A stretch of 51,120 bases of DNA from Halogeometricum pallidum JCM 14848. Its GTDB lineage: Archaea; Halobacteriota; Halobacteria; Halobacteriales; Haloferacaceae. The stretch covers positions 52,571-103,690 of the forward strand of contig NZ_AOIV01000037.1 in assembly GCF_000337095.1 (NCBI RefSeq), written 5' to 3'. The translations under genes were made by a program, and so were the position numbers. Below the pieces are notes generated by a model. It had not been told where the DNA came from. It worked only from the letters and a program-made list of their open reading frames with translations, and made no database searches. This document shows, in pieces, positions 1 to 51,120 of the stretch; positions within the stretch are counted from its first letter, which is position 1; the number at the start of each line of letters is the position of its first letter.

Positions 1-356
1 GCGTCGTCGCCGACGCCCGCCGTGACGGCGGCCACTGGGACGCCGTGGCGACGTACTACGACTGGGTCCGCCGCGACTCGACGCTGACGGACGAGTGGCG
101 CGACAGGGACCGCTGGCGCGAGTACTTCGACGAGCACCTCGCGCCCGCAGGAGACGAGGCCGACGCGTACGACGACGCGCAGGTCGAACGCGTCCGGGAG
201 GCGTACATCGACGAACGGTTCGCCAAGTACGCGACCGACGAGGAGATAGCCCGGCGGACCGACGCGGGCACCGAACGCCTCGTCGAGGTGGTCGGCGTCG
301 ACCGACTCCTCGACGCCGTCGACGACGACCGGATTCGCGCCTATCTCGACGGCTGA
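1..356 (+). CDS. C-terminal part of an unrecognised acidic protein (cut by window start)
   Basis: The reading frame is open from base 3 to the TGA at 354-356, giving about 117 residues. A GTG at 45 is possible as a start, but the frame continues upstream to the window edge with normal haloarchaeal codon use, so this is more likely the tail of a longer gene. It is rich in Asp, Glu, Arg and Tyr, with no membrane segment or cysteine motif, and looks mostly helical. I do not recognise the family. It ends about 80 bases before thiE, which has its own weak TATA-like element, so the two need not be co-transcribed. Confidence 0.6.
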   Translation, partial: VVADARRDGGHWDAVATYYDWVRRDSTLTDEWRDRDRWREYFDEHLAPAGDEADAYDDAQVERVREAYIDERFAKYATDEEIARRTDAGTERLVEVVGVDRLLDAVDDDRIRAYLDG

Positions 357-437
357 GTCCCCTCCCGCCCTTCCCCGCTTTCTCCCGTTCCGGCGTCTCC
401 GACAGTGTTTTGCGCCAAACACCCGAAGATACAACTG

Positions 438-1091
438 ATGAATACAGAGATGCGAACGTACCTCGTGACGCAGGCCGACCGTTCCCGCGGGCGCGGCACC
501 GTCGCCACCGTTCGCGCCGCCGTCGCGGGCGGCGTCGACGCGGTCCAGATGCGCGAGAAGCACGCCACCGCCCGGGAGCGCTACGAACTCGGTCGGGAAC
601 TCCGAGCGCTCACGCGCGAGGCGGGCGTCGCCTTCGTCGTGAACGACCGCGTGGACGTGGCCGCGGCCGTCGACGCCGACGGCGTCCACCTCGGCGACGA
701 CGACCTGCCGATATCGGTCGCGCGCGCGCAACTCGGTCCCGACGCCGTCGTCGGTCGGTCGGTCTCGACGGTCGAGGCCGCCGTCGAGGCCGAACGCGCG
801 GGCGCGGACTACCTCGGCGTCGGCGCCGTCTTCGTCACCGACACGAAGGACGTCTCGGACGACGAATCGAACATCGGCACCGAACGAGTGACCGCCATCG
901 CCGACGTCGTCGATATCCCCGTCGTCGGCATCGGCGGCATCACGGCGGCGAACGCGGCGGAGGTGGTCGAGGCGGGCGCGGACGGCGTCGCCGTCGTCTC
1001 GGCCGTCACCGACGCCGACGACCCCGAGGCGGCCGCCCGCGACCTGCGCCGTGCCGTCGACGGCGTGCGCGCCGGGGGGGTCGGGCGATGA
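438..1091 (+). CDS. thiE: Thiamine-phosphate synthase ThiE
   Basis: This 217-residue protein matches ThiE, which joins HMP diphosphate and thiazole phosphate to make thiamine phosphate in the cytoplasm. The TIM-barrel signature is clear: QMREKHATARE binds the diphosphate and VVNDRVDVA-AVDADGVHLGDDDL lies on the next strands (about residues 30-85). GADYLGVGAVF and GIGGITAANAAEV follow, the latter being the C-terminal phosphate loop. Length is normal for the family. ATG 438 was chosen over GTG 405 and ATG 450 because TTTTGC at 408-413 is near -27, which fits leaderless transcription. The stop overlaps the thiM start (ATGA at 1088-1091), so thiE and thiM are translationally coupled. Confidence 0.93.
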   Translation: MNTEMRTYLVTQADRSRGRGTVATVRAAVAGGVDAVQMREKHATARERYELGRELRALTREAGVAFVVNDRVDVAAAVDADGVHLGDDDLPISVARAQLGPDAVVGRSVSTVEAAVEAERAGADYLGVGAVFVTDTKDVSDDESNIGTERVTAIADVVDIPVVGIGGITAANAAEVVEAGADGVAVVSAVTDADDPEAAARDLRRAVDGVRAGGVGR

Positions 1092-1924
1092 GCGACCCGA
1101 CCGTCGACCCCGACGCGGCGCTTTCGGCCGTCCGGCGGGAGAAACCGCTCGTCAACTCGCTCACCAACGCCGTGACGATCAACGACGTGGCGAACGTGAC
1201 GCTGTACTGGGGCGGCCTGCCGGTCATGTCCGACGACGAACGCGAGGTCGGCGAGATGGTCGCGGGCGCGCAGGCGTGTCTCCTCAACATGGGGACGGTC
1301 AGCGAGGCGGGCGAGGCGGCGATGGTCGCGGCGGGCGAGGCGGCGAACGAGAACGGCGTCCCCCTCGTCGTCGACCCCGTCGGCGTCGGCGCGACGCCCA
1401 CCCGGAACCGCGTCGCCGAGCGTCTGGTCACCGAGGTTCGACCGGACGTGATAGACGGCAACTACGGCGAGATATCCGCCATCGCGGGCGAGGAGAGCGA
1501 GGTCCGCGGTGTTGAGTCGGTCGGCGAGTACGCCGACATCGCGGAGACGGCGGTGGCCGTCGCACGGCAAACGGACGCCGTCGTCGTCGCCTCCGGCGAG
1601 ACGGACGTGGTGGCGACGGACGAGGCGGCCTTCGAGGTTCGTGCCGGCCACCCCATGATGGGCGAAGTCGTCGGCACCGGCTGTATGCAGGGCGTCACCG
1701 TCGCGACGTTCGCCGGAGCGATGGACGACACGCTGACCGCGACGCTGGCCGGAACGCTCGCGTTCGGCGTCGCGGGCGAGGCGGCGGCCGACGGCCAGTT
1801 CGGCGAGTACGCCGGCCCCGAGAGCTACAAGACGGCGTTCCTCGACGCGGTGGCCGGTCTCGGCGGCGTCGACCTGCCGGACGGCGACGAGCGAATCGAA
1901 CGCGTGGTGGAGGCGGAGGCATAA
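1088..1924 (+). CDS. thiM: Hydroxyethylthiazole kinase ThiM
   Basis: A 278-residue ThiM, which phosphorylates 4-methyl-5-hydroxyethylthiazole and so salvages the thiazole half of thiamine. Visible family motifs are PLVNSLTNAVTINDVANVTL near the N-terminus (substrate pocket), VPLVVDPVGVGAT (ribokinase-like core), DVIDGNYGEISAIAG, and the ATP/anion-hole sequence EVVGTGCMQGVTVATF containing the catalytic GTGC. Its ATG overlaps the thiE stop by four bases, and thiD starts only three bases after its TAA. It is the middle gene of a three-gene thiamine operon. In most ThiMs the cysteine of GTGC is conserved, and it is present here. Confidence 0.94.
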   Translation: MSDPTVDPDAALSAVRREKPLVNSLTNAVTINDVANVTLYWGGLPVMSDDEREVGEMVAGAQACLLNMGTVSEAGEAAMVAAGEAANENGVPLVVDPVGVGATPTRNRVAERLVTEVRPDVIDGNYGEISAIAGEESEVRGVESVGEYADIAETAVAVARQTDAVVVASGETDVVATDEAAFEVRAGHPMMGEVVGTGCMQGVTVATFAGAMDDTLTATLAGTLAFGVAGEAAADGQFGEYAGPESYKTAFLDAVAGLGGVDLPDGDERIERVVEAEA

Positions 1925-1927
1925 CCG

Positions 1928-2776
1928 ATGACCGACCCCGACCCGCGGACCCCCCCGTACGCGCTGACCATTGCGTCGAGCGATTCGGGCGGCGGCGCGG
2001 GCATCCAGGCCGACCTGAAGACGATGACGCGACTCGGCGTCTACGGCGGGTCCGTCGTCGTCGGCGTCACGGCGCAGAACACGGCGGGCGTCCGGTCGAC
2101 GCACGTCCTGCCGACCGAGGAGGTCCGCGCGCAGTTCGAGGCGGTGCGCGAGGACTTCGACGTCGGCGCGGTGAAACTCGGAATGCTGGCGACGGCCGGG
2201 GCCATCGAGACGGTGGACGACTGCCTCGACGGCTACGACGGCCCCGTGGTGGTCGACCCGGTGATGGTCGCCACCTCCGGCGACCGACTGCTCGAAGCCG
2301 ACGCCGTCGACGCCTACGCAGACCTGTTCTCGCAGGCGACGCTGGTGACGCCGAACGCCGACGAGACGGAGGAACTGACCGGCGAGTGGCCGGACTCCGA
2401 GGCGGCGCGGGCGGCGGCGGCCGACCGGTTCTTCGAGTGGGGGGCCGACGCGGTGCTGTTCAAGGGCGGGCACGTCGAGGACGCCGATGCCGCCGCCGAC
2501 GAGGTCCGAGACGTCCTCGTGACGCCCGACGGGACGGAGACGTTCGCCTCGGAGCGGGTCGAAACGGACGTCACCCACGGGTCGGGATGCACGCTTTCCA
2601 GCGCCATCGCCGCCCGACTCGCGCGCGGCGACGACCTCTCGACTGCCGTCGAACGCGGCGTCTCGTTCGTCCGCGCGACGATAGCCGCTCCGGCCGACGT
2701 GGGCGAGAAGGGAAGCGTGAACCACCTCGTCGAGAGCGAGGGGACCGTCGGAGAGTTCCGGGTCGAACCCAACTAG
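1928..2776 (+). CDS. thiD: Hydroxymethylpyrimidine/phosphomethylpyrimidine kinase ThiD
   Basis: A 282-residue ThiD that phosphorylates HMP and HMP phosphate to the diphosphate used by ThiE. The ribokinase-fold motifs are SDSGGGAGIQADLKT (residues about 18-32), GMLATAG, VVVDPVMVATSGDRLL, LVTPNADETEEL and the anion hole THGSGCTLSSAIAA. Many haloarchaeal ThiDs carry a fused C-terminal ThiN domain. This one stops after the kinase domain, so any ThiN would have to be encoded elsewhere. It is the last gene of thiE-thiM-thiD. Its stop TAG overlaps, on the other strand, the stop of a PIN-domain gene remnant. Confidence 0.94.
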   Translation: MTDPDPRTPPYALTIASSDSGGGAGIQADLKTMTRLGVYGGSVVVGVTAQNTAGVRSTHVLPTEEVRAQFEAVREDFDVGAVKLGMLATAGAIETVDDCLDGYDGPVVVDPVMVATSGDRLLEADAVDAYADLFSQATLVTPNADETEELTGEWPDSEAARAAAADRFFEWGADAVLFKGGHVEDADAAADEVRDVLVTPDGTETFASERVETDVTHGSGCTLSSAIAARLARGDDLSTAVERGVSFVRATIAAPADVGEKGSVNHLVESEGTVGEFRVEPN

Positions 2777-2870
2777 ACGACGTCGACGCGTTCGACCACC
2801 CGTCGAAATCGTCATCGAAGCTGACGACGTAGTCGATGCCTCCCGCCTCGCACACCGAAATCGTCGCTTC
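2773..2870 (-). pseudogene. Remnant of a VapC-type PIN-domain gene (3' end, frameshifted)
   Basis: Read on the minus strand, 2870 to about 2803 encodes EATISVCEAGGIDYVVSFD followed by DDFDG. This is the usual last strand of haloarchaeal PIN-domain (VapC) toxins, where the final acidic residues sit in an SFDDDFD motif. After the run of three G (forward CCC 2799-2801) the frame runs on. If one G is restored the sequence becomes DGVVERVDVV and ends in a TAG at 2775-2773, a normal-looking family ending. Everything 5' of about residue E is missing, because the YihY gene ends at 2872. I infer a decayed toxin gene cut by deletion plus a one-base loss. The family assignment rests on about 30 residues. 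Confidence 0.55.
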
Positions 2871-2871
2871 C

Positions 2872-3678
2872 CTACGACCGCGTCCGCGAGTGGAATTCGG
2901 TGTACCCGCCGAGCACGGCGTTGATGACGGCTCCCAGGAGGAGCACGACGCCCGTGAAGTACAGCCACGTCAACAGCAGCATGATGCCGGTGACGATGTC
3001 GGTCCCGCCGGCCGTCGAGTGGGCGACGTATATCTGGAACAGGCCCTGCAGGAGCGCCCACCCCACCGCCGCGACGACGACGCCGGGGAGAATTTCCCGC
3101 GCGGAGACGTCGACGTCCGGGAAGACGTAGTAGATGGGGAAGAACGCCACGACGAGACCGAGTGCGAGGACGAACGGGAGGAGCAGACCGAGGTAGGGAA
3201 TCGTCCCTCCGAACGCCCCGAACACGCTGGTCACCGCGACCATGGCGGCGATTGCGAGCGCGAGACTGACGAGGACGACGAGGCCGTCTTTGATCTGGTC
3301 GACGATGGAGTTGTCGGCGTCGACCTCGTAAATCTCGGAGAAGGCGGTGTCGAGACCGCGGAATATCTTCAGCGCGCTCCAGATGAGGACGACGAACCCG
3401 ACGATGGACGACCCGGTGGCGCTACTCGCCTGCGTGGCGAATAGACGCTCGATGAAGCTCCCGATGGCGGGTGAGACGTTCTCGGTGATGATTGCGAGCA
3501 TCTGGTCCTGCCATCCCGTTCCGAAGAACGCGACGACGAGGACGAAAAAGAGGAGAATGGGTACCAAGGAGACGAACGCGTTGTAGGCGATGCTCCCCGC
3601 GAGGAAGGTGACGTTCTTCTCGCGGAACGCCTCGCCTACCGCCTTGGCTTTCGAGACGGTGCCTGATGTGTTACTCAT
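2872..3678 (-). CDS. YihY/BrkB family membrane protein
   Basis: A 268-residue integral membrane protein of the YihY/UPF0761 family. It was once called ribonuclease BN, but the family is now regarded as membrane proteins of uncertain function. Family features are the N-terminal KNVTFLAGSIAYNAFVSLVP segment (about 22-41) and six hydrophobic segments spread over the chain. Others are the SALKIFRGLDTAFSEIYEV loop (about 100-118), the FPIYYVFPDVDVSAREILPG loop, and the last segment LYFTGVVLLLGAVINAVLGG. Length is typical. It is convergent with the thiamine operon and divergent from the PLP enzyme gene. Confidence 0.88.
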   Translation of the reverse strand: MSNTSGTVSKAKAVGEAFREKNVTFLAGSIAYNAFVSLVPILLFFVLVVAFFGTGWQDQMLAIITENVSPAIGSFIERLFATQASSATGSSIVGFVVLIWSALKIFRGLDTAFSEIYEVDADNSIVDQIKDGLVVLVSLALAIAAMVAVTSVFGAFGGTIPYLGLLLPFVLALGLVVAFFPIYYVFPDVDVSAREILPGVVVAAVGWALLQGLFQIYVAHSTAGGTDIVTGIMLLLTWLYFTGVVLLLGAVINAVLGGYTEFHSRTRS

Positions 3679-3805
3679 GGAGCAATCGTCTGTCTACGCT
3701 CACAAAGAACTCACGGCAGGTAGGGACGCTCTCGACGACCGTCACGATTTCTTTCAGTTCCGGAATCGAAGGGACATTTCTCTCACAACCCCGCCTCCCA
3801 CGACC

Positions 3806-3834
3806 TTTATACGCGCCTCCGCGTATCACGACCG
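3806..3834 (+). promoter_or_regulatory. TATA element and operator-like palindrome of the PLP enzyme gene
   Basis: TTTATA at 3806-3811 is centred 27 bases before the ATG at 3835, as expected for a leaderless haloarchaeal mRNA. Between it and the start lies a perfect inverted repeat TACGCG-CCTC-CGCGTA (3810-3825). A protein bound there would block polymerase loading, so I infer an operator. The repressor is unknown. Confidence 0.6.
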
Positions 3835-4848
3835 ATGACAACGTACGACATCGTCGAGTCGCCGGACGAGACGACGGTGTTCGGGTACCACGACCTGACC
3901 CCCCCGACGCTCGCGGACGTCTACGAGGCGCGGTCGGTCGTCTCCCGTCACCTCTCGCGGACGCCTCTCGTTCGGAGCGAGTTCCTCTCCGAGGAACTCG
4001 ACGCCGACGTCTACCTCAAGCGGGAGGATACGCTCCCGACGGGGGCGTTCAAGGTCCGCGGCGGAGTCAACCTCTGCGCGGGCCTCGACGAGGAGTTCCG
4101 CGACCCGGGCCTCATCGCGGCCAGTACCGGCAACCACGGTCAGTCCGTCGCCTACGCGGGGCGAGCGTTCGATATCCCCGTTCTCGTGGCCGTACCCGGC
4201 GACCCGAACCCCGACAAAGTGGCCGCGATGGAGCGGATGGGCGCCGAGGTTCATCCCGTCGGTCGCGACTACGACGACGCGCGCGAGTGGGCCGAAGAGC
4301 GGGCGCGAACCGAGGGGTACCGTTACGTCCACTCGGCGAACGAACCCGCCCTCGTCGCCGGCGTCGCCACGGCAGGCCTCGAAGTCGTCGAGGACCTCCC
4401 GCGCGTCGACACGCTGTTCTGTCCCGTCGGCGGCGGCAGCAGTGCGTCAGGCTACTGTCTCACCGTCGGCGAGATGGCCGACGCGGACGTCGTCGGCGTC
4501 CAGTCGGAGAACGCCTCCGCGATGTACCACGCGTGGTCGGAGGGGCATCTTCGTCCCCGAGACGACGCCGACACCTACGCCGAGGGCCTCCAATCGCGCG
4601 TTCCGTTCGCCCTCACGACCGAGATACTGCGAGAGCGCCTCGCCGAGATGGTGCTCGTGAGCGACGAGCGAATCGAGGCGGCGGTGGAGACGATGCTCCT
4701 CGAAGAGCACCTCGTGTTGGAGGGGGCGGCCTGCGCGTCCGTCGCGGCGGCGCTCGAACGGAGCGACGAACTGGCGGGACAGACCGTCGTGCTCCAGATC
4801 TCGGGGCGCAACCTCGCCGCCGAGAAACTCCGGGCGGTGCTCGACTGA
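3835..4848 (+). CDS. PLP-dependent threonine/serine dehydratase-like enzyme
   Basis: A 337-residue fold-type II PLP enzyme resembling the catalytic domain of threonine dehydratase, which deaminates Thr or Ser to a 2-oxo acid. The PLP lysine lies in TGAFKVRGG (about residues 66-74). ASTGNHGQSVAYAG is the substrate loop, and CPVGGGSSASGY is the glycine-rich phosphate-binding loop (about 196-207). There is no C-terminal ACT domain, so it is not the feedback-regulated biosynthetic form. The next gene, an M20 amidohydrolase, starts directly after its stop (TGAATG), so the two form an operon. A role in amino-acid or carbamoyl/acyl-amino-acid catabolism is plausible but unproven. The substrate could also be another hydroxy- or diamino-acid. 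Confidence 0.85.
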   Translation: MTTYDIVESPDETTVFGYHDLTPPTLADVYEARSVVSRHLSRTPLVRSEFLSEELDADVYLKREDTLPTGAFKVRGGVNLCAGLDEEFRDPGLIAASTGNHGQSVAYAGRAFDIPVLVAVPGDPNPDKVAAMERMGAEVHPVGRDYDDAREWAEERARTEGYRYVHSANEPALVAGVATAGLEVVEDLPRVDTLFCPVGGGSSASGYCLTVGEMADADVVGVQSENASAMYHAWSEGHLRPRDDADTYAEGLQSRVPFALTTEILRERLAEMVLVSDERIEAAVETMLLEEHLVLEGAACASVAAALERSDELAGQTVVLQISGRNLAAEKLRAVLD

Positions 4849-6183
4849 ATGGTTGAGGACGGCGGGGAACCCGGCGGACCGGCGGCGTCGGGAGGGCCGA
4901 CCGCGATTCGGGACGACTTGGCCGCGGTGCGACGGGAGTTCCACCGCTACCCCGAACCGGCGTGGTGCGAGTTCGTCACGACCGCTCGCGTCGTCGACTA
5001 CGCCGAGCGAATCGGCGTCGACGAACTCCACTACGGTCCGGACGTCACCGACGCCGAGAACCGCCTGTCGGTGCCGTCCGAGGCGGAACTGGAGCGGTGG
5101 TTCCGAAAGGCGACCGACCGCGGCGCGAGACCGGACGTTCTCGACCGCATTCGCGGCGGGTACACCGGCGCGGTGGCCGTCCTCGAACGGGGTGAAGGGC
5201 CGACCGTCGCCCTTCGCGTCGACACGGACGCGTTGCACGTCGCCGAGTCGGACGACCCGAACCACCGTCCGGCGGCCGAGGGATTTCGCTCCGAGAACGA
5301 GGGGATGATGCACGCCTGCGGCCACGACGGACACGCGACCATCGGCCTCGGCGTCCTCGAAGCCGTGAAGCACGGCGACTTCTCGGGGACGTTCAAACTC
5401 CTCTTCCAACCCGCCGAAGAGGTGGCCGGCGGCGCGAAGGCGATGGCCACCGGCGGTCACCTCGACGACGTGGACCACCTCCTCGCCGTCCACCTCGGCC
5501 TCGACAGGCCGACGGGCACCGTCGTCGCCGGCGTCGTCAAGACGCTCGCAGTCTGTCGGTTCCGCGTCGAGTTCTCCGGCGCGTCCGCCCACGCCGCGAA
5601 GAACCCCGAGACGGGGAACAACGCGATTCAGGCCGCGGTGTCGGCGGCGTCGGACCTGTTCGCGGTTCCGCGTCACGGCGGCGGCTCCACGCGCGTCAAC
5701 GTCGGTCACATCGAGGGCGGCGCCCCCGCCCACACGAACGTCGTCGCCGAACGCGCCGCCTTCGAGGCGGAGGTCAGGGGCGAAGATACGGAACTGATGG
5801 AGTACATGTTCGGGGAGTGCTCGACGGTGATTCGGACCGCGGCCGAGCGTCACGGCTGTGAGGCGACGATAACCGTCGAGGGCGAGGCGCCGCGCGAGGA
5901 CAGCGACCCGGAGACGGCGGGGGCCGTCGAGGCGGCGGCGCGGGCGCACCCCGAGGTGTCGGAGACGATACCGTCCGCCGACTTCGGCGCCAGCGAGGAC
6001 GCGACGTACCTGATGAAGGCGGTGAAGGAGAACGGCGGAAACGCGGCGTACTCGGTGGTGGGAACCGACCACCCGGGCGGTCACCACTCCTCGACGTTCG
6101 ACGTCGACGAGCGCAGTCTCGGTATCGCCGTCGACGTGCTGAGCGACGCCGTCGTACGGTTGGGGACGAATAACGACGCGTAA
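4849..6183 (+). CDS. M20 family amidohydrolase (AbgA/aminoacylase-like)
   Basis: A 444-residue M20-type metallo-hydrolase that cleaves amide bonds of acylated or aminobenzoyl amino acids. Metal-site motifs are RVDTDAL (about 123-129, first aspartate), MMHACGHDGHATIG (about 149-162) and PAEEVAGGAKAM (about 186-197). The last metal histidine is in TDHPGGHHSSTFDVDE near the C-terminus. A long N-terminal insert between the HRYPEPAW motif and the first catalytic aspartate is like that of AbgA (p-aminobenzoyl-glutamate hydrolase subunit A) rather than simple hippurate hydrolases. It has no signal peptide, so it is cytoplasmic. It is translationally linked to the preceding PLP lyase, suggesting one pathway that deacylates and then deaminates an amino acid. 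Confidence 0.87.
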   Translation: MVEDGGEPGGPAASGGPTAIRDDLAAVRREFHRYPEPAWCEFVTTARVVDYAERIGVDELHYGPDVTDAENRLSVPSEAELERWFRKATDRGARPDVLDRIRGGYTGAVAVLERGEGPTVALRVDTDALHVAESDDPNHRPAAEGFRSENEGMMHACGHDGHATIGLGVLEAVKHGDFSGTFKLLFQPAEEVAGGAKAMATGGHLDDVDHLLAVHLGLDRPTGTVVAGVVKTLAVCRFRVEFSGASAHAAKNPETGNNAIQAAVSAASDLFAVPRHGGGSTRVNVGHIEGGAPAHTNVVAERAAFEAEVRGEDTELMEYMFGECSTVIRTAAERHGCEATITVEGEAPREDSDPETAGAVEAAARAHPEVSETIPSADFGASEDATYLMKAVKENGGNAAYSVVGTDHPGGHHSSTFDVDERSLGIAVDVLSDAVVRLGTNNDA

Positions 6184-6186
6184 CGG

Positions 6187-6208
6187 GTCGTTACGGTCCG
6201 GTAACGAC
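6187..6208. terminator. Hairpin just after the amidohydrolase stop
   Basis: GTCGTTAC and GTAACGAC form a perfect 8-base inverted repeat separated by GGTCCG, starting four bases after the TAA of the amidohydrolase gene. It could act as an mRNA 3' end signal. No T run follows, so it is not a classic archaeal terminator. Confidence 0.4.
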
Positions 6209-6253
6209 TCGCTACGGCGGAGAGTTGGCTCGAACTACCGCGCTCGGACTCCC

Positions 6254-6352
6254 TCACCAGTCCAGCGACCCGCCGCTCTGGTACTCGGTGACCTGTGCCT
6301 CGAAGAAACTCTGCTCCTCGTTCAGGTCGCCGGACCGGCCTATCGGAGCGGT
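6254..6352 (-). pseudogene. C-terminal fragment of ribonucleotide reductase small subunit (nrdB)
   Basis: On the minus strand 32 codons run from just after an in-frame TAA (6355-6353) to a TGA at 6256-6254. They read GDLNEEQSFFEAQVTEYQS then GGSLDW, preceded by TAPIGRS. The FFE-x2-VTEYQ-x-GG ending is the conserved C-terminal tail of class I ribonucleotide reductase R2 subunits, the peptide that docks on the large subunit. No other part of R2 is present. It is therefore a fragment left by deletion or rearrangement, sitting in the 295-base gap between the amidohydrolase and the next gene. It has no start codon and is not expected to be translated. Confidence 0.7.
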
Positions 6353-6478
6353 TTAGCCGATTAAACGGGCTGTTTCGCTCGAACGGCGCCATCAGTTTCA
6401 TTCCAGTACGACCGAGCCGACGCCGGACATTTCTATATCTCTGACATAACAATATGATGGTGATTCGGATACGTTTTC

Positions 6479-7012
6479 ATGCCGTTGGCGACGCAGCCGT
6501 CTCCGCCGTCCGGCGGGGCCGAGATAAGCGAGAACGACCTCTACGAGATGCTCGGCAACCCGCGCCGTCGACACGCGCTCCGGTACCTGCGGCGATGCGA
6601 CCGCCCCGTCTCGGTGGGCGAACTCGCAGAGCACGTCGCCGCGGCCGAGCACGACGTCCCGGTTTCGGAGGTCACGCAGGCGCAGCGAAAGAGCGCCTAC
6701 ACGGCGTTGCACCAGAACCACCTCGTCAAACTGGCGGACGCGGGTTTCGTCCGGGCGGACCGCCGCTGGGCCGGTATCGAACTCACGGCGGCGGCGCGAC
6801 GCCTCGATACCGACCTCGTCGGTCCGGAGCGGACTCGTCGCCTGGACCGCTACTCGGTCGCGCTCTCGCTCGCCGGACTGGCGGCCGTCCTCGGTCGCTC
6901 GCTCGGTCTACTCCCGACGGCCGCCGTCGACGCCGCTCTCTGCGCTCTCTTCGTCACCCTCCTCTTACTCGCGGTCCGTCGCCGGCGGGCGGCGTCGTCC
7001 CGCCGACAGTGA
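6479..7012 (+). CDS. DUF7344-type winged-helix membrane protein
   Basis: A 177-residue haloarchaeal protein. Residues about 18-105 look like the winged-helix domain DUF7344: LYEMLGNPRRRHALRYLRRC, SVGELAEHVAAAE, and the recognition region RKSAYTALHQNHLVKLADAG. Two closely spaced hydrophobic segments (about 124-142 and 148-165) and an arginine-rich tail follow, so the DNA-binding domain is probably tethered to the membrane. ATG 6479 follows an A/T-rich stretch. Such proteins are common in haloarchaea as small regulators of unknown target. It is downstream of the nrdB remnant and convergent with the protease gene. Confidence 0.8.
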   Translation: MPLATQPSPPSGGAEISENDLYEMLGNPRRRHALRYLRRCDRPVSVGELAEHVAAAEHDVPVSEVTQAQRKSAYTALHQNHLVKLADAGFVRADRRWAGIELTAAARRLDTDLVGPERTRRLDRYSVALSLAGLAAVLGRSLGLLPTAAVDAALCALFVTLLLLAVRRRRAASSRRQ

Positions 7013-7034
7013 GCGAGTTCTTCCGACCGGGTCT

Positions 7035-8060
7035 TCACTCGAACCGGACGACCGTCTCGCCCTCTTCGTCCCGCTCTAACACCGCGCGAGTCGGCGATTC
7101 GAGCCATCCCTTCGGCAGCGCCACGCCCTCGTGGTCGGTGAACGGGAGGTCGAACGCCTCCACCTCGCCCGTCGTCGCCTCGGTGGTCACCGCGCGGTCG
7201 TAGCGGAAGTAGCCGTACACGTCCCGCGGCGTCCCCGGGATGTCGATGGCGGTGCGCTCGAACGGCCGCTGTGACCCCTCGTCCTCGGCTTCGATGTAAA
7301 GGTTCATCGCCGCGGTGGCGATGGGGGCGCTGAAGCTCGTTCCGCTCGCCTTCACGTAGTTCTCGTCGAGGACCGTCCCCATCGAGGTGCCGGACGCGCG
7401 CGGCAGTTTCACGTCCTTCCCGAGGCCGACCACGTCGGGATTCTCGACCGCGCCGGGGTTGTAACTGCTGAACCGGGTCATCTCCTTCTCCTCGTTCATC
7501 GCGCCGATGCCGTAGGCGTCGTCCGCCGTCGCCGGACTGCCGCTGGTGTTGCCGGTGTTCCCGGCCGCCACCACGTCCTGTACGCCCGCGTTCATCAGTT
7601 TCGCGTGCTCGCGGTCGATATCGGCCGAGCGCGTCTGCGCGCCCCACGAGAGGTTGATGGTCGCCAGTTCGTCGGCGTGCGACCGCGCCCACTCGTAGGC
7701 GTCGAAGATGGGTCGGCCGTTGCCGCTCCCGCTTTCGCCGAAGATGCGCAGGTCGACTATCTTCTCGATGCCGGGAGAAAGCTGTGCGATGAGGCCCGCG
7801 ACGCCGGTGCCGTGACCGACTTCGTCGTACGGTTCGTCGGCCGCTTCGGTGAAGTTGTGGTGCTCGACGGGGATGCCGTCGAACACCTCGTGGCTCTCGT
7901 CGACGCCGGAGTCCATGACGGCGACGGTGAGGCCGGAACCGGTGGGGGCGTCGTCGTCGGAGGGGGCGGGGAACCCGTGAATCTGGCGGACGTCCGAAAC
8001 CGTGACCACGGGACCGGTCCGTCCGGTCGTGATGTTGTGGTCCGTTCGTATCTCGAACAT
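7035..8060 (-). CDS. S8 family subtilisin-like serine protease without signal peptide
   Basis: A 341-residue subtilase. The catalytic triad is visible: Asp in VAVMDSGVDESHEVF (about 50), His in DEVGHGTGVAGLIAQ (about 84), and Ser in KASGTSFSAPIATAAM (about 239). The oxyanion Asn is in VAAGNTGNT. There is no twin-arginine or Sec signal and no long propeptide, unlike secreted halolysins. The enzyme is therefore probably intracellular, or exported by an unknown route. A C-terminal extension of about 65 residues follows the catalytic serine domain and is not recognised. Its ATG (8058-8060) is preceded by an A/T-rich promoter region on the minus strand. Confidence 0.9.
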   Translation of the reverse strand: MFEIRTDHNITTGRTGPVVTVSDVRQIHGFPAPSDDDAPTGSGLTVAVMDSGVDESHEVFDGIPVEHHNFTEAADEPYDEVGHGTGVAGLIAQLSPGIEKIVDLRIFGESGSGNGRPIFDAYEWARSHADELATINLSWGAQTRSADIDREHAKLMNAGVQDVVAAGNTGNTSGSPATADDAYGIGAMNEEKEMTRFSSYNPGAVENPDVVGLGKDVKLPRASGTSMGTVLDENYVKASGTSFSAPIATAAMNLYIEAEDEGSQRPFERTAIDIPGTPRDVYGYFRYDRAVTTEATTGEVEAFDLPFTDHEGVALPKGWLESPTRAVLERDEEGETVVRFE

Positions 8061-8263
8061 TGTCTGTGAGTTGATAGCACTGTTGGATAAACATTTGGTG
8101 AGAACTGAAGAATATCCACGGATGTCCGCTCGGCCACCCGGCGACGGGGCGTACCGCTTTGACCGTGGGCCTCGTCGTCCTCAGCATGACCGACGCGAAT
8201 CGGAGTGCGACGCGCGACCCGAACGACATCCGCACTAACGGGGCATTCGAGGCTCGCTGACCG

Positions 8264-8437
8264 ATGCGCCTTATTCGCTCCCCCGCCCGGGAACGCTGCT
8301 ACGAGTGCGGCGAACGGGCCGACATAGTCGTCGCCCGCGGCCACCGACTCCGGTACAGTTGCTGGGACGACGCCTCGGCGCTCCTCGAACAGGGCGGCAA
8401 GATAGTCGCCGGCGACCTGACGACGCGTCGTCGATAG
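8264..8437 (+). CDS. Small CxxC protein, 57 residues
   Basis: ATG 8264 to TAG 8437 encodes 57 residues with strong G/C third-position bias. It has CYEC near residue 12 and a third cysteine in YSCWDD (about residue 35), suggesting a small metal-binding or redox protein. No family is recognised. It lies in the gap between the divergent subtilase and the YjbQ gene, ending about 30 bases before the YjbQ stop on the other strand. It is too short for certainty, but codon bias and the cysteine pattern favour a real gene. Confidence 0.5.
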   Translation: MRLIRSPARERCYECGERADIVVARGHRLRYSCWDDASALLEQGGKIVAGDLTTRRR

Positions 8438-8465
8438 CGCCGGTTCCAGTCTCCTTCCCCGAGGT

Positions 8466-8852
8466 TCACTCCGTCACCGTCACCCGAACCGACCGCGTCT
8501 GCGGGCCGTCGCACTCGACGAACAGCACCGACTGCCACCGCCCGAGGGCGAGTTCGCCGTCCTCGACCGGAATCGAGACGCTCGACCCGAGCAGCATCGA
8601 CCGCAGGTGCGCGTCGGCGTTGCCGTCCAACTCGTCGTGTCCGTATCCGCCGTCGCGGGGGACCAGTCGTTCGAGGGCGTCCGCCACGTCCGCGAGGAGG
8701 CGGCGCTCGGACTCGTTGACGACGACGCCGGCGGTGGTGTGCTGTACGAACACGGTGCAGACGCCGTCGACCCCGTCGGGGACCGCTTCGGCGACGTCCG
8801 CCGTCACGTCTCTCACGTCGACGCGTTCGTCGGTGTGAACTTCGAGCGTCAC
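8466..8852 (-). CDS. YjbQ family protein (UPF0047)
   Basis: A 128-residue protein of the YjbQ/UPF0047 family. Some members have weak thiamine-phosphate synthase activity, but the physiological role is unsettled. The family metal and phosphate motifs are complete: VFVQHTTAGVVVNESE (about 38-53), GNADAHLRSMLLGSSVSIPV (about 79-98) and LALGRWQSVLFVECDGP near the C-terminus. GTG 8850-8852 is the chosen start because the family begins just before the VTLEVHT strand. The frame stays open upstream but without family sequence. The presence of this protein about 6 kb from thiE is suggestive but not evidence of a shared job. Confidence 0.85.
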   Translation of the reverse strand: MTLEVHTDERVDVRDVTADVAEAVPDGVDGVCTVFVQHTTAGVVVNESERRLLADVADALERLVPRDGGYGHDELDGNADAHLRSMLLGSSVSIPVEDGELALGRWQSVLFVECDGPQTRSVRVTVTE

Positions 8853-8961
8853 GCCCGACCCTACCGTCGGCACCGCCTTGAACGGCCGTGGTGCGCCACC
8901 GAACCGCTCGGGCCACCGGTCGACAGTATAACCTGACCGGCGTGCGCAGTGGGACCCGTCG

Positions 8962-9756
8962 ATGTCAGACGAACCAGGCGGTTCCCTCCCCGAAGACGAC
9001 CCCACCGCGGCCCTCCGGGTAGCGACGACCGAGGCCCGGCGGACGCTGGACCAGCAACTCGACACGCTCGAAGACATCGACCGGAAGGCGATGCGGTTGC
9101 TCCGCTTTTCCGTCGGACTGCTCGGCGTCGTCGTCTCCGTGCTGTCGCTGACCGACGGGACGACCGGTCTGCGGTCGATGCCGTATCTCGGCGGCGGCCT
9201 CGCCTTCCTCGCGGTGGGCGCCGTGGCCGCGGGCATCACCTACACCGCCTCGCCCCGCGTCGCCGGCGCCTCGGCGGCGGATTTAGAGCGCGCCGCCGAA
9301 GCCGACTGCGAACGGGCGTTCCGCCGGACGCTCGTCCGGAGCTACGCCGACTGGATACGGTTCAACGCGGCGGCGAACGCCCGCGCCGCCCTGTTCGTCA
9401 CGGTGGCCATCCTGTTCGTCGTCGCCGGCGCCGTCGGACTCGTCCTCGGGATCGTCCAGGCGCTCACCGGACCGCTCCCGCCCGTCGCCGTCGCCGTCGC
9501 CGGCGCGGGCTTCCTCCTCGCGGCCTACCTGGCCGGCGTCCACCGGCAGTTCTCGCGCCTCCGGAAGGCGAAGCGCCGAGGCGCGGACCGAGGTGATGCG
9601 TCGGGGTCGTCCGACGCCCTCGACGCCCCCGACGCGACGTTCGTGGCCGCGCGGACGGGCGCCCGCTTCGAAGGGCAACTCTGCCACACGGGCGACGTCG
9701 GGACCGAACGCGGGCGGACGTCGGCCGACGGGTCGGACCGCGGGCCCAACGGCTGA
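8962..9756 (+). CDS. Four-segment membrane protein of unknown function
   Basis: A 264-residue protein I do not recognise. It has a charged, probably helical N-terminal region (about 15-45) and two hydrophobic segments at about 49-65 and 73-95. A 40-residue amphipathic stretch with many Ala, Arg and Glu follows, then two more segments at about 137-160 and 170-190. The tail is hydrophilic, about 70 residues, with low complexity and Asp/Gly/Ala rich. Codon use is typical of the window. It is followed after about 110 bases by the rhomboid gene on the same strand, and may be expressed with it. Confidence 0.75.
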   Translation: MSDEPGGSLPEDDPTAALRVATTEARRTLDQQLDTLEDIDRKAMRLLRFSVGLLGVVVSVLSLTDGTTGLRSMPYLGGGLAFLAVGAVAAGITYTASPRVAGASAADLERAAEADCERAFRRTLVRSYADWIRFNAAANARAALFVTVAILFVVAGAVGLVLGIVQALTGPLPPVAVAVAGAGFLLAAYLAGVHRQFSRLRKAKRRGADRGDASGSSDALDAPDATFVAARTGARFEGQLCHTGDVGTERGRTSADGSDRGPNG

Positions 9757-9867
9757 CACGGACCGACCGGAAGCGTAGCGCGACCGGACCCGACCGGACG
9801 CGCGCCGTCACCGACGCTCCGCGGGAGAAGAGCTTTGCTCCGCCGGGACCGACGGTCGCCGAGAACC

Positions 9868-10491
9868 GTGCCTTCCACCACCTACGGCGCCGGCCGCGGC
9901 CGGCGGTCCCCCGGCGGTGTCCTCCTCGGCAACCCCGTCGTCGAGACGCTCCTCGCCATGCTCGTCGTCTCCGTGCTCGCGTGGGGAGCCTCGCTCGTGG
10001 GTCTGCTGGGACTGTTCGCCCTCGGGCCGCCGGTGTGGCTCCCGCCGTGGGCGCTGCTGACGAGCGTCTACGCCCACGCCAGCCCGGCACACCTGCTCTC
10101 GAACGCCGTCGTCGTCGCCGTCGCCGGGACGCTCGTCTCCGCGTCGACGACGCGGCTCCGCTTTCACGCCTTCTTCGTCGTCACCGGGGCGCTGGCTGGC
10201 ATCGCGCACGTCTGGGCGAGCGGACTGCTCGGCGCGCGCACCTCGGTGCTCGGCGCCAGCGGCGCGGCGTTCGCGCTCGTCGGCTACGTCCTCGCGGCCA
10301 ACCCCGCCGCAGACGCGCTCTTTGGGACGCTCCGCCTCCCGCCGCGCGCGGTCATCGCCGTCGTCGCGGCCGTCGCGTTGGCGCTGACGTTCTCGTTCAG
10401 CGCGCCCGGAAGCGCCCTCGTCGCTCACTTCGCGGGCGCCGCGATGGGGTTCGCCGCCGGCCGACTCGGACTGCTGCGCGTCCGTCGCTGA
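9868..10491 (+). CDS. Rhomboid family intramembrane serine protease
   Basis: A 207-residue, six-segment rhomboid that cleaves membrane proteins inside the bilayer. Key motifs are YAHASPAHLLSNAV (about 65-78, His and Asn of the conserved HxxxN), LGASGAAFALVGY (catalytic Ser in GASG, about 131), and AHFAGAAMGFAAG (catalytic His in the last segment, about 189). GTG 9868 was chosen because the frame to TTG 9835 adds only eleven arginine-rich residues of poor coding character. The N-terminus before the first segment is short, with no extra domain. The substrate is unknown. Confidence 0.85.
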   Translation: MPSTTYGAGRGRRSPGGVLLGNPVVETLLAMLVVSVLAWGASLVGLLGLFALGPPVWLPPWALLTSVYAHASPAHLLSNAVVVAVAGTLVSASTTRLRFHAFFVVTGALAGIAHVWASGLLGARTSVLGASGAAFALVGYVLAANPAADALFGTLRLPPRAVIAVVAAVALALTFSFSAPGSALVAHFAGAAMGFAAGRLGLLRVRR

Positions 10492-10630
10492 ACTCCTCCC
10501 CGCTCTCGCCCCGACGGCGCCGTCAGAAGCCCGTCGTCCGATGGCGGCGAGTATCCGCCCCTCTTCGCGGAGACACCGCTCTGAGGATATGCGTCTCGTT
10601 AGCGTCCGTCGGGAACGGGTGTCGTCGCGG

Positions 10631-10873
10631 TCAGTTCGCGTCGTCCAGCGAGTAAACGCGCCTTCGGGCGTCTCGGAGGCAGACGTCCTCCTGGACGATG
10701 TCGGCCCCCTCCAGTTTCCGGAGGGCGTCGCGGACGGTCCGCGTCGAGAGGTGCGTTCGCTCGGTCAGATCCGTCTGCGTCAGGTTCGACTCCTGCTCGA
10801 GCACGTAGCGGACGAACTTTGCGCTGGGAGGGAGGTCGTCGATGGTCGCTGCGGTCTGTTGTGCCTGTGACAT
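10631..10873 (-). CDS. Small winged-helix transcription regulator (MarR/TrmB-like)
   Basis: An 80-residue DNA-binding protein. A helix-turn-helix is formed by LTQTDLTERTHLSTRTVRDA (about 31-50), followed by LRKLEGADIVQE and the wing CLRDARRRVYSLDD. Such single-domain winged-helix proteins are common in haloarchaea and usually act as local repressors or chromatin-like regulators. It stands alone, about 230 bases upstream of and divergent from the aldehyde dehydrogenase gene, so it may control that gene. An A/T-rich element lies near 10970, about 100 bases upstream of the start, so its mRNA may have a leader. Confidence 0.82.
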   Translation of the reverse strand: MSQAQQTAATIDDLPPSAKFVRYVLEQESNLTQTDLTERTHLSTRTVRDALRKLEGADIVQEDVCLRDARRRVYSLDDAN

Positions 10874-11103
10874 AGAACTGTGTTCGGCTCGGCCGCCGAC
10901 TCTTCTGGCACGACGCGCGTCGAGTCGGTCCGACCGACCACACCGGGTGTACGAACGCCACCCATATAGCCATTTTAGGGCGTGAGTGTCACCCGGTTAC
11001 ACGTCCGTAACCAACCGCATCACTCCCACGAGCGACTTGAACGTGGCGGTAGCGAGCGTTCTCTCTCGTTTCGCCCGTCGCTTTACCCCACGTCCCGTAC
11101 GGG

Positions 11104-12600
11104 ATGGTACAGATGCCCACAGACTACTCCATCGACGCCGACTGGAACGCGCTGTACGTCGACGGCGAGTGGCGGTCGCACGACGGCGACACCATCGCTG
11201 ACGAGAACCCTTCGACGCGCGAGGCCGTGACCGAGGTACCGGCGGCGACGGAAGCCGACGTGGACGAGGCGTACGAGGCCGCGGCGGCCGCACAGGCGGA
11301 GTGGGCCGAGCAACCGCCCGCTCGGCGGGCCGAGGTGGTTCGGAACGCCCTGCAGGAACTGGAGGCGAACGAAGAAGCTATCGTCGAACTGTTCGCCGAC
11401 GAGGCGGGCGGGACGTCCGTGATGGGTCACACGTCAGTCGCCATCACGAGCGACCACCTGAACGAGGCGGCGACGCTGCCCAACCGGATGTCGGGCGAGC
11501 ACAAGCAGTCCAACATCCCCGGCAAGGAGAACATCGTCCAGCGAAAGCCGAAGGGCGTCGTCACGGTCATCTCGCCGTGGAACTTCCCGCTGAACCTCTC
11601 GATTCGGGCCGTCGCGCCCGCCATCGCCCTCGGCAACAGCGTCGTTCTCAAGCCGGCGACGAACACGCCCGTCCTCGGCGGCCTCCTCGTGGCGAAACTG
11701 TTCGAGGCGGCGGGCCTGCCCGACGGCGTCCTGAACGTCGTCACCGGCCGCGGCTCCGACATCGGCGACGCCGTCGCCGGCCACCCCGAGAGCGACGCCG
11801 TCGCGTTCACGGGGTCGACCGAAGTCGGGCGCGGCGTCGCCGCCACCGCCGCGGAGAACCTCGCCGTGCAGACGATGGAACTCGGCGGCAACAACGCCCA
11901 CGTCGTCACCGAGGACGCGGACCTCGACAGGGCTCTCGACGGCGCGGTGTTCGGGTCGTTCGTCCACCAAGGGCAGGTGTGCATCTCCATCAACCGCCAC
12001 GTCGTCCACGAGAGCGTCTACGACGAGTACGTCGAACGCCTCGTCGAACGCGCCGAGGATCTGCCGGCCGGGAGCGCACACGACGGGGACACCGTCGTCG
12101 GCCCCATCGTCGACGAGTCCCAGCGAGACGAGATGCTCGGCTACGTCGAGGAGACGGTCGAAGCGGGCGCGACGCTCGAAACCGGCGGCGAGACGGTCGA
12201 ACTGGAGGGCGTCGAGGATTCGCTGGTCGTCGAACCGACCGTCCTCTCGGACGTGACGAACGACATGGCCGCCGCGTGCAACGAGCACTTCGGCCCCATC
12301 GCGCCGGTCATCCCGTTCTCCGACGTGGACGAGGCCGTCGAGATAGCCAACGCTACCGAGTACGGTCTCTCGGGGTCCGTCCACGCCGGTGACCTCGACA
12401 CCGCGATGGACGTCGCCGACCGCATGGAGACGGGACACGTCCACATCAACGACCAACCTATCAACGACGAGGCGCACGTCCCCTTCTCGGGCACCGCGGC
12501 CTCCGGGATGGGCGGGTACAACAGCGAGACCATCCTCGAAGAACTGACCGAGACGAAGTGGATATCGATCCAGCGCGACGAGCGCGACTACCCGTTCTGA
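11104..12600 (+). CDS. NAD(P)-dependent aldehyde dehydrogenase
   Basis: A 498-residue aldehyde dehydrogenase that oxidises an aldehyde to its acid. Family motifs are VISPWNFPLNLSIRAVAPA (cofactor site, about 156-174), VAFTGSTEVGRGVA, MELGGNN (general-base Glu, about 259) and HQGQVCISINRHV (catalytic Cys, about 295). FGPIAPVIPF and HVHINDQPINDEAHVPFSG follow near the C-terminus. It is closest in style to the benzaldehyde/vanillin dehydrogenase branch. A TTTAC element near 11080-11084 fits leaderless transcription at ATG 11104, though ATG 11113 is possible. Its own promoter and the divergent small regulator suggest an individually controlled catabolic gene. The substrate cannot be read from sequence. 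Confidence 0.88.
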   Translation: MVQMPTDYSIDADWNALYVDGEWRSHDGDTIADENPSTREAVTEVPAATEADVDEAYEAAAAAQAEWAEQPPARRAEVVRNALQELEANEEAIVELFADEAGGTSVMGHTSVAITSDHLNEAATLPNRMSGEHKQSNIPGKENIVQRKPKGVVTVISPWNFPLNLSIRAVAPAIALGNSVVLKPATNTPVLGGLLVAKLFEAAGLPDGVLNVVTGRGSDIGDAVAGHPESDAVAFTGSTEVGRGVAATAAENLAVQTMELGGNNAHVVTEDADLDRALDGAVFGSFVHQGQVCISINRHVVHESVYDEYVERLVERAEDLPAGSAHDGDTVVGPIVDESQRDEMLGYVEETVEAGATLETGGETVELEGVEDSLVVEPTVLSDVTNDMAAACNEHFGPIAPVIPFSDVDEAVEIANATEYGLSGSVHAGDLDTAMDVADRMETGHVHINDQPINDEAHVPFSGTAASGMGGYNSETILEELTETKWISIQRDERDYPF

Positions 12601-12648
12601 GGCGGAGTTTCGGGGCGGGGGGATAGAGACCCTCCCGCTTCGATTCGG

Positions 12649-13488
12649 CTACTCGCGTAGTTCTCGGAGTCGGCTCGGCATCAGGCTCTCGCCCCGTTCC
12701 TGGCGGTCGGCGGCGCGACTCGCCGCCTCGACGCTCGCGAACGCGACGAGCGCGCCGGCGGCCACGTCCGTCGCCCAGTGGATGCCGAGGTACATCGTCG
12801 AGACGGCGATGGACACCCCGAGGAAGACGGCGACGGGCGTCCACCGCGGGTAGACGCCGCGGAACCGCCACGCGAGGAGCGCGACGGTGCCCGACAGCGA
12901 GGTGTGCAGCGACGGGAAGACGTTCGTGTTCACGTTCACCTGACTCGTCAGCAACTGCGCCTGCGGCCAACTGTTGTACAGGAGCGGTTGCACCATATCC
13001 GGCATGAAGTTCCGCGGCCCGTAGGCGACGAAGAGGATGTAGCAGAGCAGGCCGACGCCGTAGTTGGTGATGTAGGCGAACAGGACGACGCGGAGGGGAC
13101 GGGACTCCTCGTACATCGCGTACGCCGCCAGCGGAAACACGAGGAGGAACACGTAACCGAAGATGTAGACGAACCCGAAGTACGCCGTCAGCGCCGGCGT
13201 CGCGAACGACTGCACGAACGCGACGGTGCTCCCCTCGATGGCGTGGATGTAGCCGGTGATGTTCAGTCCGATGAGCCACGACAGTTCGACGCCGATATCG
13301 CGGATGACGCCGTTGGCCGCGAGGACGACGACGAGGGCGATAAACACCGGGGCGACCGCGCGCGCGTTCGCCCGGACCGTTCGAGGAGCGGTTCGGAGCC
13401 GCGACGGCCCGACGACGAGCACCGCGGCCGTGACGAGGAGCGCGAACACGCCCGCGCCGACCTGCAGGACGACGTCGAGGAGCGCCAT
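12649..13488 (-). CDS. PAP2 superfamily membrane phosphatase
   Basis: A 279-residue membrane protein of the PAP2 (phosphatidic acid phosphatase type 2) superfamily, closest to the inositol-phosphoceramide-synthase-like branch. Signature parts are YGPRNF (about 164-169), VFPSLHTSLSGTVALL (PSxH, about 200-215) and STMYLGIHWATDVAAGALVA, in which the catalytic His and Asp face the outside of the membrane. The substrate would be a lipid or isoprenyl phosphate. The ATG shares its A with the stop of the upstream lipoprotein gene (TGATG at 13490-13486), so translation is coupled and the two products probably work in one process. Confidence 0.87.
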   Translation of the reverse strand: MALLDVVLQVGAGVFALLVTAAVLVVGPSRLRTAPRTVRANARAVAPVFIALVVVLAANGVIRDIGVELSWLIGLNITGYIHAIEGSTVAFVQSFATPALTAYFGFVYIFGYVFLLVFPLAAYAMYEESRPLRVVLFAYITNYGVGLLCYILFVAYGPRNFMPDMVQPLLYNSWPQAQLLTSQVNVNTNVFPSLHTSLSGTVALLAWRFRGVYPRWTPVAVFLGVSIAVSTMYLGIHWATDVAAGALVAFASVEAASRAADRQERGESLMPSRLRELRE

Positions 13489-15458
13489 CAGTTCCCCTCC
13501 AACAGCTTCCCGTCGGAGTACTGATAGCCCGCGTCGCGGAACGCCTCCCTCGCTCGGTCGGCGTTCAGTTCGCCGTCGGTTCCGAAGAACGGCGTCACGG
13601 AGTTTTCTCCGTCCCACCGCAGGTCGTCGGGGACCCACCCGGTCCCGGCGAGCGGACTCATCGCGGGCCGCGCGTAGCCGCCGAACACGTCGTCCACGAG
13701 GAACGATTGGTCGACGAGTCGAGCCAGCGTGTTCCTGAACCGGGGATTCGTCATCGGCGGCCGGCCGGCGTTGTGCCCGAGGATGAACGGCGTCTCCGAG
13801 CGGCCGACGAGCAGTTCGAGGTCCGGCGCGCGGCCGATGCGGGGGACGGTCGAGGCGCCGACCGTCGTGCCGGTCACGTCGGCGTCGGCGTCCGCGACCA
13901 TCTCGACGGCCGTCATGTCGGAGCCGACGACCTGCACGGACAGCCGTTCGAACTCGGGGGGCTGGGCCGGGAAGCCCGCCTCCGTCGACGCCTCGAAGAG
14001 GAAGTGCTCGTCGAACCGTTCGAGCACGAGCGACTCCCGCGGGGTGTTCTGGGCGAACGCGAACGGGCCGCTCCCGACCGGCGGGATGTTGTTCGTCACG
14101 ATGGCCTCGGTTGCGGGCCCGATTTCGATGCCGCTGACCGACGCCCGCGACGTCCGCTCCTGCCAGATGTGCTTCGGGAGGACCGGCACGGTGAACGCCC
14201 GCGTCGCCAGTTTGGGTTCGCACTCGACGAAGTCGAACTCGACGGTGTGCGTTCCGGTCGCGCGCACGTCGGCGACGAGGCTGTTCCGTCCCTGGAACCG
14301 CGGCGCGGGGATGCGCGTGTCGCCCTCGTCCTCGGTCGTCGTTCCCGTTTCCATCGACGTGTCCGCGAGGAGGCGGTGCGTGAACGCCACGTCCTCGGCG
14401 GTGAGCGACTCGCCGTCGTGCCACGTCAGGTCCGGTCGGAGCCGCACCGACGCGCTCGGCGCGTTCCCGCCGCCGGAGAACGCCCACGACTCGGCCAGCC
14501 ACGCCTCGACGCCATCGCCCGTCTCGACGCCGAGCGAGTCGTACAGGAGGCCCGTGATGAGCCCGTCGCGGCGGTACTCGACCGACAGGGGGTTGAGATT
14601 CTCCGTCGCCCGCTTGTCGGTCGTCGCCGTTCGGAGCGTGCGCGCCTCGCTCGCCCCGGTCGTACCGTCGGTTCGGGTCGGCGTCTCAGTCGGTGTCGCC
14701 GTCGGAGTTAGGGTCGGTGTCGCCGTCGAGGACGTGATCGGCGACGACGAGTTGGAGTTCGACGTCGCTCTGACCGTTCCGTCGCCCCCGTTGAGCGTCG
14801 ACGCGCCGGCCGCGGGAGTGGCGTCGCCGTCGCTGCGCGCCAGCGATAGATAGCCCAGCGGGGAGTTGAGGTCGGCGGTTCGCCAGTTCCGGTAGTTGTC
14901 GGTGCGCGCCGCGCGGATGTCGTCCGGGAACGCGAGGAGGGTGAACGGCTGGGTCCGCGCGATGCTCCGCTGGAGTTCGTACACCGCCTCGCGTCGCTCC
15001 GCGCCGGTCGTCGTCCGCTGGGTCTCCAGCAGGTCGTCGACGTCGAGGTTCGCGTAGCCGAACGGGTTCTGCCAACCGGGGGCGTCGGCGAACCGCGAGT
15101 GCAGGAGCGAGTAGAGCCCGTCGGGTTCGTGAAACTGGTCGGGGAGCCGTGCGACGAACAGCTCGAAGTCGTTCTGCACCAGTACCTGCCGGAGCAGTTC
15201 CTCGCTCGCCATCGGCGTGACCTGCGCGTCGATACCGGCCGCGCGGAACCACGCCGCGACCTGACGGGCGAGGCGCAGGGCGTAGGGGTCGGCGTCGGCC
15301 GGGACGGTTTTGATATCGAGGGAGACCTGGTTCGCCGACCGCCAGCCCGCGACCGTCCGCAACCGACGCACACATCCGCCGGAGAGTGCAGTCACGCCTG
15401 TCGCGAGCGTCCCGAGGACGGCTCGCCGACGGACTGCGGAGGGCGACGACTGTGGCAT
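13488..15458 (-). CDS. Peptide-type ABC substrate-binding lipoprotein with permuted domain order
   Basis: A 656-residue exported lipoprotein with a twin-arginine motif VRRRAVLGTLA (8-18) and lipobox LSGGC (Cys28). The family is SBP_bac_5 (DppA/OppA-like), but the order is unusual. Residues about 43-205 resemble the end of a normal family member: ADPYALRLARQVAAWFRAAG, a central strand, FGYANLDVDDLLE and LQRSIARTQPFTLLAF. A Thr/Ser/Pro linker follows (about 230-265). Then comes the normal beginning: ENLNPL, LLYDSLG, LAESWAFS and LRPDLTWHDGESLTAEDVAF at about 285-360. The chain ends at ADRAREAFRDAGYQYSDGK, just where family members usually continue into the segment found here at the N-terminus. 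No permease or ATPase genes are adjacent; the coupled partner is a PAP2 protein. Confidence 0.85.
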   Translation of the reverse strand: MPQSSPSAVRRRAVLGTLATGVTALSGGCVRRLRTVAGWRSANQVSLDIKTVPADADPYALRLARQVAAWFRAAGIDAQVTPMASEELLRQVLVQNDFELFVARLPDQFHEPDGLYSLLHSRFADAPGWQNPFGYANLDVDDLLETQRTTTGAERREAVYELQRSIARTQPFTLLAFPDDIRAARTDNYRNWRTADLNSPLGYLSLARSDGDATPAAGASTLNGGDGTVRATSNSNSSSPITSSTATPTLTPTATPTETPTRTDGTTGASEARTLRTATTDKRATENLNPLSVEYRRDGLITGLLYDSLGVETGDGVEAWLAESWAFSGGGNAPSASVRLRPDLTWHDGESLTAEDVAFTHRLLADTSMETGTTTEDEGDTRIPAPRFQGRNSLVADVRATGTHTVEFDFVECEPKLATRAFTVPVLPKHIWQERTSRASVSGIEIGPATEAIVTNNIPPVGSGPFAFAQNTPRESLVLERFDEHFLFEASTEAGFPAQPPEFERLSVQVVGSDMTAVEMVADADADVTGTTVGASTVPRIGRAPDLELLVGRSETPFILGHNAGRPPMTNPRFRNTLARLVDQSFLVDDVFGGYARPAMSPLAGTGWVPDDLRWDGENSVTPFFGTDGELNADRAREAFRDAGYQYSDGKLLEGN

Positions 15459-15569
15459 CTCTTCTCCTCACTCCTCTCGGCTCGCTCTTATCCGTTGGGA
15501 ATCCGAGCCGACGTTCGTCTCTGATCTACGAACCCCGTTTTCATAAGTACACTCGCCGTACTGCCGGTC

Positions 15570-16097
15570 GTGTCGCTCTCAGGTCCCGGTCTCGAACACC
15601 TCGCGTACCTCCTGTTCGCCGTCGTGACACACGCCGCCGTCGGCTACGCGCTCGTCTCCGCGTTCACCGACCGGCCGCCGCGCGCCGGCGTCGTCGGCGC
15701 CGTCCTCCCGGACGTCGACCTGCTGTTCCCGCTCGCGTGGACGTTCCCGTTCGACCACCGCGGACTGACACACACGCTCGCCTTCGCCGCGGCCGCCGCG
15801 GCCGTCGTCGCTCTCGCGCGGCGCCCGCGCTGGTCGGCCCGAGCGGCGGCGCTCGGACTCTGCTCGCACCTCCTCGTCGACTCGTTCACGAAGAGCGGCG
15901 TCGCGTGGCTCTACCCGCTCGCAACCGAGCGGCTGGCCGTCGCGGCGTCGGTTCACTCGGGGTGGGGGGCCGCCCTCCTCTGGGGGTTCGCCGCACTCGC
16001 GGTGGCCGCCGGCCGGCGGTCGTCTGACGCGGGAGAAACAGCCGGCAGCGCGACGGAGTCGGGAATGTCGGAGACCCCTGACGCGCCCCGCTTCTGA
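15570..16097 (+). CDS. YdjM-like membrane-bound metal-dependent hydrolase (DUF457 type)
   Basis: A 175-residue membrane protein starting at GTG 15570. It has the family pattern of membrane-bound metal-dependent hydrolases of the YdjM/DUF457 group. These are VVTHAAVGYAL near the N-terminus, VLPDVDLLFPL (about 45-55), HRGLTHTLAFA (about 66-76) and CSHLLVDSFTKSGVAWLYPL (about 100-119). The His and Asp residues would bind metal at the membrane surface. Four hydrophobic segments are visible, and a 30-residue polar tail ends the protein. It is divergent from the permuted lipoprotein gene. The substrate is unknown for the family. Confidence 0.82.
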   Translation: MSLSGPGLEHLAYLLFAVVTHAAVGYALVSAFTDRPPRAGVVGAVLPDVDLLFPLAWTFPFDHRGLTHTLAFAAAAAAVVALARRPRWSARAAALGLCSHLLVDSFTKSGVAWLYPLATERLAVAASVHSGWGAALLWGFAALAVAAGRRSSDAGETAGSATESGMSETPDAPRF

Positions 16098-16132
16098 CCG
16101 GCGACCGTAAGACGCCTTCCTTATTACCTCCA

Positions 16133-16146
16133 CGGCAGAACTGCCG
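16133..16146. promoter_or_regulatory. Palindrome between promoter and start of the arylsulfotransferase-like gene
   Basis: CGGCAG-AA-CTGCCG is a perfect 6-base inverted repeat ending five bases before ATG 16151. A TTATTAC element at 16121-16127 lies about 27 bases before the start. The position suits a repressor operator or a 5' hairpin on a near-leaderless mRNA. Which one is not known. Confidence 0.45.
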
Positions 16147-16150
16147 CGTA

Positions 16151-17542
16151 ATGGCACCAAATCGGCGAGTGCTCCGCGGTCTGTTCGCGTCGTTGGTCCT
16201 CGTCTCTTCGGTCGTCCTCGTCGTCGGCTACGTGGACGCACAGCGCAGCAACGACCGGGTGACGGGCGACCCGGCGGTCGAGCAGGCGTTCCGAACGGGC
16301 GACCGAACCTCGGTCGTCGCCCCGCGCGACGACATCACCGTCGTGGCGACGGACTCAAACGCGTTCGTGAGCGACGAGAGCGACAGCCCCCGCGCGCAGG
16401 CCGAACTCACGGCCTTCGCGCCCGACGGTAGCATCTACTACTATCAGAACGACCACACGCGCTACTGGGACGTCGACCGCGTCCCGAACACCACGGCGAC
16501 GGTCGAGTTCGTCTACGCCGACCACCTCGACGCCGACGAGTGCGGCGAGACGGTCTGCACCCGCAACGGCGTCGAACGCGTGAACCTCACCACCGGCGAG
16601 TCCACCGAACTGTTCAGCCGCATCACGCCGGGGAAACACTCGACGCGGTGGCACGACGTGGACCGCGTCGGCCCCGACCGCCTCCTCGTCGCCGACATCT
16701 ACCAGGACCGCGTGTTCGTCGTCAACACGACCACGAATCTAACGACGTGGGAGTGGGACGCGCAGTCCGACTTCGACGTGGCGACCAGCGGCGGGCCGTT
16801 CCCCGAGGACTGGACGCATCTCAACGACGTGGAGTCCGTCACCGTCGACGGCGAGTCGGCCGTGATGGTGAGCCTTCGAAACCACGACCAGGTGGTCTTC
16901 ATCGACCCGCAGGAGGGGCTGATGAAGGAGTGGACGCTCGGGAGCGACGGCAACCACTCGACGCTGTACGAGCAGCACAACCCCGACTTCATCCCCGCCG
17001 AGGACGGCGGGCCGGCGCTGCTCGTCGCCGACTCCGAGAACGGCCGCGTCATCGAGTACCAGCGGCGAGGCGGCGAGTGGGTCCAGTCGTGGACGTGGAC
17101 CGACCGGCGGATGCAGTGGCCGCGCGACGCCGACCGACTGCCGAACGGTCACACCCTGATAACCGACTCGAACGGCGACCGCACGTTCGAGGTCGACGAG
17201 GAGGGCGAAGTCGTCTGGACCGCGTCCATCGGGTTCCCGTACGAGTCCGAGCGATTGGGCACGGGCGACGAGAGCGCCGGCGGGCAGAGCGCCGCGAGCC
17301 TCGGCCTCCCCTCGCGGACGGCGTCCGAACTCGAACCGACGCTGACCTCGCGCGTCGCGTCGCTGGTCCCGGCGACCGTGCGCAACGCCATCGCGTACGC
17401 CTTCCCGCGTTGGGTGGGCCTCCTCGAAGGTCTCGCCGTCCTGGCGCTCCTCGGGTCGCTGCTGGCGTGGGGGACGCTGGAGTACCGCTGGTCGAGCCGT
17501 ACCGTTAGCTTTCAGTTGCCGGTCCGCATCCGGAGGAAGTAG
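16151..17542 (+). CDS. Arylsulfotransferase (ASST)-like beta-propeller membrane protein
   Basis: A 463-residue protein with an N-terminal hydrophobic anchor (about 9-27), a long extracytoplasmic beta-propeller (about 40-370) and a C-terminal membrane segment (about 423-443) with a basic tail. Propeller repeats typical of the arylsulfotransferase family are WHDVDRVGPDRLLVAD, WTHLNDVESVTVDGESAVMV and RDADRLPNGHTLITDSNGDR. Several N-glycosylation sequons are present. Bacterial ASSTs transfer sulfate between phenols. Haloarchaeal relatives have no proven reaction and may be binding or sulfation enzymes for surface glycans. The next gene starts two bases after its stop, so the pair forms an operon with a glycosyltransferase-like protein. 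Confidence 0.75.
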   Translation: MAPNRRVLRGLFASLVLVSSVVLVVGYVDAQRSNDRVTGDPAVEQAFRTGDRTSVVAPRDDITVVATDSNAFVSDESDSPRAQAELTAFAPDGSIYYYQNDHTRYWDVDRVPNTTATVEFVYADHLDADECGETVCTRNGVERVNLTTGESTELFSRITPGKHSTRWHDVDRVGPDRLLVADIYQDRVFVVNTTTNLTTWEWDAQSDFDVATSGGPFPEDWTHLNDVESVTVDGESAVMVSLRNHDQVVFIDPQEGLMKEWTLGSDGNHSTLYEQHNPDFIPAEDGGPALLVADSENGRVIEYQRRGGEWVQSWTWTDRRMQWPRDADRLPNGHTLITDSNGDRTFEVDEEGEVVWTASIGFPYESERLGTGDESAGGQSAASLGLPSRTASELEPTLTSRVASLVPATVRNAIAYAFPRWVGLLEGLAVLALLGSLLAWGTLEYRWSSRTVSFQLPVRIRRK

Positions 17543-17544
17543 AC

Positions 17545-19134
17545 GTGGCAGACGCTTCGCTCCGTTCCCGGTTCGCCCGGTCGGTCCGCTTCGAGGACGA
17601 CCCTCCGTTCGACGCGCGCGACCGCACGTGGCTCGCGCTGGCGGTTCTCCCGGCGTTGGTCTCCGTCGCCGTGTACCTCGCGACGAACCCCTACCCCGCC
17701 TACGGCGCGGGACTGTACGCGCAGATCGCACGCGAAATCGTCGCTAACGGCTACCTCCCGCCGGCGCGCATCCCCGGCTACACGGCCGACGGCGTTCCGT
17801 TCGCCTATCCGCCCCTGCAGTTCTACGTGTTCGCCCTGCTCCGCGACGTGGGCTTCGGACCGGTCGCCGTGGCCCGCTTCCTTCCCGCGGTGGCCGTCGT
17901 CGCCGTGCAGATTCCCGTGTACGTGCTCGCCCGCGACCTCCTCGACTCGCGGCCGGCGGGGACCGTCGCGGCGGCGGGCGTCGCGCTGAACCCGCAGATA
18001 CTGGAGTGGCATCTCTCGGCGGGCGGGGTCGTCCGCGGCTTCGCCTTCCTGTACGCGCTGACGGCCATCTGCGCGGGCTACCGGCTGTTCACGACCGGCG
18101 ACCGCCGTGCGCTGGTCGCGGGGGTCGTCGTCTTCGGGATGACGGTGCTGTCGCACCCGACGTACACCCTGTTCACCGTCGTGAGCTACCTGCTGCTCTG
18201 GCTCGCGCTCGACCGGTCGCTCGTCGGTCTCGTCCGCGGCGCAGCCGTCGGCGTAGGCGGCGCGGTCATCGCCAGCCCGTGGCTCCTCTGGGCCGTCTCC
18301 ACGCACGGACCGGGCGTGTTCACCTCGGCCGCGGGGACCCACGGCGGCATCGGCGGCGGTGTCGAGGCGATATTCGGCGGCATCTCGATGTACACGCTCG
18401 TTCCCCTGCTCGCCGCCGCGTACCTCCTCGTCGTCCGCCGGGACCTGCTCCTCCCGGCGTGGGTGGTCGTCGCGGAACTGCTGTTCCAGCAGCCCCGGTT
18501 CGTCTACACCGTCGGAACGTTCGCCCTCGTCGCCGCCGCCTTCGACGCCGTCCGGCGCTTCTCCCTCTCCGAGCGGTTCGCCCGGTCGGTCGGCGGACGG
18601 ACGGGCGGCGTCGACTGGCGCGCCGCGAGCGTCGCGGTGCTCGTCGTCGTCGCGTCCCTCGGCGGGGGGACGGTCATGGCCTATCAGAACACGCTCCCGT
18701 CGGACCCCTCCACGCCCGAGTTCCTCGACGACGAGGCGGTGGACGCGATGGCGTGGGCCGAGACGGAGACGCCGCCGGACGCGACGTTCGTCGTCCTCGG
18801 CGACGGCGCCGAGTGGTTCCCGGCGCTGACGCAGCGGACGATTCTGGTCGGCATGTGGGGCGTCGAGTGGGAGGACCCCGGGAAGTTCGAACGACACATC
18901 GACGCCTTCGTCAACGGCTCGACCTGCCAGAGCGCCGGGTGCGTCGAGACGGCCATGCACTCGGTCGACGCGCGCCCCGACTACGTCTACGTTCCGAAGG
19001 GACACTACACGGTCCGCGGCGTCAGCGAGGTCCAGTTCGGAACGCTCGAACGCTCCTTCGAGGCCTCGCCGCGCTGGGAACTCGCCTTCGAGAACGACGG
19101 CGTCGCCATCTACCGCGCGACCGGCGGCGAGTAG
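17545..19134 (+). CDS. Polytopic GT-C-like glycosyltransferase (PMT/GT39-like)
   Basis: A 529-residue protein starting at GTG 17545. It has about ten membrane segments between residues 30 and 390, then an extracytoplasmic C-terminal domain of about 130 residues. The first outer loop (YPAYGAGLYAQIAREIVANG) and the FAYPPLQFYVFALLRD segment resemble GT-C membrane glycosyltransferases. These use lipid-linked sugars on the outer face of the membrane. No clear acidic catalytic pair is seen in the first loop, so the call is a fold-level one. Operon linkage to an ASST-like propeller protein suggests that the pair modifies surface glycans or glycolipids. Confidence 0.6.
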   Translation: MADASLRSRFARSVRFEDDPPFDARDRTWLALAVLPALVSVAVYLATNPYPAYGAGLYAQIAREIVANGYLPPARIPGYTADGVPFAYPPLQFYVFALLRDVGFGPVAVARFLPAVAVVAVQIPVYVLARDLLDSRPAGTVAAAGVALNPQILEWHLSAGGVVRGFAFLYALTAICAGYRLFTTGDRRALVAGVVVFGMTVLSHPTYTLFTVVSYLLLWLALDRSLVGLVRGAAVGVGGAVIASPWLLWAVSTHGPGVFTSAAGTHGGIGGGVEAIFGGISMYTLVPLLAAAYLLVVRRDLLLPAWVVVAELLFQQPRFVYTVGTFALVAAAFDAVRRFSLSERFARSVGGRTGGVDWRAASVAVLVVVASLGGGTVMAYQNTLPSDPSTPEFLDDEAVDAMAWAETETPPDATFVVLGDGAEWFPALTQRTILVGMWGVEWEDPGKFERHIDAFVNGSTCQSAGCVETAMHSVDARPDYVYVPKGHYTVRGVSEVQFGTLERSFEASPRWELAFENDGVAIYRATGGE

Positions 19135-19174
19135 CCGCCCGGAGAGCAATCCCTCCTTACTCCATGCCGCCGCC

Positions 19175-20314
19175 TCACAAGATGCCGAACAGCGGCAGTC
19201 CCAGCGCGACGAGCCACGCCACGGCTCCGCCGCTGATGGTCTGTCTGTCCTGGCGCGCGACGCCCACGGCGAACAGGCCGAGCGCGCTTACCAGCGCGAC
19301 GCGGTGAAGGACGAACTGCACGGAAACGGCGTTGGCGCCGACGGCGCCGAGGTCGAGGACGATTCCAGCGCCCAGTCCGGCGGCGGCGAGGAGCGCCGAC
19401 CGCGTCGCCGGTCGGTCGCGCGCGAACATGGTGACGAGGAACGGCGGCCCGGCGACGATGACTGGGTAGAGCACTGCAGCGAACAGTTTCGGCGTGACGC
19501 CCGGAATCGCGTGTTCGAGTGCGATGCCGGCCGACCGGACGCCCAAGATGAGTCCCGCGAGCGTCACCGGCAGGACGGCGGCGTCTGCGACGTCGCGGTG
19601 TCGAGGGTCGAGCGGCACGACGGAGGCGACGGCGCCGGCCGCGCCGGCGGCCGAGGCGAGTTCGATTATCGTGATCCAGCCGTCGCTGCCGCCGCCGCCG
19701 AGGCCGTGGTACTCGCGGCTGATTCGCTCGATGAACGGTTCGTCGCGCAGGTCGCGTTCGAGAAAGCGGGCGCCGGGTGCGACGCCGGTGACGGTGTGCC
19801 GCAGGCGAAGCCAGTCCCAGTATTCGGTGTGCGCCTGGAACGCGGTCCAGTTACCCGAGGGAGCCGGGTACGCCCGGATGTGCACCCGCTGACCGAGGTA
19901 GGTGCCGGTCGCCAACTGGTACTCCGACTGGAACCAGCGGCCGGTGATGTTCGGGTCGACGGTGACGTACGTGTAGCGCGAGGCGCCGCGGGCCGGTTGC
20001 CACTCCGACTCGCCGATGGTCGCGTTGTCGTCGTCGACGACGGCCGTCCAATTGGTCTCCGCGCGGCGTTTCAGCGCGCGTCTCGTCTGGTCGGGGTCGC
20101 CGATGATGAGAACGTTGAGCGCGAGAGTCCGCCCCGTAGTCGACCGACTCCGACTCGTGTAGGGCCACACCTGCGTCCCGGTATCCTCCGGTTGGATGAG
20201 TTGGTCCTCCCGCGGCAGCACCGTCTCTTCGCTTCCGGGCGCCCCGAGCAGGATGCTCCCGGTGAGCGCGACAACGACGAGGGCGACGAGCACTGCGCTT
20301 CGGTGGTATCGCAC
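19175..20314 (-). CDS. Membrane protein with LssY-C-like outer domain, unknown function
   Basis: A 379-residue protein. It has an N-terminal anchor (about 7-25) and then an extracytoplasmic domain of about 180 residues with NxT sequons and the stretch TLALNVLIIGDPDQTRRAL. Six hydrophobic segments fill residues 215-379. The outer domain resembles the LssY C-terminal domain found beside PAP2 phosphatases, but this is a weak match made by eye. It converges with the GT-C gene. Codon use and sequon content support a real surface-facing membrane protein. I do not assign a reaction. Confidence 0.7.
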   Translation of the reverse strand: MRYHRSAVLVALVVVALTGSILLGAPGSEETVLPREDQLIQPEDTGTQVWPYTSRSRSTTGRTLALNVLIIGDPDQTRRALKRRAETNWTAVVDDDNATIGESEWQPARGASRYTYVTVDPNITGRWFQSEYQLATGTYLGQRVHIRAYPAPSGNWTAFQAHTEYWDWLRLRHTVTGVAPGARFLERDLRDEPFIERISREYHGLGGGGSDGWITIIELASAAGAAGAVASVVPLDPRHRDVADAAVLPVTLAGLILGVRSAGIALEHAIPGVTPKLFAAVLYPVIVAGPPFLVTMFARDRPATRSALLAAAGLGAGIVLDLGAVGANAVSVQFVLHRVALVSALGLFAVGVARQDRQTISGGAVAWLVALGLPLFGIL

Positions 20315-20414
20315 GGTCCGGTACTCCCACCGCGTCCGACGCTCTTTGCAGTTTCCGTTCGGACGGGGCGAAACTGTCGAACTGTAGAGAAAAACCGGGC
20401 CGTGCGGCGACGGC

Positions 20415-20999
20415 TCAGACGTCGTCGACCATGCCGCCGAACGTCTCGTCGGCGTCCGCCGGCACGTCGAAGTCGTGGTAGTTCTCGCCCTTCTCCGTCG
20501 AGAGGATGTTCAGAGCGGCGGCGGCGCCGTCGCCGGCGGCGATGACGGCCTGCCACTCCTCGCTGCGGACCATCGCACCCGTGGCGTACGCGCCCTCGAC
20601 GCTCGTCTCCATCGTCACGCCGACGTCGACGGTGTCCTCGTCGGTCAGTTCACAGCCCAGCGACTCCGCGAGGTCGCGCTTCGCGCCGGTCGCGAGGACG
20701 AGATAGTCGGCCTCGCGTTCCTCGCCGTCGACCGTGACCGCGAAGCCGTCGCCGTCCGACGACACGTCGGTCACCTCGGCCTCCTCTCGTTCGACGCCGA
20801 ACGTGTCGACCTGTCGGCGGAGCGTATCTAAGAACACGGTGCCGTCCTGCGAACCGATTCCGGGGTAGTTGAACAGGTGGGCCTTGTGCATCCACGTCTT
20901 GTCGGTGTCGCACACGGTGGTTTCGAGGCCGTTCTTCTGTGCGAACATCGCGGCGCTCAGGCCGGCGGGGCCGCCTCCGACGACGATTACGTTTGCCAT
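20415..20999 (-). CDS. Short FAD-dependent oxidoreductase (thioredoxin-reductase-like)
   Basis: A 194-residue flavoprotein. VIVVGGGPAGLSAAMFAQKN (residues 4-23) is the FAD-binding fingerprint. DYLVLATGAKRDLAE is the central ATG motif, and TMETSVEGAYATGAMVRSEE plus AAGDGAAAALNILS matches the C-terminal FAD-contact segment of thioredoxin reductases. The inserted NADPH domain with its CxxC pair (normally about 120 residues) is missing, so it cannot act as an ordinary thioredoxin reductase. It may take electrons from another protein. The ATG at 20997-20999 was preferred to the GTG twelve bases upstream because it directly precedes the nucleotide-binding strand. Confidence 0.82.
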   Translation of the reverse strand: MANVIVVGGGPAGLSAAMFAQKNGLETTVCDTDKTWMHKAHLFNYPGIGSQDGTVFLDTLRRQVDTFGVEREEAEVTDVSSDGDGFAVTVDGEEREADYLVLATGAKRDLAESLGCELTDEDTVDVGVTMETSVEGAYATGAMVRSEEWQAVIAAGDGAAAALNILSTEKGENYHDFDVPADADETFGGMVDDV

Positions 21000-21167
21000 A
21001 CCGCGGCACACTCGCCTCAGCGCAAAATGTGTTTGTACAACTGAGGGTTTCGCCGGTACCGAGACGCGTCCCCGCCGACGCGCGGCCGGACCGCACTGTC
21101 ACGCGCTGCACGGGGAGACTCGGGTGTTACTACCCGACTTATTGTCGTTCCTCGTGTACGTCCGGAT

Positions 21168-21785
21168 ATGAGCGAAGACAACCCCGTCACCGCTGAACTC
21201 CCGGACAGCCCCTTTCATACCACCGGCACCGACCACGTGACCATCTGGGGAAGCAACGAGGAGGACACCGTCGCCTTCTACCGCGACCTGCTGGGGATGC
21301 GGCTCGTCCTCCGCCAACCGAACCTCGACGACCCCTCGCAGACGCACCTGTTCTTCGACACCGGCGACGGCCGCATCGTGACGTTCTTCGTCAGCGACGA
21401 CCGGCAGTCCAATCGGATGGGCCAGCGCGGGGGCGTCGGCTCCGTCCACCACCTCTGTTTCAGCGTCGCCCCCGAGGAGTTCGGCGAGATGGTGGAGGCC
21501 ATCGAGGACGACGGCCGCAACTACAACATCTTCGACCGCGGCATCTTCTACTCGCTGTACACCAACGACAACAACGGCCTCGTCATCGAACTCTCGACGG
21601 ACAAATACGACATCCCCGACGACCGACGCGCCGAGGTGCTCGCGAAGACCCAGGAGATACGCGAGGCCGACGGCGCGGAGTACGCGAAGGACGAACACCT
21701 CGCGGAGGCGCTCGAAGCCCTCGGACTCGACGCGACGGCGCACGACCTGCCCGACGCCGCCTCGGGCGTCGGCGGCGTGGAGTAG
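21168..21785 (+). CDS. VOC family (glyoxalase/dioxygenase-like) protein
   Basis: A 205-residue protein with one vicinal-oxygen-chelate module pair. Probable metal ligands are His in GTDHVTIWG (about 23), His in VHHLCFSV (about 98) and Glu in GLVIELSTD (about 143). DTVAFYRDLLGMRLV is the usual first helix. The last 50 residues are acidic and helical and are not part of the domain. Members include glyoxalases, ring-cleaving dioxygenases and resistance proteins, so the reaction cannot be set. CTTATT at 21138-21143 is a TATA-like element 27 bases before the start, and transcription is probably leaderless. Confidence 0.85.
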   Translation: MSEDNPVTAELPDSPFHTTGTDHVTIWGSNEEDTVAFYRDLLGMRLVLRQPNLDDPSQTHLFFDTGDGRIVTFFVSDDRQSNRMGQRGGVGSVHHLCFSVAPEEFGEMVEAIEDDGRNYNIFDRGIFYSLYTNDNNGLVIELSTDKYDIPDDRRAEVLAKTQEIREADGAEYAKDEHLAEALEALGLDATAHDLPDAASGVGGVE

Positions 21786-21864
21786 ACGGAGCGTCGAAGG
21801 GAATCGTCCCGACCCCGGCGACTCTCGATCCGGCCCAGACGGCGATGGCACCGCTGTCGCGCGC

Positions 21865-22683
21865 TCAGGCGCGCCGGACGAGGTGCGCCCGCACCGCCCG
21901 CTGACACGACTCGCAGACGCCGTCGAGACGCGCCACGGTGCTCAGCGCGGGGTATCTGACGGGGAGTTCCTGATACAGGTACCGCGCCAGCGTCCGGTGG
22001 TCCACCTCGACGGCCGCCGACCGCCCGGTCGACTCCCGCAGGAACGCCTGTCTGTCTGCGACCGCCTCCTCGCACCGCTCGCGGTGCGCCGCGAGGGTTC
22101 GGTGTCGACTCCGGAGCGCGTCGAACCCGAGTTCCGAGAGCGGCGTCCGCTCCGCCTCGGCGACCCACGCGGTGACCTCCTCGACGACGTCCGCGGCGTC
22201 GTCGAGCGACGCCGCCTCCCGGTCGAGCGCTCGGTCGGTGACCGCGACGCCCGCCCGTTGCGTCCGCGCTTCCGCGACGACGGCCCGCTTTGCCTCCGGG
22301 GTGAACGCCGCCTCGGTCGTCGTCGCGAGAACGTCGGCGACGGAGTCGGTGAGTTCGCTCCGGATGGTCGTCGAGAGCGACTCCGGGGCGTCCATGTCGG
22401 CGACGCTGTGCGGGCGAATCGTCTCCGCGAACGCCTCCCGGACCGCCCGACAGCGGTCGTTTCCCGCCGTCTCCGCGCGAAACTTCGTTCCGGCCGCGGT
22501 CGTCGCCCTCGGTGGCCCCGAAGGCGCCGGCTCCGTCGGCACCGCCGCGACCCGCCGGACGAACGACTCGTAAGCCGCGCTCTTCTCTTCGAGCGCGGTT
22601 CGCTCCTCCCGAACGCGGGCCGTCGCGCGGTCTACGTGCGTCTCGATGTCCGCAGCCGCCGTCCGCGCGCTCCGGCCCTCCAT
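21865..22683 (-). CDS. DUF7260-type coiled-coil protein under an iron-box operator
   Basis: A 272-residue soluble, mostly helical protein resembling haloarchaeal DUF7260 proteins. Heptad-like Ala/Glu/Arg stretches run through residues 10-60 and 115-215. The C-terminus holds GVCESCQRAVRAHLV with a CxxC pair. There is no signal peptide or membrane segment. The start codon lies four bases from a perfect TTTAGG-N4-CCTAAA palindrome, the same element found at the iron-binding lipoprotein gene 2.5 kb upstream. The sequence therefore suggests iron-dependent repression. The function is unknown; the CxxC may bind metal. Confidence 0.72.
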   Translation of the reverse strand: MEGRSARTAAADIETHVDRATARVREERTALEEKSAAYESFVRRVAAVPTEPAPSGPPRATTAAGTKFRAETAGNDRCRAVREAFAETIRPHSVADMDAPESLSTTIRSELTDSVADVLATTTEAAFTPEAKRAVVAEARTQRAGVAVTDRALDREAASLDDAADVVEEVTAWVAEAERTPLSELGFDALRSRHRTLAAHRERCEEAVADRQAFLRESTGRSAAVEVDHRTLARYLYQELPVRYPALSTVARLDGVCESCQRAVRAHLVRRA

Positions 22684-22686
22684 GAC

Positions 22687-22702
22687 TTTAGGCCAACCTA
22701 AA
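22687..22702. promoter_or_regulatory. Iron-box operator of the DUF7260-type gene
   Basis: TTTAGG-CCAA-CCTAAA is a perfect 6-base inverted repeat with a 4-base spacer, ending four bases before the start codon. It matches in sequence and placement the operator of the iron-binding lipoprotein at 25185. DtxR/SirR/IdeR-type metal repressors bind closely similar TTAGG...CCTAA boxes, which is the basis of the call. Confidence 0.7.
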
Positions 22703-22805
22703 CAAGCAAAGAGATTTCGGATTCGGCAACCTCACCGGGTGCGGGAGGCGACGGCCTCGACGCGGCGAACAGGTCCGTCGTCGCGGACGGTCCGACCGAC
22801 CGGCG

Positions 22806-23876
22806 TCAGTCGAGGGCCACGTCGTCGGGGTCGACGGCGACGAACGACCCGTCGTTCCGGGCGGACTCGTAGGCCGCCTCGGTGACGGCCGTCACCCGCA
22901 GGCCGTCCAGAGCGGTCGCCACGGGTTCCTCGTCCGTCCGTATCGCTTCGAGGAACGCCTCGGCCTTCGTCTGCTGTTCGCTGCGCAGGAGTCGCGGGCG
23001 GTGCTCGCCGCTCTCCTCGTCTATCTCGACGTACTCGCTCGGCTCCCAGTCTTTGCTGTCGAGCGCTACCGCGCCCTGCTCGTCCCACATCCGGATGTGC
23101 TCGCGCATGCACGGCGTCTCGCCCGACAGCGAGAACGTCGCCGTGGCGCCGTTCGTGAACCGAATCGTGACGTTCGCGCGACCGTCGACCTGCTCGTCGT
23201 CGTCGAGAAAGTGCATGTTGGCCGACACCGCCTCGGGGGTGAGTCGGGTGCTCCAGAGCACGCCGTCGAGCAGGTGACTCCCCGTGTCGTAGAGGTAGCC
23301 GCCGCCGGAGAGGGCGGGGTTCTGCCGCCAGGCGCCCTCGAAACGGTCGACCCAGTCCTGCGACACCTCGGCGGTTATCCAGCGCGGTTCGCGGTCCTCC
23401 TCGTTCCACACCTCGCGGGCCTGAATGAACGCCTCGTAGAGGTGACGCTGGTAGCCAACCATCAGCACCTTCTCTCGCTCCTCGTCGCGTTCGACCAGGT
23501 CGCGGGCCTGGTCGAGGTCGGTCGTCAGGGGCTTATCGCAGAGCACGTGCAGGTCGCGGTCGAACGCCGCGAGAATCTGGTCGTAGTGCAGGGTGTGGGG
23601 CGTCCCGATGAGGACGGCGTCCAACGACTCCGCGTCGAGCATCGTCTCGTAGTCGGTGTAGCGGGAATCCGAGTCGACTTGCAACTCCTCGCCGGCCTCC
23701 GCCAACACCGACTCGTCGATGTCGACGAGGGCGACGACGCTCGCGTCCTCGTGCTCGACGAACCCCTCGCCGACCGTCGTTCCGATGTAGCCGCCGCCCA
23801 CGACGGCGATTCGGAGGGGCCCGGCCCGCCCGTCGTTACGAATCGATTCTTCGTTCTTCACACTCGTGTCGCTCAT
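22806..23876 (-). CDS. Gfo/Idh/MocA family oxidoreductase
   Basis: A 356-residue NAD(P)-dependent sugar or cyclitol dehydrogenase-type protein. IAVVGGGYIGTTVGEGF (about 24-40) is the dinucleotide fold. HVLCDKPLTTD holds the catalytic Lys-Pro, and GGYLYDTGSHLLDGVLW supplies the substrate-binding His of the second domain. Length is usual for the family. The ATG at 23874-23876 starts the family N-terminus, and the frame further upstream is a shadow of the lipoprotein gene. It lies 86 bases after that gene and in the same direction, so it may be read through from the iron-box promoter, but no iron box of its own is seen. The substrate is unknown. Confidence 0.87.
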   Translation of the reverse strand: MSDTSVKNEESIRNDGRAGPLRIAVVGGGYIGTTVGEGFVEHEDASVVALVDIDESVLAEAGEELQVDSDSRYTDYETMLDAESLDAVLIGTPHTLHYDQILAAFDRDLHVLCDKPLTTDLDQARDLVERDEEREKVLMVGYQRHLYEAFIQAREVWNEEDREPRWITAEVSQDWVDRFEGAWRQNPALSGGGYLYDTGSHLLDGVLWSTRLTPEAVSANMHFLDDDEQVDGRANVTIRFTNGATATFSLSGETPCMREHIRMWDEQGAVALDSKDWEPSEYVEIDEESGEHRPRLLRSEQQTKAEAFLEAIRTDEEPVATALDGLRVTAVTEAAYESARNDGSFVAVDPDDVALD

Positions 23877-23962
23877 GCACCGGACGACTCCGGGCGGGCC
23901 AATAGGTGCTTTGTTTCGGGCCGGAGAGACGGGGAACCGAAGGTCGGCGTCCGCCGACCCGC

Positions 23963-25180
23963 TCAGAACTCCCCGGCGACGATATCCGCGACTCGCTGCC
24001 GGTCGAACAGCTCCGCGTCGCCGGTCACCTCGCCGAACACGTCCGGATAGAGCTGTTTCGCGGCGCGTTCGGTGAGAAACAGGTTGTGGATGGGCCCCTG
24101 GTTGAGGTAGCCGCCGCGGTAGACGCGTCCCTCCCGTACGGCCGTCAGTTCGCCGCCCACCGCGTGGTCGCGCATGTACGCCAGCACCGTGTCCCGGAAC
24201 TCGGTCGCCGAGTCGCGTTCGTGGCCGCGGATCAGTATCACGTCCGGGTCGACTTCGAGCAGGGTCTCGTAGTCGAGTTCGCCGCGGTTGGTCGTGCTCA
24301 GGTTCTCGATGTCGGTGCCGTCGAGGGCGTCGGTGACGCCCAGGTCGCGCCACTGCTTCTTGCTCGTCCCCTTGTCGTGCAGGCGGTACGGCGAGAACGT
24401 CTCGGGTTCGTCGGTGCCCTCGTAGGTGAGAAAGACGTTCGGCCGTTCGGACGCCGGCGGCAACTGCGACCGCAGGTTCGAGAGAAACTCCTCGTGGAGG
24501 GCGGCGAACGCTTCGTAACGCGCCTCCTCGCGGAACAGTCGCGCCACCTTCTCGAACGCTTCGTACAGGGTGTAGTACCGATAGTCGTGCCACTCGTCCG
24601 AGCGCCGGAAGATGAGGTTCCCGAAGAACGGCGCGACGTTCGTCGCCACCTCCTCGACGTCGTCCTCGCTCCAGTCGAACCAGTTGACGAGCATGTACGG
24701 GTCGTACAGGTGCACGTCGGCGTCGAGTTCGTAGAACTCCTCTTTCGTCCGGACCTCCGGATGTCCCTCTATCGTCTCTCGGTCGACGCTCACGCCGGGC
24801 AGTTCGTCGTAGACGTCGGTGTAGTAGCGGTCCGCGCCCCCGATGCCGGCGATTCCGCCGCCGTGCCCTAACGCGACGGCCATGTCCGCGTAGCCGCCGT
24901 CGTAGGCGACCCAACGTTCGGGTACCGACTCGAATCTAACCTCGCCCACCGGTTCCATCGACACGGTATAGGACCCCTCTCCCGCCGCGGCCGACTCCTC
25001 CGCCTCGGTCGCGGTCGATGACTCCGTCGCTGTCGCCGTCGCGCCCCCATCCGTCGCCGCCGGGACGGATTCGCTCCCCGCGGTACACCCGGCCAGCAGT
25101 CCGGCGCTCATCACCGCGCCGCCGTACGTCAGGTACCTCCGTCGCGTCGGCCTCTCGAACCTCTCGTCGTCTCGTGCCAT
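23963..25180 (-). CDS. Iron/siderophore ABC transporter substrate-binding lipoprotein
   Basis: A 405-residue exported binding protein of the FepB/BtuF-like family. The N-terminus has a twin-arginine signal PTRRRYLTYGG (11-21) and lipobox LLAGC (Cys32), then a Thr/Ala/Glu-rich linker to about residue 68. The mature part has the family elements VPERWVAYDGGYADMAVALG, DADVHLYDPYMLVNW, LLEVDPDVILIRGH and VREGRVYRGGYLNQGP. No permease or ATPase gene is next to it, so it must share a transporter encoded elsewhere. TTATA at 25204-25208 is 27 bases from the ATG, and an iron box lies between them. Repression by an iron-bound regulator is therefore likely. Confidence 0.88.
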   Translation of the reverse strand: MARDDERFERPTRRRYLTYGGAVMSAGLLAGCTAGSESVPAATDGGATATATESSTATEAEESAAAGEGSYTVSMEPVGEVRFESVPERWVAYDGGYADMAVALGHGGGIAGIGGADRYYTDVYDELPGVSVDRETIEGHPEVRTKEEFYELDADVHLYDPYMLVNWFDWSEDDVEEVATNVAPFFGNLIFRRSDEWHDYRYYTLYEAFEKVARLFREEARYEAFAALHEEFLSNLRSQLPPASERPNVFLTYEGTDEPETFSPYRLHDKGTSKKQWRDLGVTDALDGTDIENLSTTNRGELDYETLLEVDPDVILIRGHERDSATEFRDTVLAYMRDHAVGGELTAVREGRVYRGGYLNQGPIHNLFLTERAAKQLYPDVFGEVTGDAELFDRQRVADIVAGEF

Positions 25181-25184
25181 GAGA

Positions 25185-25200
25185 TTTAGGCTACCCTAAA
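25185..25200. promoter_or_regulatory. Iron-box operator of the iron-binding lipoprotein gene
   Basis: TTTAGG-CTAC-CCTAAA is a perfect palindrome lying between the TATA element (25204-25208 on the minus strand) and the start codon, so it covers positions about -20 to -5. This is the classic place for a repressor of a leaderless gene. The sequence is of the DtxR/SirR type. Confidence 0.75.
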
Positions 25201-25220
25201 AAGTTATAGACGTTCCGATT

Positions 25221-25236
25221 TTTCGGCGTGCCTAAA
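25221..25236. promoter_or_regulatory. Second, imperfect iron box upstream of the lipoprotein promoter
   Basis: TTTCGG-CGTG-CCTAAA has the same arm lengths and spacer as the two perfect boxes, with one mismatch in the left arm. Its centre is 36 bases from the box at 25185-25200, upstream of the TATA element. It may be an auxiliary site for cooperative binding. Confidence 0.5.
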
Positions 25237-25260
25237 GAATCGAGGAGGACGCGTCGCTCG

Positions 25261-25626
25261 TCAGCGCTCGACGGCCGTCGCTTCTATCTGGACGGCCGCC
25301 TCGTCCGGCAGGTCGGCCACGCCGACGACGGTCATCGCGGGCCGTCGGTCCGCGAAGTAGGACTCGTACGCCGCCTCGATGTCGTCGGTGCGGTCTACGT
25401 CGGTCGTGTAGACGGTCGTTCGGAGTACGTCGTTCATCTCCACGCCGGCGCGTCGGGCGGCCGTCTCGACTCGTTCGAGGACGTCGACGGTCTGTTCTTC
25501 GACGTTCATCTCGTCGGCGTTCGCCCGAGTCGGAAACTTCCCGTCGAAGAACATGAGTTGGAGGTCCCGCTTCCGGATGCCGTACCCCGCGGTGGCGCTG
25601 AGACTGCGTACCGGGAGGAGGTCCAC
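25261..25626 (-). CDS. RidA-like protein with an altered N-terminus
   Basis: A 121-residue RidA/YjgF-type protein if GTG 25624-25626 is used, or 97 residues from ATG 25552-25554. RidA proteins hydrolyse reactive enamines/imines from PLP enzymes. Family parts are GYGIRKRDLQLMFFDGKFPT (equivalent to the AGDLVFVSGQIP region), VEEQTVDVLERVETAARRAG, DDVLRTT-like NDVLRTTVYTTDVD, RRPAMTVVGV and AAVQIEATAVER. The usual active-site Arg near the RRPA strand is present. The first eight codons from the GTG are antisense to a truncated HTH gene. The native 5' end therefore seems to be lost, and the start used now is uncertain. Confidence 0.72.
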   Translation of the reverse strand: MDLLPVRSLSATAGYGIRKRDLQLMFFDGKFPTRANADEMNVEEQTVDVLERVETAARRAGVEMNDVLRTTVYTTDVDRTDDIEAAYESYFADRRPAMTVVGVADLPDEAAVQIEATAVER

Positions 25627-26040
25627 CGCTGTCACTCCATCCCCCACCACGTCGTCGACCACCTCGGCGACGGCGTCGTCTTCGAGTCCCGGCGCACCGA
25701 CGGCGAGTACCGCTGGCGCATCCTCTACCCCGGCGAACAACCCATCGGCGACCTGTACGACGCCATCGAGTCGAACCTCCGGGAGGGGCTCGCTCTCGAA
25801 GTGTCGCACCTCTCCCGCGCCGGCAACTGGGACGTCGACTCGCGGGTCGCCGCGCAGTTGTCGCCCGCCCACTGGGAGGTGCTCGAAGCGGCCGTCGAGC
25901 ACGGCTACTACTCCCGCCCGCGGGACGTGACCGTCGCGGAGTTGGCGTCGCTGCTGGACGTGCCCCGGTCGACGGTGCAGTACCGACTGCGGACGGCCGA
26001 AGACCTCATCGTCGAGCAGTTCGTCGACGCGGCGCTCTGA
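25608..26040 (+). pseudogene. 5'-truncated Bat-like HTH regulator
   Basis: From about 25608 the plus frame reads YREEVHRCHSIPHHVVDHLG, then GDGVVFESRR and WRILYPGEQPIGDLYDAIES, which I recognise as the middle of haloarchaeal HTH-10 (bacterio-opsin-activator-like) regulators. The complete C-terminal HTH follows: LSPAHWEVLEAAVEHGYYSR, VTVAELASLLDVPRSTVQYR and LRTAEDLIVEQFVDAAL. About 90-100 N-terminal residues normal for the family are missing, and no ATG or GTG stands at the break. Upstream the frame has weak third-position bias and runs antisense to the ridA-like gene. I infer a deletion that removed the 5' end. A truncated product from an unusual start is possible. Confidence 0.65.
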
Positions 26041-26197
26041 GGCCGACCCGACGGAAGAAGCGAGAACGAGGTCGGGGTTCGCCTCCTCTTCCTTCGGCCT
26101 CGGCTCGAAGATTCGGCCGCCGCAAGCGCGCCGAGTCGCTGCCAGAAATCGCCGCCGCAGTGCGGGGATTTTTGCGTCCCTCGCGTGCAGTCGCCGT

Positions 26198-27235
26198 ATG
26201 CGCGCAGCCGTCTACCACGGTCCCGAGGACATCCGCGTCGAAGACGTCGAGGACCCGGAACTCGACTCGCCGCGGGGCGCCGTCGTTCGGGTGACGCACA
26301 CCGCCGTCTGCGGGTCGGACCTCTGGTTCTACCGCGGTCGGAGCGACCGGGACGCACCCTCCCCGGTCGGCCACGAACCGATGGGCATCGTCGAGGAAGT
26401 CGGCGAGAAGGTGCGGTCGGTCGAACCCGGAGACCGGGTGTTCGCTCCGTTCGTCATCAGTTGCGGCTCCTGTGAGTACTGTCGCAAGGGGCTCCACACC
26501 TCCTGCGTCAACGGCGACTCGTGGGGCGGCGACAACGGCGGGGCACAGGGCGAACTCGTGCGCTGTCCGCACGCCGACGGCACGCTCGTCCGCGTTCCGG
26601 ACCGCCACGCCGACGACGAGGATACGCTCGAAGCGCTCCTTCCTCTCACGGACGTGATGGGGACGGGCCACCACGCCGCGGTCAACGCGGGCGTCGAGGC
26701 GGGTTCGACCTGCGCCGTCGTCGGCGACGGGGCCGTCGGACTCTGCGGCGTCCTCGCGGCGCGGAGACTCGGCGCGGAGCGCATCATCGCCGTAGGCCAC
26801 CACGAAGACCGCCTCGAAATCGCCGAGGAGTTCGGTGCGACGGACCTCGTCACCGAACGCGGCGAGGAGGCGATAGAACGGGTGAACGAGATGACGAAGG
26901 GCGGCGTGAACCACGTCTTGGAGTGCGTCGGCGCCACCTCGGCGATGGAGACGGCCACGGGCGTCTGCCGCCCCGGCGGCACCGTCGGCTACGTCGGCGT
27001 CCCGCACGGCATGGGCGACGGCTTGGACCTGCACGAGTTCTTCGGGAACAACATCTCCCTGCGCGGCGGCGTCGCCCCCGTCCGCGCCTACGCCGACGAA
27101 CTGATGGCGGACGTGCTGCAGGGGACGCTTGACCCCTCCCCGGTGTTCACGAAGACCGTCGACCTGGACGGCGTTCCGGAGGGTTACGCCGCGATGGACG
27201 ACCGCGAGGCGGTGAAAGTTCTCGTCAAACCCTGA
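26198..27235 (+). CDS. Zinc-dependent alcohol dehydrogenase
   Basis: A 345-residue medium-chain dehydrogenase. The catalytic zinc site is shown by VCGSDLWFYRG (Cys about 38) and GHEPMGIVEEVGEKV (His about 59). Structural zinc cysteines are in CGSCEYCRKGLHTSC (about 90-104). The NAD(P) fold is AVVGDGAVGLCGVLAARRLG (about 173-192). It oxidises an alcohol or reduces an aldehyde; the substrate is not readable. It stands alone with its own upstream region and converges with the HalOD1 gene. Confidence 0.88.
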   Translation: MRAAVYHGPEDIRVEDVEDPELDSPRGAVVRVTHTAVCGSDLWFYRGRSDRDAPSPVGHEPMGIVEEVGEKVRSVEPGDRVFAPFVISCGSCEYCRKGLHTSCVNGDSWGGDNGGAQGELVRCPHADGTLVRVPDRHADDEDTLEALLPLTDVMGTGHHAAVNAGVEAGSTCAVVGDGAVGLCGVLAARRLGAERIIAVGHHEDRLEIAEEFGATDLVTERGEEAIERVNEMTKGGVNHVLECVGATSAMETATGVCRPGGTVGYVGVPHGMGDGLDLHEFFGNNISLRGGVAPVRAYADELMADVLQGTLDPSPVFTKTVDLDGVPEGYAAMDDREAVKVLVKP

Positions 27236-27345
27236 GCGGGGGGCCCGTCTCTCGACGCGAGTCGTCGCGCTCTTCGAATTCCGACTCGACAAAAGACGAC
27301 GTTTCGGCCGCGGGCGGCGTCTCAGCCCCGCCGTCCGACGGGCCG

Positions 27346-27630
27346 TTACGCCGAGGATTTCTCGGGGAACTCGTAGGCGATGCCGCCGTCGGACGTCACC
27401 GTCACGCGGCCGCCCTCGTAGTCGAAACTGATCTCGAAGCGCGCGTTCGAGGACGCCTGCAACAGGTTCTCGATGGCGTCAGGGTCAGTCACGCGCGAGA
27501 GCGGTCGGAGCTCCCACGGTTGGCAGCCCTTCGCTTCTGCGACGAGCGACACGATCTCCAGCGTCGCGCTCTCGCGAACGTGCGGGTCTCCCACTGCGTG
27601 AGTTCCTCCGTTGGATGACGTTTGTGACAT
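27346..27630 (-). CDS. HalOD1 output-domain protein
   Basis: A 94-residue protein consisting of one Halobacterial output domain 1 (HalOD1). Motifs are LEIVSLVAEAKGCQPWELRP, SRVTDPDAIENLLQ, and the C-terminal strands FEISFDYEGGRVTVTSDGGI. Stand-alone HalOD1 proteins are abundant in haloarchaea and are thought to be signalling outputs, with no known partner here. The chosen ATG (27628-27630) lies about 85 bases from an ATTATAACA-like element on the minus strand (about 27734-27745). This suggests a leader of about 85 nt, unusual in a leaderless-rich genome. Confidence 0.82.
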   Translation of the reverse strand: MSQTSSNGGTHAVGDPHVRESATLEIVSLVAEAKGCQPWELRPLSRVTDPDAIENLLQASSNARFEISFDYEGGRVTVTSDGGIAYEFPEKSSA

Positions 27631-27951
27631 AGGTGTTCTCCCGGTCGACAGCCCTCCGAGCGACCGCCGCGTCGGGGTTACCGAACGCATCTCTCGGATC
27701 GACTGAAGCTCTATCTTACCTGTCGCATACAATGTTATAATACTTATCGTGAAATTCTCACTATTGGTATCTTAGCGCACGGATTGGGTATGTTCCGCAA
27801 ACCCTGCGACCCCCGACCGGACGGTCGACCGACGACCCCAGTCCGCGTCGTCGTGAAAAATATTCGAGAAGTCGGTACGCAATCCTACCCGCGAGTGTTA
27901 GCATTTTATTGACCGATAGATTGAAACTCTTCTCCGATTATCAGTCCTTTC
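27631..27951. other. Intergenic region between divergent HalOD1 and zinc-ribbon genes
   Basis: A gap of 321 bases that is A+T-rich at 27720-27770 and 27850-27950. It holds the probable HalOD1 promoter (minus-strand TATA near 27740) and the promoter of the zinc-ribbon gene. No coding frame with haloarchaeal codon use was seen. Confidence 0.6.
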
Positions 27952-28152
27952 ATGAGTCTCGAACGACCGCAGGACGTGCCCCCCGAATGGTGTCCGGACT
28001 GCGGCGACGAACTGCTGTTCAGTGGAACCCAGTCGGCCGGCTACGCGCAGTTCTTCTGTCAGAACTGCCGATACCGGCACGACGTGTACGTCGGGTGTGC
28101 GGCGAGTGGCCCGGCTACCGACGACTCGGTGACCGCGTCGGGCGACCGGTAA
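27952..28152 (+). CDS. Small zinc-ribbon protein
   Basis: A 66-residue protein with two cysteine pairs, WCPDCGDEL (about 13-21) and FFCQNCRYRHDV (about 34-45), spaced as in a zinc ribbon. A short acidic tail follows. Such small zinc-finger proteins are numerous in haloarchaea, and the few studied affect biofilm and stress responses. No specific function is assigned here. Its ATG at 27952 gives a compact domain with only twelve residues before the first cysteine. Confidence 0.75.
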   Translation: MSLERPQDVPPEWCPDCGDELLFSGTQSAGYAQFFCQNCRYRHDVYVGCAASGPATDDSVTASGDR

Positions 28153-28202
28153 CGGCGCACGCGGACTTACCGGGAGTCGTACGCTCGGCGCGCTCGTTCG
28201 AA

Positions 28203-28694
28203 TTATTCGACGACGACGACGCCCTTCATGCCGAGCGACCGGTGCGGCAGGCAGGCGTACTTCGCGACGCCCGACGCGTCGAATTCGTGCGAGAACGTCG
28301 TTCCCTCGTCGCCCGTGAGTTCGCTCCGGAACGACCCGTCCTTGGCGACGACGTTGTGGGCGCTGCCGACCCCCGTCCACTCCCACGTGACCGTCGTCCC
28401 CGACGAGACGCGGAGGACGACGGGGGCAAACGCGAAGTAGCCGCCGTTCCCCTCGGTGCCGACGCGCACGCGAACGTCCGAGGCGTCCGTCCGGTCGACG
28501 AGGGAATCCGCGCCTTCGACGCCGTCTAACCACCCGTCGAACGTCCGGTCGTTCGGTTCGGTGTCGCCCCGGGGCGTCGCCGCGTCGTTCGTCCCCCCTC
28601 CATCGCCGATGCAACCGGCCACGAGAGGGCCCGCCGCGGTCGTCACCGCGACGCCGCGGAGGAGGTGCCGTCTTGAAGTGCGTTCGTCGTACAC
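28203..28694 (-). CDS. Halocyanin-like blue copper lipoprotein
   Basis: A 163-residue exported copper protein. A twin-arginine signal TSRRHLLRGVAV (6-17) and lipobox LVAGC (Cys28) anchor it on the outer face of the membrane. The plastocyanin-type copper ligands are His in GSAHNVVAKDG, then Cys, His and Met in YACLPHRSLGMKGVVVVE at the C-terminus. Halocyanins carry single electrons between membrane complexes. The start is GTG 28692-28694, which places the signal at the normal distance; no ATG fits. It converges with the zinc-ribbon gene. Confidence 0.88.
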   Translation of the reverse strand: MYDERTSRRHLLRGVAVTTAAGPLVAGCIGDGGGTNDAATPRGDTEPNDRTFDGWLDGVEGADSLVDRTDASDVRVRVGTEGNGGYFAFAPVVLRVSSGTTVTWEWTGVGSAHNVVAKDGSFRSELTGDEGTTFSHEFDASGVAKYACLPHRSLGMKGVVVVE

Positions 28695-29112
28695 GAGTGC
28701 TCTCCCTATCCGTCGTCGCGCCGATATATCCCGGTTTCCTTCCGGTCCGTTCGACCGGTCGCCGTTCTCAGCAGTCCGGTCCCGAGGTCGTGCGGAAGCG
28801 CCGGTGTGGGCGACTCCTAGGCGACCCGCTCGACCGCATTGCCGAGTGAACCTATAGTCTCTGAAGCGTCTGTTCTCTCGCACTACAGTCGCGGATCGAG
28901 TCTCCCCGTCTTTCGATGTCGGCCACCGATAGATACTCGCGGCTTGGCTAACGGATGGGCCGAAATTCGAGGTAAGCCTGATTTTGTGTACTCACATATT
29001 GAGTGCGTTCGCATATATCCCGGTGGTCTATCTGCAGACATCTATTCATATTCGAAATACAATTCTATTTTGGCGATTTAGGTCGTTAATAGGTAGTGTA
29101 AGTACTCTAAAA

Positions 29113-29136
29113 CCCCAAATTTAGGACTATTTGGGG
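29113..29136. repeat. Inverted repeat CCCCAAAT / ATTTGGGG
   Basis: Perfect 8-base arms (29113-29120 and 29129-29136) around TTAGGACT. It would form a stable hairpin in DNA or RNA, inside the A+T-rich gap. Confidence 0.6.
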
Positions 29137-29192
29137 ATTTGACAATCTAAGGTACGTACCCTGGGTATTGAGATGCTGTGGTAGTGTCCTTC

Positions 29193-29256
29193 TGCGCCTA
29201 ATATAGACCTATTTCGATGAAATCCCCATAGAACGGGTCAGATAAAGATAGGCGCA
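29193..29256. repeat. Long-spaced inverted repeat TGCGCCTA / TAGGCGCA
   Basis: Perfect 8-base arms at 29193-29200 and 29249-29256 enclose 48 A+T-rich bases. It may be the closing stem of a small RNA or the ends of a miniature element. No target duplication was found. Confidence 0.45.
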
Positions 29257-29615
29257 TTTCTCCTAGTCGCACGTCTCTGTCGGTCTTGACTCGATGTGCC
29301 TCGTTGTAACGCGGGCGGATCACTGTACTCCTGACTTTCGGTGAGTTGGCGGTACTACCACCCGTAACGTTCGTCGTCTTCGCCTTATCGACGTTCTACG
29401 GGCCCTCCGAGTCGTGCACCCGCGCTTTCCCCGTGCTCTCGGTCCGCTACCGTCGACGAGGAACATCGCGAATCCACCTCGGTAACGGTGGCATCGCGCG
29501 TTCGTCCACAGTCCTCGTCCGAACACTCTCGTTCTGGATACGAGAACGCGACGACGCAGAGTGAGACAATCACAGTCACGAACCTTTCCTCGCAATCGCT
29601 TAGCACGCTATTTCC

Positions 29616-29640
29616 TTACATTCATAGTTTTGTAATGTAA
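29616..29640. repeat. Inverted repeat TTACATT / AATGTAA
   Basis: Perfect 7-base arms (29616-29622 and 29634-29640) with an 11-base spacer, about 360 bases upstream of the arabinofuranosidase gene. It could be a regulator site or a hairpin. Confidence 0.45.
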
Positions 29641-30001
29641 AGGACGCTCCACCACATTCGCCACCGATATCTCTCCGAGAATACCTCGCTCGACTCTCGT
29701 TACGTCCGTATTCTGTGATAGCGAGACTCTCTCGTGCTCGCGTATCCTCGTTCTCTGGTTCAAAACGAATGCTCGGAGACATTTCTGCCATCGAGATGTC
29801 CTCGTACTCGTCCACACGGGGTTTTTTCTCGCCAAAACTGCGTTCTCGATGGTAGAACCGATTCACCGGTTTCTCTCGGTTTGTCGGTCCGATCCGAGCG
29901 AACTCGGTTCCAAGGTTCGATGAAAGTCACGGCCGCGAACACCTAATACGACCGAAACGACCGATCGATTTATGCCTCCCGCGCAATCACCGAATGACCG
30001 T

Positions 30002-31504
30002 ATGACAGACGCGCAGGTTACAGTCCATACCCAAGCAGTCATCGATCGGATCGAACCCGAAGTTCACAGCCATTTCTCGGAACATCTCGGACGGTGTGTC
30101 TACGACGGCGTCTGGCGTAGCGAGAACGACGACGAGGACGGCTACCGCGACGACGTGGTCTCGCTCCTCGAGGACCTGGAGATGCCCGTACTCCGGTGGC
30201 CGGGCGGCTGCTTCGCGGACGACTACCACTGGGAGGACGGCGTCGGACCCGTCGAGGACCGACCCCGCCGTCGCAACCTCTTCTGGGCGCAGGATACCGA
30301 CGAGGTGCCCGAGGAGTCCAACGAGTTCGGAACCGACGAATTTCTGCGGCTCTGCGAGCGACTCGACACCGAGCCTTACCTCGCGGCCAACGTCGGGTCG
30401 GGGGACCCACAGGAGGCGGCCGACTGGGTGGAGTACTGCAACTACGAGGGGGACACCGAACTCGCCGACCGACGCCGAGAGAACGGCCACGAGGACGGGT
30501 ACGGCGTGAAATACTGGGGAATCGGCAACGAGAACTGGGGCTGTGGCGGTCGAATGAGCCCCGAGCAGTACGCGCGCGAGTACCGCCGGTTTGCAACGTA
30601 CGTCGGGAGCATGGACAATCTGATGCTCGAGGACGACCTCGAACTCATCGCGTGCGGGTTCGAGGACCACGAGTGGAACCACCGATTCATGGAGGAGGTC
30701 GGAAACAGCGCGTGGGGCGTGCACTTCCCGCTCGACCATCTCACGCTCCACCACTACTACGGGCGGACGATGAGCGTCGTCGACTCCGAGACGGACGAAG
30801 ACGACTACGAGCAGATGCTGGTCGAGGCGCTCGAGATGAACCACCACATCGAACGGATCGCCGCGGCGGTCAACGCGGTCGCGACCACCGACGACATCGG
30901 CATCATCATCGACGAGTGGGGGACGTGGCACACCGAGGCCGTCTCGGAGAACGGTCTCGAACAGCCCGGAACCGCACTCGACGCGCTGTCGGCCGCCGCG
31001 ATGCTCGACGTCTTCAACCACCACGCCGACGTGATGACGATGTCGAACATCGCCCAGACGGTCAACGTGCTCCAGTGTCTCGTCGAGACCGACGGCGACG
31101 ACGCGTGGGCGCGACCGACCTACCGCGTGTTCGATCTCTACGCCCCCCACAAGGGGAACGACGCGGTCACCACCTCCGTCGACGCGCCCGAGCGCGACGT
31201 CGACGACGAGGAGCTCCCGCTTGTCGGCGCTTCAGCGTCCCTCGACGACGACGGCACGTTCGTCACCCTCACCAACCTCGACGTCCGCGAGAGCCGGACC
31301 GTCGAGGTGTCGCTCGAAGGCCTCGACGCCGACGCGGCCGACGTGGAGGCGGAGGTGCTGTTCGCCGACAACGAACTCGACGTCGAGGTCACCGCCGACA
31401 ACGCCGAGGAGTTCGCGCGCCAGGAACTCGACGTCTCCGTCGAAGAGGGGAGTCTCGTCGCGGACCTCGCACCCGGAGCGGTCGCGGGCATCTCGGTCCG
31501 GTAG
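30002..31504 (+). CDS. Alpha-L-arabinofuranosidase, GH51
   Basis: A 500-residue GH51 enzyme that removes alpha-L-arabinofuranosyl units. Family motifs are HFSEHLGRCVYDGVW near the N-terminus and LRWPGGCFADDYHWEDGVGP (about 54-73). The acid/base Glu is in YWGIGNENWGCGG (about 173-185), and the nucleophile Glu is in IIIDEWGTWH (about 300-309). It lacks a signal peptide, so it acts in the cytoplasm on imported oligosaccharides. ATG 30002 is preferred since family homology starts at its third codon. ATG 29972 would add ten residues and is possible. The convergent gene is the GH2 enzyme, and the ABC importer follows. Confidence 0.9.
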   Translation: MTDAQVTVHTQAVIDRIEPEVHSHFSEHLGRCVYDGVWRSENDDEDGYRDDVVSLLEDLEMPVLRWPGGCFADDYHWEDGVGPVEDRPRRRNLFWAQDTDEVPEESNEFGTDEFLRLCERLDTEPYLAANVGSGDPQEAADWVEYCNYEGDTELADRRRENGHEDGYGVKYWGIGNENWGCGGRMSPEQYAREYRRFATYVGSMDNLMLEDDLELIACGFEDHEWNHRFMEEVGNSAWGVHFPLDHLTLHHYYGRTMSVVDSETDEDDYEQMLVEALEMNHHIERIAAAVNAVATTDDIGIIIDEWGTWHTEAVSENGLEQPGTALDALSAAAMLDVFNHHADVMTMSNIAQTVNVLQCLVETDGDDAWARPTYRVFDLYAPHKGNDAVTTSVDAPERDVDDEELPLVGASASLDDDGTFVTLTNLDVRESRTVEVSLEGLDADAADVEAEVLFADNELDVEVTADNAEEFARQELDVSVEEGSLVADLAPGAVAGISVR

Positions 31505-31561
31505 TCGGACGGTCTCCATCCGTCGAGCCTTTTTCGACCGAATGCGCCGAGGAGTCGGAAC

Positions 31562-34240
31562 TCAGGCGTCGTCGCAGAGTTCGTCCGCCAGCGCCGCGAG
31601 CACCGCGGTCGCGGTGGGGTGCGAGCCGTAGCCGTCGGTGACGCGGAGGGTGCACGCCCCGAGTTGTCCGTCGCCCGCCGACCGCGAGAGCGCGACGGCG
31701 CCGGTGTTGGCGAGCCAGCCTTCGGTGTATCCCGCGAACGTCTCGCCAGCGGGATCGGAGTCCACGGCGTACGCGTAGGGGTAGAGACCCTCGAACGCCC
31801 ACCCCGGAACGACGTCGACGTCCAGGAGGAGCGTCTGGGAGACGAACGACGCGCAGAGGTTCCAGCTCTCCTCCTCGGGGAGGTCGGTGAAGGAGAACTC
31901 GTCGGACCCGTCCATCCGACCCTCGGAGTCGGGGAGGAGCGCCGCCGCGCCGCCGGCCTCGACGAACTCGCGGGTCGCGTCGTCGACTCGGGTGACGAAC
32001 GCCACGTCGCAGTCCTCGGGGTCGTCGACGACCGACGGTCCGTCATCGTCCGCCAACGCGCGCCGGAGGCCGTCGTGGTCGGTGTAGACGGTGCGGTCGT
32101 CGAGACCGACGTTGCGCGAGACGACCGTGAGCGACGCCTCGTCCGCGGCGTCGACCGTCGCTCCGACGAGTTCGGCGCTCACCGACCCGTCGCGGACACC
32201 TTCGACGGACGGTGCGTCGACCGAAATCCCGCCCGCGAGCCGCTCGTTTCCGAACGGCTCGACCGAGACCCCGGTTTCGCCCGTCTCACCGAACGCCTCC
32301 CACCGGAGCGTCCCTTCGATGCGCTCGCCAGTGTCGTTGACGACCGCGAGGTCTGCTTCGACCCGCCCGTCGTCCCAGTATACGTGCGCGTCGGGGCGAA
32401 CCTGTACCGCGACCGGCGCGTTGGCTCGCGCGAACGCGTCGACGGATGCCTTCTCCTCGCGGAGGTAGTCGAGGAGGCCGTTGAACTCCCACTCGATGTC
32501 GGTCAACTCGGTGACGACGTAGCCGGCGACGCCCTCGTGACTCCGCATGTCAGCGATACTCTCGGCGATCGAGAGACATTCTCGACGCTGCCACGCGTCG
32601 GCCAGGTCGTCGAGATCGTCGAAGGTGTCCGAGAGGTGGCTCGCCTCGAACCGGTCGCGGACGCCCGCGGGCGACTTCAACCCCGAGAGGAAGCCGTGGC
32701 GGTACCAGTGGGGCTCGCCGTCGTAGTGGGATTCGAGCGCGTCGACCGACGGAAGCCCCCACGTGCCGAACTCCGAAATCAGGAGCGGGGCCGGGTCGGG
32801 GTCGTCGACGCCGTAGTTCTCCGCGGGGTCGTCGACGATGCGGTCGAGTTGCTCGCGCCACGCGTCGGCGCGGTCGGGGACGACGAAGTACTCGTGGTAG
32901 TCGTTGAGGTCGGTGACCACGTGCGCCCACCCGGAGTTGTCGCACACCAGTCGGGTCGGATCGCGCTCGCGCGCCGACTCGAAGAACGACGCGAGGAACT
33001 CCTGTTTCTCGCCGTCGGTCCACAGCGACTCCTCTTCGTCTTCGTAGAGTCCCCCGATTCCCCACTCCTCGTTGTAGAGGCTCCACGCGATCACGCTCGG
33101 CCGGTTGAAGTCGCGTTCGACCAGCCCCGCGAACTGGTCGCGGACGGCCTCGCGGGACGCCTCGGAGTAGGCGCTCGGATTCGCGGGCTCCTCCCAGACG
33201 AGCATCCCAATCTCGTCGGCGAGTTCGAGAAACCGCGGGTGGGCGGGCTTGATGTGCTTTCTGAGGAGGTTGAACCCCATCTCCTTCGCGGCGCGAATCT
33301 CCGTTTCGAACGTGCCGAGGTCGGCGGGGCGGTAGAACGTGTCGGGGTAGAACGCCTGGTCCAGCGCCCCCCGGACGAATAGCGGGTCGCCGTTGAGGAA
33401 GAGTTCGTCCTCCGACCGTTCGACGCTCCGCATGCCGAACGTGTCGGCGTAGGCGTCGATTCGGTCGCCGCCGCGGCCGAGGTCAACGGCCACCTCGTAC
33501 AGGTGGGGGGTGTCGGGCGTCCAGTAGTCGGGGTCGTCGAGTGCGAGGGTTACGCTCGCCGTTCCGTCGTCGCCGACCGGGGCCGTCCGACTCGCCACCT
33601 CCGTCCCGTCCGAGCGAATCCGGACGTCCGCGGAGAGGTCCGCCAACGGCTCCCCTTCCTCGGGGGCCGTCACGGACACGTCGACCCGGGCGGTGTCGTC
33701 GCTCAGGTCCGGCGTGACGCGGGCGTCGCGAACCCGAACTTCGGGAACGACCGCGAGGTCGACCCGCTGCCAGAGTCCGCTGACGCGGGTGTACCACGGT
33801 TCGCCCTGCTTCCCGTGGGGAATCTCGGAGATATCCTCGGGGTCTTCGACCCGGACCGCGACCGTATTCTCCCCGGCGACCAGCGCGTCGGTGACGTCGA
33901 ACCTGAAGGGGAGATACCCCTCGCGGTTGCAACCGACGCGTTCGCCGTTGACCCAGACGGTGGCGTCGTAGTCGGCGGCACCGAAGTACAGCACCGCCCG
34001 CCGGTCGTCGTCGACGGCGTCCAAGTCCACCGTTCGCCGGTACCACGCGACGCCGACGTACTCCCGGAGATCCGCTTCTTCCTGCCAGGAGTGGGGGACC
34101 GACACCTCGCGGGGGTCCTCCCACGCCGCGTCGGGGTCGTACCACCCCTCCGTCCGGCCGTCGTCCTCGGGGTCGGTCGCGAACTCCCAGTCGCCGGAGA
34201 GTTCGCGCGTCGGGTCGCGCGTGAGCGTCGTCCGTTGCAT
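31562..34240 (-). CDS. Glycoside hydrolase family 2 enzyme
   Basis: An 892-residue GH2 protein of the beta-galactosidase/beta-glucuronidase clan. The N-terminal sugar-binding domain (about 20-170) has VPHSWQEEADLREYVGVAWY and VWVNGERVGCNREGYLPF. An immunoglobulin-like domain and the TIM barrel from about 290 follow. The acid/base Glu is in AWSLYNEEWG (about 410) and the nucleophile in LLISEFGTWG (about 515). The last 250 residues are an uncharacterised extension. There is no signal peptide, so it is cytoplasmic. The exact sugar (galactose, glucuronate, or arabinopyranose) cannot be read. A GATATGG element about 27 bases before the ATG fits leaderless transcription. It is divergent from the transporter operon. 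Confidence 0.87.
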   Translation of the reverse strand: MQRTTLTRDPTRELSGDWEFATDPEDDGRTEGWYDPDAAWEDPREVSVPHSWQEEADLREYVGVAWYRRTVDLDAVDDDRRAVLYFGAADYDATVWVNGERVGCNREGYLPFRFDVTDALVAGENTVAVRVEDPEDISEIPHGKQGEPWYTRVSGLWQRVDLAVVPEVRVRDARVTPDLSDDTARVDVSVTAPEEGEPLADLSADVRIRSDGTEVASRTAPVGDDGTASVTLALDDPDYWTPDTPHLYEVAVDLGRGGDRIDAYADTFGMRSVERSEDELFLNGDPLFVRGALDQAFYPDTFYRPADLGTFETEIRAAKEMGFNLLRKHIKPAHPRFLELADEIGMLVWEEPANPSAYSEASREAVRDQFAGLVERDFNRPSVIAWSLYNEEWGIGGLYEDEEESLWTDGEKQEFLASFFESARERDPTRLVCDNSGWAHVVTDLNDYHEYFVVPDRADAWREQLDRIVDDPAENYGVDDPDPAPLLISEFGTWGLPSVDALESHYDGEPHWYRHGFLSGLKSPAGVRDRFEASHLSDTFDDLDDLADAWQRRECLSIAESIADMRSHEGVAGYVVTELTDIEWEFNGLLDYLREEKASVDAFARANAPVAVQVRPDAHVYWDDGRVEADLAVVNDTGERIEGTLRWEAFGETGETGVSVEPFGNERLAGGISVDAPSVEGVRDGSVSAELVGATVDAADEASLTVVSRNVGLDDRTVYTDHDGLRRALADDDGPSVVDDPEDCDVAFVTRVDDATREFVEAGGAAALLPDSEGRMDGSDEFSFTDLPEEESWNLCASFVSQTLLLDVDVVPGWAFEGLYPYAYAVDSDPAGETFAGYTEGWLANTGAVALSRSAGDGQLGACTLRVTDGYGSHPTATAVLAALADELCDDA

Positions 34241-34390
34241 GACTTCCTGTGCTCTGCCGTACCATATCATGCTTTGCACTCGTCGACGAATCCGCCAACT
34301 GAACGGCCCGCTCCGTATCGGCGACGAACGAACGGATTCGGGACGCTCGCGCGACGGAACCGCAGAACATGATCGAACCCGAGAGAGAAC

Positions 34391-34406
34391 ATTTATTATA
34401 ATTAAG
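34391..34406 (+). promoter_or_regulatory. Promoter of the sugar ABC transporter operon
   Basis: ATTTATTATAATTAAG is a strong A/T element centred 27 bases before ATG 34425, so the binding-protein mRNA is probably leaderless. GAACAT occurs just upstream at 34365 and 34387. Confidence 0.7.
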
Positions 34407-34424
34407 CATAGCCGTTCTAGGGAA

Positions 34425-35756
34425 ATGGTATCCGATACCACGAAGCGCGCGGAAGACGATACTACCAGTCCGAGCGGAGCGTCCGACAGCCTCGGTCGCC
34501 GCCGATTCGTCGCCGCGGCGGGTGCGGTCGGTATCGGCGGCCTCGGGGGCTGTATGGGCGTCGCTGGTGGGCAGAGTAGTAACGAAACCGTACTCGACTA
34601 CTGGACACTGTTCGGCGGCGGCGACGGCGAGATAATGGCGTCGATCATCGACAAGTTCAACGAGCAACGTCCGCTCGGCGAGAACGTCCGCATCAACCGC
34701 CAGCGGACCCCGTGGGCCGAACACTACACCCGTCTGTTCACATCGATGACCGGGGGGAAGCCCCCCGACATCGCCATCTCGCACGCGTCGTATCTCCGTC
34801 AGTTTCAGGACGCGCTCGTCGACATCAGCGACAACTTGAACTCGAACGACTACGTGGATACCATCCTCGACGCCTGCCGTATCGACGGCGGCCAGTACGC
34901 GGTGCCCATGGACTCTCACCCCGTGGGCCTGTACTACAACATTGACCTCCTCCGCGAGGCGGGCGTGGAACCGCCCATCGATAGCTTCTCGAAGTTCCAA
35001 GAGGCGTGCAACGCCATCCTCGAAAACACCGACGCGCTGCCCTTCAGTCCCGACCCCTACTGGGGCGGCGGCGGCGGGTTCAGACAGTGGTTCATGGGAC
35101 TTCACCAGTACGAGGGGAGCATGTTCAACGACGACCACACCGAGGTGACGTTCGGGGGGGACGCCGGAACGCGGTCCCTCGACTTCCTCGCCAGCATCTC
35201 CGGCGAACGGGGGTGGGACCGCCCCGACATCTCCGCCGACCGGGTTGCCCGGGGCATCCGGAACGGATCGGTCGCGATGACCGTCAACGGAACGTGGTAC
35301 GTGAGCGTTATGCAGGAGCAGAACTACGAGTGGGGGTTCGACAAACCCCGCGTCTTCCCGGAGGCTCAGCAGCTCCGGTCGACGGCGGACAGCCACACCA
35401 TCGTCGTCCCCAAGCAGCCAAACCTGAGCGACGAACGGGTACAGCTCTCGGTCGACGCGGCGGAGTGGATCACGCAGGAGAACCCCTCGTGGGGCGCACA
35501 GGCGGGCCACCTCCCGGCGTACAGCCCCATCCTCAACAGCGACGCGCTCCGGAAGTCGGTGCTGTGGGACAAGACGCTAAAATACTTCGCGGAGATGGCC
35601 GCCGACGGACACCTCGCCTACTGGCCCCAACTCGGAAACGCTGACATGTACGCGACGAGCAACTGGACGTGGATCACCGACGCCTACGCCCAGAACACTC
35701 CCGTCGATGCGGCCATTCAGCAGGGCGTCGAAGCGTGGAACTCGGCCATACAGTAA
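34425..35756 (+). CDS. Sugar ABC transporter substrate-binding lipoprotein (XacG-like)
   Basis: A 443-residue family-1 solute-binding protein. A twin-arginine signal LGRRRFVAAAG (23-33) and lipobox GLGGC (Cys43) mark it as an outer-face lipoprotein. The mature domain shows VLDYWTLFGGGDGEIMASII, YAVPMDSHPVGLYYNIDLLR and GSVAMTVNGTWYVSVM, typical of binding proteins for malto-, xylo- or arabino-oligosaccharides. It is followed by two permease genes, 42 bases and then overlapping, in one operon. Next to pentose genes it corresponds best to XacG of the Haloferax xylose/arabinose transporter, and the neighbouring glycosidases suggest oligosaccharide ligands. Confidence 0.88.
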   Translation: MVSDTTKRAEDDTTSPSGASDSLGRRRFVAAAGAVGIGGLGGCMGVAGGQSSNETVLDYWTLFGGGDGEIMASIIDKFNEQRPLGENVRINRQRTPWAEHYTRLFTSMTGGKPPDIAISHASYLRQFQDALVDISDNLNSNDYVDTILDACRIDGGQYAVPMDSHPVGLYYNIDLLREAGVEPPIDSFSKFQEACNAILENTDALPFSPDPYWGGGGGFRQWFMGLHQYEGSMFNDDHTEVTFGGDAGTRSLDFLASISGERGWDRPDISADRVARGIRNGSVAMTVNGTWYVSVMQEQNYEWGFDKPRVFPEAQQLRSTADSHTIVVPKQPNLSDERVQLSVDAAEWITQENPSWGAQAGHLPAYSPILNSDALRKSVLWDKTLKYFAEMAADGHLAYWPQLGNADMYATSNWTWITDAYAQNTPVDAAIQQGVEAWNSAIQ

Positions 35757-35798
35757 CTCGAACCGACAACCGATACAGAAACCACACAGACACACACC

Positions 35799-36710
35799 AT
35801 GGCAACAACAGACAAACTCGACGGAATAACCCCCGAAAGTCGCTCCGGACGGGAACTGATGGAGGGCGTCCTGTTCGCCTCGCCCTACCTGATTATCTTC
35901 GGCGTGTTCCTGCTCCTTCCGCTACTTATCGGCGGATACATGAGCCTCTTCGATTGGAACGCGCTCGCGCCCGCCGAATCGACGTTTATCGGGCTGGACA
36001 ACTACGCGCGACTGCTCGCAGACGAGCAGTTCCAAAACGCCCTCTTCAACACGGCGTACTTCGCGGTCCTCACCGTACCGTCGATTCTCCTGGTCGGTCT
36101 CGGCCTCGCCCTCGGCGTCAACCGCGACATCAAGGGGCAGGGCTTCCTGCGGGCCATCTTCTTCAGCCCCTACATCCTGACGGTGTCGGTCGCGGCCATC
36201 CTCTGGACCGACCTCTACTCGACGCAGTACGGAGTCATCAACTACTACCTCGGAATGGTGATGTCGAACCCGCCCCAGTGGCTCCAGTCGCGACTGTTCG
36301 CGATGCCCGCCATCGCGCTGACGACCGTCTGGTGGCTGGTCGGGTTCAGCTTCGTCATCCTGCTGTCGGCGAGACAGAGCGTCCCGGAGTATCTCTACGA
36401 GGCGGCCAAACTCGACGGCGCGGGGACGTGGCGGCAGTTCCGGGACGTGACCGTCCCGCAGATGCGCGGCGCCATCTTCTTCGTCATCGTCATCAACCTC
36501 ATCTGGGCGTTCCAGGTGTACGGTCAACCGTACGTGATGACCGCGGGCGGTCCGGGGCAGGCGACCGAAACGCTCGTGATGTACCTGTATCAGGCGGCGT
36601 TCAACCAGCGGAGCTTCGGTTACGCGTCCGCGATCGGGTACGTGCTGACGGCGATTCTCGTCGGCGTTTCAATCGCGAACTACTACCTGCTCGGAGGCGA
36701 CAATGAGTGA
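35799..36710 (+). CDS. Sugar ABC transporter permease (MalF-type, XacH-like)
   Basis: A 303-residue membrane subunit with six segments. The cytoplasmic EAA loop that meets the ATPase is YEAAKLDGAGTWRQFRDVTV (about 200-219). The N-terminus has the usual LIIFGVFLLLPLLIGGYMSL segment followed by FIGLDNYARLL. It is the second gene of the operon, and its stop lies inside the start of the next permease (8-base overlap at 36703-36710), a sign of coupled translation and a fixed 1:1 ratio. Confidence 0.92.
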   Translation: MATTDKLDGITPESRSGRELMEGVLFASPYLIIFGVFLLLPLLIGGYMSLFDWNALAPAESTFIGLDNYARLLADEQFQNALFNTAYFAVLTVPSILLVGLGLALGVNRDIKGQGFLRAIFFSPYILTVSVAAILWTDLYSTQYGVINYYLGMVMSNPPQWLQSRLFAMPAIALTTVWWLVGFSFVILLSARQSVPEYLYEAAKLDGAGTWRQFRDVTVPQMRGAIFFVIVINLIWAFQVYGQPYVMTAGGPGQATETLVMYLYQAAFNQRSFGYASAIGYVLTAILVGVSIANYYLLGGDNE

Positions 36711-37581
36711 AGCGACCGCGGATCAGAGCCAGCGCCAAGAAGAGGTCGGGTCGTCCACGACGACCGGGTTCTCGATGCGGAACGTCCTCGTCCACGTCGC
36801 GATGTACGGGGCGGCGCTGGTGTTCGTCATCCCTTACGCGTACATGATCTCCACGTCGCTCAAGACGTCGGAGGCGGCCGTCGCGACGGGGATGAACTGG
36901 ATTCCCAACCCGATCACGCTGGGTTCGTACATCCAACTGTTCGCCACCTCGCAGATTCTCCAGTGGGGGCTGAACACGCTGCTGATATCGTCTATCACGA
37001 CGCTACTCGTGCTGTTGATCGACTCGATGATCGCCTTCTCGCTCACCCGACTCGAGTGGAAGGGACAGCGCTACCTGCTCGCGCTCATCGTCGCGAGCTT
37101 CATGGTGCCGGGGTTCGTCAACATCATCCCGCTGTACCTCGTCATCGCGGAACTGGGGCTGATCAACAACTACCTCGCGGTCATCCTGCCGTTCGCGGCC
37201 GGACCGCTCGGGGTGTTCCTCCTCGTGCAGTTCTTCCGCGACATCCCGTACGAACTGCAGGAGGCGGCCCAACTCGACGGCTTCTCCAACTTCCGCATCT
37301 ACACGCGGATGATACTTCCGCTGTCGAAGTCCATCCTGACCGCCCTTGCGCTGTTCATGTTCGTCTGGAGCTGGAATCAGTTCCTCTGGCCGCTCATCGT
37401 GCTCCAGAGCGAGGCCGCTTACACGCTTCCCATCGGGGTAGTCGTCCTCCGAGACAACTTCACGATTCAGCCTGCGCTGACGATGGCGTCCGCCGTCGTC
37501 GCCTCGGGCCCGCTGTTCATCCTGTTCCTCCTCCTGCAGGAACAGCTCATGACGGCCGTCGAGATGCAGGGCGTGACGTAA
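36703..37581 (+). CDS. Sugar ABC transporter permease (MalG-type, XacI-like)
   Basis: A 292-residue partner permease with six membrane segments. The EAA loop is QEAAQLDGFSNFRIYTRMIL (about 186-205). MISTSLKT with the following periplasmic region is the MalG-type beginning. It pairs with the preceding MalF-type subunit to form the membrane channel for the sugar picked up by the lipoprotein. A YesL-like gene starts 33 bases downstream in the same direction. Confidence 0.92.
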   Translation: MSEATADQSQRQEEVGSSTTTGFSMRNVLVHVAMYGAALVFVIPYAYMISTSLKTSEAAVATGMNWIPNPITLGSYIQLFATSQILQWGLNTLLISSITTLLVLLIDSMIAFSLTRLEWKGQRYLLALIVASFMVPGFVNIIPLYLVIAELGLINNYLAVILPFAAGPLGVFLLVQFFRDIPYELQEAAQLDGFSNFRIYTRMILPLSKSILTALALFMFVWSWNQFLWPLIVLQSEAAYTLPIGVVVLRDNFTIQPALTMASAVVASGPLFILFLLLQEQLMTAVEMQGVT

Positions 37582-37614
37582 CACTGTTAACGGTCCCCGT
37601 CCCTCGTTGGAGGG

Positions 37615-38268
37615 ATGAGGGACGCTGACACGAAAACGGTGTATCGGTCGTTCGTTTCCGCGGTGCGGTTTTTCTACGAGCACGGTCCGCGACTCGTCGC
37701 GATAAGCGCGCTCTGGTTCCTCTGTTCGGTCCCTCTCGTCACCGTCGGCCCCGCGACGCTCGGCGCGTACGCGGCGGTCACGTCGCTCCGCGAGGGATAC
37801 ACGTTCGACCGGGAGCGGGTCGCGGCAACGCTCAAGCGCCACGGCCTCTCGGCCACGTTACTCTCCGGGGTTCCGCTCGCGTTCGCGGCCATCGCGGGAC
37901 TGTACGCCCGGCGCTACCTCCTCGAGCGATCGACCGTCGCGCTCGTTCTCGGGGTTATCACGACGTACGCCGCGGCGTACACCGCGCTCGTGCTGATTCC
38001 GACGTTCGCCGGCCTCGCCGCCGGCGAGGACCTCGAACCCGCGGTCAGAGCCGGGATCAGGTGGACCGGACGGAACGCGCTCGGAGCGGTGATGATCGGA
38101 ATGGGAACGATCGTCCTGTTCGCCGTGACCGGCGCGCTCACCATCGCGTTCGTCGTCGTCTTCGGCGGCATGGTGGCGGCGTTCCACCTCGAAGCCCTGC
38201 TCGGTCCGCCGCCGAAATCGGAGGCGGCGGAGGACCACTGGTCGCCCTACGAGAGCGCCCGGCGTTAG
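37615..38268 (+). CDS. YesL-like (DUF624) membrane protein
   Basis: A 217-residue protein with about five hydrophobic segments. The N-terminal part, RLVAISALWFLCSVPLVTVG then PATLGAYAAV, matches the signature of the YesL/DUF624 family. In Firmicutes these proteins sit with sugar ABC transporters for plant cell-wall oligosaccharides. Here it is the last gene of the pentose-importer operon. Function is unknown in any organism; a link to transporter assembly or signalling is inferred from repeated context. The 198 bases after it, up to the convergent ATPase gene, hold nothing recognisable. Confidence 0.72.
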   Translation: MRDADTKTVYRSFVSAVRFFYEHGPRLVAISALWFLCSVPLVTVGPATLGAYAAVTSLREGYTFDRERVAATLKRHGLSATLLSGVPLAFAAIAGLYARRYLLERSTVALVLGVITTYAAAYTALVLIPTFAGLAAGEDLEPAVRAGIRWTGRNALGAVMIGMGTIVLFAVTGALTIAFVVVFGGMVAAFHLEALLGPPPKSEAAEDHWSPYESARR

Positions 38269-38466
38269 CCCGGGCGACGGTTGGCGTCCGACTCCGATTT
38301 CGGCTCTGCGGTTCGGTTTCGGAGCTCCGATCCGAGTAACGGAGTCGCACCGACGAGGGGAACGCGGAGCTACCGGTATTCGAGCGGAGAACGGCTCGGA
38401 CCGAAGGAGAGCTTCGGCGTTACGGACGTTCGGAACGGGCGTCGCGGAAACAGTCCCCGAAGGGAC

Positions 38467-39606
38467 TCACGTTCGCTGCGCGGTCGGTTCGCGCGTCTGC
38501 TCGTCGACTCGGCCCGTGTCCACCATCACGTTGTTGCCGCTCGCGCGGTCGAAGATGTGCATCTTCGCTTCGTCGAACGTGACGGATATCTCGTCGCCCT
38601 CGTCGTAGTGGTAATCCCCCATCACGCGCATGGTGAACTCGACGCCGTTCGACCGGAGGTAGAAGTAGTTATCGTCGCCGACGGGTTCGTGGACGTCGAG
38701 TTGAGCCGATATCGCGTCGGCGGAGTCCCGCTCGGTGAAGTGGATGTGTTCCGGCCGGACGCCGAGCACGAGGGTATCCGAGGAGGCTCGCTCGTTGATG
38801 CGCTCTCTCGTCTCGGGCGACACCTCGTAGGAGAGCGCTTCGCCCGTGAGCGTAGAGCCCTGGAGTTCCACGTCGAAGAAGTTCATCGACGGCGACCCGA
38901 TGAAGTCGGCGACGAACAGGTTGGCGGGCCGGTTGAACACCTCCTTGGGCGTCCCCACCTGCTGGAGGTTCCCTCCGTCGAGGATTACCACCCGATCGGA
39001 CATCGTGAGCGCCTCCTCTTGGTCGTGCGTGACGTACACCGTCGTGGTCTCCAAGTCGTCCTGAATCCGTTGGAGCTCCGTCCGCATGTGCGCGCGGAGT
39101 TTCGCGTCGAGGTTCGACAGCGGTTCGTCCATCAGGAACACTTCCGGCTCTCGGACTATCGCTCGGCCCGTCGCGACACGCTGTTGTTGGCCGCCCGAGA
39201 GTCCGGCGGGTTTCTTGTCGAGTTGGTCCTCGATACCCATCATCTCCGCCGCCTCCTCGACGCGGTCGGTTATCTCCTCGCTCGAGAGATCAGATGTCAG
39301 CTTCAGTCCGTACGACATGTTCTTCCTGACCGTCATGTGGGGGTACAGCGCGTAGTTCTGAAACACCATCGCGACGTTGCGGTCCTGCGCCGGCACGTCG
39401 TTCACCATCCGGTCGCCGATACTGATTTTTCCGCCGGATATCTCTTCGAGTCCGGCGAGCATCCGCAGCAGCGTCGATTTCCCCGATCCGGAGGGACCGA
39501 CGACCGTGATGAACTCTCCGTCCTCGATGTCCAGAGAGAAGTCCTCGACCGCCACGATGTCGCCCTCGTACACCTTCCGCACGTGCTCAAATCGTACTTC
39601 GCTCAT
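38467..39606 (-). CDS. Sugar ABC transporter ATPase (UgpC/MalK-type, XacJ/K-like)
   Basis: A 379-residue ATPase of the CUT1 group. Walker A is GPSGSGKS (37-44), the Q-loop lies in MVFQNYALYPHM, the signature is LSGGQQQRVA, and Walker B is VFLMDEPLSNLD. The C-terminal third is the TOBE/regulatory domain with LGVRPEHIHF. It powers the importer encoded at 34.4-37.6 kb although it is transcribed from the opposite strand. TATAC near 39636-39645 on the minus strand supplies its own promoter. In Haloferax volcanii two such ATPases serve the pentose importer; here only one is intact. Confidence 0.92.
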   Translation of the reverse strand: MSEVRFEHVRKVYEGDIVAVEDFSLDIEDGEFITVVGPSGSGKSTLLRMLAGLEEISGGKISIGDRMVNDVPAQDRNVAMVFQNYALYPHMTVRKNMSYGLKLTSDLSSEEITDRVEEAAEMMGIEDQLDKKPAGLSGGQQQRVATGRAIVREPEVFLMDEPLSNLDAKLRAHMRTELQRIQDDLETTTVYVTHDQEEALTMSDRVVILDGGNLQQVGTPKEVFNRPANLFVADFIGSPSMNFFDVELQGSTLTGEALSYEVSPETRERINERASSDTLVLGVRPEHIHFTERDSADAISAQLDVHEPVGDDNYFYLRSNGVEFTMRVMGDYHYDEGDEISVTFDEAKMHIFDRASGNNVMVDTGRVDEQTREPTAQRT

Positions 39607-39670
39607 GATTACCCGTTAACTACTACGCAGTGGGTTGTATAATGATTGTGGTCGGGCGTGCCTTCGACGG

Positions 39671-39907
39671 GTGGGGGACGACGCCGTCTTAGGCGTCCGC
39701 CCGGAGGACGTGGGAGTTCGCCCCCGGGGACGGGCCGGCGACGACCCGGTTCACGAGCTCGAGATGGTGGTGACCGTCGTCGAACCGATGGGCAACGAGA
39801 ACGTCGTCCATCTCTCGTTCCCGGACGACCGGTCGACGGACGCCCTGGTCGCCGTCACGAAAGGGCGAAGCGTAGTCGACGAAGAGGACACCGTTGCCGT
39901 CTCCTGA
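39671..39907 (+). pseudogene. TOBE-domain remnant of a second sugar ABC ATPase
   Basis: The plus frame reads DDAVLGVRPEDVGVRPR, then LEMVVTVVEPMGNENVVHLS and [19 protein letters not shown] before TGA 39905-39907. This is the C-terminal TOBE domain of a UgpC/MalK-type ATPase, about 75 residues, with intact codon bias but no ATPase domain in front of it. It sits between the promoter of the intact ATPase (opposite strand) and the IclR gene. I infer the ruin of a second ATPase, matching the two-ATPase arrangement known from Haloferax. Confidence 0.7.
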
Positions 39908-39949
39908 CTCGTTTCTCTCCCCGACTCGGCGTTCTCTAGACCAGAACGC

Positions 39950-39980
39950 TTATGCCCGGAAAGATTGTGACAGTCGACAC
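39950..39980 (+). promoter_or_regulatory. Promoter of the IclR regulator gene
   Basis: GCTTATGCC at about 39949-39957 is centred 27 bases before ATG 39981, so this mRNA is probably leaderless. Confidence 0.5.
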
Positions 39981-40736
39981 ATGGGCGCAAAACACCCGGT
40001 GCGGACCACCGAAAAGACGCTGGCCGTCGTCGAGGAGTTGCGGCAGCGGGGTCGCTGCGGAGTGACCGAACTGGCGAGCAACCTCGATATGGGCAAAAGC
40101 GGCGTGCACAACCACCTGACGACGCTGCAGGAGCACGGCTACGTCCTGAAGCGAGGTGACGAGTACCAACTCGGACTGAAGTTCCTCGAAGTCGGCGGCT
40201 ACGTGCGCAAGTCGATGGAGTTCTATCAGGTCGCCGAACCCGAGGTGAAGGCGCTCGCCGACGAGACGGGCGAACTCGCGAACCTGCTCGTCGAAGAGCA
40301 GGGAATGGGCGTTTACCTGATGCGCTCGAAGGGGGAAGACGCCGTCGACCTGGACACGTACGCGGGGATGCGGGCGTACCTCCACACGACGGCGCTCGGG
40401 AAGGCCATCCTCGCGTACCTCCCCGAGTCCCGCGTGGACGAAATCGTCGACCGCCACGGACTCGAACGGGAGACGCCGAAGAGCATCGGCACCCGAGAGG
40501 AACTGTCCGACGCCCTCGACGACGTGCGCGAACGGGGCTACGCCATCGACGACGGGGAACGATTGGCCGGACTGCGGTGTCTGGCCGCCCCGGTGAAAGC
40601 CTCCTCCGGCGAGGTACTGGGCGCCATCAGCGTCTCCGCGCCGGCAAGTCGCGTCAGCGACGAGGACCTACACGGCGAACTCCCCGAACGGGTCCTCAGC
40701 GCGGCGAACGTGGTCGAACTGAACATCAACTACTGA
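39981..40736 (+). CDS. xacR: IclR family regulator (XacR-like)
   Basis: A 251-residue regulator. The winged helix-turn-helix covers about 10-75 with [20 protein letters not shown]. The IclR effector domain follows with YHTT-like [36 protein letters not shown] and [13 protein letters not shown]. In Haloferax volcanii the IclR protein XacR activates the xylose and arabinose genes. Position among the same genes supports the equivalence, but orthology was not tested. ATG 39981 fits both the TATA distance and the start of the HTH domain. Likely targets are the transporter, glycosidase and xac genes around it. Confidence 0.82.
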
Positions 40737-40822
40737 CGCGCCCCGTTTTCCAGCTCAGAACGGAACCGTCCCGTTCCGACATCACTCCCGATCGATTCGG
40801 GGCGCTCGCATCGCTGACGAGG

Positions 40823-40842
40823 GATGTTACGCTCGTAACATC
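40823..40842. repeat. Palindrome GATGTTACG-CT-CGTAACATC
   Basis: Perfect 9-base arms with a 2-base centre, about 90 bases after the IclR stop. A compact palindrome of this size is more typical of a dimeric regulator site than of a terminator. A further CGTAAC follows directly at 40842. Confidence 0.6.
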
Positions 40843-40872
40843 GTAACGCGCCCTCGCTTCGGACCCGAAGAG

Positions 40873-40891
40873 CGTTCTGTAACAGAGAACG
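40873..40891. repeat. Inverted repeat CGTTCT / AGAACG
   Basis: Perfect 6-base arms with a 7-base spacer, 31 bases after the larger palindrome. It may be a terminator-like hairpin. Confidence 0.4.
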
Positions 40892-41214
40892 GGGGCTCAC
40901 GAAAACGGAACGTCGGCCGTTCGGCACCGTCCCGGTGGTGGCGACGTAACTCGGACCGGGTTCGTGAGGTCGCCTACGGACCGACGCGAAGAACGAAAGC
41001 TGGCGTCACCGGGGCGGGTGACGCCGGGACAGCACGTTCGGAGCTACGATGCCGCGAAGCCGTCGACTGCACGTCCGAGACGAGAGTGACGGCCGTCGAT
41101 ATCTTCCCAGTTCGGTTATTCAGTTCTTTCGGTCGTCGGTGTTCCGCGGACGAAGTCTAAAACACGTAGTTGCGGGTGAATTGCGCCGCTGTTACGTCGA
41201 CCTCGTCGAGATCG

Positions 41215-43143
41215 CTACTCGGCGCGGGTCCACACCTGCATCTCGCCGGGTTCTCGGTTGTCCCACGCGTAGTAGGGCACCATCCTCAGCCGTGCGGACT
41301 CGGTGTCCGTCTCGTCGTCGGGGCGGTACAGCGTTCCGTCCCACCCGTCCAGCGCCGGCACCTCGCCATCGGCCTCAAGGACAGTCACTCCACCGAGCAG
41401 GTCGTCGCGACGCTTTGCGTCGATGACGGCGTTCGAAGCGAGTGCGTACTGATGGAGCGGTCGATCGTTGTCGACCGCTTCGGCGCAGTAGACGAGCGGA
41501 CCCCGTTCGACGGCGACCCGGCCCGCATCGCTCTCGACCGCCGGGTGGGCGCGAACCAGTTCGGTTTCCTGCCCGAAGCGGACCGTGATCCGGTCGCCGT
41601 TCCACTCGCCGTCGAGTTCGACGTAGGCGCCGTCGTCGCTCCGTTCCGCTTCCTCGCCGTCGATCGAGACGGACGCGTCGGTCGCCCACGCGGGGACCCG
41701 AAGGCGGATCGGGACCGCCTCGTCAGCGTCGACAGTGAGCGTAACTTCACCAGACCAGGGCAGCGAACTCGACTGGGTGAGTTCGACTTCGGTCCCGCCG
41801 ACGGTCGTCGTTACCGTGCTGCCGACGTACTGGTTGACGGTGAGTACCCCGTCGACGTTCGAGTAGACGTACCGCCCGAGCGACGCGAACAGGCGCGCGG
41901 CGTTCGGCGGACAGCAGGCACAGGTGAACCATCCCTTGCGATGGTGGTCGCCCGAACTCTCCAGGGGGTTCTCGTAGAAGAACCGCGTCCCGTCCAGCGA
42001 GACGCCGGCGAGGAATCCGTTGTACAACGTCCGCTCGATCAAATCCGCGTACTTCGCCTCGCCCGTGAGTTCGAGCAGCCGTTGATTCCAGAAGATGCTC
42101 CCGATGGCCGCGCACGTCTCGGCGTAGGCGTCCTCGTTCCTGAGGTCGTAGTCCTCGCTGAAGCCCTCGTGCTCGCGTTCGGGGCCGATGCCTCCGGTCA
42201 CGTACATCCGCTTCGTCGTCATGTTCTCCCAGAGGCGTTTCATCGACTCGAACAACTCCTCGTCGTCCGTCTCCGCCACGAGGTCGGTGACTCCCGCGAA
42301 GAGGTACATCGCTCGCACCGAGTGCCCTTCGACCTTCTCCTGTTCCCTAACGGGCGCGTGGGCCTGCGCGTACGTGCCGACGTACTCGCCGTCCTCGTCG
42401 AGGAACAGGCTCCCTCCGCCCGCGGCGGGGATGAGAGCGCCGTCGTCCCACGACCGGCCGCCGATTTCGTCGGAGTGCTCGAGTTCCCACTTGAGGCGGT
42501 CGTCGTGGCCTCGGAGGTCGACGAAGTACCGTGCGAGGTCCAGATAGCGCTCGTCGTCCGTAACCCGGTAGAGTCTGACGAGTGCGAGTTCGATCCCTTC
42601 GTGCCCCGGAACGCCGTCGATCTGGTCGCCGAAGACGTCGTCCACGTGGTCAGCGAAATCGACGGCCACGTCGAGCAGTGACTCCTCGCCGGTGGCCTCG
42701 TAGTGAGCGACGGCGGCCTCGATCAGATGACCGGCGCAGTACAGCTCGTGCATGATGTTGAGGTTCGTCCACTTCATCCCCGGCTCGACGAGTTGGAAGT
42801 ACGTGTTGACGTAGCCGGAGTCCTCCTGTGCGGCGGCGACTAGCTCGATCACGTCGTCGGCCCGCTCTCGAAGCTCGGGATCGTCGCTCTTCGCGAGTTC
42901 GTAGCTCGCCGCTTCGAGCCACTTGTAGGCGTCGCTGTCCTGGAACCACATCCCTTGGAAGCCCTCTTCTTTCCCGTCGCGGGCGCGGCGGAAGTTCTCC
43001 AGCGTCCCCGATTCCTCGAGCTGTTCGTACTGGTATTCGACCGTCACGTCGCGGTTCCGGGTCACCCAGGGCGACCAGAACTCGTCTTCGATTTCGACGT
43101 CCGATAGCTCGATCTCGTCTGTTGTCTGCGTGTATTCACTCAT
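41215..43143 (-). CDS. GH127 (DUF1680) beta-L-arabinofuranosidase
   Basis: A 642-residue GH127 enzyme; characterised members release beta-L-arabinofuranose. Family parts are IEDEFWSPWVTRN at the N-terminus, GFQGMWFQDSDAYKWLEA and LNIMHELYCAGHLIEAAVAH. The zinc/cysteine site comprises AETCAAIGSIFWNQRLLELT and GWFTCACCPPNAARLFASLG, whose cysteines include the nucleophile. It has an (alpha/alpha)6 barrel followed by beta domains. There is no signal peptide, so it is cytoplasmic. A TAATAAG element near 43240-43250 implies a leader of about 75 nt. With GH51 it would let the cell use both anomers of arabinofuranose. Confidence 0.9.
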   Translation of the reverse strand: MSEYTQTTDEIELSDVEIEDEFWSPWVTRNRDVTVEYQYEQLEESGTLENFRRARDGKEEGFQGMWFQDSDAYKWLEAASYELAKSDDPELRERADDVIELVAAAQEDSGYVNTYFQLVEPGMKWTNLNIMHELYCAGHLIEAAVAHYEATGEESLLDVAVDFADHVDDVFGDQIDGVPGHEGIELALVRLYRVTDDERYLDLARYFVDLRGHDDRLKWELEHSDEIGGRSWDDGALIPAAGGGSLFLDEDGEYVGTYAQAHAPVREQEKVEGHSVRAMYLFAGVTDLVAETDDEELFESMKRLWENMTTKRMYVTGGIGPEREHEGFSEDYDLRNEDAYAETCAAIGSIFWNQRLLELTGEAKYADLIERTLYNGFLAGVSLDGTRFFYENPLESSGDHHRKGWFTCACCPPNAARLFASLGRYVYSNVDGVLTVNQYVGSTVTTTVGGTEVELTQSSSLPWSGEVTLTVDADEAVPIRLRVPAWATDASVSIDGEEAERSDDGAYVELDGEWNGDRITVRFGQETELVRAHPAVESDAGRVAVERGPLVYCAEAVDNDRPLHQYALASNAVIDAKRRDDLLGGVTVLEADGEVPALDGWDGTLYRPDDETDTESARLRMVPYYAWDNREPGEMQVWTRAE

Positions 43144-43470
43144 CGTGTTTCTGTGGTGGTCTGCCGTTCGTTCGTCTGTCTATCCGGTGCCGCCAGCCGA
43201 GTGGTGCGGTTCGCGCCGGTGCGAACGATATCGCCGTCCCTCTTATTATGTTCAGGGGACTATCCGGGTCGTTTAGCCTGTTGTTCGGAGTGGTGTGGCG
43301 GGTGTACGTCTCCGTCATGACTGAATACGAGGCGATCGACGCCGAGAGAGAGAGGAGACGGTTCGGTTACTTCCCAAACTGCGTACCGTGAGAAAGACGG
43401 CGCGGCGGCACACCGACCCGCGTCCCGTCCGACGGTCGATGGCTCGCTCGGATTCAGCGGACGTTCGGGC
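43144..43470. other. Intergenic region upstream of the GH127 gene
   Basis: 327 bases holding the minus-strand promoter of GH127 (TATA near 43240-43250) and an ATGTTC (GAACAT reversed) at 43248-43253. A 24-codon frame at 43318-43391 is not convincing. Nothing else is seen. Confidence 0.55.
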
Positions 43471-44919
43471 TCAGTAGCTGTCGTAGACGGTCTTCTCGAT
43501 GGTGTAGAAGTCGAGTCCGGCGTCGCCCTGTTCGCGCCACGTCTCCGAGGAGGAACGCTTGACGCCGCCGAAGGGGACGTGCAGTTCCAGACCGGTCGTC
43601 TTATCGTTGACCTTCACGACGCCCGCTTCCGCCTCCTCGACGAAGCGGTTCGCCTCCGTGTGGTCGTCGGTGACGACGCTCGCCGAGAGGCCGTACTCCA
43701 CGTCGTTGGCGACGTCCAGTCCTTCCTCGAAGTCCGATACCTTGATGACGGCGACGACGGGACCGAACACCTCTTCTTGGGCGATACGCATGTCGTTCGT
43801 CACGTCGGTGAAGACGGCGGGTTCGACGAAGTACCCCTCTTCGACGTCGTCACCCTCGGGGACGCCGCCCCCGGCCGCGAGCGTCGCACCCTCGTCCTGC
43901 GCGATATCGACGTACTCCAGCGTGGAGTTCAGTTCGTCCTCGCTGACCTGCGGGCCCATCTCGTGCTCGTTGCCGGGGCCGATGTCGATGGACTCGGCGC
44001 GGTCGACGAGTTCGTCGACGAACTCGTCGTACACGTCCTCGTGGACGATGGCGCGGGAGCAGGCGGTACAGGACTGGCCGGTCGTACCGAACCCTCCGTT
44101 CGCGACGATGTCGGCCGCCTCGGCGGGGTCCGCGGAATCCATCACGACCGTCGGGTTCTTGCCGCCGAGTTCGGTTTGGACGCGCTTACCGGCGTCGGTC
44201 GCCTGCTCGTACACCATCTCACCCACCTGGCTGCTGCCGGTGAAGGAGACGGCGTCGGTGCCCTCGTTCTCGATGAACTCGCTGCCGACCGCGCTGCCGG
44301 GGCCGGTGACGACGTTGAGCACGCCGTCGGGCAGACCCGCCTCGTCGAGTGCGCGGGCGATTTCGATGACGACGCCGGGCGCTAACGACGCGGGCTTGAG
44401 GACGACGGCGTTGCCCGCCGCTAGCGCCGGCGCGAGTTTCCACGCGGGGATGGCGATGGGGTAGTTCCACGGCGTGACGAGGGCGGCGACGCCGACGGGC
44501 ATCTCGCGCGTGTAGAGGTTCGTGTTCTGCCCGCTCGCGCCCTTCACGGTGCCGCCGAGGTCGGAGGCCTTCGCCGAGAAGTAGTGGAAGATATCTATCG
44601 CGCGCTGTACTTCGCCGGACGCCTCGCCGCGGGCCTTCCCCTCCTCGGCGACCAGTTTGTCGGTCAGTTCCTCCTTGCGCTGACCGAGGAGCGTTCCGGC
44701 CTCGCGGAGGATCCGTCCGCGTTCGGGGCCGGGCGTGTTCGCCCACTCCGCTTTCGCCGCGACGGCGGCCTCGACGGCCTCCTTCGCGTCCGATCCGTCG
44801 GACTTCTGGTACGTCGCGACGGTCTCGCTCGGATTTGCCGGGTTCTGCACGTCGATTGTCTCGCCGGTCTCCGACTCGACCCACTCTCCGTTCACGTAGT
44901 TTTTCGCTGTATCGGACAT
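43471..44919 (-). CDS. xacF: 2-oxoglutarate semialdehyde dehydrogenase (XacF-like)
   Basis: A 482-residue aldehyde dehydrogenase. Motifs are VTPWNYPIAIPAWKLAPALA (cofactor site, about 148-167), VSFTGSSQVGEMV, TELGGKNP (general-base Glu) and GTTGQSCTACSRAIV (catalytic Cys, about 285). It closely fits the semialdehyde dehydrogenase that makes 2-oxoglutarate as the last step of oxidative pentose breakdown in Haloferax (XacF). It is divergent from xacA, with 132 bases between them, an arrangement that allows joint control. The alternative is another succinate-semialdehyde-type enzyme, but context favours XacF. Confidence 0.85.
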   Translation of the reverse strand: MSDTAKNYVNGEWVESETGETIDVQNPANPSETVATYQKSDGSDAKEAVEAAVAAKAEWANTPGPERGRILREAGTLLGQRKEELTDKLVAEEGKARGEASGEVQRAIDIFHYFSAKASDLGGTVKGASGQNTNLYTREMPVGVAALVTPWNYPIAIPAWKLAPALAAGNAVVLKPASLAPGVVIEIARALDEAGLPDGVLNVVTGPGSAVGSEFIENEGTDAVSFTGSSQVGEMVYEQATDAGKRVQTELGGKNPTVVMDSADPAEAADIVANGGFGTTGQSCTACSRAIVHEDVYDEFVDELVDRAESIDIGPGNEHEMGPQVSEDELNSTLEYVDIAQDEGATLAAGGGVPEGDDVEEGYFVEPAVFTDVTNDMRIAQEEVFGPVVAVIKVSDFEEGLDVANDVEYGLSASVVTDDHTEANRFVEEAEAGVVKVNDKTTGLELHVPFGGVKRSSSETWREQGDAGLDFYTIEKTVYDSY

Positions 44920-45051
44920 CACCTACCCCTTCACCATTCTCTCATACTACTCTTACGATTCTGTCACACCGTATCACGGTCGCCGGTCGCTCTACCCGAC
45001 CGCAAGACGCCGTCCACTACACTTTTGCCGGTCGGCCCGAACCTCGGTACC

Positions 45052-46143
45052 ATGTCAGTCGACGATTACCTACACGGTCTCCGCGACCGCGATTGGGAGG
45101 AGTTGGAGGAGGGGACGCTCCGCCTCGCCATGGTCGGTCTCGGATGGTGGACGCGCGAGCAGACGATTCCCGCAACCGAGGACTCGAAGTTCTGCGAGAC
45201 GACGGTGCTCGTCAGCAGCAGTCGCGAGAAGGGCGAGGAAGTCGCTGCGGACACCGAGAGCGTGGCGGCGACGCTCACGTACGACGAGTTCGTCGACGGC
45301 GAGGCGGTTGACGAGTACGACGCCGTCTACGTCTGCACGCCGAACGCGAAGCACCTCCCGTACGCCGAGGCGGCCGCCGAACACGGAAAGGCCGTCCTCT
45401 GCGAGAAGCCGATGGAGGCGACGAGCGAACGGGCAGAGGAACTCGTCGCGGCCACCGAGGACGTGCCGCTGATGGTCGCCTATCGGATGCAGACCGACCC
45501 GCAGGTGCGTCGGATGCGCGAACTCGTCGCGAACGGCGCCGTCGGCGACCCGGTGCTCGTCCACGGCCACATGGGCCAACGGATGTTGGAGTTCGTCTCC
45601 GGCAGTCCCGACCAGTGGCGTCTCGACCCCGAACTCGCCGGCTACGGCGCGTCGGTGATGGACCTCGGGGTCTACCCGCTGAACACCGCGCGATTCGTCC
45701 TCGACGCCGACCCGGTGAGCGTGACGGCGCAGATGCGCTCGGAGGACGAGGCGTTCGAGAAGGTGCCCGACCAGTACGCGACGTTCACGGTGCAGTTCGA
45801 CGACGGAACGTACGCCGCCTGCACCGCCAGTCAGAACGCCTCCCTCTCTGGACACCTCCGCATCGTCGGCACCGAGGGGGAGCTCTCCTTGGAGCACTCC
45901 TATCTCGGCATGTCCGACCAGCACCTCCGCTACCGAACGGCGGACGGACGCGAAATCGAGATAGAGGACGAACGCAGCGACGTGTTCGGCGACGAGATGA
46001 TCGAGGAGTTGGACTACTTCGCCGACCGGGTCCTCAGAGGGGAACCGTTCGCGGCCGACGCCGAACACGGCCTCCTCGACATGCGGACCCTCGCGGCCAT
46101 CTACGAGGCGGCCGAGACGGGCGAAACCGTGTCGGTGAACTGA
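45052..46143 (+). CDS. xacA: D-xylose 1-dehydrogenase (NADP+), XacA-like
   Basis: A 363-residue Gfo/Idh/MocA-type sugar dehydrogenase. LRLAMVGLGWWTREQTIPA (about 24-42) is the NADP fold and carries the GLGWWTR stretch I know from Haloferax volcanii XacA. CETTVLVSSSREKGEE, YVCTPNAKHLPYAEAAAEHG, CEKPMEAT (catalytic Lys), VAYRMQTDP and SVMDLGVYPLNTARFVLDAD also agree. It oxidises xylose, and perhaps arabinose, to the lactone as the first pathway step. CTTTTG about 27 bases before the ATG is the likely promoter element. It is divergent from xacF. Confidence 0.88.
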   Translation: MSVDDYLHGLRDRDWEELEEGTLRLAMVGLGWWTREQTIPATEDSKFCETTVLVSSSREKGEEVAADTESVAATLTYDEFVDGEAVDEYDAVYVCTPNAKHLPYAEAAAEHGKAVLCEKPMEATSERAEELVAATEDVPLMVAYRMQTDPQVRRMRELVANGAVGDPVLVHGHMGQRMLEFVSGSPDQWRLDPELAGYGASVMDLGVYPLNTARFVLDADPVSVTAQMRSEDEAFEKVPDQYATFTVQFDDGTYAACTASQNASLSGHLRIVGTEGELSLEHSYLGMSDQHLRYRTADGREIEIEDERSDVFGDEMIEELDYFADRVLRGEPFAADAEHGLLDMRTLAAIYEAAETGETVSVN

Positions 46144-46183
46144 GTCGAAGGACCGGCCGTACCAAGCGGACGACCGCGCGGAC

Positions 46184-46540
46184 TTACTCTTTTTCTCCCT
46201 CTCTGCCCTGCCGTTCGAGGATGTCGACGAGGCGGTCCGCGAACTCGACGGTCCGGGCGGGAAGGCCGTACTTCTCCGTCGTCATGTCGTACTCGCGGAG
46301 TTCCGAGACCGTCTCGGGGGTGTGGTTCAGCGACGTCGCCGTCTCGCGCACGTCGACTTCGAGGACGCCGTCGTCGGTGTCCAACCACGGCTGCGTCCGC
46401 TGTCGCTCGTCGTACTCGATTGCGTACGTCTCGCCGCCGACGGCGTCCACCACGTCGTCGACGGTGCCGACTTCCAGTCGGTCCTCGTCCGCGACGAGAA
46501 CGAGGACGCCGTCGACGCACTCCGGTTCGTATCGGTTCAT
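46184..46540 (-). CDS. Small acidic protein of unknown function
   Basis: A 118-residue acidic protein with no signal, membrane segment or cysteine motif. It begins MNRYEPECVDGVLVLVADED and has a predicted beta/alpha mix, ending in a charged helix (VEFADRLVDILERQGREGEK). I do not recognise the family. It lies between xacA and xacD on the opposite strand, 40 bases from the xacA stop and 110 bases from the xacD start. It interrupts the pathway genes and may be an unrelated passenger. The ATG at 46538-46540 was chosen because upstream codons are arginine- and glycine-rich and look non-coding. Confidence 0.7.
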   Translation of the reverse strand: MNRYEPECVDGVLVLVADEDRLEVGTVDDVVDAVGGETYAIEYDERQRTQPWLDTDDGVLEVDVRETATSLNHTPETVSELREYDMTTEKYGLPARTVEFADRLVDILERQGREGEKE

Positions 46541-46650
46541 ATCGCCTCCGTCTCCCGGGAGTGCAATAACGGCGTCGCCTGTGCTTCGGCGTCGCCGCGC
46601 GGGTCCGTATCCACAAGCTTTACTATCGGCTTTGGGGATATACGCACGTA

Positions 46651-47889
46651 ATGGTCGACTACGCAAAGCTACGCGACCCGAACGCGGAGTACACGATGCG
46701 GGACCTCTCGGCGGAGACGATGGGCATCACCAACGAACGCGGCGGCGTCCGCGACGCGGAGATAACGGACGTACAGACGACGATGGTCGACGGCAACTAC
46801 CCGTGGATTCTCGTCCGCGTCTACACCGACGCCGGCGTCGTGGGGACCGGCGAGTCCTACTGGGGCGGCGGCGACGACGCCATCATCGAGCGGATGAAAC
46901 CGTTCCTCGTCGGCGAGAACCCACTCGACATCGACCGCCTGTACGAACACCTCGTCCAGAAGATGTCCGGCGAGGGCTCCGTCTCCGGGAAGGTCATCTC
47001 CGCCATCTCGGGCATCGAAATCGCCCTGCACGACGTCGCCGGGAAACTCCTCGACGTGCCGGCCTACCAGTTGGTCGGCGGGAAGTACCGCGACGAGGTG
47101 CGCATCTACTGCGACCTCCACACCGAGAACGAGGCGGACCCGCAGGCCTGCGCGGAAGAGGGCGTGCGCGTCGTCGAGGACCTGGGCTACGACGCCATCA
47201 AGTTCGACCTTGACGTACCGTCCGGTCACGAGAAGGACCGCGCGAACCGTCACCTGCGCAACCCCGAGATAGACCACAAGGTCGACATCGTCGAGGCGGT
47301 CACCGAGGCCGTCGGCGACCGCGCGGACGTCGCCTTCGACTGCCACTGGTCGTTCACGGGCGGGTCGGCGAAGCGCCTCGCGCGCGCCCTCGAAGATTAC
47401 GACGTGTGGTGGCTCGAAGACCCCGTGCCGCCGGAGAACCACGAGGTGCAGCAGAAGGTGACCGACTCCACGACGACGCCCATCGCCGTCGGGGAGAACG
47501 TCTACCGGAAGTTCGGTCAACTCTCCCTGCTGCAACCGCAGGCGGTCGACATCATCGCGCCGGACCTCCCGCGCGTCGGCGGCATGCGCGAGACGCGGAA
47601 GATAGCGGACCTCGCGGACATGTACTACATCCCCGTCGCGATGCACAACGTCTCCTCGCCCATCGGGACGATGGCCTCGGCGCAGGTGGGCGCGGCCATC
47701 CCGAACTCGCTGGCCGTCGAGTACCACTCCTACGAACTCGGCTGGTGGGAGGACCTCGTCGAGGAGGACGACCTCATCGAGGACGGTCGTATGGAGATTC
47801 CCGAGGAACCCGGTCTCGGCCTGACGCTCGACCTCGACGCCGTGGGGGAGCACATGGTCGAGGGCGAGGAACTCTTCGACGAGGCGTAA
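46651..47889 (+). CDS. xacD: Xylonate/arabinonate dehydratase of the enolase superfamily (XacD-like)
   Basis: A 412-residue mandelate-racemase-type dehydratase. The catalytic base region is AIKFDLDVP (about 189-197). Magnesium ligands lie in VAFDCHWSF, WWLEDPVPPE and IAVGENVY, and the His acid is in IPVAMHNVSSPIG. The N-terminal capping domain holds NYPWILVRVYTDAGVVGTGE. In Haloferax volcanii XacD has the same length and dehydrates both D-xylonate and L-arabinonate to the 2-keto-3-deoxy acids. Its own promoter (GGGGATATACGC, about 25 bases before the ATG) suggests it is expressed alone but in the same regulon. Confidence 0.9.
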   Translation: MVDYAKLRDPNAEYTMRDLSAETMGITNERGGVRDAEITDVQTTMVDGNYPWILVRVYTDAGVVGTGESYWGGGDDAIIERMKPFLVGENPLDIDRLYEHLVQKMSGEGSVSGKVISAISGIEIALHDVAGKLLDVPAYQLVGGKYRDEVRIYCDLHTENEADPQACAEEGVRVVEDLGYDAIKFDLDVPSGHEKDRANRHLRNPEIDHKVDIVEAVTEAVGDRADVAFDCHWSFTGGSAKRLARALEDYDVWWLEDPVPPENHEVQQKVTDSTTTPIAVGENVYRKFGQLSLLQPQAVDIIAPDLPRVGGMRETRKIADLADMYYIPVAMHNVSSPIGTMASAQVGAAIPNSLAVEYHSYELGWWEDLVEEDDLIEDGRMEIPEEPGLGLTLDLDAVGEHMVEGEELFDEA

Positions 47890-47983
47890 CGAACCGGTCG
47901 GACGCGATCCGAACGCCGTTGCGGTCTCTTTTCTCGCGTTCGCGCCCTCAGCGACGGGTGCGGAACGGAGGGGGTGCCCCGCC

Positions 47984-48763
47984 TCAGAACGCGCTGTCGC
48001 CGAACCCGCCGTCGACGGTGGCGACTTCGCCGGTGACGTAGGAGGCGGCGTCGCTGGCGAGATAGACGGCCGCGCCGACTATCTCCTCGCGGTCGGCGAC
48101 GCGTCCGAGGGGAGCGCGTTCGTCGATTCGCTCGCGCTTCTCCGTTCCCTCGGCGTACGTCTCCTCGTTCTGCGGCGTGATGACGAACCCGGGGGCGATG
48201 GCGTTCACCCGCACGTCGGGAGCGAGTTCCTTCGCGGACGCTCGGGTGAACGCCTCGACGCCGCCCTTCGCGGCGGAGTAGGCGGGAAGGTTCGACATAG
48301 CGAGGCTGGCCGCCAGCGAGGAGATGTTGACGATGGCTCCCGACTCGCTCGCTTCGAGGGCGGGCGCGAACGCCTGCGTGACCCGGCGGACGCCGTCGAG
48401 GGCCACGTCGGTCACGAAGTCCCAGTCCTCCTCGGAGATGTCGCGGACCGTCTCCCGGGAGATGGCCCCCTGCGAGGCGACGACGATGTCGACACCGCCG
48501 AGTTCCTCGACCGCCCGGTCGCGGACGCGTTCCAGCGACTCGGCGTCCGTCACGTCGCAGGTCACGCTCGCCGTGTCGACCCCGCGGTCGCGGATGGCCG
48601 CCGCCGTCGACTCCACTTTCTCCTCGCTCCGACTCGTCGCCACCACGTCCGCGCCTTCGCTGGCGAACCCGAGCGCGATGGCCTCTCCGATGCCGCTGGT
48701 GCCGCCGACGACGACTGCACGCTTGTCCTCGACGGTAACCGGCGTGTGCTCGTACGAATCCAT
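47984..48763 (-). CDS. Short-chain dehydrogenase (SDR)
   Basis: A 259-residue classical SDR. The cofactor loop is AVVVGGTSGIGEAIALGFAS (about 15-34) and the following strand has VVASQGAISRETV. The catalytic Ser is in VNISSLAAS, the Tyr-x3-Lys is PAYSAAKGGVEAF (about 155-167), and the C-terminus is the usual YLASDAASYVTGEVATVDGG. It could oxidise L-arabinose or a keto-deoxy-sugar acid, given the neighbours, but SDR substrate cannot be told from sequence. The L-arabinose dehydrogenase of Haloferax is also an SDR, so that role is worth testing. It is divergent from the zinc dehydrogenase gene by 120 bases. Confidence 0.85.
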   Translation of the reverse strand: MDSYEHTPVTVEDKRAVVVGGTSGIGEAIALGFASEGADVVATSRSEEKVESTAAAIRDRGVDTASVTCDVTDAESLERVRDRAVEELGGVDIVVASQGAISRETVRDISEEDWDFVTDVALDGVRRVTQAFAPALEASESGAIVNISSLAASLAMSNLPAYSAAKGGVEAFTRASAKELAPDVRVNAIAPGFVITPQNEETYAEGTEKRERIDERAPLGRVADREEIVGAAVYLASDAASYVTGEVATVDGGFGDSAF

Positions 48764-48883
48764 ACCTTCGACGACGCTCCCGTCGCTCTTTATGCCTGTG
48801 GTTGCCGACCGGCCGCCGGTGCGGAACGGCCGAGGGCTGTGCCGACCGACACGCTGATTACCCTTCCGCCGGGAGTCGAACCT

Positions 48884-49927
48884 ATGCGAGGACTCACCAA
48901 GACGAGCCGCAGTCACGGTTCGCTGGAACTCGTCGACGTCGAACGGCCGACACCCGCTGCCGACGAAGCGCTGATAGAGGTCGACTACGCGGGCCTCTGC
49001 GGAAGCGACGCCGGCATCTACGAGTTCGAATCGGCGTTCGAGCGGATGGAGTTGCCGAACGTCATCGGCCACGAGTACACCGGGCGCGTCATCGAAGTCG
49101 GTGACGCCGTCACGAAGTTCGCGGTCGGCGACCGCGTCGTCGAGCGCCCGATTCGGGGCTGCGGCGACTGCTACCAGTGCGAAATCGGCGAGGAGAACGT
49201 CTGTCAGAACGCCGTGATAACGGGCGTCGACCACGACGGGGCGTACGCGGGTTACATCGCGGTCCCCGAAACGGCGCTCCATGCCGTACCCGACGGCGTC
49301 GATCCGAAGCACGCGGCGCTGGTCGAACCGACGAGCATCGGCGCGCGCGCCGTGATACAGAACTCGCGCGTGGGAGCGGGCGACCGCGTGTTGGTCGCCG
49401 GTCCGGGACCCATCGGCCAACTGACCGCCCAGATAGCCGACGCGCAGGGCGGCGACGTCGTCGTCGCGGGCGTCGGGCAGGACACCGAGTACCGCCTCCC
49501 GTTAGCCGAGGAACTCGGCTTTCAGACGCTCAACGTCGAGGCGGACGACATGGCGGCCCGCCGGGAGGAACTGACCGACGGCATCGGCTACGACGTGGTG
49601 TTCGATACGACCGGCCACCCCTCGGGGCTGACCATGGCCGTCGAGCAGGTTCGGAAAGGCGGACAGATCGTGCTCGTGGGACAGACGGGGGAGACGACGA
49701 TGCCGTACTCGCCGCTCGTCAGGTCAGAAATCGACCTCCAGTGTTCCTACGCGTCGATGTACGAGGACTTCGAGAACTCGTTCCGACTCATCGAGTCCGG
49801 CGACGTGGACCACGCGACGTTCCTCGACGACCGCTTCAGCCTGCTCGATGCAGACGAGGCGTTCGAGACGTTCCTCTCCGGCGGCACCTGCAAACCCGTG
49901 TTCGACGTGTCCGTGCTGCGGGAGTGA
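48884..49927 (+). CDS. Zinc-dependent sugar/polyol-type dehydrogenase
   Basis: A 347-residue medium-chain dehydrogenase. The catalytic zinc Cys is in YAGLCGSDAGIYEFE (about 36-50) and the His in IGHEYTGRVIEVGD (about 64-77). Structural zinc cysteines are in GCGDCYQCEIGEENVCQN. The NAD(P) fold is VLVAGPGPIGQLTAQIADAQ (about 170-189). It resembles sorbitol/threonine dehydrogenases. Placed among pentose genes next to an SDR and a sugar-acid permease, it probably oxidises a sugar alcohol or sugar acid; the substrate is unknown. Confidence 0.87.
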   Translation: MRGLTKTSRSHGSLELVDVERPTPAADEALIEVDYAGLCGSDAGIYEFESAFERMELPNVIGHEYTGRVIEVGDAVTKFAVGDRVVERPIRGCGDCYQCEIGEENVCQNAVITGVDHDGAYAGYIAVPETALHAVPDGVDPKHAALVEPTSIGARAVIQNSRVGAGDRVLVAGPGPIGQLTAQIADAQGGDVVVAGVGQDTEYRLPLAEELGFQTLNVEADDMAARREELTDGIGYDVVFDTTGHPSGLTMAVEQVRKGGQIVLVGQTGETTMPYSPLVRSEIDLQCSYASMYEDFENSFRLIESGDVDHATFLDDRFSLLDADEAFETFLSGGTCKPVFDVSVLRE

Positions 49928-50069
49928 GAAGCGAGCGGACGGACACGCGACCGCTCGGACGACCCGGACGCGAACGGCGGAACTCCCGGGTGCGACACCC
50001 GTTCTTCACCTCGACGCGCGCCGGACGGTTCGAGGTCCGTAGAGTGACCTCTTAGGTAATCCTCTCGGA

Positions 50070-50099
50070 TTTAGTTTCAGTTTCAGTAATTAGACTAAA
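50070..50099. promoter_or_regulatory. Inverted repeat upstream of the GntP gene
   Basis: TTTAGT and ACTAAA form a perfect 6-base inverted repeat enclosing a tandem GTTTCA-GTTTCA. It lies just upstream of the A/T promoter element (ATTGAATAAATAAAAAC, 50109-50125), so an operator or activator site is likely. Confidence 0.45.
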
Positions 50100-50134
50100 G
50101 AACATGCTATTGAATAAATAAAAACTATTTTCCG

Positions 50135-51120
50135 ATGCGGAGCAGAAGCGCAGTTCGAGATATGGTAGTCGAGTTTGCGCACAGTCCGCTGCTCACATTC
50201 GTGGCGGGCCTCCTGCTGGTCGTACTGTTCTTAGTCGTCTGGGACCTCCCGGCGTTCGTCGGACTGACGTTGGCGGCGTTCTCCGTCGGCCTCATCAACG
50301 CCGCGTTCGTGGCCGATTTCTCGCTGGCCGACGCGGCGACGCGGACGGCGACGGCGTTCGGGAACGGGATGGCCGGCATCGGCATTCCCATCCTGATGGC
50401 CGCCATCATCGGAAAGGCGATGCTCGAGGCCGGGTCCGCACAGCGCATCGTCCGCGGTTTTCAGTCGGCTCTCGGCAAGGACAACAGCGAGTACGCCCTC
50501 TGGGGAAGCAGCACCGTCCTCGCGATTCCCGTCTTCTTCGACAGCGTTCTCTTCCTGCTCGCGCCCCTGGCCCGTTCGATGCGCGCGCGCCGCGGGAAGA
50601 ACTACGCGCTGTACCTCGTCGCCGTCGGTGCCGGCGGTTCCGCGGCGCACGTGTTCATCCCGCCGACGCCCGGTCCGCTGGCCGTCGCCAGCGCAATCGG
50701 CGTCAACCTCGGGATGACGATGCTCGTCGGCGTCGCCGTCGCCATCCCGTCCGCGACGGTCGCCGGACTCGTGTTCGGCCACTGGATAAACAACCGAGTG
50801 GAGATACCCCTCCGGGACGCGATGGGAACGAGCACCGAGGAACTGATGGAGCGCGCGAACCGCTCGGCCGAGAACATCCCGGGCGTGTTCGAGGCGGCGC
50901 TCCCGATACTCCTCGCCGTCGTCCTCGTGGCGTCGAAGACCGTCGTCGACACCTTCGCGTCGGTGTACCCGGTTCTCGGGACGTTCGAGGCCACTGTCGC
51001 GTTCATCGGGAACAAGAACGTCGCGCTGACCATCGCGGCTATCGCGGCGGCGCTGACCTACCTGCGGTGGTCCGAACTGACGCGCTCGCAGTGGGAGGAC
51101 GAACTGACGGAGGCGCTGAA
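50135..51120 (+). CDS. GntP family gluconate/sugar-acid permease (cut by window end)
   Basis: At least 328 residues of a polytopic transporter of the GntP family, which takes up gluconate and related sugar acids. Family motifs are GNGMAGIGIPILMAAIIGKA (about 70-89) and SSTVLAIPVFFDSVLFLLAP. ALYLVAVGAGGSAAHVFIPP then TPGPLAVASAIG is the most conserved GntP stretch. The frame is still open at the window end. ATG 50135 suits leaderless transcription from the TATA-like element at 50109-50125; ATG 50162 is an alternative. Beside XacD it may import xylonate or arabinonate directly, which would bypass the dehydrogenase and lactonase. Confidence 0.88.
   Translation, partial: MRSRSAVRDMVVEFAHSPLLTFVAGLLLVVLFLVVWDLPAFVGLTLAAFSVGLINAAFVADFSLADAATRTATAFGNGMAGIGIPILMAAIIGKAMLEAGSAQRIVRGFQSALGKDNSEYALWGSSTVLAIPVFFDSVLFLLAPLARSMRARRGKNYALYLVAVGAGGSAAHVFIPPTPGPLAVASAIGVNLGMTMLVGVAVAIPSATVAGLVFGHWINNRVEIPLRDAMGTSTEELMERANRSAENIPGVFEAALPILLAVVLVASKTVVDTFASVYPVLGTFEATVAFIGNKNVALTIAAIAAALTYLRWSELTRSQWEDELTEAL

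Follow-up and report, generated by a model that had tools for sequence, protein, structure and literature searches.

Evidence for a Natural Circular Permutation in a Haloarchaeal Family-5 Binding Lipoprotein Encoded beside a PAP2 Enzyme

The window, by which we mean the whole 51,120-nucleotide stretch of Halogeometricum pallidum JCM 14848 DNA analyzed here, encodes a binding protein (SBP) whose sequence shows a naturally occurring circular permutation of the family-5 SBPs (OppA/DppA type); the old termini are joined, and by alignment the new ends fall within lobe 2, in the loop that follows the AGY helix. A circular permutation had been proposed in the sequence-only reading, and it is borne out by complementary profile matches, a rotation scan with controls, matches of the two half-profiles to paralogues, AlphaFold2 scores, and conservation across the class. 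Taken whole, the best explanation comprises a permutant, one two-lobed fold, a partnership with a PAP2 enzyme, and an origin by duplication; we assign it a probability of about 0.82. The features of the locus are listed below, with model positions referring to a profile of normal-order family-5 SBPs (SBP5s).

13488..15458, minus strand: circularly permuted SBP_bac_5 lipoprotein gene, 656 aa, stop at 13488-13490
15372..15458, minus strand: Tat signal and lipobox, residues 1-29, with RRR at 10-12 and Cys29
14835..15350, minus strand: moved C-terminal SBP5 part, residues 37-208, model 337-483 and beyond, with PDB matches
14673..14834, minus strand: Thr/Pro-rich linker, residues 209-262, with pLDDT<50 at 214-267; family median 5 aa
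13491..14672, minus strand: normal N-terminal SBP5 part, residues 263-656, model 12-339, with its end in the loop that follows AGY..DG
12649..13488, minus strand: PAP2_3 membrane enzyme, AUR1-like, 279 aa, directly downstream of the SBP
16151..17542, plus strand: arylsulfotransferase-like gene, divergent, near the SBP-PAP2 pair in 21/60 loci
17545..19134, plus strand: weakly PMT_2-like membrane glycosyltransferase-type gene, near the SBP-PAP2 pair in 27/60 loci

A YdjM-family membrane protein is also encoded divergently (15570-16097, plus strand), its start lying ~110 bp from that of the SBP. Rfam gave no match near the genes.

Order of the Fold Parts

The Pfam family SBP_bac_5 (PF00496) matches the window SBP with 141 bits (curated cut-off 32.4) and covers only residues 317-651, corresponding to profile positions 2-284 of 368. 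Against the normal-order reference profile, which was built from 26 haloarchaeal SBP5s and spans 503 positions, two matches were obtained: residues 37-188 with model positions 337-483 (46.5 bits), and residues 263-645 with model positions 12-339 (98.5 bits). The two model ranges abut in swapped order, overlapping by at most three positions, and each part of the fold is present once. This agrees with the earlier claims that the segment normally ending DppA/OppA-type proteins sits behind the lipobox Cys, and that the chain stops where this moved segment should begin; the protein ends in ...AREAFRDAGYQYSDGKLLEGN, five residues past the string quoted as its end. A second, normal C-terminal segment, which had been named as grounds for refuting the permutation, was not found in the window SBP.

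The canonical N-to-C order of the SBP5 fold was recovered neither in these profile matches nor in a rotation scan, in which the window SBP was opened and rejoined at every fifth residue and the best single profile match was scored. The score rose from 98.7 bits for the native chain to 154.8 bits when the chain was opened within the linker; the three normal-order paralogues used as controls all peaked at their native start. Profiles of both halves also clearly matched abutting parts of the normal-order paralogues L063, L064, L066, and L069 of the same genome, with a weak match of the N-segment in L070 and L071. In a phmmer search of the PDB, the N-terminus weakly matched C-terminal parts of SBPs, for example, residues 46-172 with residues 373-499 of Yersinia DppA. 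The breakpoint corresponds to approximately residue 340 of mature DppA, which we take to fall inside lobe 2 by the published domain limits of DppA; with the new ends inside lobe 2, the lipid-anchored N-terminus would enter the fold via this lobe.

The search for homologues of the same order in other haloarchaea, which had been suggested as a check, showed that 72 of 72 aligned proteins share the permuted order, and the Tat RR and lipobox Cys are likewise kept in all 72. Two motifs sit in the moved segment (residues 37-208): GWQNPFG, which is nearly invariant among the aligned homologues, and an acidic D/E-P-D, present in most of them.

Genomic Context and the PAP2 Partner

The sequence-only reading had noted that no transporter genes are adjacent, and we indeed found no ABC genes beside the window SBP; in the clade of the window SBP, DppB or DppC was found near the SBP in 0 of 60 loci. 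The gene directly downstream encodes the PAP2 enzyme, its start codon overlapping the SBP stop (TGATG) and closely preceded by GGAGG. In all 89 loci where both genes were found, PAP2 directly follows the SBP in the same orientation, and the pairing extends to the divergent members L204-L206 of the clade. In a comparison of 79 genomes made by hand, 49 had strong matches to both genes and the other 30 had weak matches or none to either, no genome being mixed; it should be noted that shared ancestry inflates this co-occurrence. A close permuted paralogue in the same genome (L068/L104, contig C41, 5696-8104) lies away from any PAP2 or ABC genes. By eye, the gene after L068 on this contig looks TFB-type.

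The partner matches PAP2_3 with 58 bits (cut-off 27), and its catalytic motifs FPSLH and HWxxD are conserved. Its AlphaFold2 model (pLDDT 93.9, pTM 0.90) is closest to the inositol phosphorylceramide synthase AUR1, the best PDB fold matches being 9vj4 and 9ivc. The PAP2_3 family and the FPSLH and HxxxD motifs are common to the partner and the AUR1 and PgpB-type PAP2 enzymes, whereas identity to these is ~16-18%, the TM is ~0.5, and the partner is archaeal.

The link between the SBP and PAP2 is one of genomic association; we give roughly even odds to the proposal that the window SBP is a ligand-capturing or regulatory partner of the AUR1-like PAP2 enzyme, and does not feed an ABC importer. The SBP may capture a ligand, as the largely kept D/E-P-D and the near invariance of GWQNPFG would suggest, and would then present a polar substrate to the PAP2 enzyme; alternatively, it would gate the action of PAP2 on outer-leaflet lipid or polyprenyl phosphates. 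The arylsulfotransferase-like and PMT_2-like neighbors hint at surface lipid or glycan work, and are not consistent across loci.

In a competing explanation, the permuted SBP does no more than supply an ABC importer whose genes lie at another locus, and the PAP2 neighbor is a passenger. Most other permuted SBP5s lead complete DppBCDF operons, which indicates that the permuted fold serves ABC import: outside the clade of the window SBP, complete DppBCDF sets accompany permuted SBPs in ten haloarchaeal loci, L208 being an exception. One of the ten is in the same genome as the window SBP, on contig C6, where a complete DppBCDF operon (L103, 1853-7793) is led by a second permuted SBP5 that is more distantly related and shares the breakpoint. 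Normal-order SBP5 importers in this genome mean that permeases are available, and most homologues retain the acidic D/E-P-D, which lies close to the peptide-amine site of DppA. We nevertheless consider import through a distant transporter unlikely, if by no means negligible, given the lack of DppB and DppC near the 60 loci, the position of PAP2 immediately downstream in 89/89 loci including the deepest members, and the matched presence and absence of the two genes over 79 genomes. The permuted SBP5s in DppBCDF operons (L103, L197-L203, L207, L209, L214, L218, and others) are of the same family as the window SBP and mostly share its breakpoint region; unlike it, they are ABC-linked, and several are of separate origin from its clade.

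Predicted Structure and the Joint between the Old Ends

AlphaFold2 was run on the window SBP with the 72-sequence alignment and judged by pLDDT (85.3) and pTM (0.83); the only long low-confidence stretches were residues 1-36 and 214-267. By a simple estimate, a pTM of 0.82-0.85 is expected if all ordered residues make up one rigid unit, and of 0.60-0.66 if the N-segment is placed independently. The observed pTM fits one unit and gives no indication of the two separate domains that had been named as the other grounds for refutation. Foldseek against the PDB matched SBP5 structures, the sequential aligner, which cannot display a permutation, covering the larger piece only (~405 columns, TM ~0.5 of target). 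Profile searches of the PDB listed 60 of 116 matches for the window SBP and 60 of 110 for L214, a permuted SBP5 from another archaeal class; in neither listing was there a match that ran contiguously through the permuted order. We infer that the window SBP forms a single two-lobed unit that would bind ligand at the outer face of the membrane, a flytrap fold that would be tethered through lobe 2.

The Thr/Pro linker that had been described as joining the old ends is real in the window copy (~214-267), but it is not a general feature: the joint is 64 aa in the window SBP, and 2-50 aa, with a median of 5, in 71 relatives. Judged by these alignments, the Thr/Pro stretch is an expansion peculiar to the window copy. 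Its length and disorder resemble a domain linker, and tandem SBP genes as well as one in-frame SBP fusion are known in the haloarchaea studied here, as would suit a fusion in which the C-terminal remnant of one SBP5 gene was joined to another SBP5 that had lost its own C-terminus, so that the product would have two distinct domains. Such a fusion is nonetheless highly improbable, as the pieces complement each other exactly and do not overlap, many relatives have a linker of 2-5 aa, the two halves have been conserved as a pair throughout the class, and the pTM of 0.83 is above the estimate for an independent N-segment. An assembly or frame artefact is refuted, since 72 aligned proteins from numerous independent assemblies, some of them complete genomes, all have this order.

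Permuted SBP5s across the Family

At E<=1e-30, 292 of 391 genomes of the class have homologues of the window SBP; the matches at the top of the listing are full length and in permuted order, and those further down cover only parts of other SBP5s. One homologue (L050, 6001-7778) is split across two ORFs by a frame break or sequencing error. A census of 25 haloarchaeal genomes showed 43 permuted proteins among 96 SBP5 ORFs; counting ~20 further genes with full Pfam matches outside these ORFs, the permuted share is ~37% (43 of ~116 SBP5 genes). A tree calculated on re-ordered columns needs seven order changes, at least five of which are forced by well-supported branches, with some long branches and uncertain deep joins.

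Several permuted SBP5s have normal-order sisters at 40-60% identity. Residues 328-658 of the permuted L171 pair with residues 74-407 of L066 (51%), and residues 92-327 with 410-636 (44%), the signal region being unmoved; the same swapped blastp blocks are seen in L137/L127, L128/L142, and L153/L186. Another breakpoint, at model ~443, is found in L185 (377-2791, minus strand), which adjoins DppBCDF and is 61% identical to its normal-order sister L126. On the tree and these sister pairs, we reject the idea that all permuted SBP5s go back to one origin. Among the normal-order proteins, L178 (800-1987, plus strand) is interrupted by a stop beside a DppBCDF set and is likely a decaying gene.

A possible duplication intermediate is L188 (514-5259, minus strand), a single 1582-aa ORF with two in-frame SBP5 copies and one signal region; the 69% identity of its halves fits a duplication route to permutation, a mechanism covered in a review (PMC3320104). 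The permuted order would have arisen when the gene was duplicated in tandem and in frame and its outer parts were then lost, the signal peptide probably staying N-terminal.

Restriction of the permutation to haloarchaea is likewise rejected, as it was found in another archaeal class and in the Bacillota. L214 (5827-7443, minus strand) and L215 (5083-6708, plus strand), from a non-haloarchaeal class of the same Phylum, are very clean permuted SBP5s beside DppBCDF. In the Bacillota, ~14 junction-spanning matches occur in 8 of 101 genomes, and the six that were checked are all permuted; several of the Bacillota proteins (L217-L222) adjoin Dpp permease or ATPase genes. Two bacterial genomes contained no permuted SBP5 among 51 matches.

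The window SBP is homologous to DppA/OppA-type SBPs (PF00496, cluster C) over both halves, with lipoprotein export and all fold parts in common; it differs in that its halves are swapped at ~DppA residue 340 and that its clade is without adjacent ABC genes. In the open-licence literature, neither permuted family-5 SBPs nor an SBP-PAP2 pair of this kind turned up, the only precedent being Treponema TpMglB-2 (Tp0684, "Cluster Bc"), a natural permutant of a membrane-tethered binding protein, for which the authors suggested that permutation may be an adaptation to anchoring (PMC4990184). TpMglB-2 has a type I, cluster B sugar-binding fold, is of another family with another breakpoint, and is ABC-linked, whereas the window SBP matches family 5 only and lacks the type I fold that characterizes Cluster Bc.

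It is conceivable, at a little short of even odds, that SBP5s have been repeatedly permuted in haloarchaea, perhaps since anchoring through lobe 2 is useful, and that one clade left ABC transport to form an SBP-PAP2 surface system, in which a flytrap receptor would feed or gate a lipid-phosphate enzyme. The permuted order would also explain the split annotation matches of such proteins. Circular permutants found in nature tend to be presented as rare, isolated events. In this one large family there are many permutants that have closely related sisters of normal order, along with another breakpoint and an apparent tandem-duplication intermediate, so that the origin and retention of permutants become testable, and most of the haloarchaea sampled (49/79 genomes) carry an uncharacterized SBP-PAP2 pair.

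Follow-up and report, generated by a model that had tools for sequence, protein, structure and literature searches.

In haloarchaea, a substrate-binding protein (SBP) of the SBP_bac_5 class has apparently left its usual transporter for a membrane lipid enzyme of the PAP2 superfamily and a third membrane protein, here called M, and together the three look like an undescribed cell-surface system that modifies lipids or glycans. Their genes lie in a 51,120-nucleotide stretch of Halogeometricum pallidum JCM 14848 (the window; Table 1). The SBP is a circularly permuted lipoprotein, the translational overlap of its gene with the PAP2 gene is conserved, and no Dpp permease was detected beside the PAP2-linked clade to which it belongs. 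Our preferred reading, to which we give a probability of a little under one half (about 0.47), is that a transport SBP changed partners and became a subunit, for ligand binding or regulation, of an extracytoplasmic enzyme that acts on lipid headgroups.

Table 1. Features of the SBP-PAP2-M region, in positions of the window.
Feature	Position	Strand	Basis
Permuted SBP_bac_5 Tat lipoprotein, 656 aa	13488..15458	-	profile, structure model, tree
Tat-type signal peptide and lipobox, residues 1-29	15372..15458	-	sequence; pattern in 126/130 copies
N-terminal segment (~residues 45-211), equivalent to the C-terminal part of unpermuted SBP_bac_5 proteins; contains GWQNPFGY	14826..15326	-	
Low-complexity Ser/Thr linker, residues 212-269, joining the ancestral C- and N-termini; pLDDT <50	14652..14825	-	
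C-terminal segment, residues 270-656, the first ~357 residues of ordinary SBP_bac_5 proteins	13491..14651	-	
TGATG stop/start overlap of the lipoprotein and PAP2 genes	13486..13490	-	sequence
PAP2 (PAP2_3-type) membrane enzyme, 279 aa	12649..13488	-	profile, predicted fold
GPRN in place of motif C1, invariant (118/118)	13009..13020	-	family alignment
PSLH of motif C2 with His 195, 117/117 (one row cut)	12904..12915	-	family alignment
Motif C3, H237-x3-D241, 117/117; Thr 231 replaces the Arg of SRx5Hx3D in 117/117	12766..12780	-	
YdjM-type membrane protein, divergent neighbour	15570..16097	+	Pfam
ASST-like (PF14269/PF05935) neighbour, accessory	16151..17542	+	Pfam, co-occurrence
GT-C-like (PF13231, exactly at cut-off) candidate membrane glycosyltransferase, frequent neighbour	17545..19134	+	Pfam
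Protein M, 372 aa, third component, co-inherited	19175..20293	-	genome survey

The preliminary description of this DNA placed two genes overlapping in TGATG at 12649-15458, and the sequence agrees. Both genes are on the minus strand, and the TGA of the lipoprotein gene (13490-13488) and the ATG of the PAP2 gene (13488-13486) have one base in common. The lipoprotein starts with a twin-arginine signal followed by a lipobox (RRRAVLG...LSGGC), as is characteristic of haloarchaeal Tat lipoproteins. The pattern RR...[GAST][GAST]C was present in 126 of the 130 family copies (frames over 400 aa, with starts picked by a script guided by the window protein and some genomes in both sets). As for the other four, the script had set the start too late in L109 and L139, L076 has TVGC, and L064_6743 is an overlong alternative start for a copy that itself matches.

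The circular permutation, also proposed in the preliminary description, is real. The lipoprotein matches the SBP_bac_5 profile well above the cut-off (141.2 against 32.4 bits, Pfam profile search) and has the fold of the Dpp, Opp, App and Nik binding proteins (PF00496; AppA, 1xoc; CcNikZ-II, 8efz), but its parts do not follow their ordinary N-to-C order, and it differs from them further in having PAP2 and M as partners and no adjoining permease that we could find. Profile positions 2-284 of 368 fall on residues 317-651, and the N-terminal part is matched by the C-terminal end regions of binding proteins in the PDB, weakly when taken alone (5isu 404-466 on residues 110-176, 4.7 bits). When the two parts were swapped in silico, a single alignment of 28 bits to AppA (1xoc 177-498) ran across the new junction and the whole 1xoc score rose from 32.6 to 44.2 bits, while the best match, 5isu, gained only 1 bit. 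In the SBP model, the C-terminal segment superimposes on 1xoc chain positions 17-357 with Z 22.3 (331 aligned, rmsd 3.3; aligned rows cover residues 269-656). The signature GWQNPFGY in the N-terminal segment was used as a search pattern.

The permutation does not mark a non-transport role. The SBPs of a sister clade are permuted to the same degree, yet mostly adjoin DppB, so permutation need not go together with a PAP2 partner. One member of the sister clade is in the window genome (C6:1868-3595, a permuted SBP_bac_5 Tat lipoprotein beside DppB), and by profile it and its relatives have the same permutation point as the window clade, which has PAP2 instead of DppB. The PAP2-linked clade had SH-aLRT support of 99 in a tree of the loci of one genome set, comprising PAP2-type frames of at least 541 aa and other frames of at least 480 aa and omitting L036, L037, L045, L047 and L050, as well as L208, L209, L210 and L216, for which the gene finder gave no frame.

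A Dpp-type permease was found near the PAP2-linked SBP at none of 115 loci (tblastn, E 1e-4; most flanks 7-8 kb, some cut by contig ends), with seven queries from the window genome that divergent permeases could escape. In a comparison set of SBP loci, with flanks of only about 1.5 kb, a permease matched at 25 of 30. The absence of an adjoining permease is not peculiar to the PAP2-linked clade, as two of the six unpermuted SBPs of the window genome (C8:23409 and C38:137765) also have none. The SBP could be an orphan importer subunit that serves Dpp-type permeases encoded elsewhere, with PAP2 dephosphorylating a nutrient such as an organophosphate before uptake. The DppB-linked sister clade, these two unpermuted SBPs and the 41 PF00528 matches in the window genome are in keeping with this, and the last two also count against our preferred reading. 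We nevertheless consider an orphan importer improbable, given the 115 loci without a permease, the close co-inheritance of the SBP with PAP2 and M, and a PAP2 type that resembles lipid phosphotransferases in its predicted fold and its motifs. An ABC ATPase gene cluster at 13 of the 115 loci, on mixed strands and with one scanned member that is LivG-like, was taken as unrelated.

Conservation of the pair in other haloarchaea without transporter genes had been suggested as a check, and the pair is conserved in this way. Of the 80 named loci retained, 78 have a PAP2 gene immediately after an SBP gene and in the same orientation, one more has it 2.3 kb away, and one has none. The opposite outcome, in which the homologues would mostly sit with DppBCDF genes and the PAP2 link would occur only here, was not found for the PAP2-linked clade, and persistence of the pair over the 80 named loci rules out a locus-specific curiosity. 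At these loci, 60 of the 93 SBP frames (at least 300 aa) share 1 or 4 nt with the PAP2 gene that comes next, which is beyond chance. Six loci lack a PAP2 gene adjoining the SBP gene (L006, L045, L047, L063, L064 and L084), and L066 ends at a contig end. Among 60 related genomes, 31 have both SBP and PAP2, one has the SBP alone, one PAP2 alone and 27 neither; two of them (G056 and G059) retain the SBP and a PAP2 match far apart. Literature searches on permuted binding proteins, on PAP2 or lipoproteins in haloarchaea and on LssY and PAP2 gave no description of the pair among the best-ranked papers listed.

Protein M was overlooked in the preliminary description, though it is located in the window. 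It consists of a signal-like stretch, an N-terminal domain and several hydrophobic stretches toward the C-terminus. Among the same 60 genomes, SBP and M occur together in 29, the SBP alone in three, M alone in none and neither in 28. SBP, PAP2 and M are inherited jointly even when they do not adjoin. At 33 of the 115 loci the M gene lies immediately upstream of the SBP gene and in the same orientation. In 17 of the 29 genomes the two are apart: in 10 they share a contig at a distance of more than 8 kb, and in seven they are on different contigs of a draft. Ten M proteins scanned against Pfam gave no match above cut-off and two sub-threshold ones (E 0.21 and 0.65), and a PDB search gave no convincing relative (best E 0.14). 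The LssY C-terminal domain (LssY_C, PF14067) occurs fused to PAP2 in bacteria, whereas M is a separate protein. We rejected this identity for M, as none of the 60 genomes exceeded the curated 25-bit cut-off (best M 18.6 bits, E 0.0024). M genes are the top two, and four in all, of the 31 sub-threshold matches, among which the window genome's own M is absent; M may be distantly related to LssY_C.

Membership of the second protein in the PAP2 superfamily, as first described, stands: PF14378 (E 1.5e-15) and PF01569 (E 2.2e-10) match above cut-off, and the C2 His and the C3 His and Asp are present. The active site of PAP2 enzymes faces outside. The protein departs from PgpB, a C55-PP phosphatase, in having GPRN where PgpB-type enzymes have the C1 motif Kx6RP, with Leu at the Lys position, and in lacking the Arg of motif C3, where PgpB itself has SR at the aligned place. 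Lipid phosphotransferases of the Aur1/IPC synthase type are not known to have the C3 Arg either. In predicted fold these are nearest as well, with IPC synthase (9vj4) at Z 18.8 (213 aligned, rmsd 2.8) and Aur1-Kei1 (9ivc) at Z 18.3 (227 aligned, rmsd 3.9), and the His-His-Asp centre is common to them and the window protein. LpxE (Z 16.2), 5jki (14.1), SMSr (13.3) and PgpB (8bm3, 12.6) score lower, the PAP2 fold being common to all. Active SMS enzymes likewise lack the C1 motif, according to PMC5798408. Since fold and motifs both lean towards lipid phosphotransferases, the label 'phosphatase' given earlier is doubtful. On the other side, PgpB is the best PDB sequence match and ranks above AUR1 by sequence profile (E 1e-6 against 0.0035), which counts against our preferred reading. 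The window enzyme is archaeal, is only 14-16 percent identical to the Aur1/IPC synthases and, unlike them, is paired with an SBP and M; headgroup transfer by it is only putative.

The likeness to PgpB is also relevant to the idea that PAP2 recycles the polyprenyl carrier of surface glycans as a dolichyl-(pyro)phosphate phosphatase, with M as its partner and the SBP as a glycan-binding accessory. The weak LssY_C similarity of M would fit this, as would the neighbouring genes: GT-C-like genes occur at 35 of the 115 loci and ASST-like genes at 30, phosphoglucosamine mutase is annotated close to the pair in Haloferax gibbonsii, and glmM/glmS are close to it in Haladaptatus halobius. However, 27 of the 60 genomes lack all three proteins, so the trio does not serve a general recycling step, and even among the 32 SBP genomes GT is missing in 19 and ASST in 14 (both at E 1e-20). 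We regard carrier recycling as unlikely. Neither neighbour was accepted as a core part, and the YdjM-type gene occurs at only nine of the 115 loci. ASST-like genes were present in 37 of the 60 genomes, 19 of them without the SBP, and GT in 15, of which 13 had the SBP and two did not (Fisher p 0.43 and 0.003, respectively). As the genomes are related, all Fisher values of the co-occurrence survey overstate independence. ASST and GT would point to work on glycolipids or sulfolipids, but neither is inherited strictly together with the SBP, which also counts against our preferred reading.

Putative relatives point to a role of such proteins outside transport. In haloarchaea, BasB and CosB have transducers as partners, and CosB is a chemotaxis binding protein that is not known to act in transport; the partner of the window SBP is instead a PAP2 enzyme. 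LpqW of mycobacteria (2grv), which is not known to be permuted or to be a transporter subunit, is a lipoprotein with a likeness of fold only (Z 19.7, 327 aligned, rmsd 3.9). LpqW is bacterial and the window SBP archaeal, and we know of no PAP2 partner for LpqW. By analogy, LpqW may serve as a precedent for a lipoprotein of the SBP_bac_5 fold in lipid-glycan metabolism, as it is reported to take part in making phosphatidylinositol mannosides and lipomannan (PMC3229680, PMC12421883). The window SBP might, in the manner of LpqW or BasB, be a sensor or regulator only, which binds a ligand from the envelope or the environment and toggles the PAP2/M enzyme with no handover of substrate. Its retained SBP_bac_5 fold and co-inheritance with two membrane proteins are consistent with this, as are the reported channelling of a PIM4 intermediate toward lipomannan by LpqW (PMC3229680) and the description, in PMC12240190, of BasB of Haloferax volcanii as a chemotactic periplasmic substrate-binding protein. 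The data fit substrate presentation, the option named in the preliminary description, equally, however, and Pfam finds no signalling domain in PAP2 and nothing above cut-off in M, so that a purely regulatory role appears unlikely to us. This alternative overlaps our preferred reading, which covers both presentation and regulation.

In that preferred reading, the re-partnered SBP, PAP2 and M would be in mutual contact. PAP2 would act on a membrane lipid or a polyprenyl carrier by transferring or removing its phospho-headgroup, and the SBP would hold the polar part of the PAP2 substrate or a signal that sets PAP2 activity. It is possible, though we are doubtful, that the three amount to an envelope machine of their own: an SBP recruited from an ABC importer would serve a lipid phosphotransferase as its specificity subunit, and the haloarchaea with this machine would use it to produce a lipid or glycolipid with a modified headgroup.

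The joint yet patchy occurrence of the three genes makes tests by deletion and lipidomics direct. Annotation of the haloarchaeal pair goes no further than 'ABC transporter substrate-binding protein' and 'phosphatase PAP2 family protein', and our reading, if true, would give these proteins a function. It would also mean that a transport binding protein abandoned the ABC importer altogether and joined a membrane lipid enzyme instead, while sharing its permuted fold with its transport relatives.

The 656-aa solute-binding lipoprotein (SBP) and the PAP2 membrane enzyme encoded behind it form a conserved haloarchaeal pair. A search of 84,980 species, one genome per species, with 21 aligned members gave 194 pattern matches, 166 of which encode a relative, and the best 80 of these 166, all haloarchaeal by title, were used as loci. 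In 79 of these 80, the SBP gene is followed by a PAP2 gene in the same orientation, immediately in 78 and 2.3 kb away in L135; no PAP2 follows in L084. Among the 93 SBP reading frames of at least 300 aa in these loci, the two genes overlap by 1 nt in 28, 4 nt in 32 and 11 nt in 1, and are separated by 0-30 nt in 21 and 31-250 nt in 6. Two lie further apart, one of them (L138) a split frame, and three have no PAP2: the one in L084 and the second copy of both L142 and L148. In a second set, 35 loci from the 32 SBP-positive genomes among 60 relatives, some shared with the first set, PAP2 is present in 29, including L058 at 2.3 kb; it was not found in L006, L045, L047, L063 and L064, and L066 ends at the contig edge.

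Twelve of the best 80 loci (L107, L108, L110, L111, L118, L121, L131, L136, L142, L144, L148 and L149) carry two SBPs, in the order SBP-PAP2-SBP-PAP2 in ten and SBP-PAP2-SBP in two; judged from genus names, the hosts are presumably Natrialbaceae. The shorter order also occurs in L056 and L062. The SBP frame is in pieces in L052 (match H1, Salinigranum rubrum plasmid) and L138 (Halobellus rufus), which may be decayed copies or sequencing errors.

A YdjM-type membrane protein is encoded directly upstream of SBP in four of the six loci without PAP2, placed as though it replaced the enzyme. Three of the four belong to one lineage, L066 is outside the six counted, and the YdjM-type gene of the window (15570-16097) is divergent from SBP. 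Other neighbours are an ASST-like gene (30/115 loci of both sets) and a GT-C-like gene (35/115), mostly on the strand opposite to SBP; in the window the two occupy 16151-19134. In Haloferax gibbonsii pHG2 (L261) the pair has a phosphoglucosamine mutase gene close by, and in Haladaptatus halobius (L262) it has glmM/glmS.

Features of the pair, its third component and the loci compared
Feature	Location	Strand	Remark
SBP lipoprotein gene	window 15458-13488	-	Tat-type signal and lipobox
PAP2 gene	window 13488-12649	-	TGATG overlap with lipoprotein gene
Gene M	window 19175-20293	-	third gene, pointed to by neighbour clustering
YdjM-type gene upstream of SBP	L006:7689-8225; L045; L047; L084:7372-7986	same as SBP	
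Unpermuted SBP_bac_5 without adjoining permease	L191:7131-8756; L192:6520-8304		own genome, C8 and C38
Permuted SBP_bac_5 clade	L190:1868-3595; L198-L225		L190 from own genome, C6; DppB adjoining in 24/29 loci

No DppB/DppC-type permease was found in any of the 115 SBP loci, most with 7-8 kb flanks per side, when seven such permeases encoded by the own genome were searched for with tblastn (E 1e-4). The preliminary description had asked whether the pair is conserved in other haloarchaea without transporter genes, and these counts answer that it is, as far as Dpp-type permease genes go. The same queries were positive in 25 of 30 comparison loci (about 1.5 kb flanks), which hold other SBPs of haloarchaea, retrieved by a search with the C6 protein of the own genome (loci for 30 of 33 matches). 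An orphan SBP is not remarkable in itself, because the own genome has six unpermuted SBPs, two of which (C8:23409 and C38:137765) lack an adjoining permease.

The description of the lipoprotein as permuted was right, as were its coordinates and the TGATG overlap. SBP_bac_5 positions 2-284 of 368 match residues 317-651 (141 bits, profile search), and the remaining part of the fold lies on the N-terminal side, where residues 110-176 match 5isu 404-466 (4.7 bits) and residues 124-186 match 6i3g 402-465 (11.0 bits), each weak alone. When the two parts were swapped, a single 28-bit alignment to 1xoc residues 177-498 spanned the point where they now meet. The score of the complete 1xoc match rose to 44.2 bits from 32.6; for 5isu, the best match, the gain was only 1 bit. 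In the AlphaFold2 model (mean pLDDT 80.9, pTM 0.79, 21-sequence alignment), residues 267-656 superpose on AppA (1xoc residues 17-357) with Z 22.3 and rmsd 3.3 over 331 aligned residues; the ancestral termini are connected by a Ser/Thr linker at residues 212-269, where pLDDT is <50. The C6 protein is also permuted, with profile positions 290-366 (a weak match) preceding 5-297, and downstream of its gene come DppB, DppC and two ABC-ATPase-like genes. L226 is the one unpermuted member of the comparison loci; a permease is present in 24 of the 29 others, of which 25 were checked individually for permuted order. C6-type SBPs are permuted yet mostly lie beside a permease; therefore permutation and PAP2 partnership are separate traits. 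The literature searched yielded no account of importer binding proteins permuted in the manner of C6. In a quick-method tree of 60 rows, the PAP2-linked SBPs cluster with three copies that have no PAP2 gene beside them (30 rows, SH-aLRT 99). The remaining permuted SBPs make up a separate group (24 rows, SH-aLRT 99), and the branch leading to the six ordinary proteins has low support (65) amid long branches.

Across the 60 genomes, SBP (E 1e-20) and PAP2 (E 1e-10) were each found in 32, both in 31 and neither in 27. One genome (G049) has SBP only, reaching a contig end, and another (G051) PAP2 only (E 1.7e-17). Of the five genomes from the window's genus, three carry both genes and the other two carry neither. 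G056 and G059 have no PAP2 beside SBP; PAP2 matches elsewhere in them (best E 5.6e-68 and 9.5e-45) are candidate operon-type orthologues. M (E 1e-8) occurs in 29 genomes, all SBP-positive, and was not found at this cut-off in SBP-positive G037, G044 and G047. Fisher co-occurrence with SBP gives 9e-15 for PAP2 and 4e-14 for M, values that ignore relatedness. M lies inside the flanks of 51 of the 115 loci, and in 33 it immediately precedes SBP in the same orientation; by genome, it is >8 kb from SBP on the same contig in 10/29 and on a different contig of a draft in 7/29. Additional PAP2 matches distant from SBP occur in SBP-positive genomes (L239-L249); among them, PAP2 adjoins M in L247 and lies near a GT-C-like gene in L242.

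M, an unannotated membrane protein of about 400 aa, starts with a signal-like segment, followed by an N-terminal domain and, towards the C-terminus, several hydrophobic stretches. In a Pfam scan of ten proteins no match exceeded the cut-off and two fell below it (E 0.21 and 0.65); no PDB relative was found. LssY_C (PF14067) is a domain that occurs fused to PAP2 in bacteria. PF14067 gave 31 sub-threshold matches over the 60 genomes; the best two (E 0.0024 and 0.020), and four in all, lie in M genes, and the M of the window genome is not among the 31. As a lead, the N-terminal part of M might be related to LssY_C.

The PAP2 model (mean pLDDT 92.0, 20-sequence alignment) is nearest to IPC synthase 9vj4 (Z 18.8, 213 aligned, rmsd 2.8) and then Aur1-Kei1 9ivc (Z 18.3, 227 aligned, rmsd 3.9), followed by LpxE 6ebu (Z 16.2, 164 aligned, rmsd 2.4), 5jki (14.1), SMSr 8ijq (13.3) and PgpB 8bm3 (12.6). 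The sequence profile points in the opposite direction, with PgpB (E 1e-6) better than AUR1 (E 0.0035). GPRN is invariant over 118 PAP2 sequences; in 117 of 117 (one row was cut) the enzyme retains its catalytic His and Asp and has Thr in place of the SRx5Hx3D Arg. PAP2 membership stands, but the earlier naming as a phosphatase is doubtful: fold and motifs lean towards lipid phosphotransferases, although the profile favours PgpB. We infer that a transferase, rather than a plain phosphatase, is the preferred reading.

Public records annotate SBP as 'ABC transporter substrate-binding protein' (12/12 plasmid records) and its partner as 'phosphatase PAP2 family protein' (both regions inspected); no description of the pair was found in the literature searched. 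LpqW, a lipoprotein said to channel a phosphatidylinositol mannoside intermediate (PMC3229680), shows that the SBP fold is able to serve lipid pathways. Foldseek and VIA both list LpqW as a match of the window SBP model, but it does not rank above many transport SBPs. On the most likely reading, this SBP clade departed from the importer and now acts outside the cytoplasm as the binding subunit of a PAP2 lipid enzyme, together with M; it may present substrate to the enzyme or act as a sensor.
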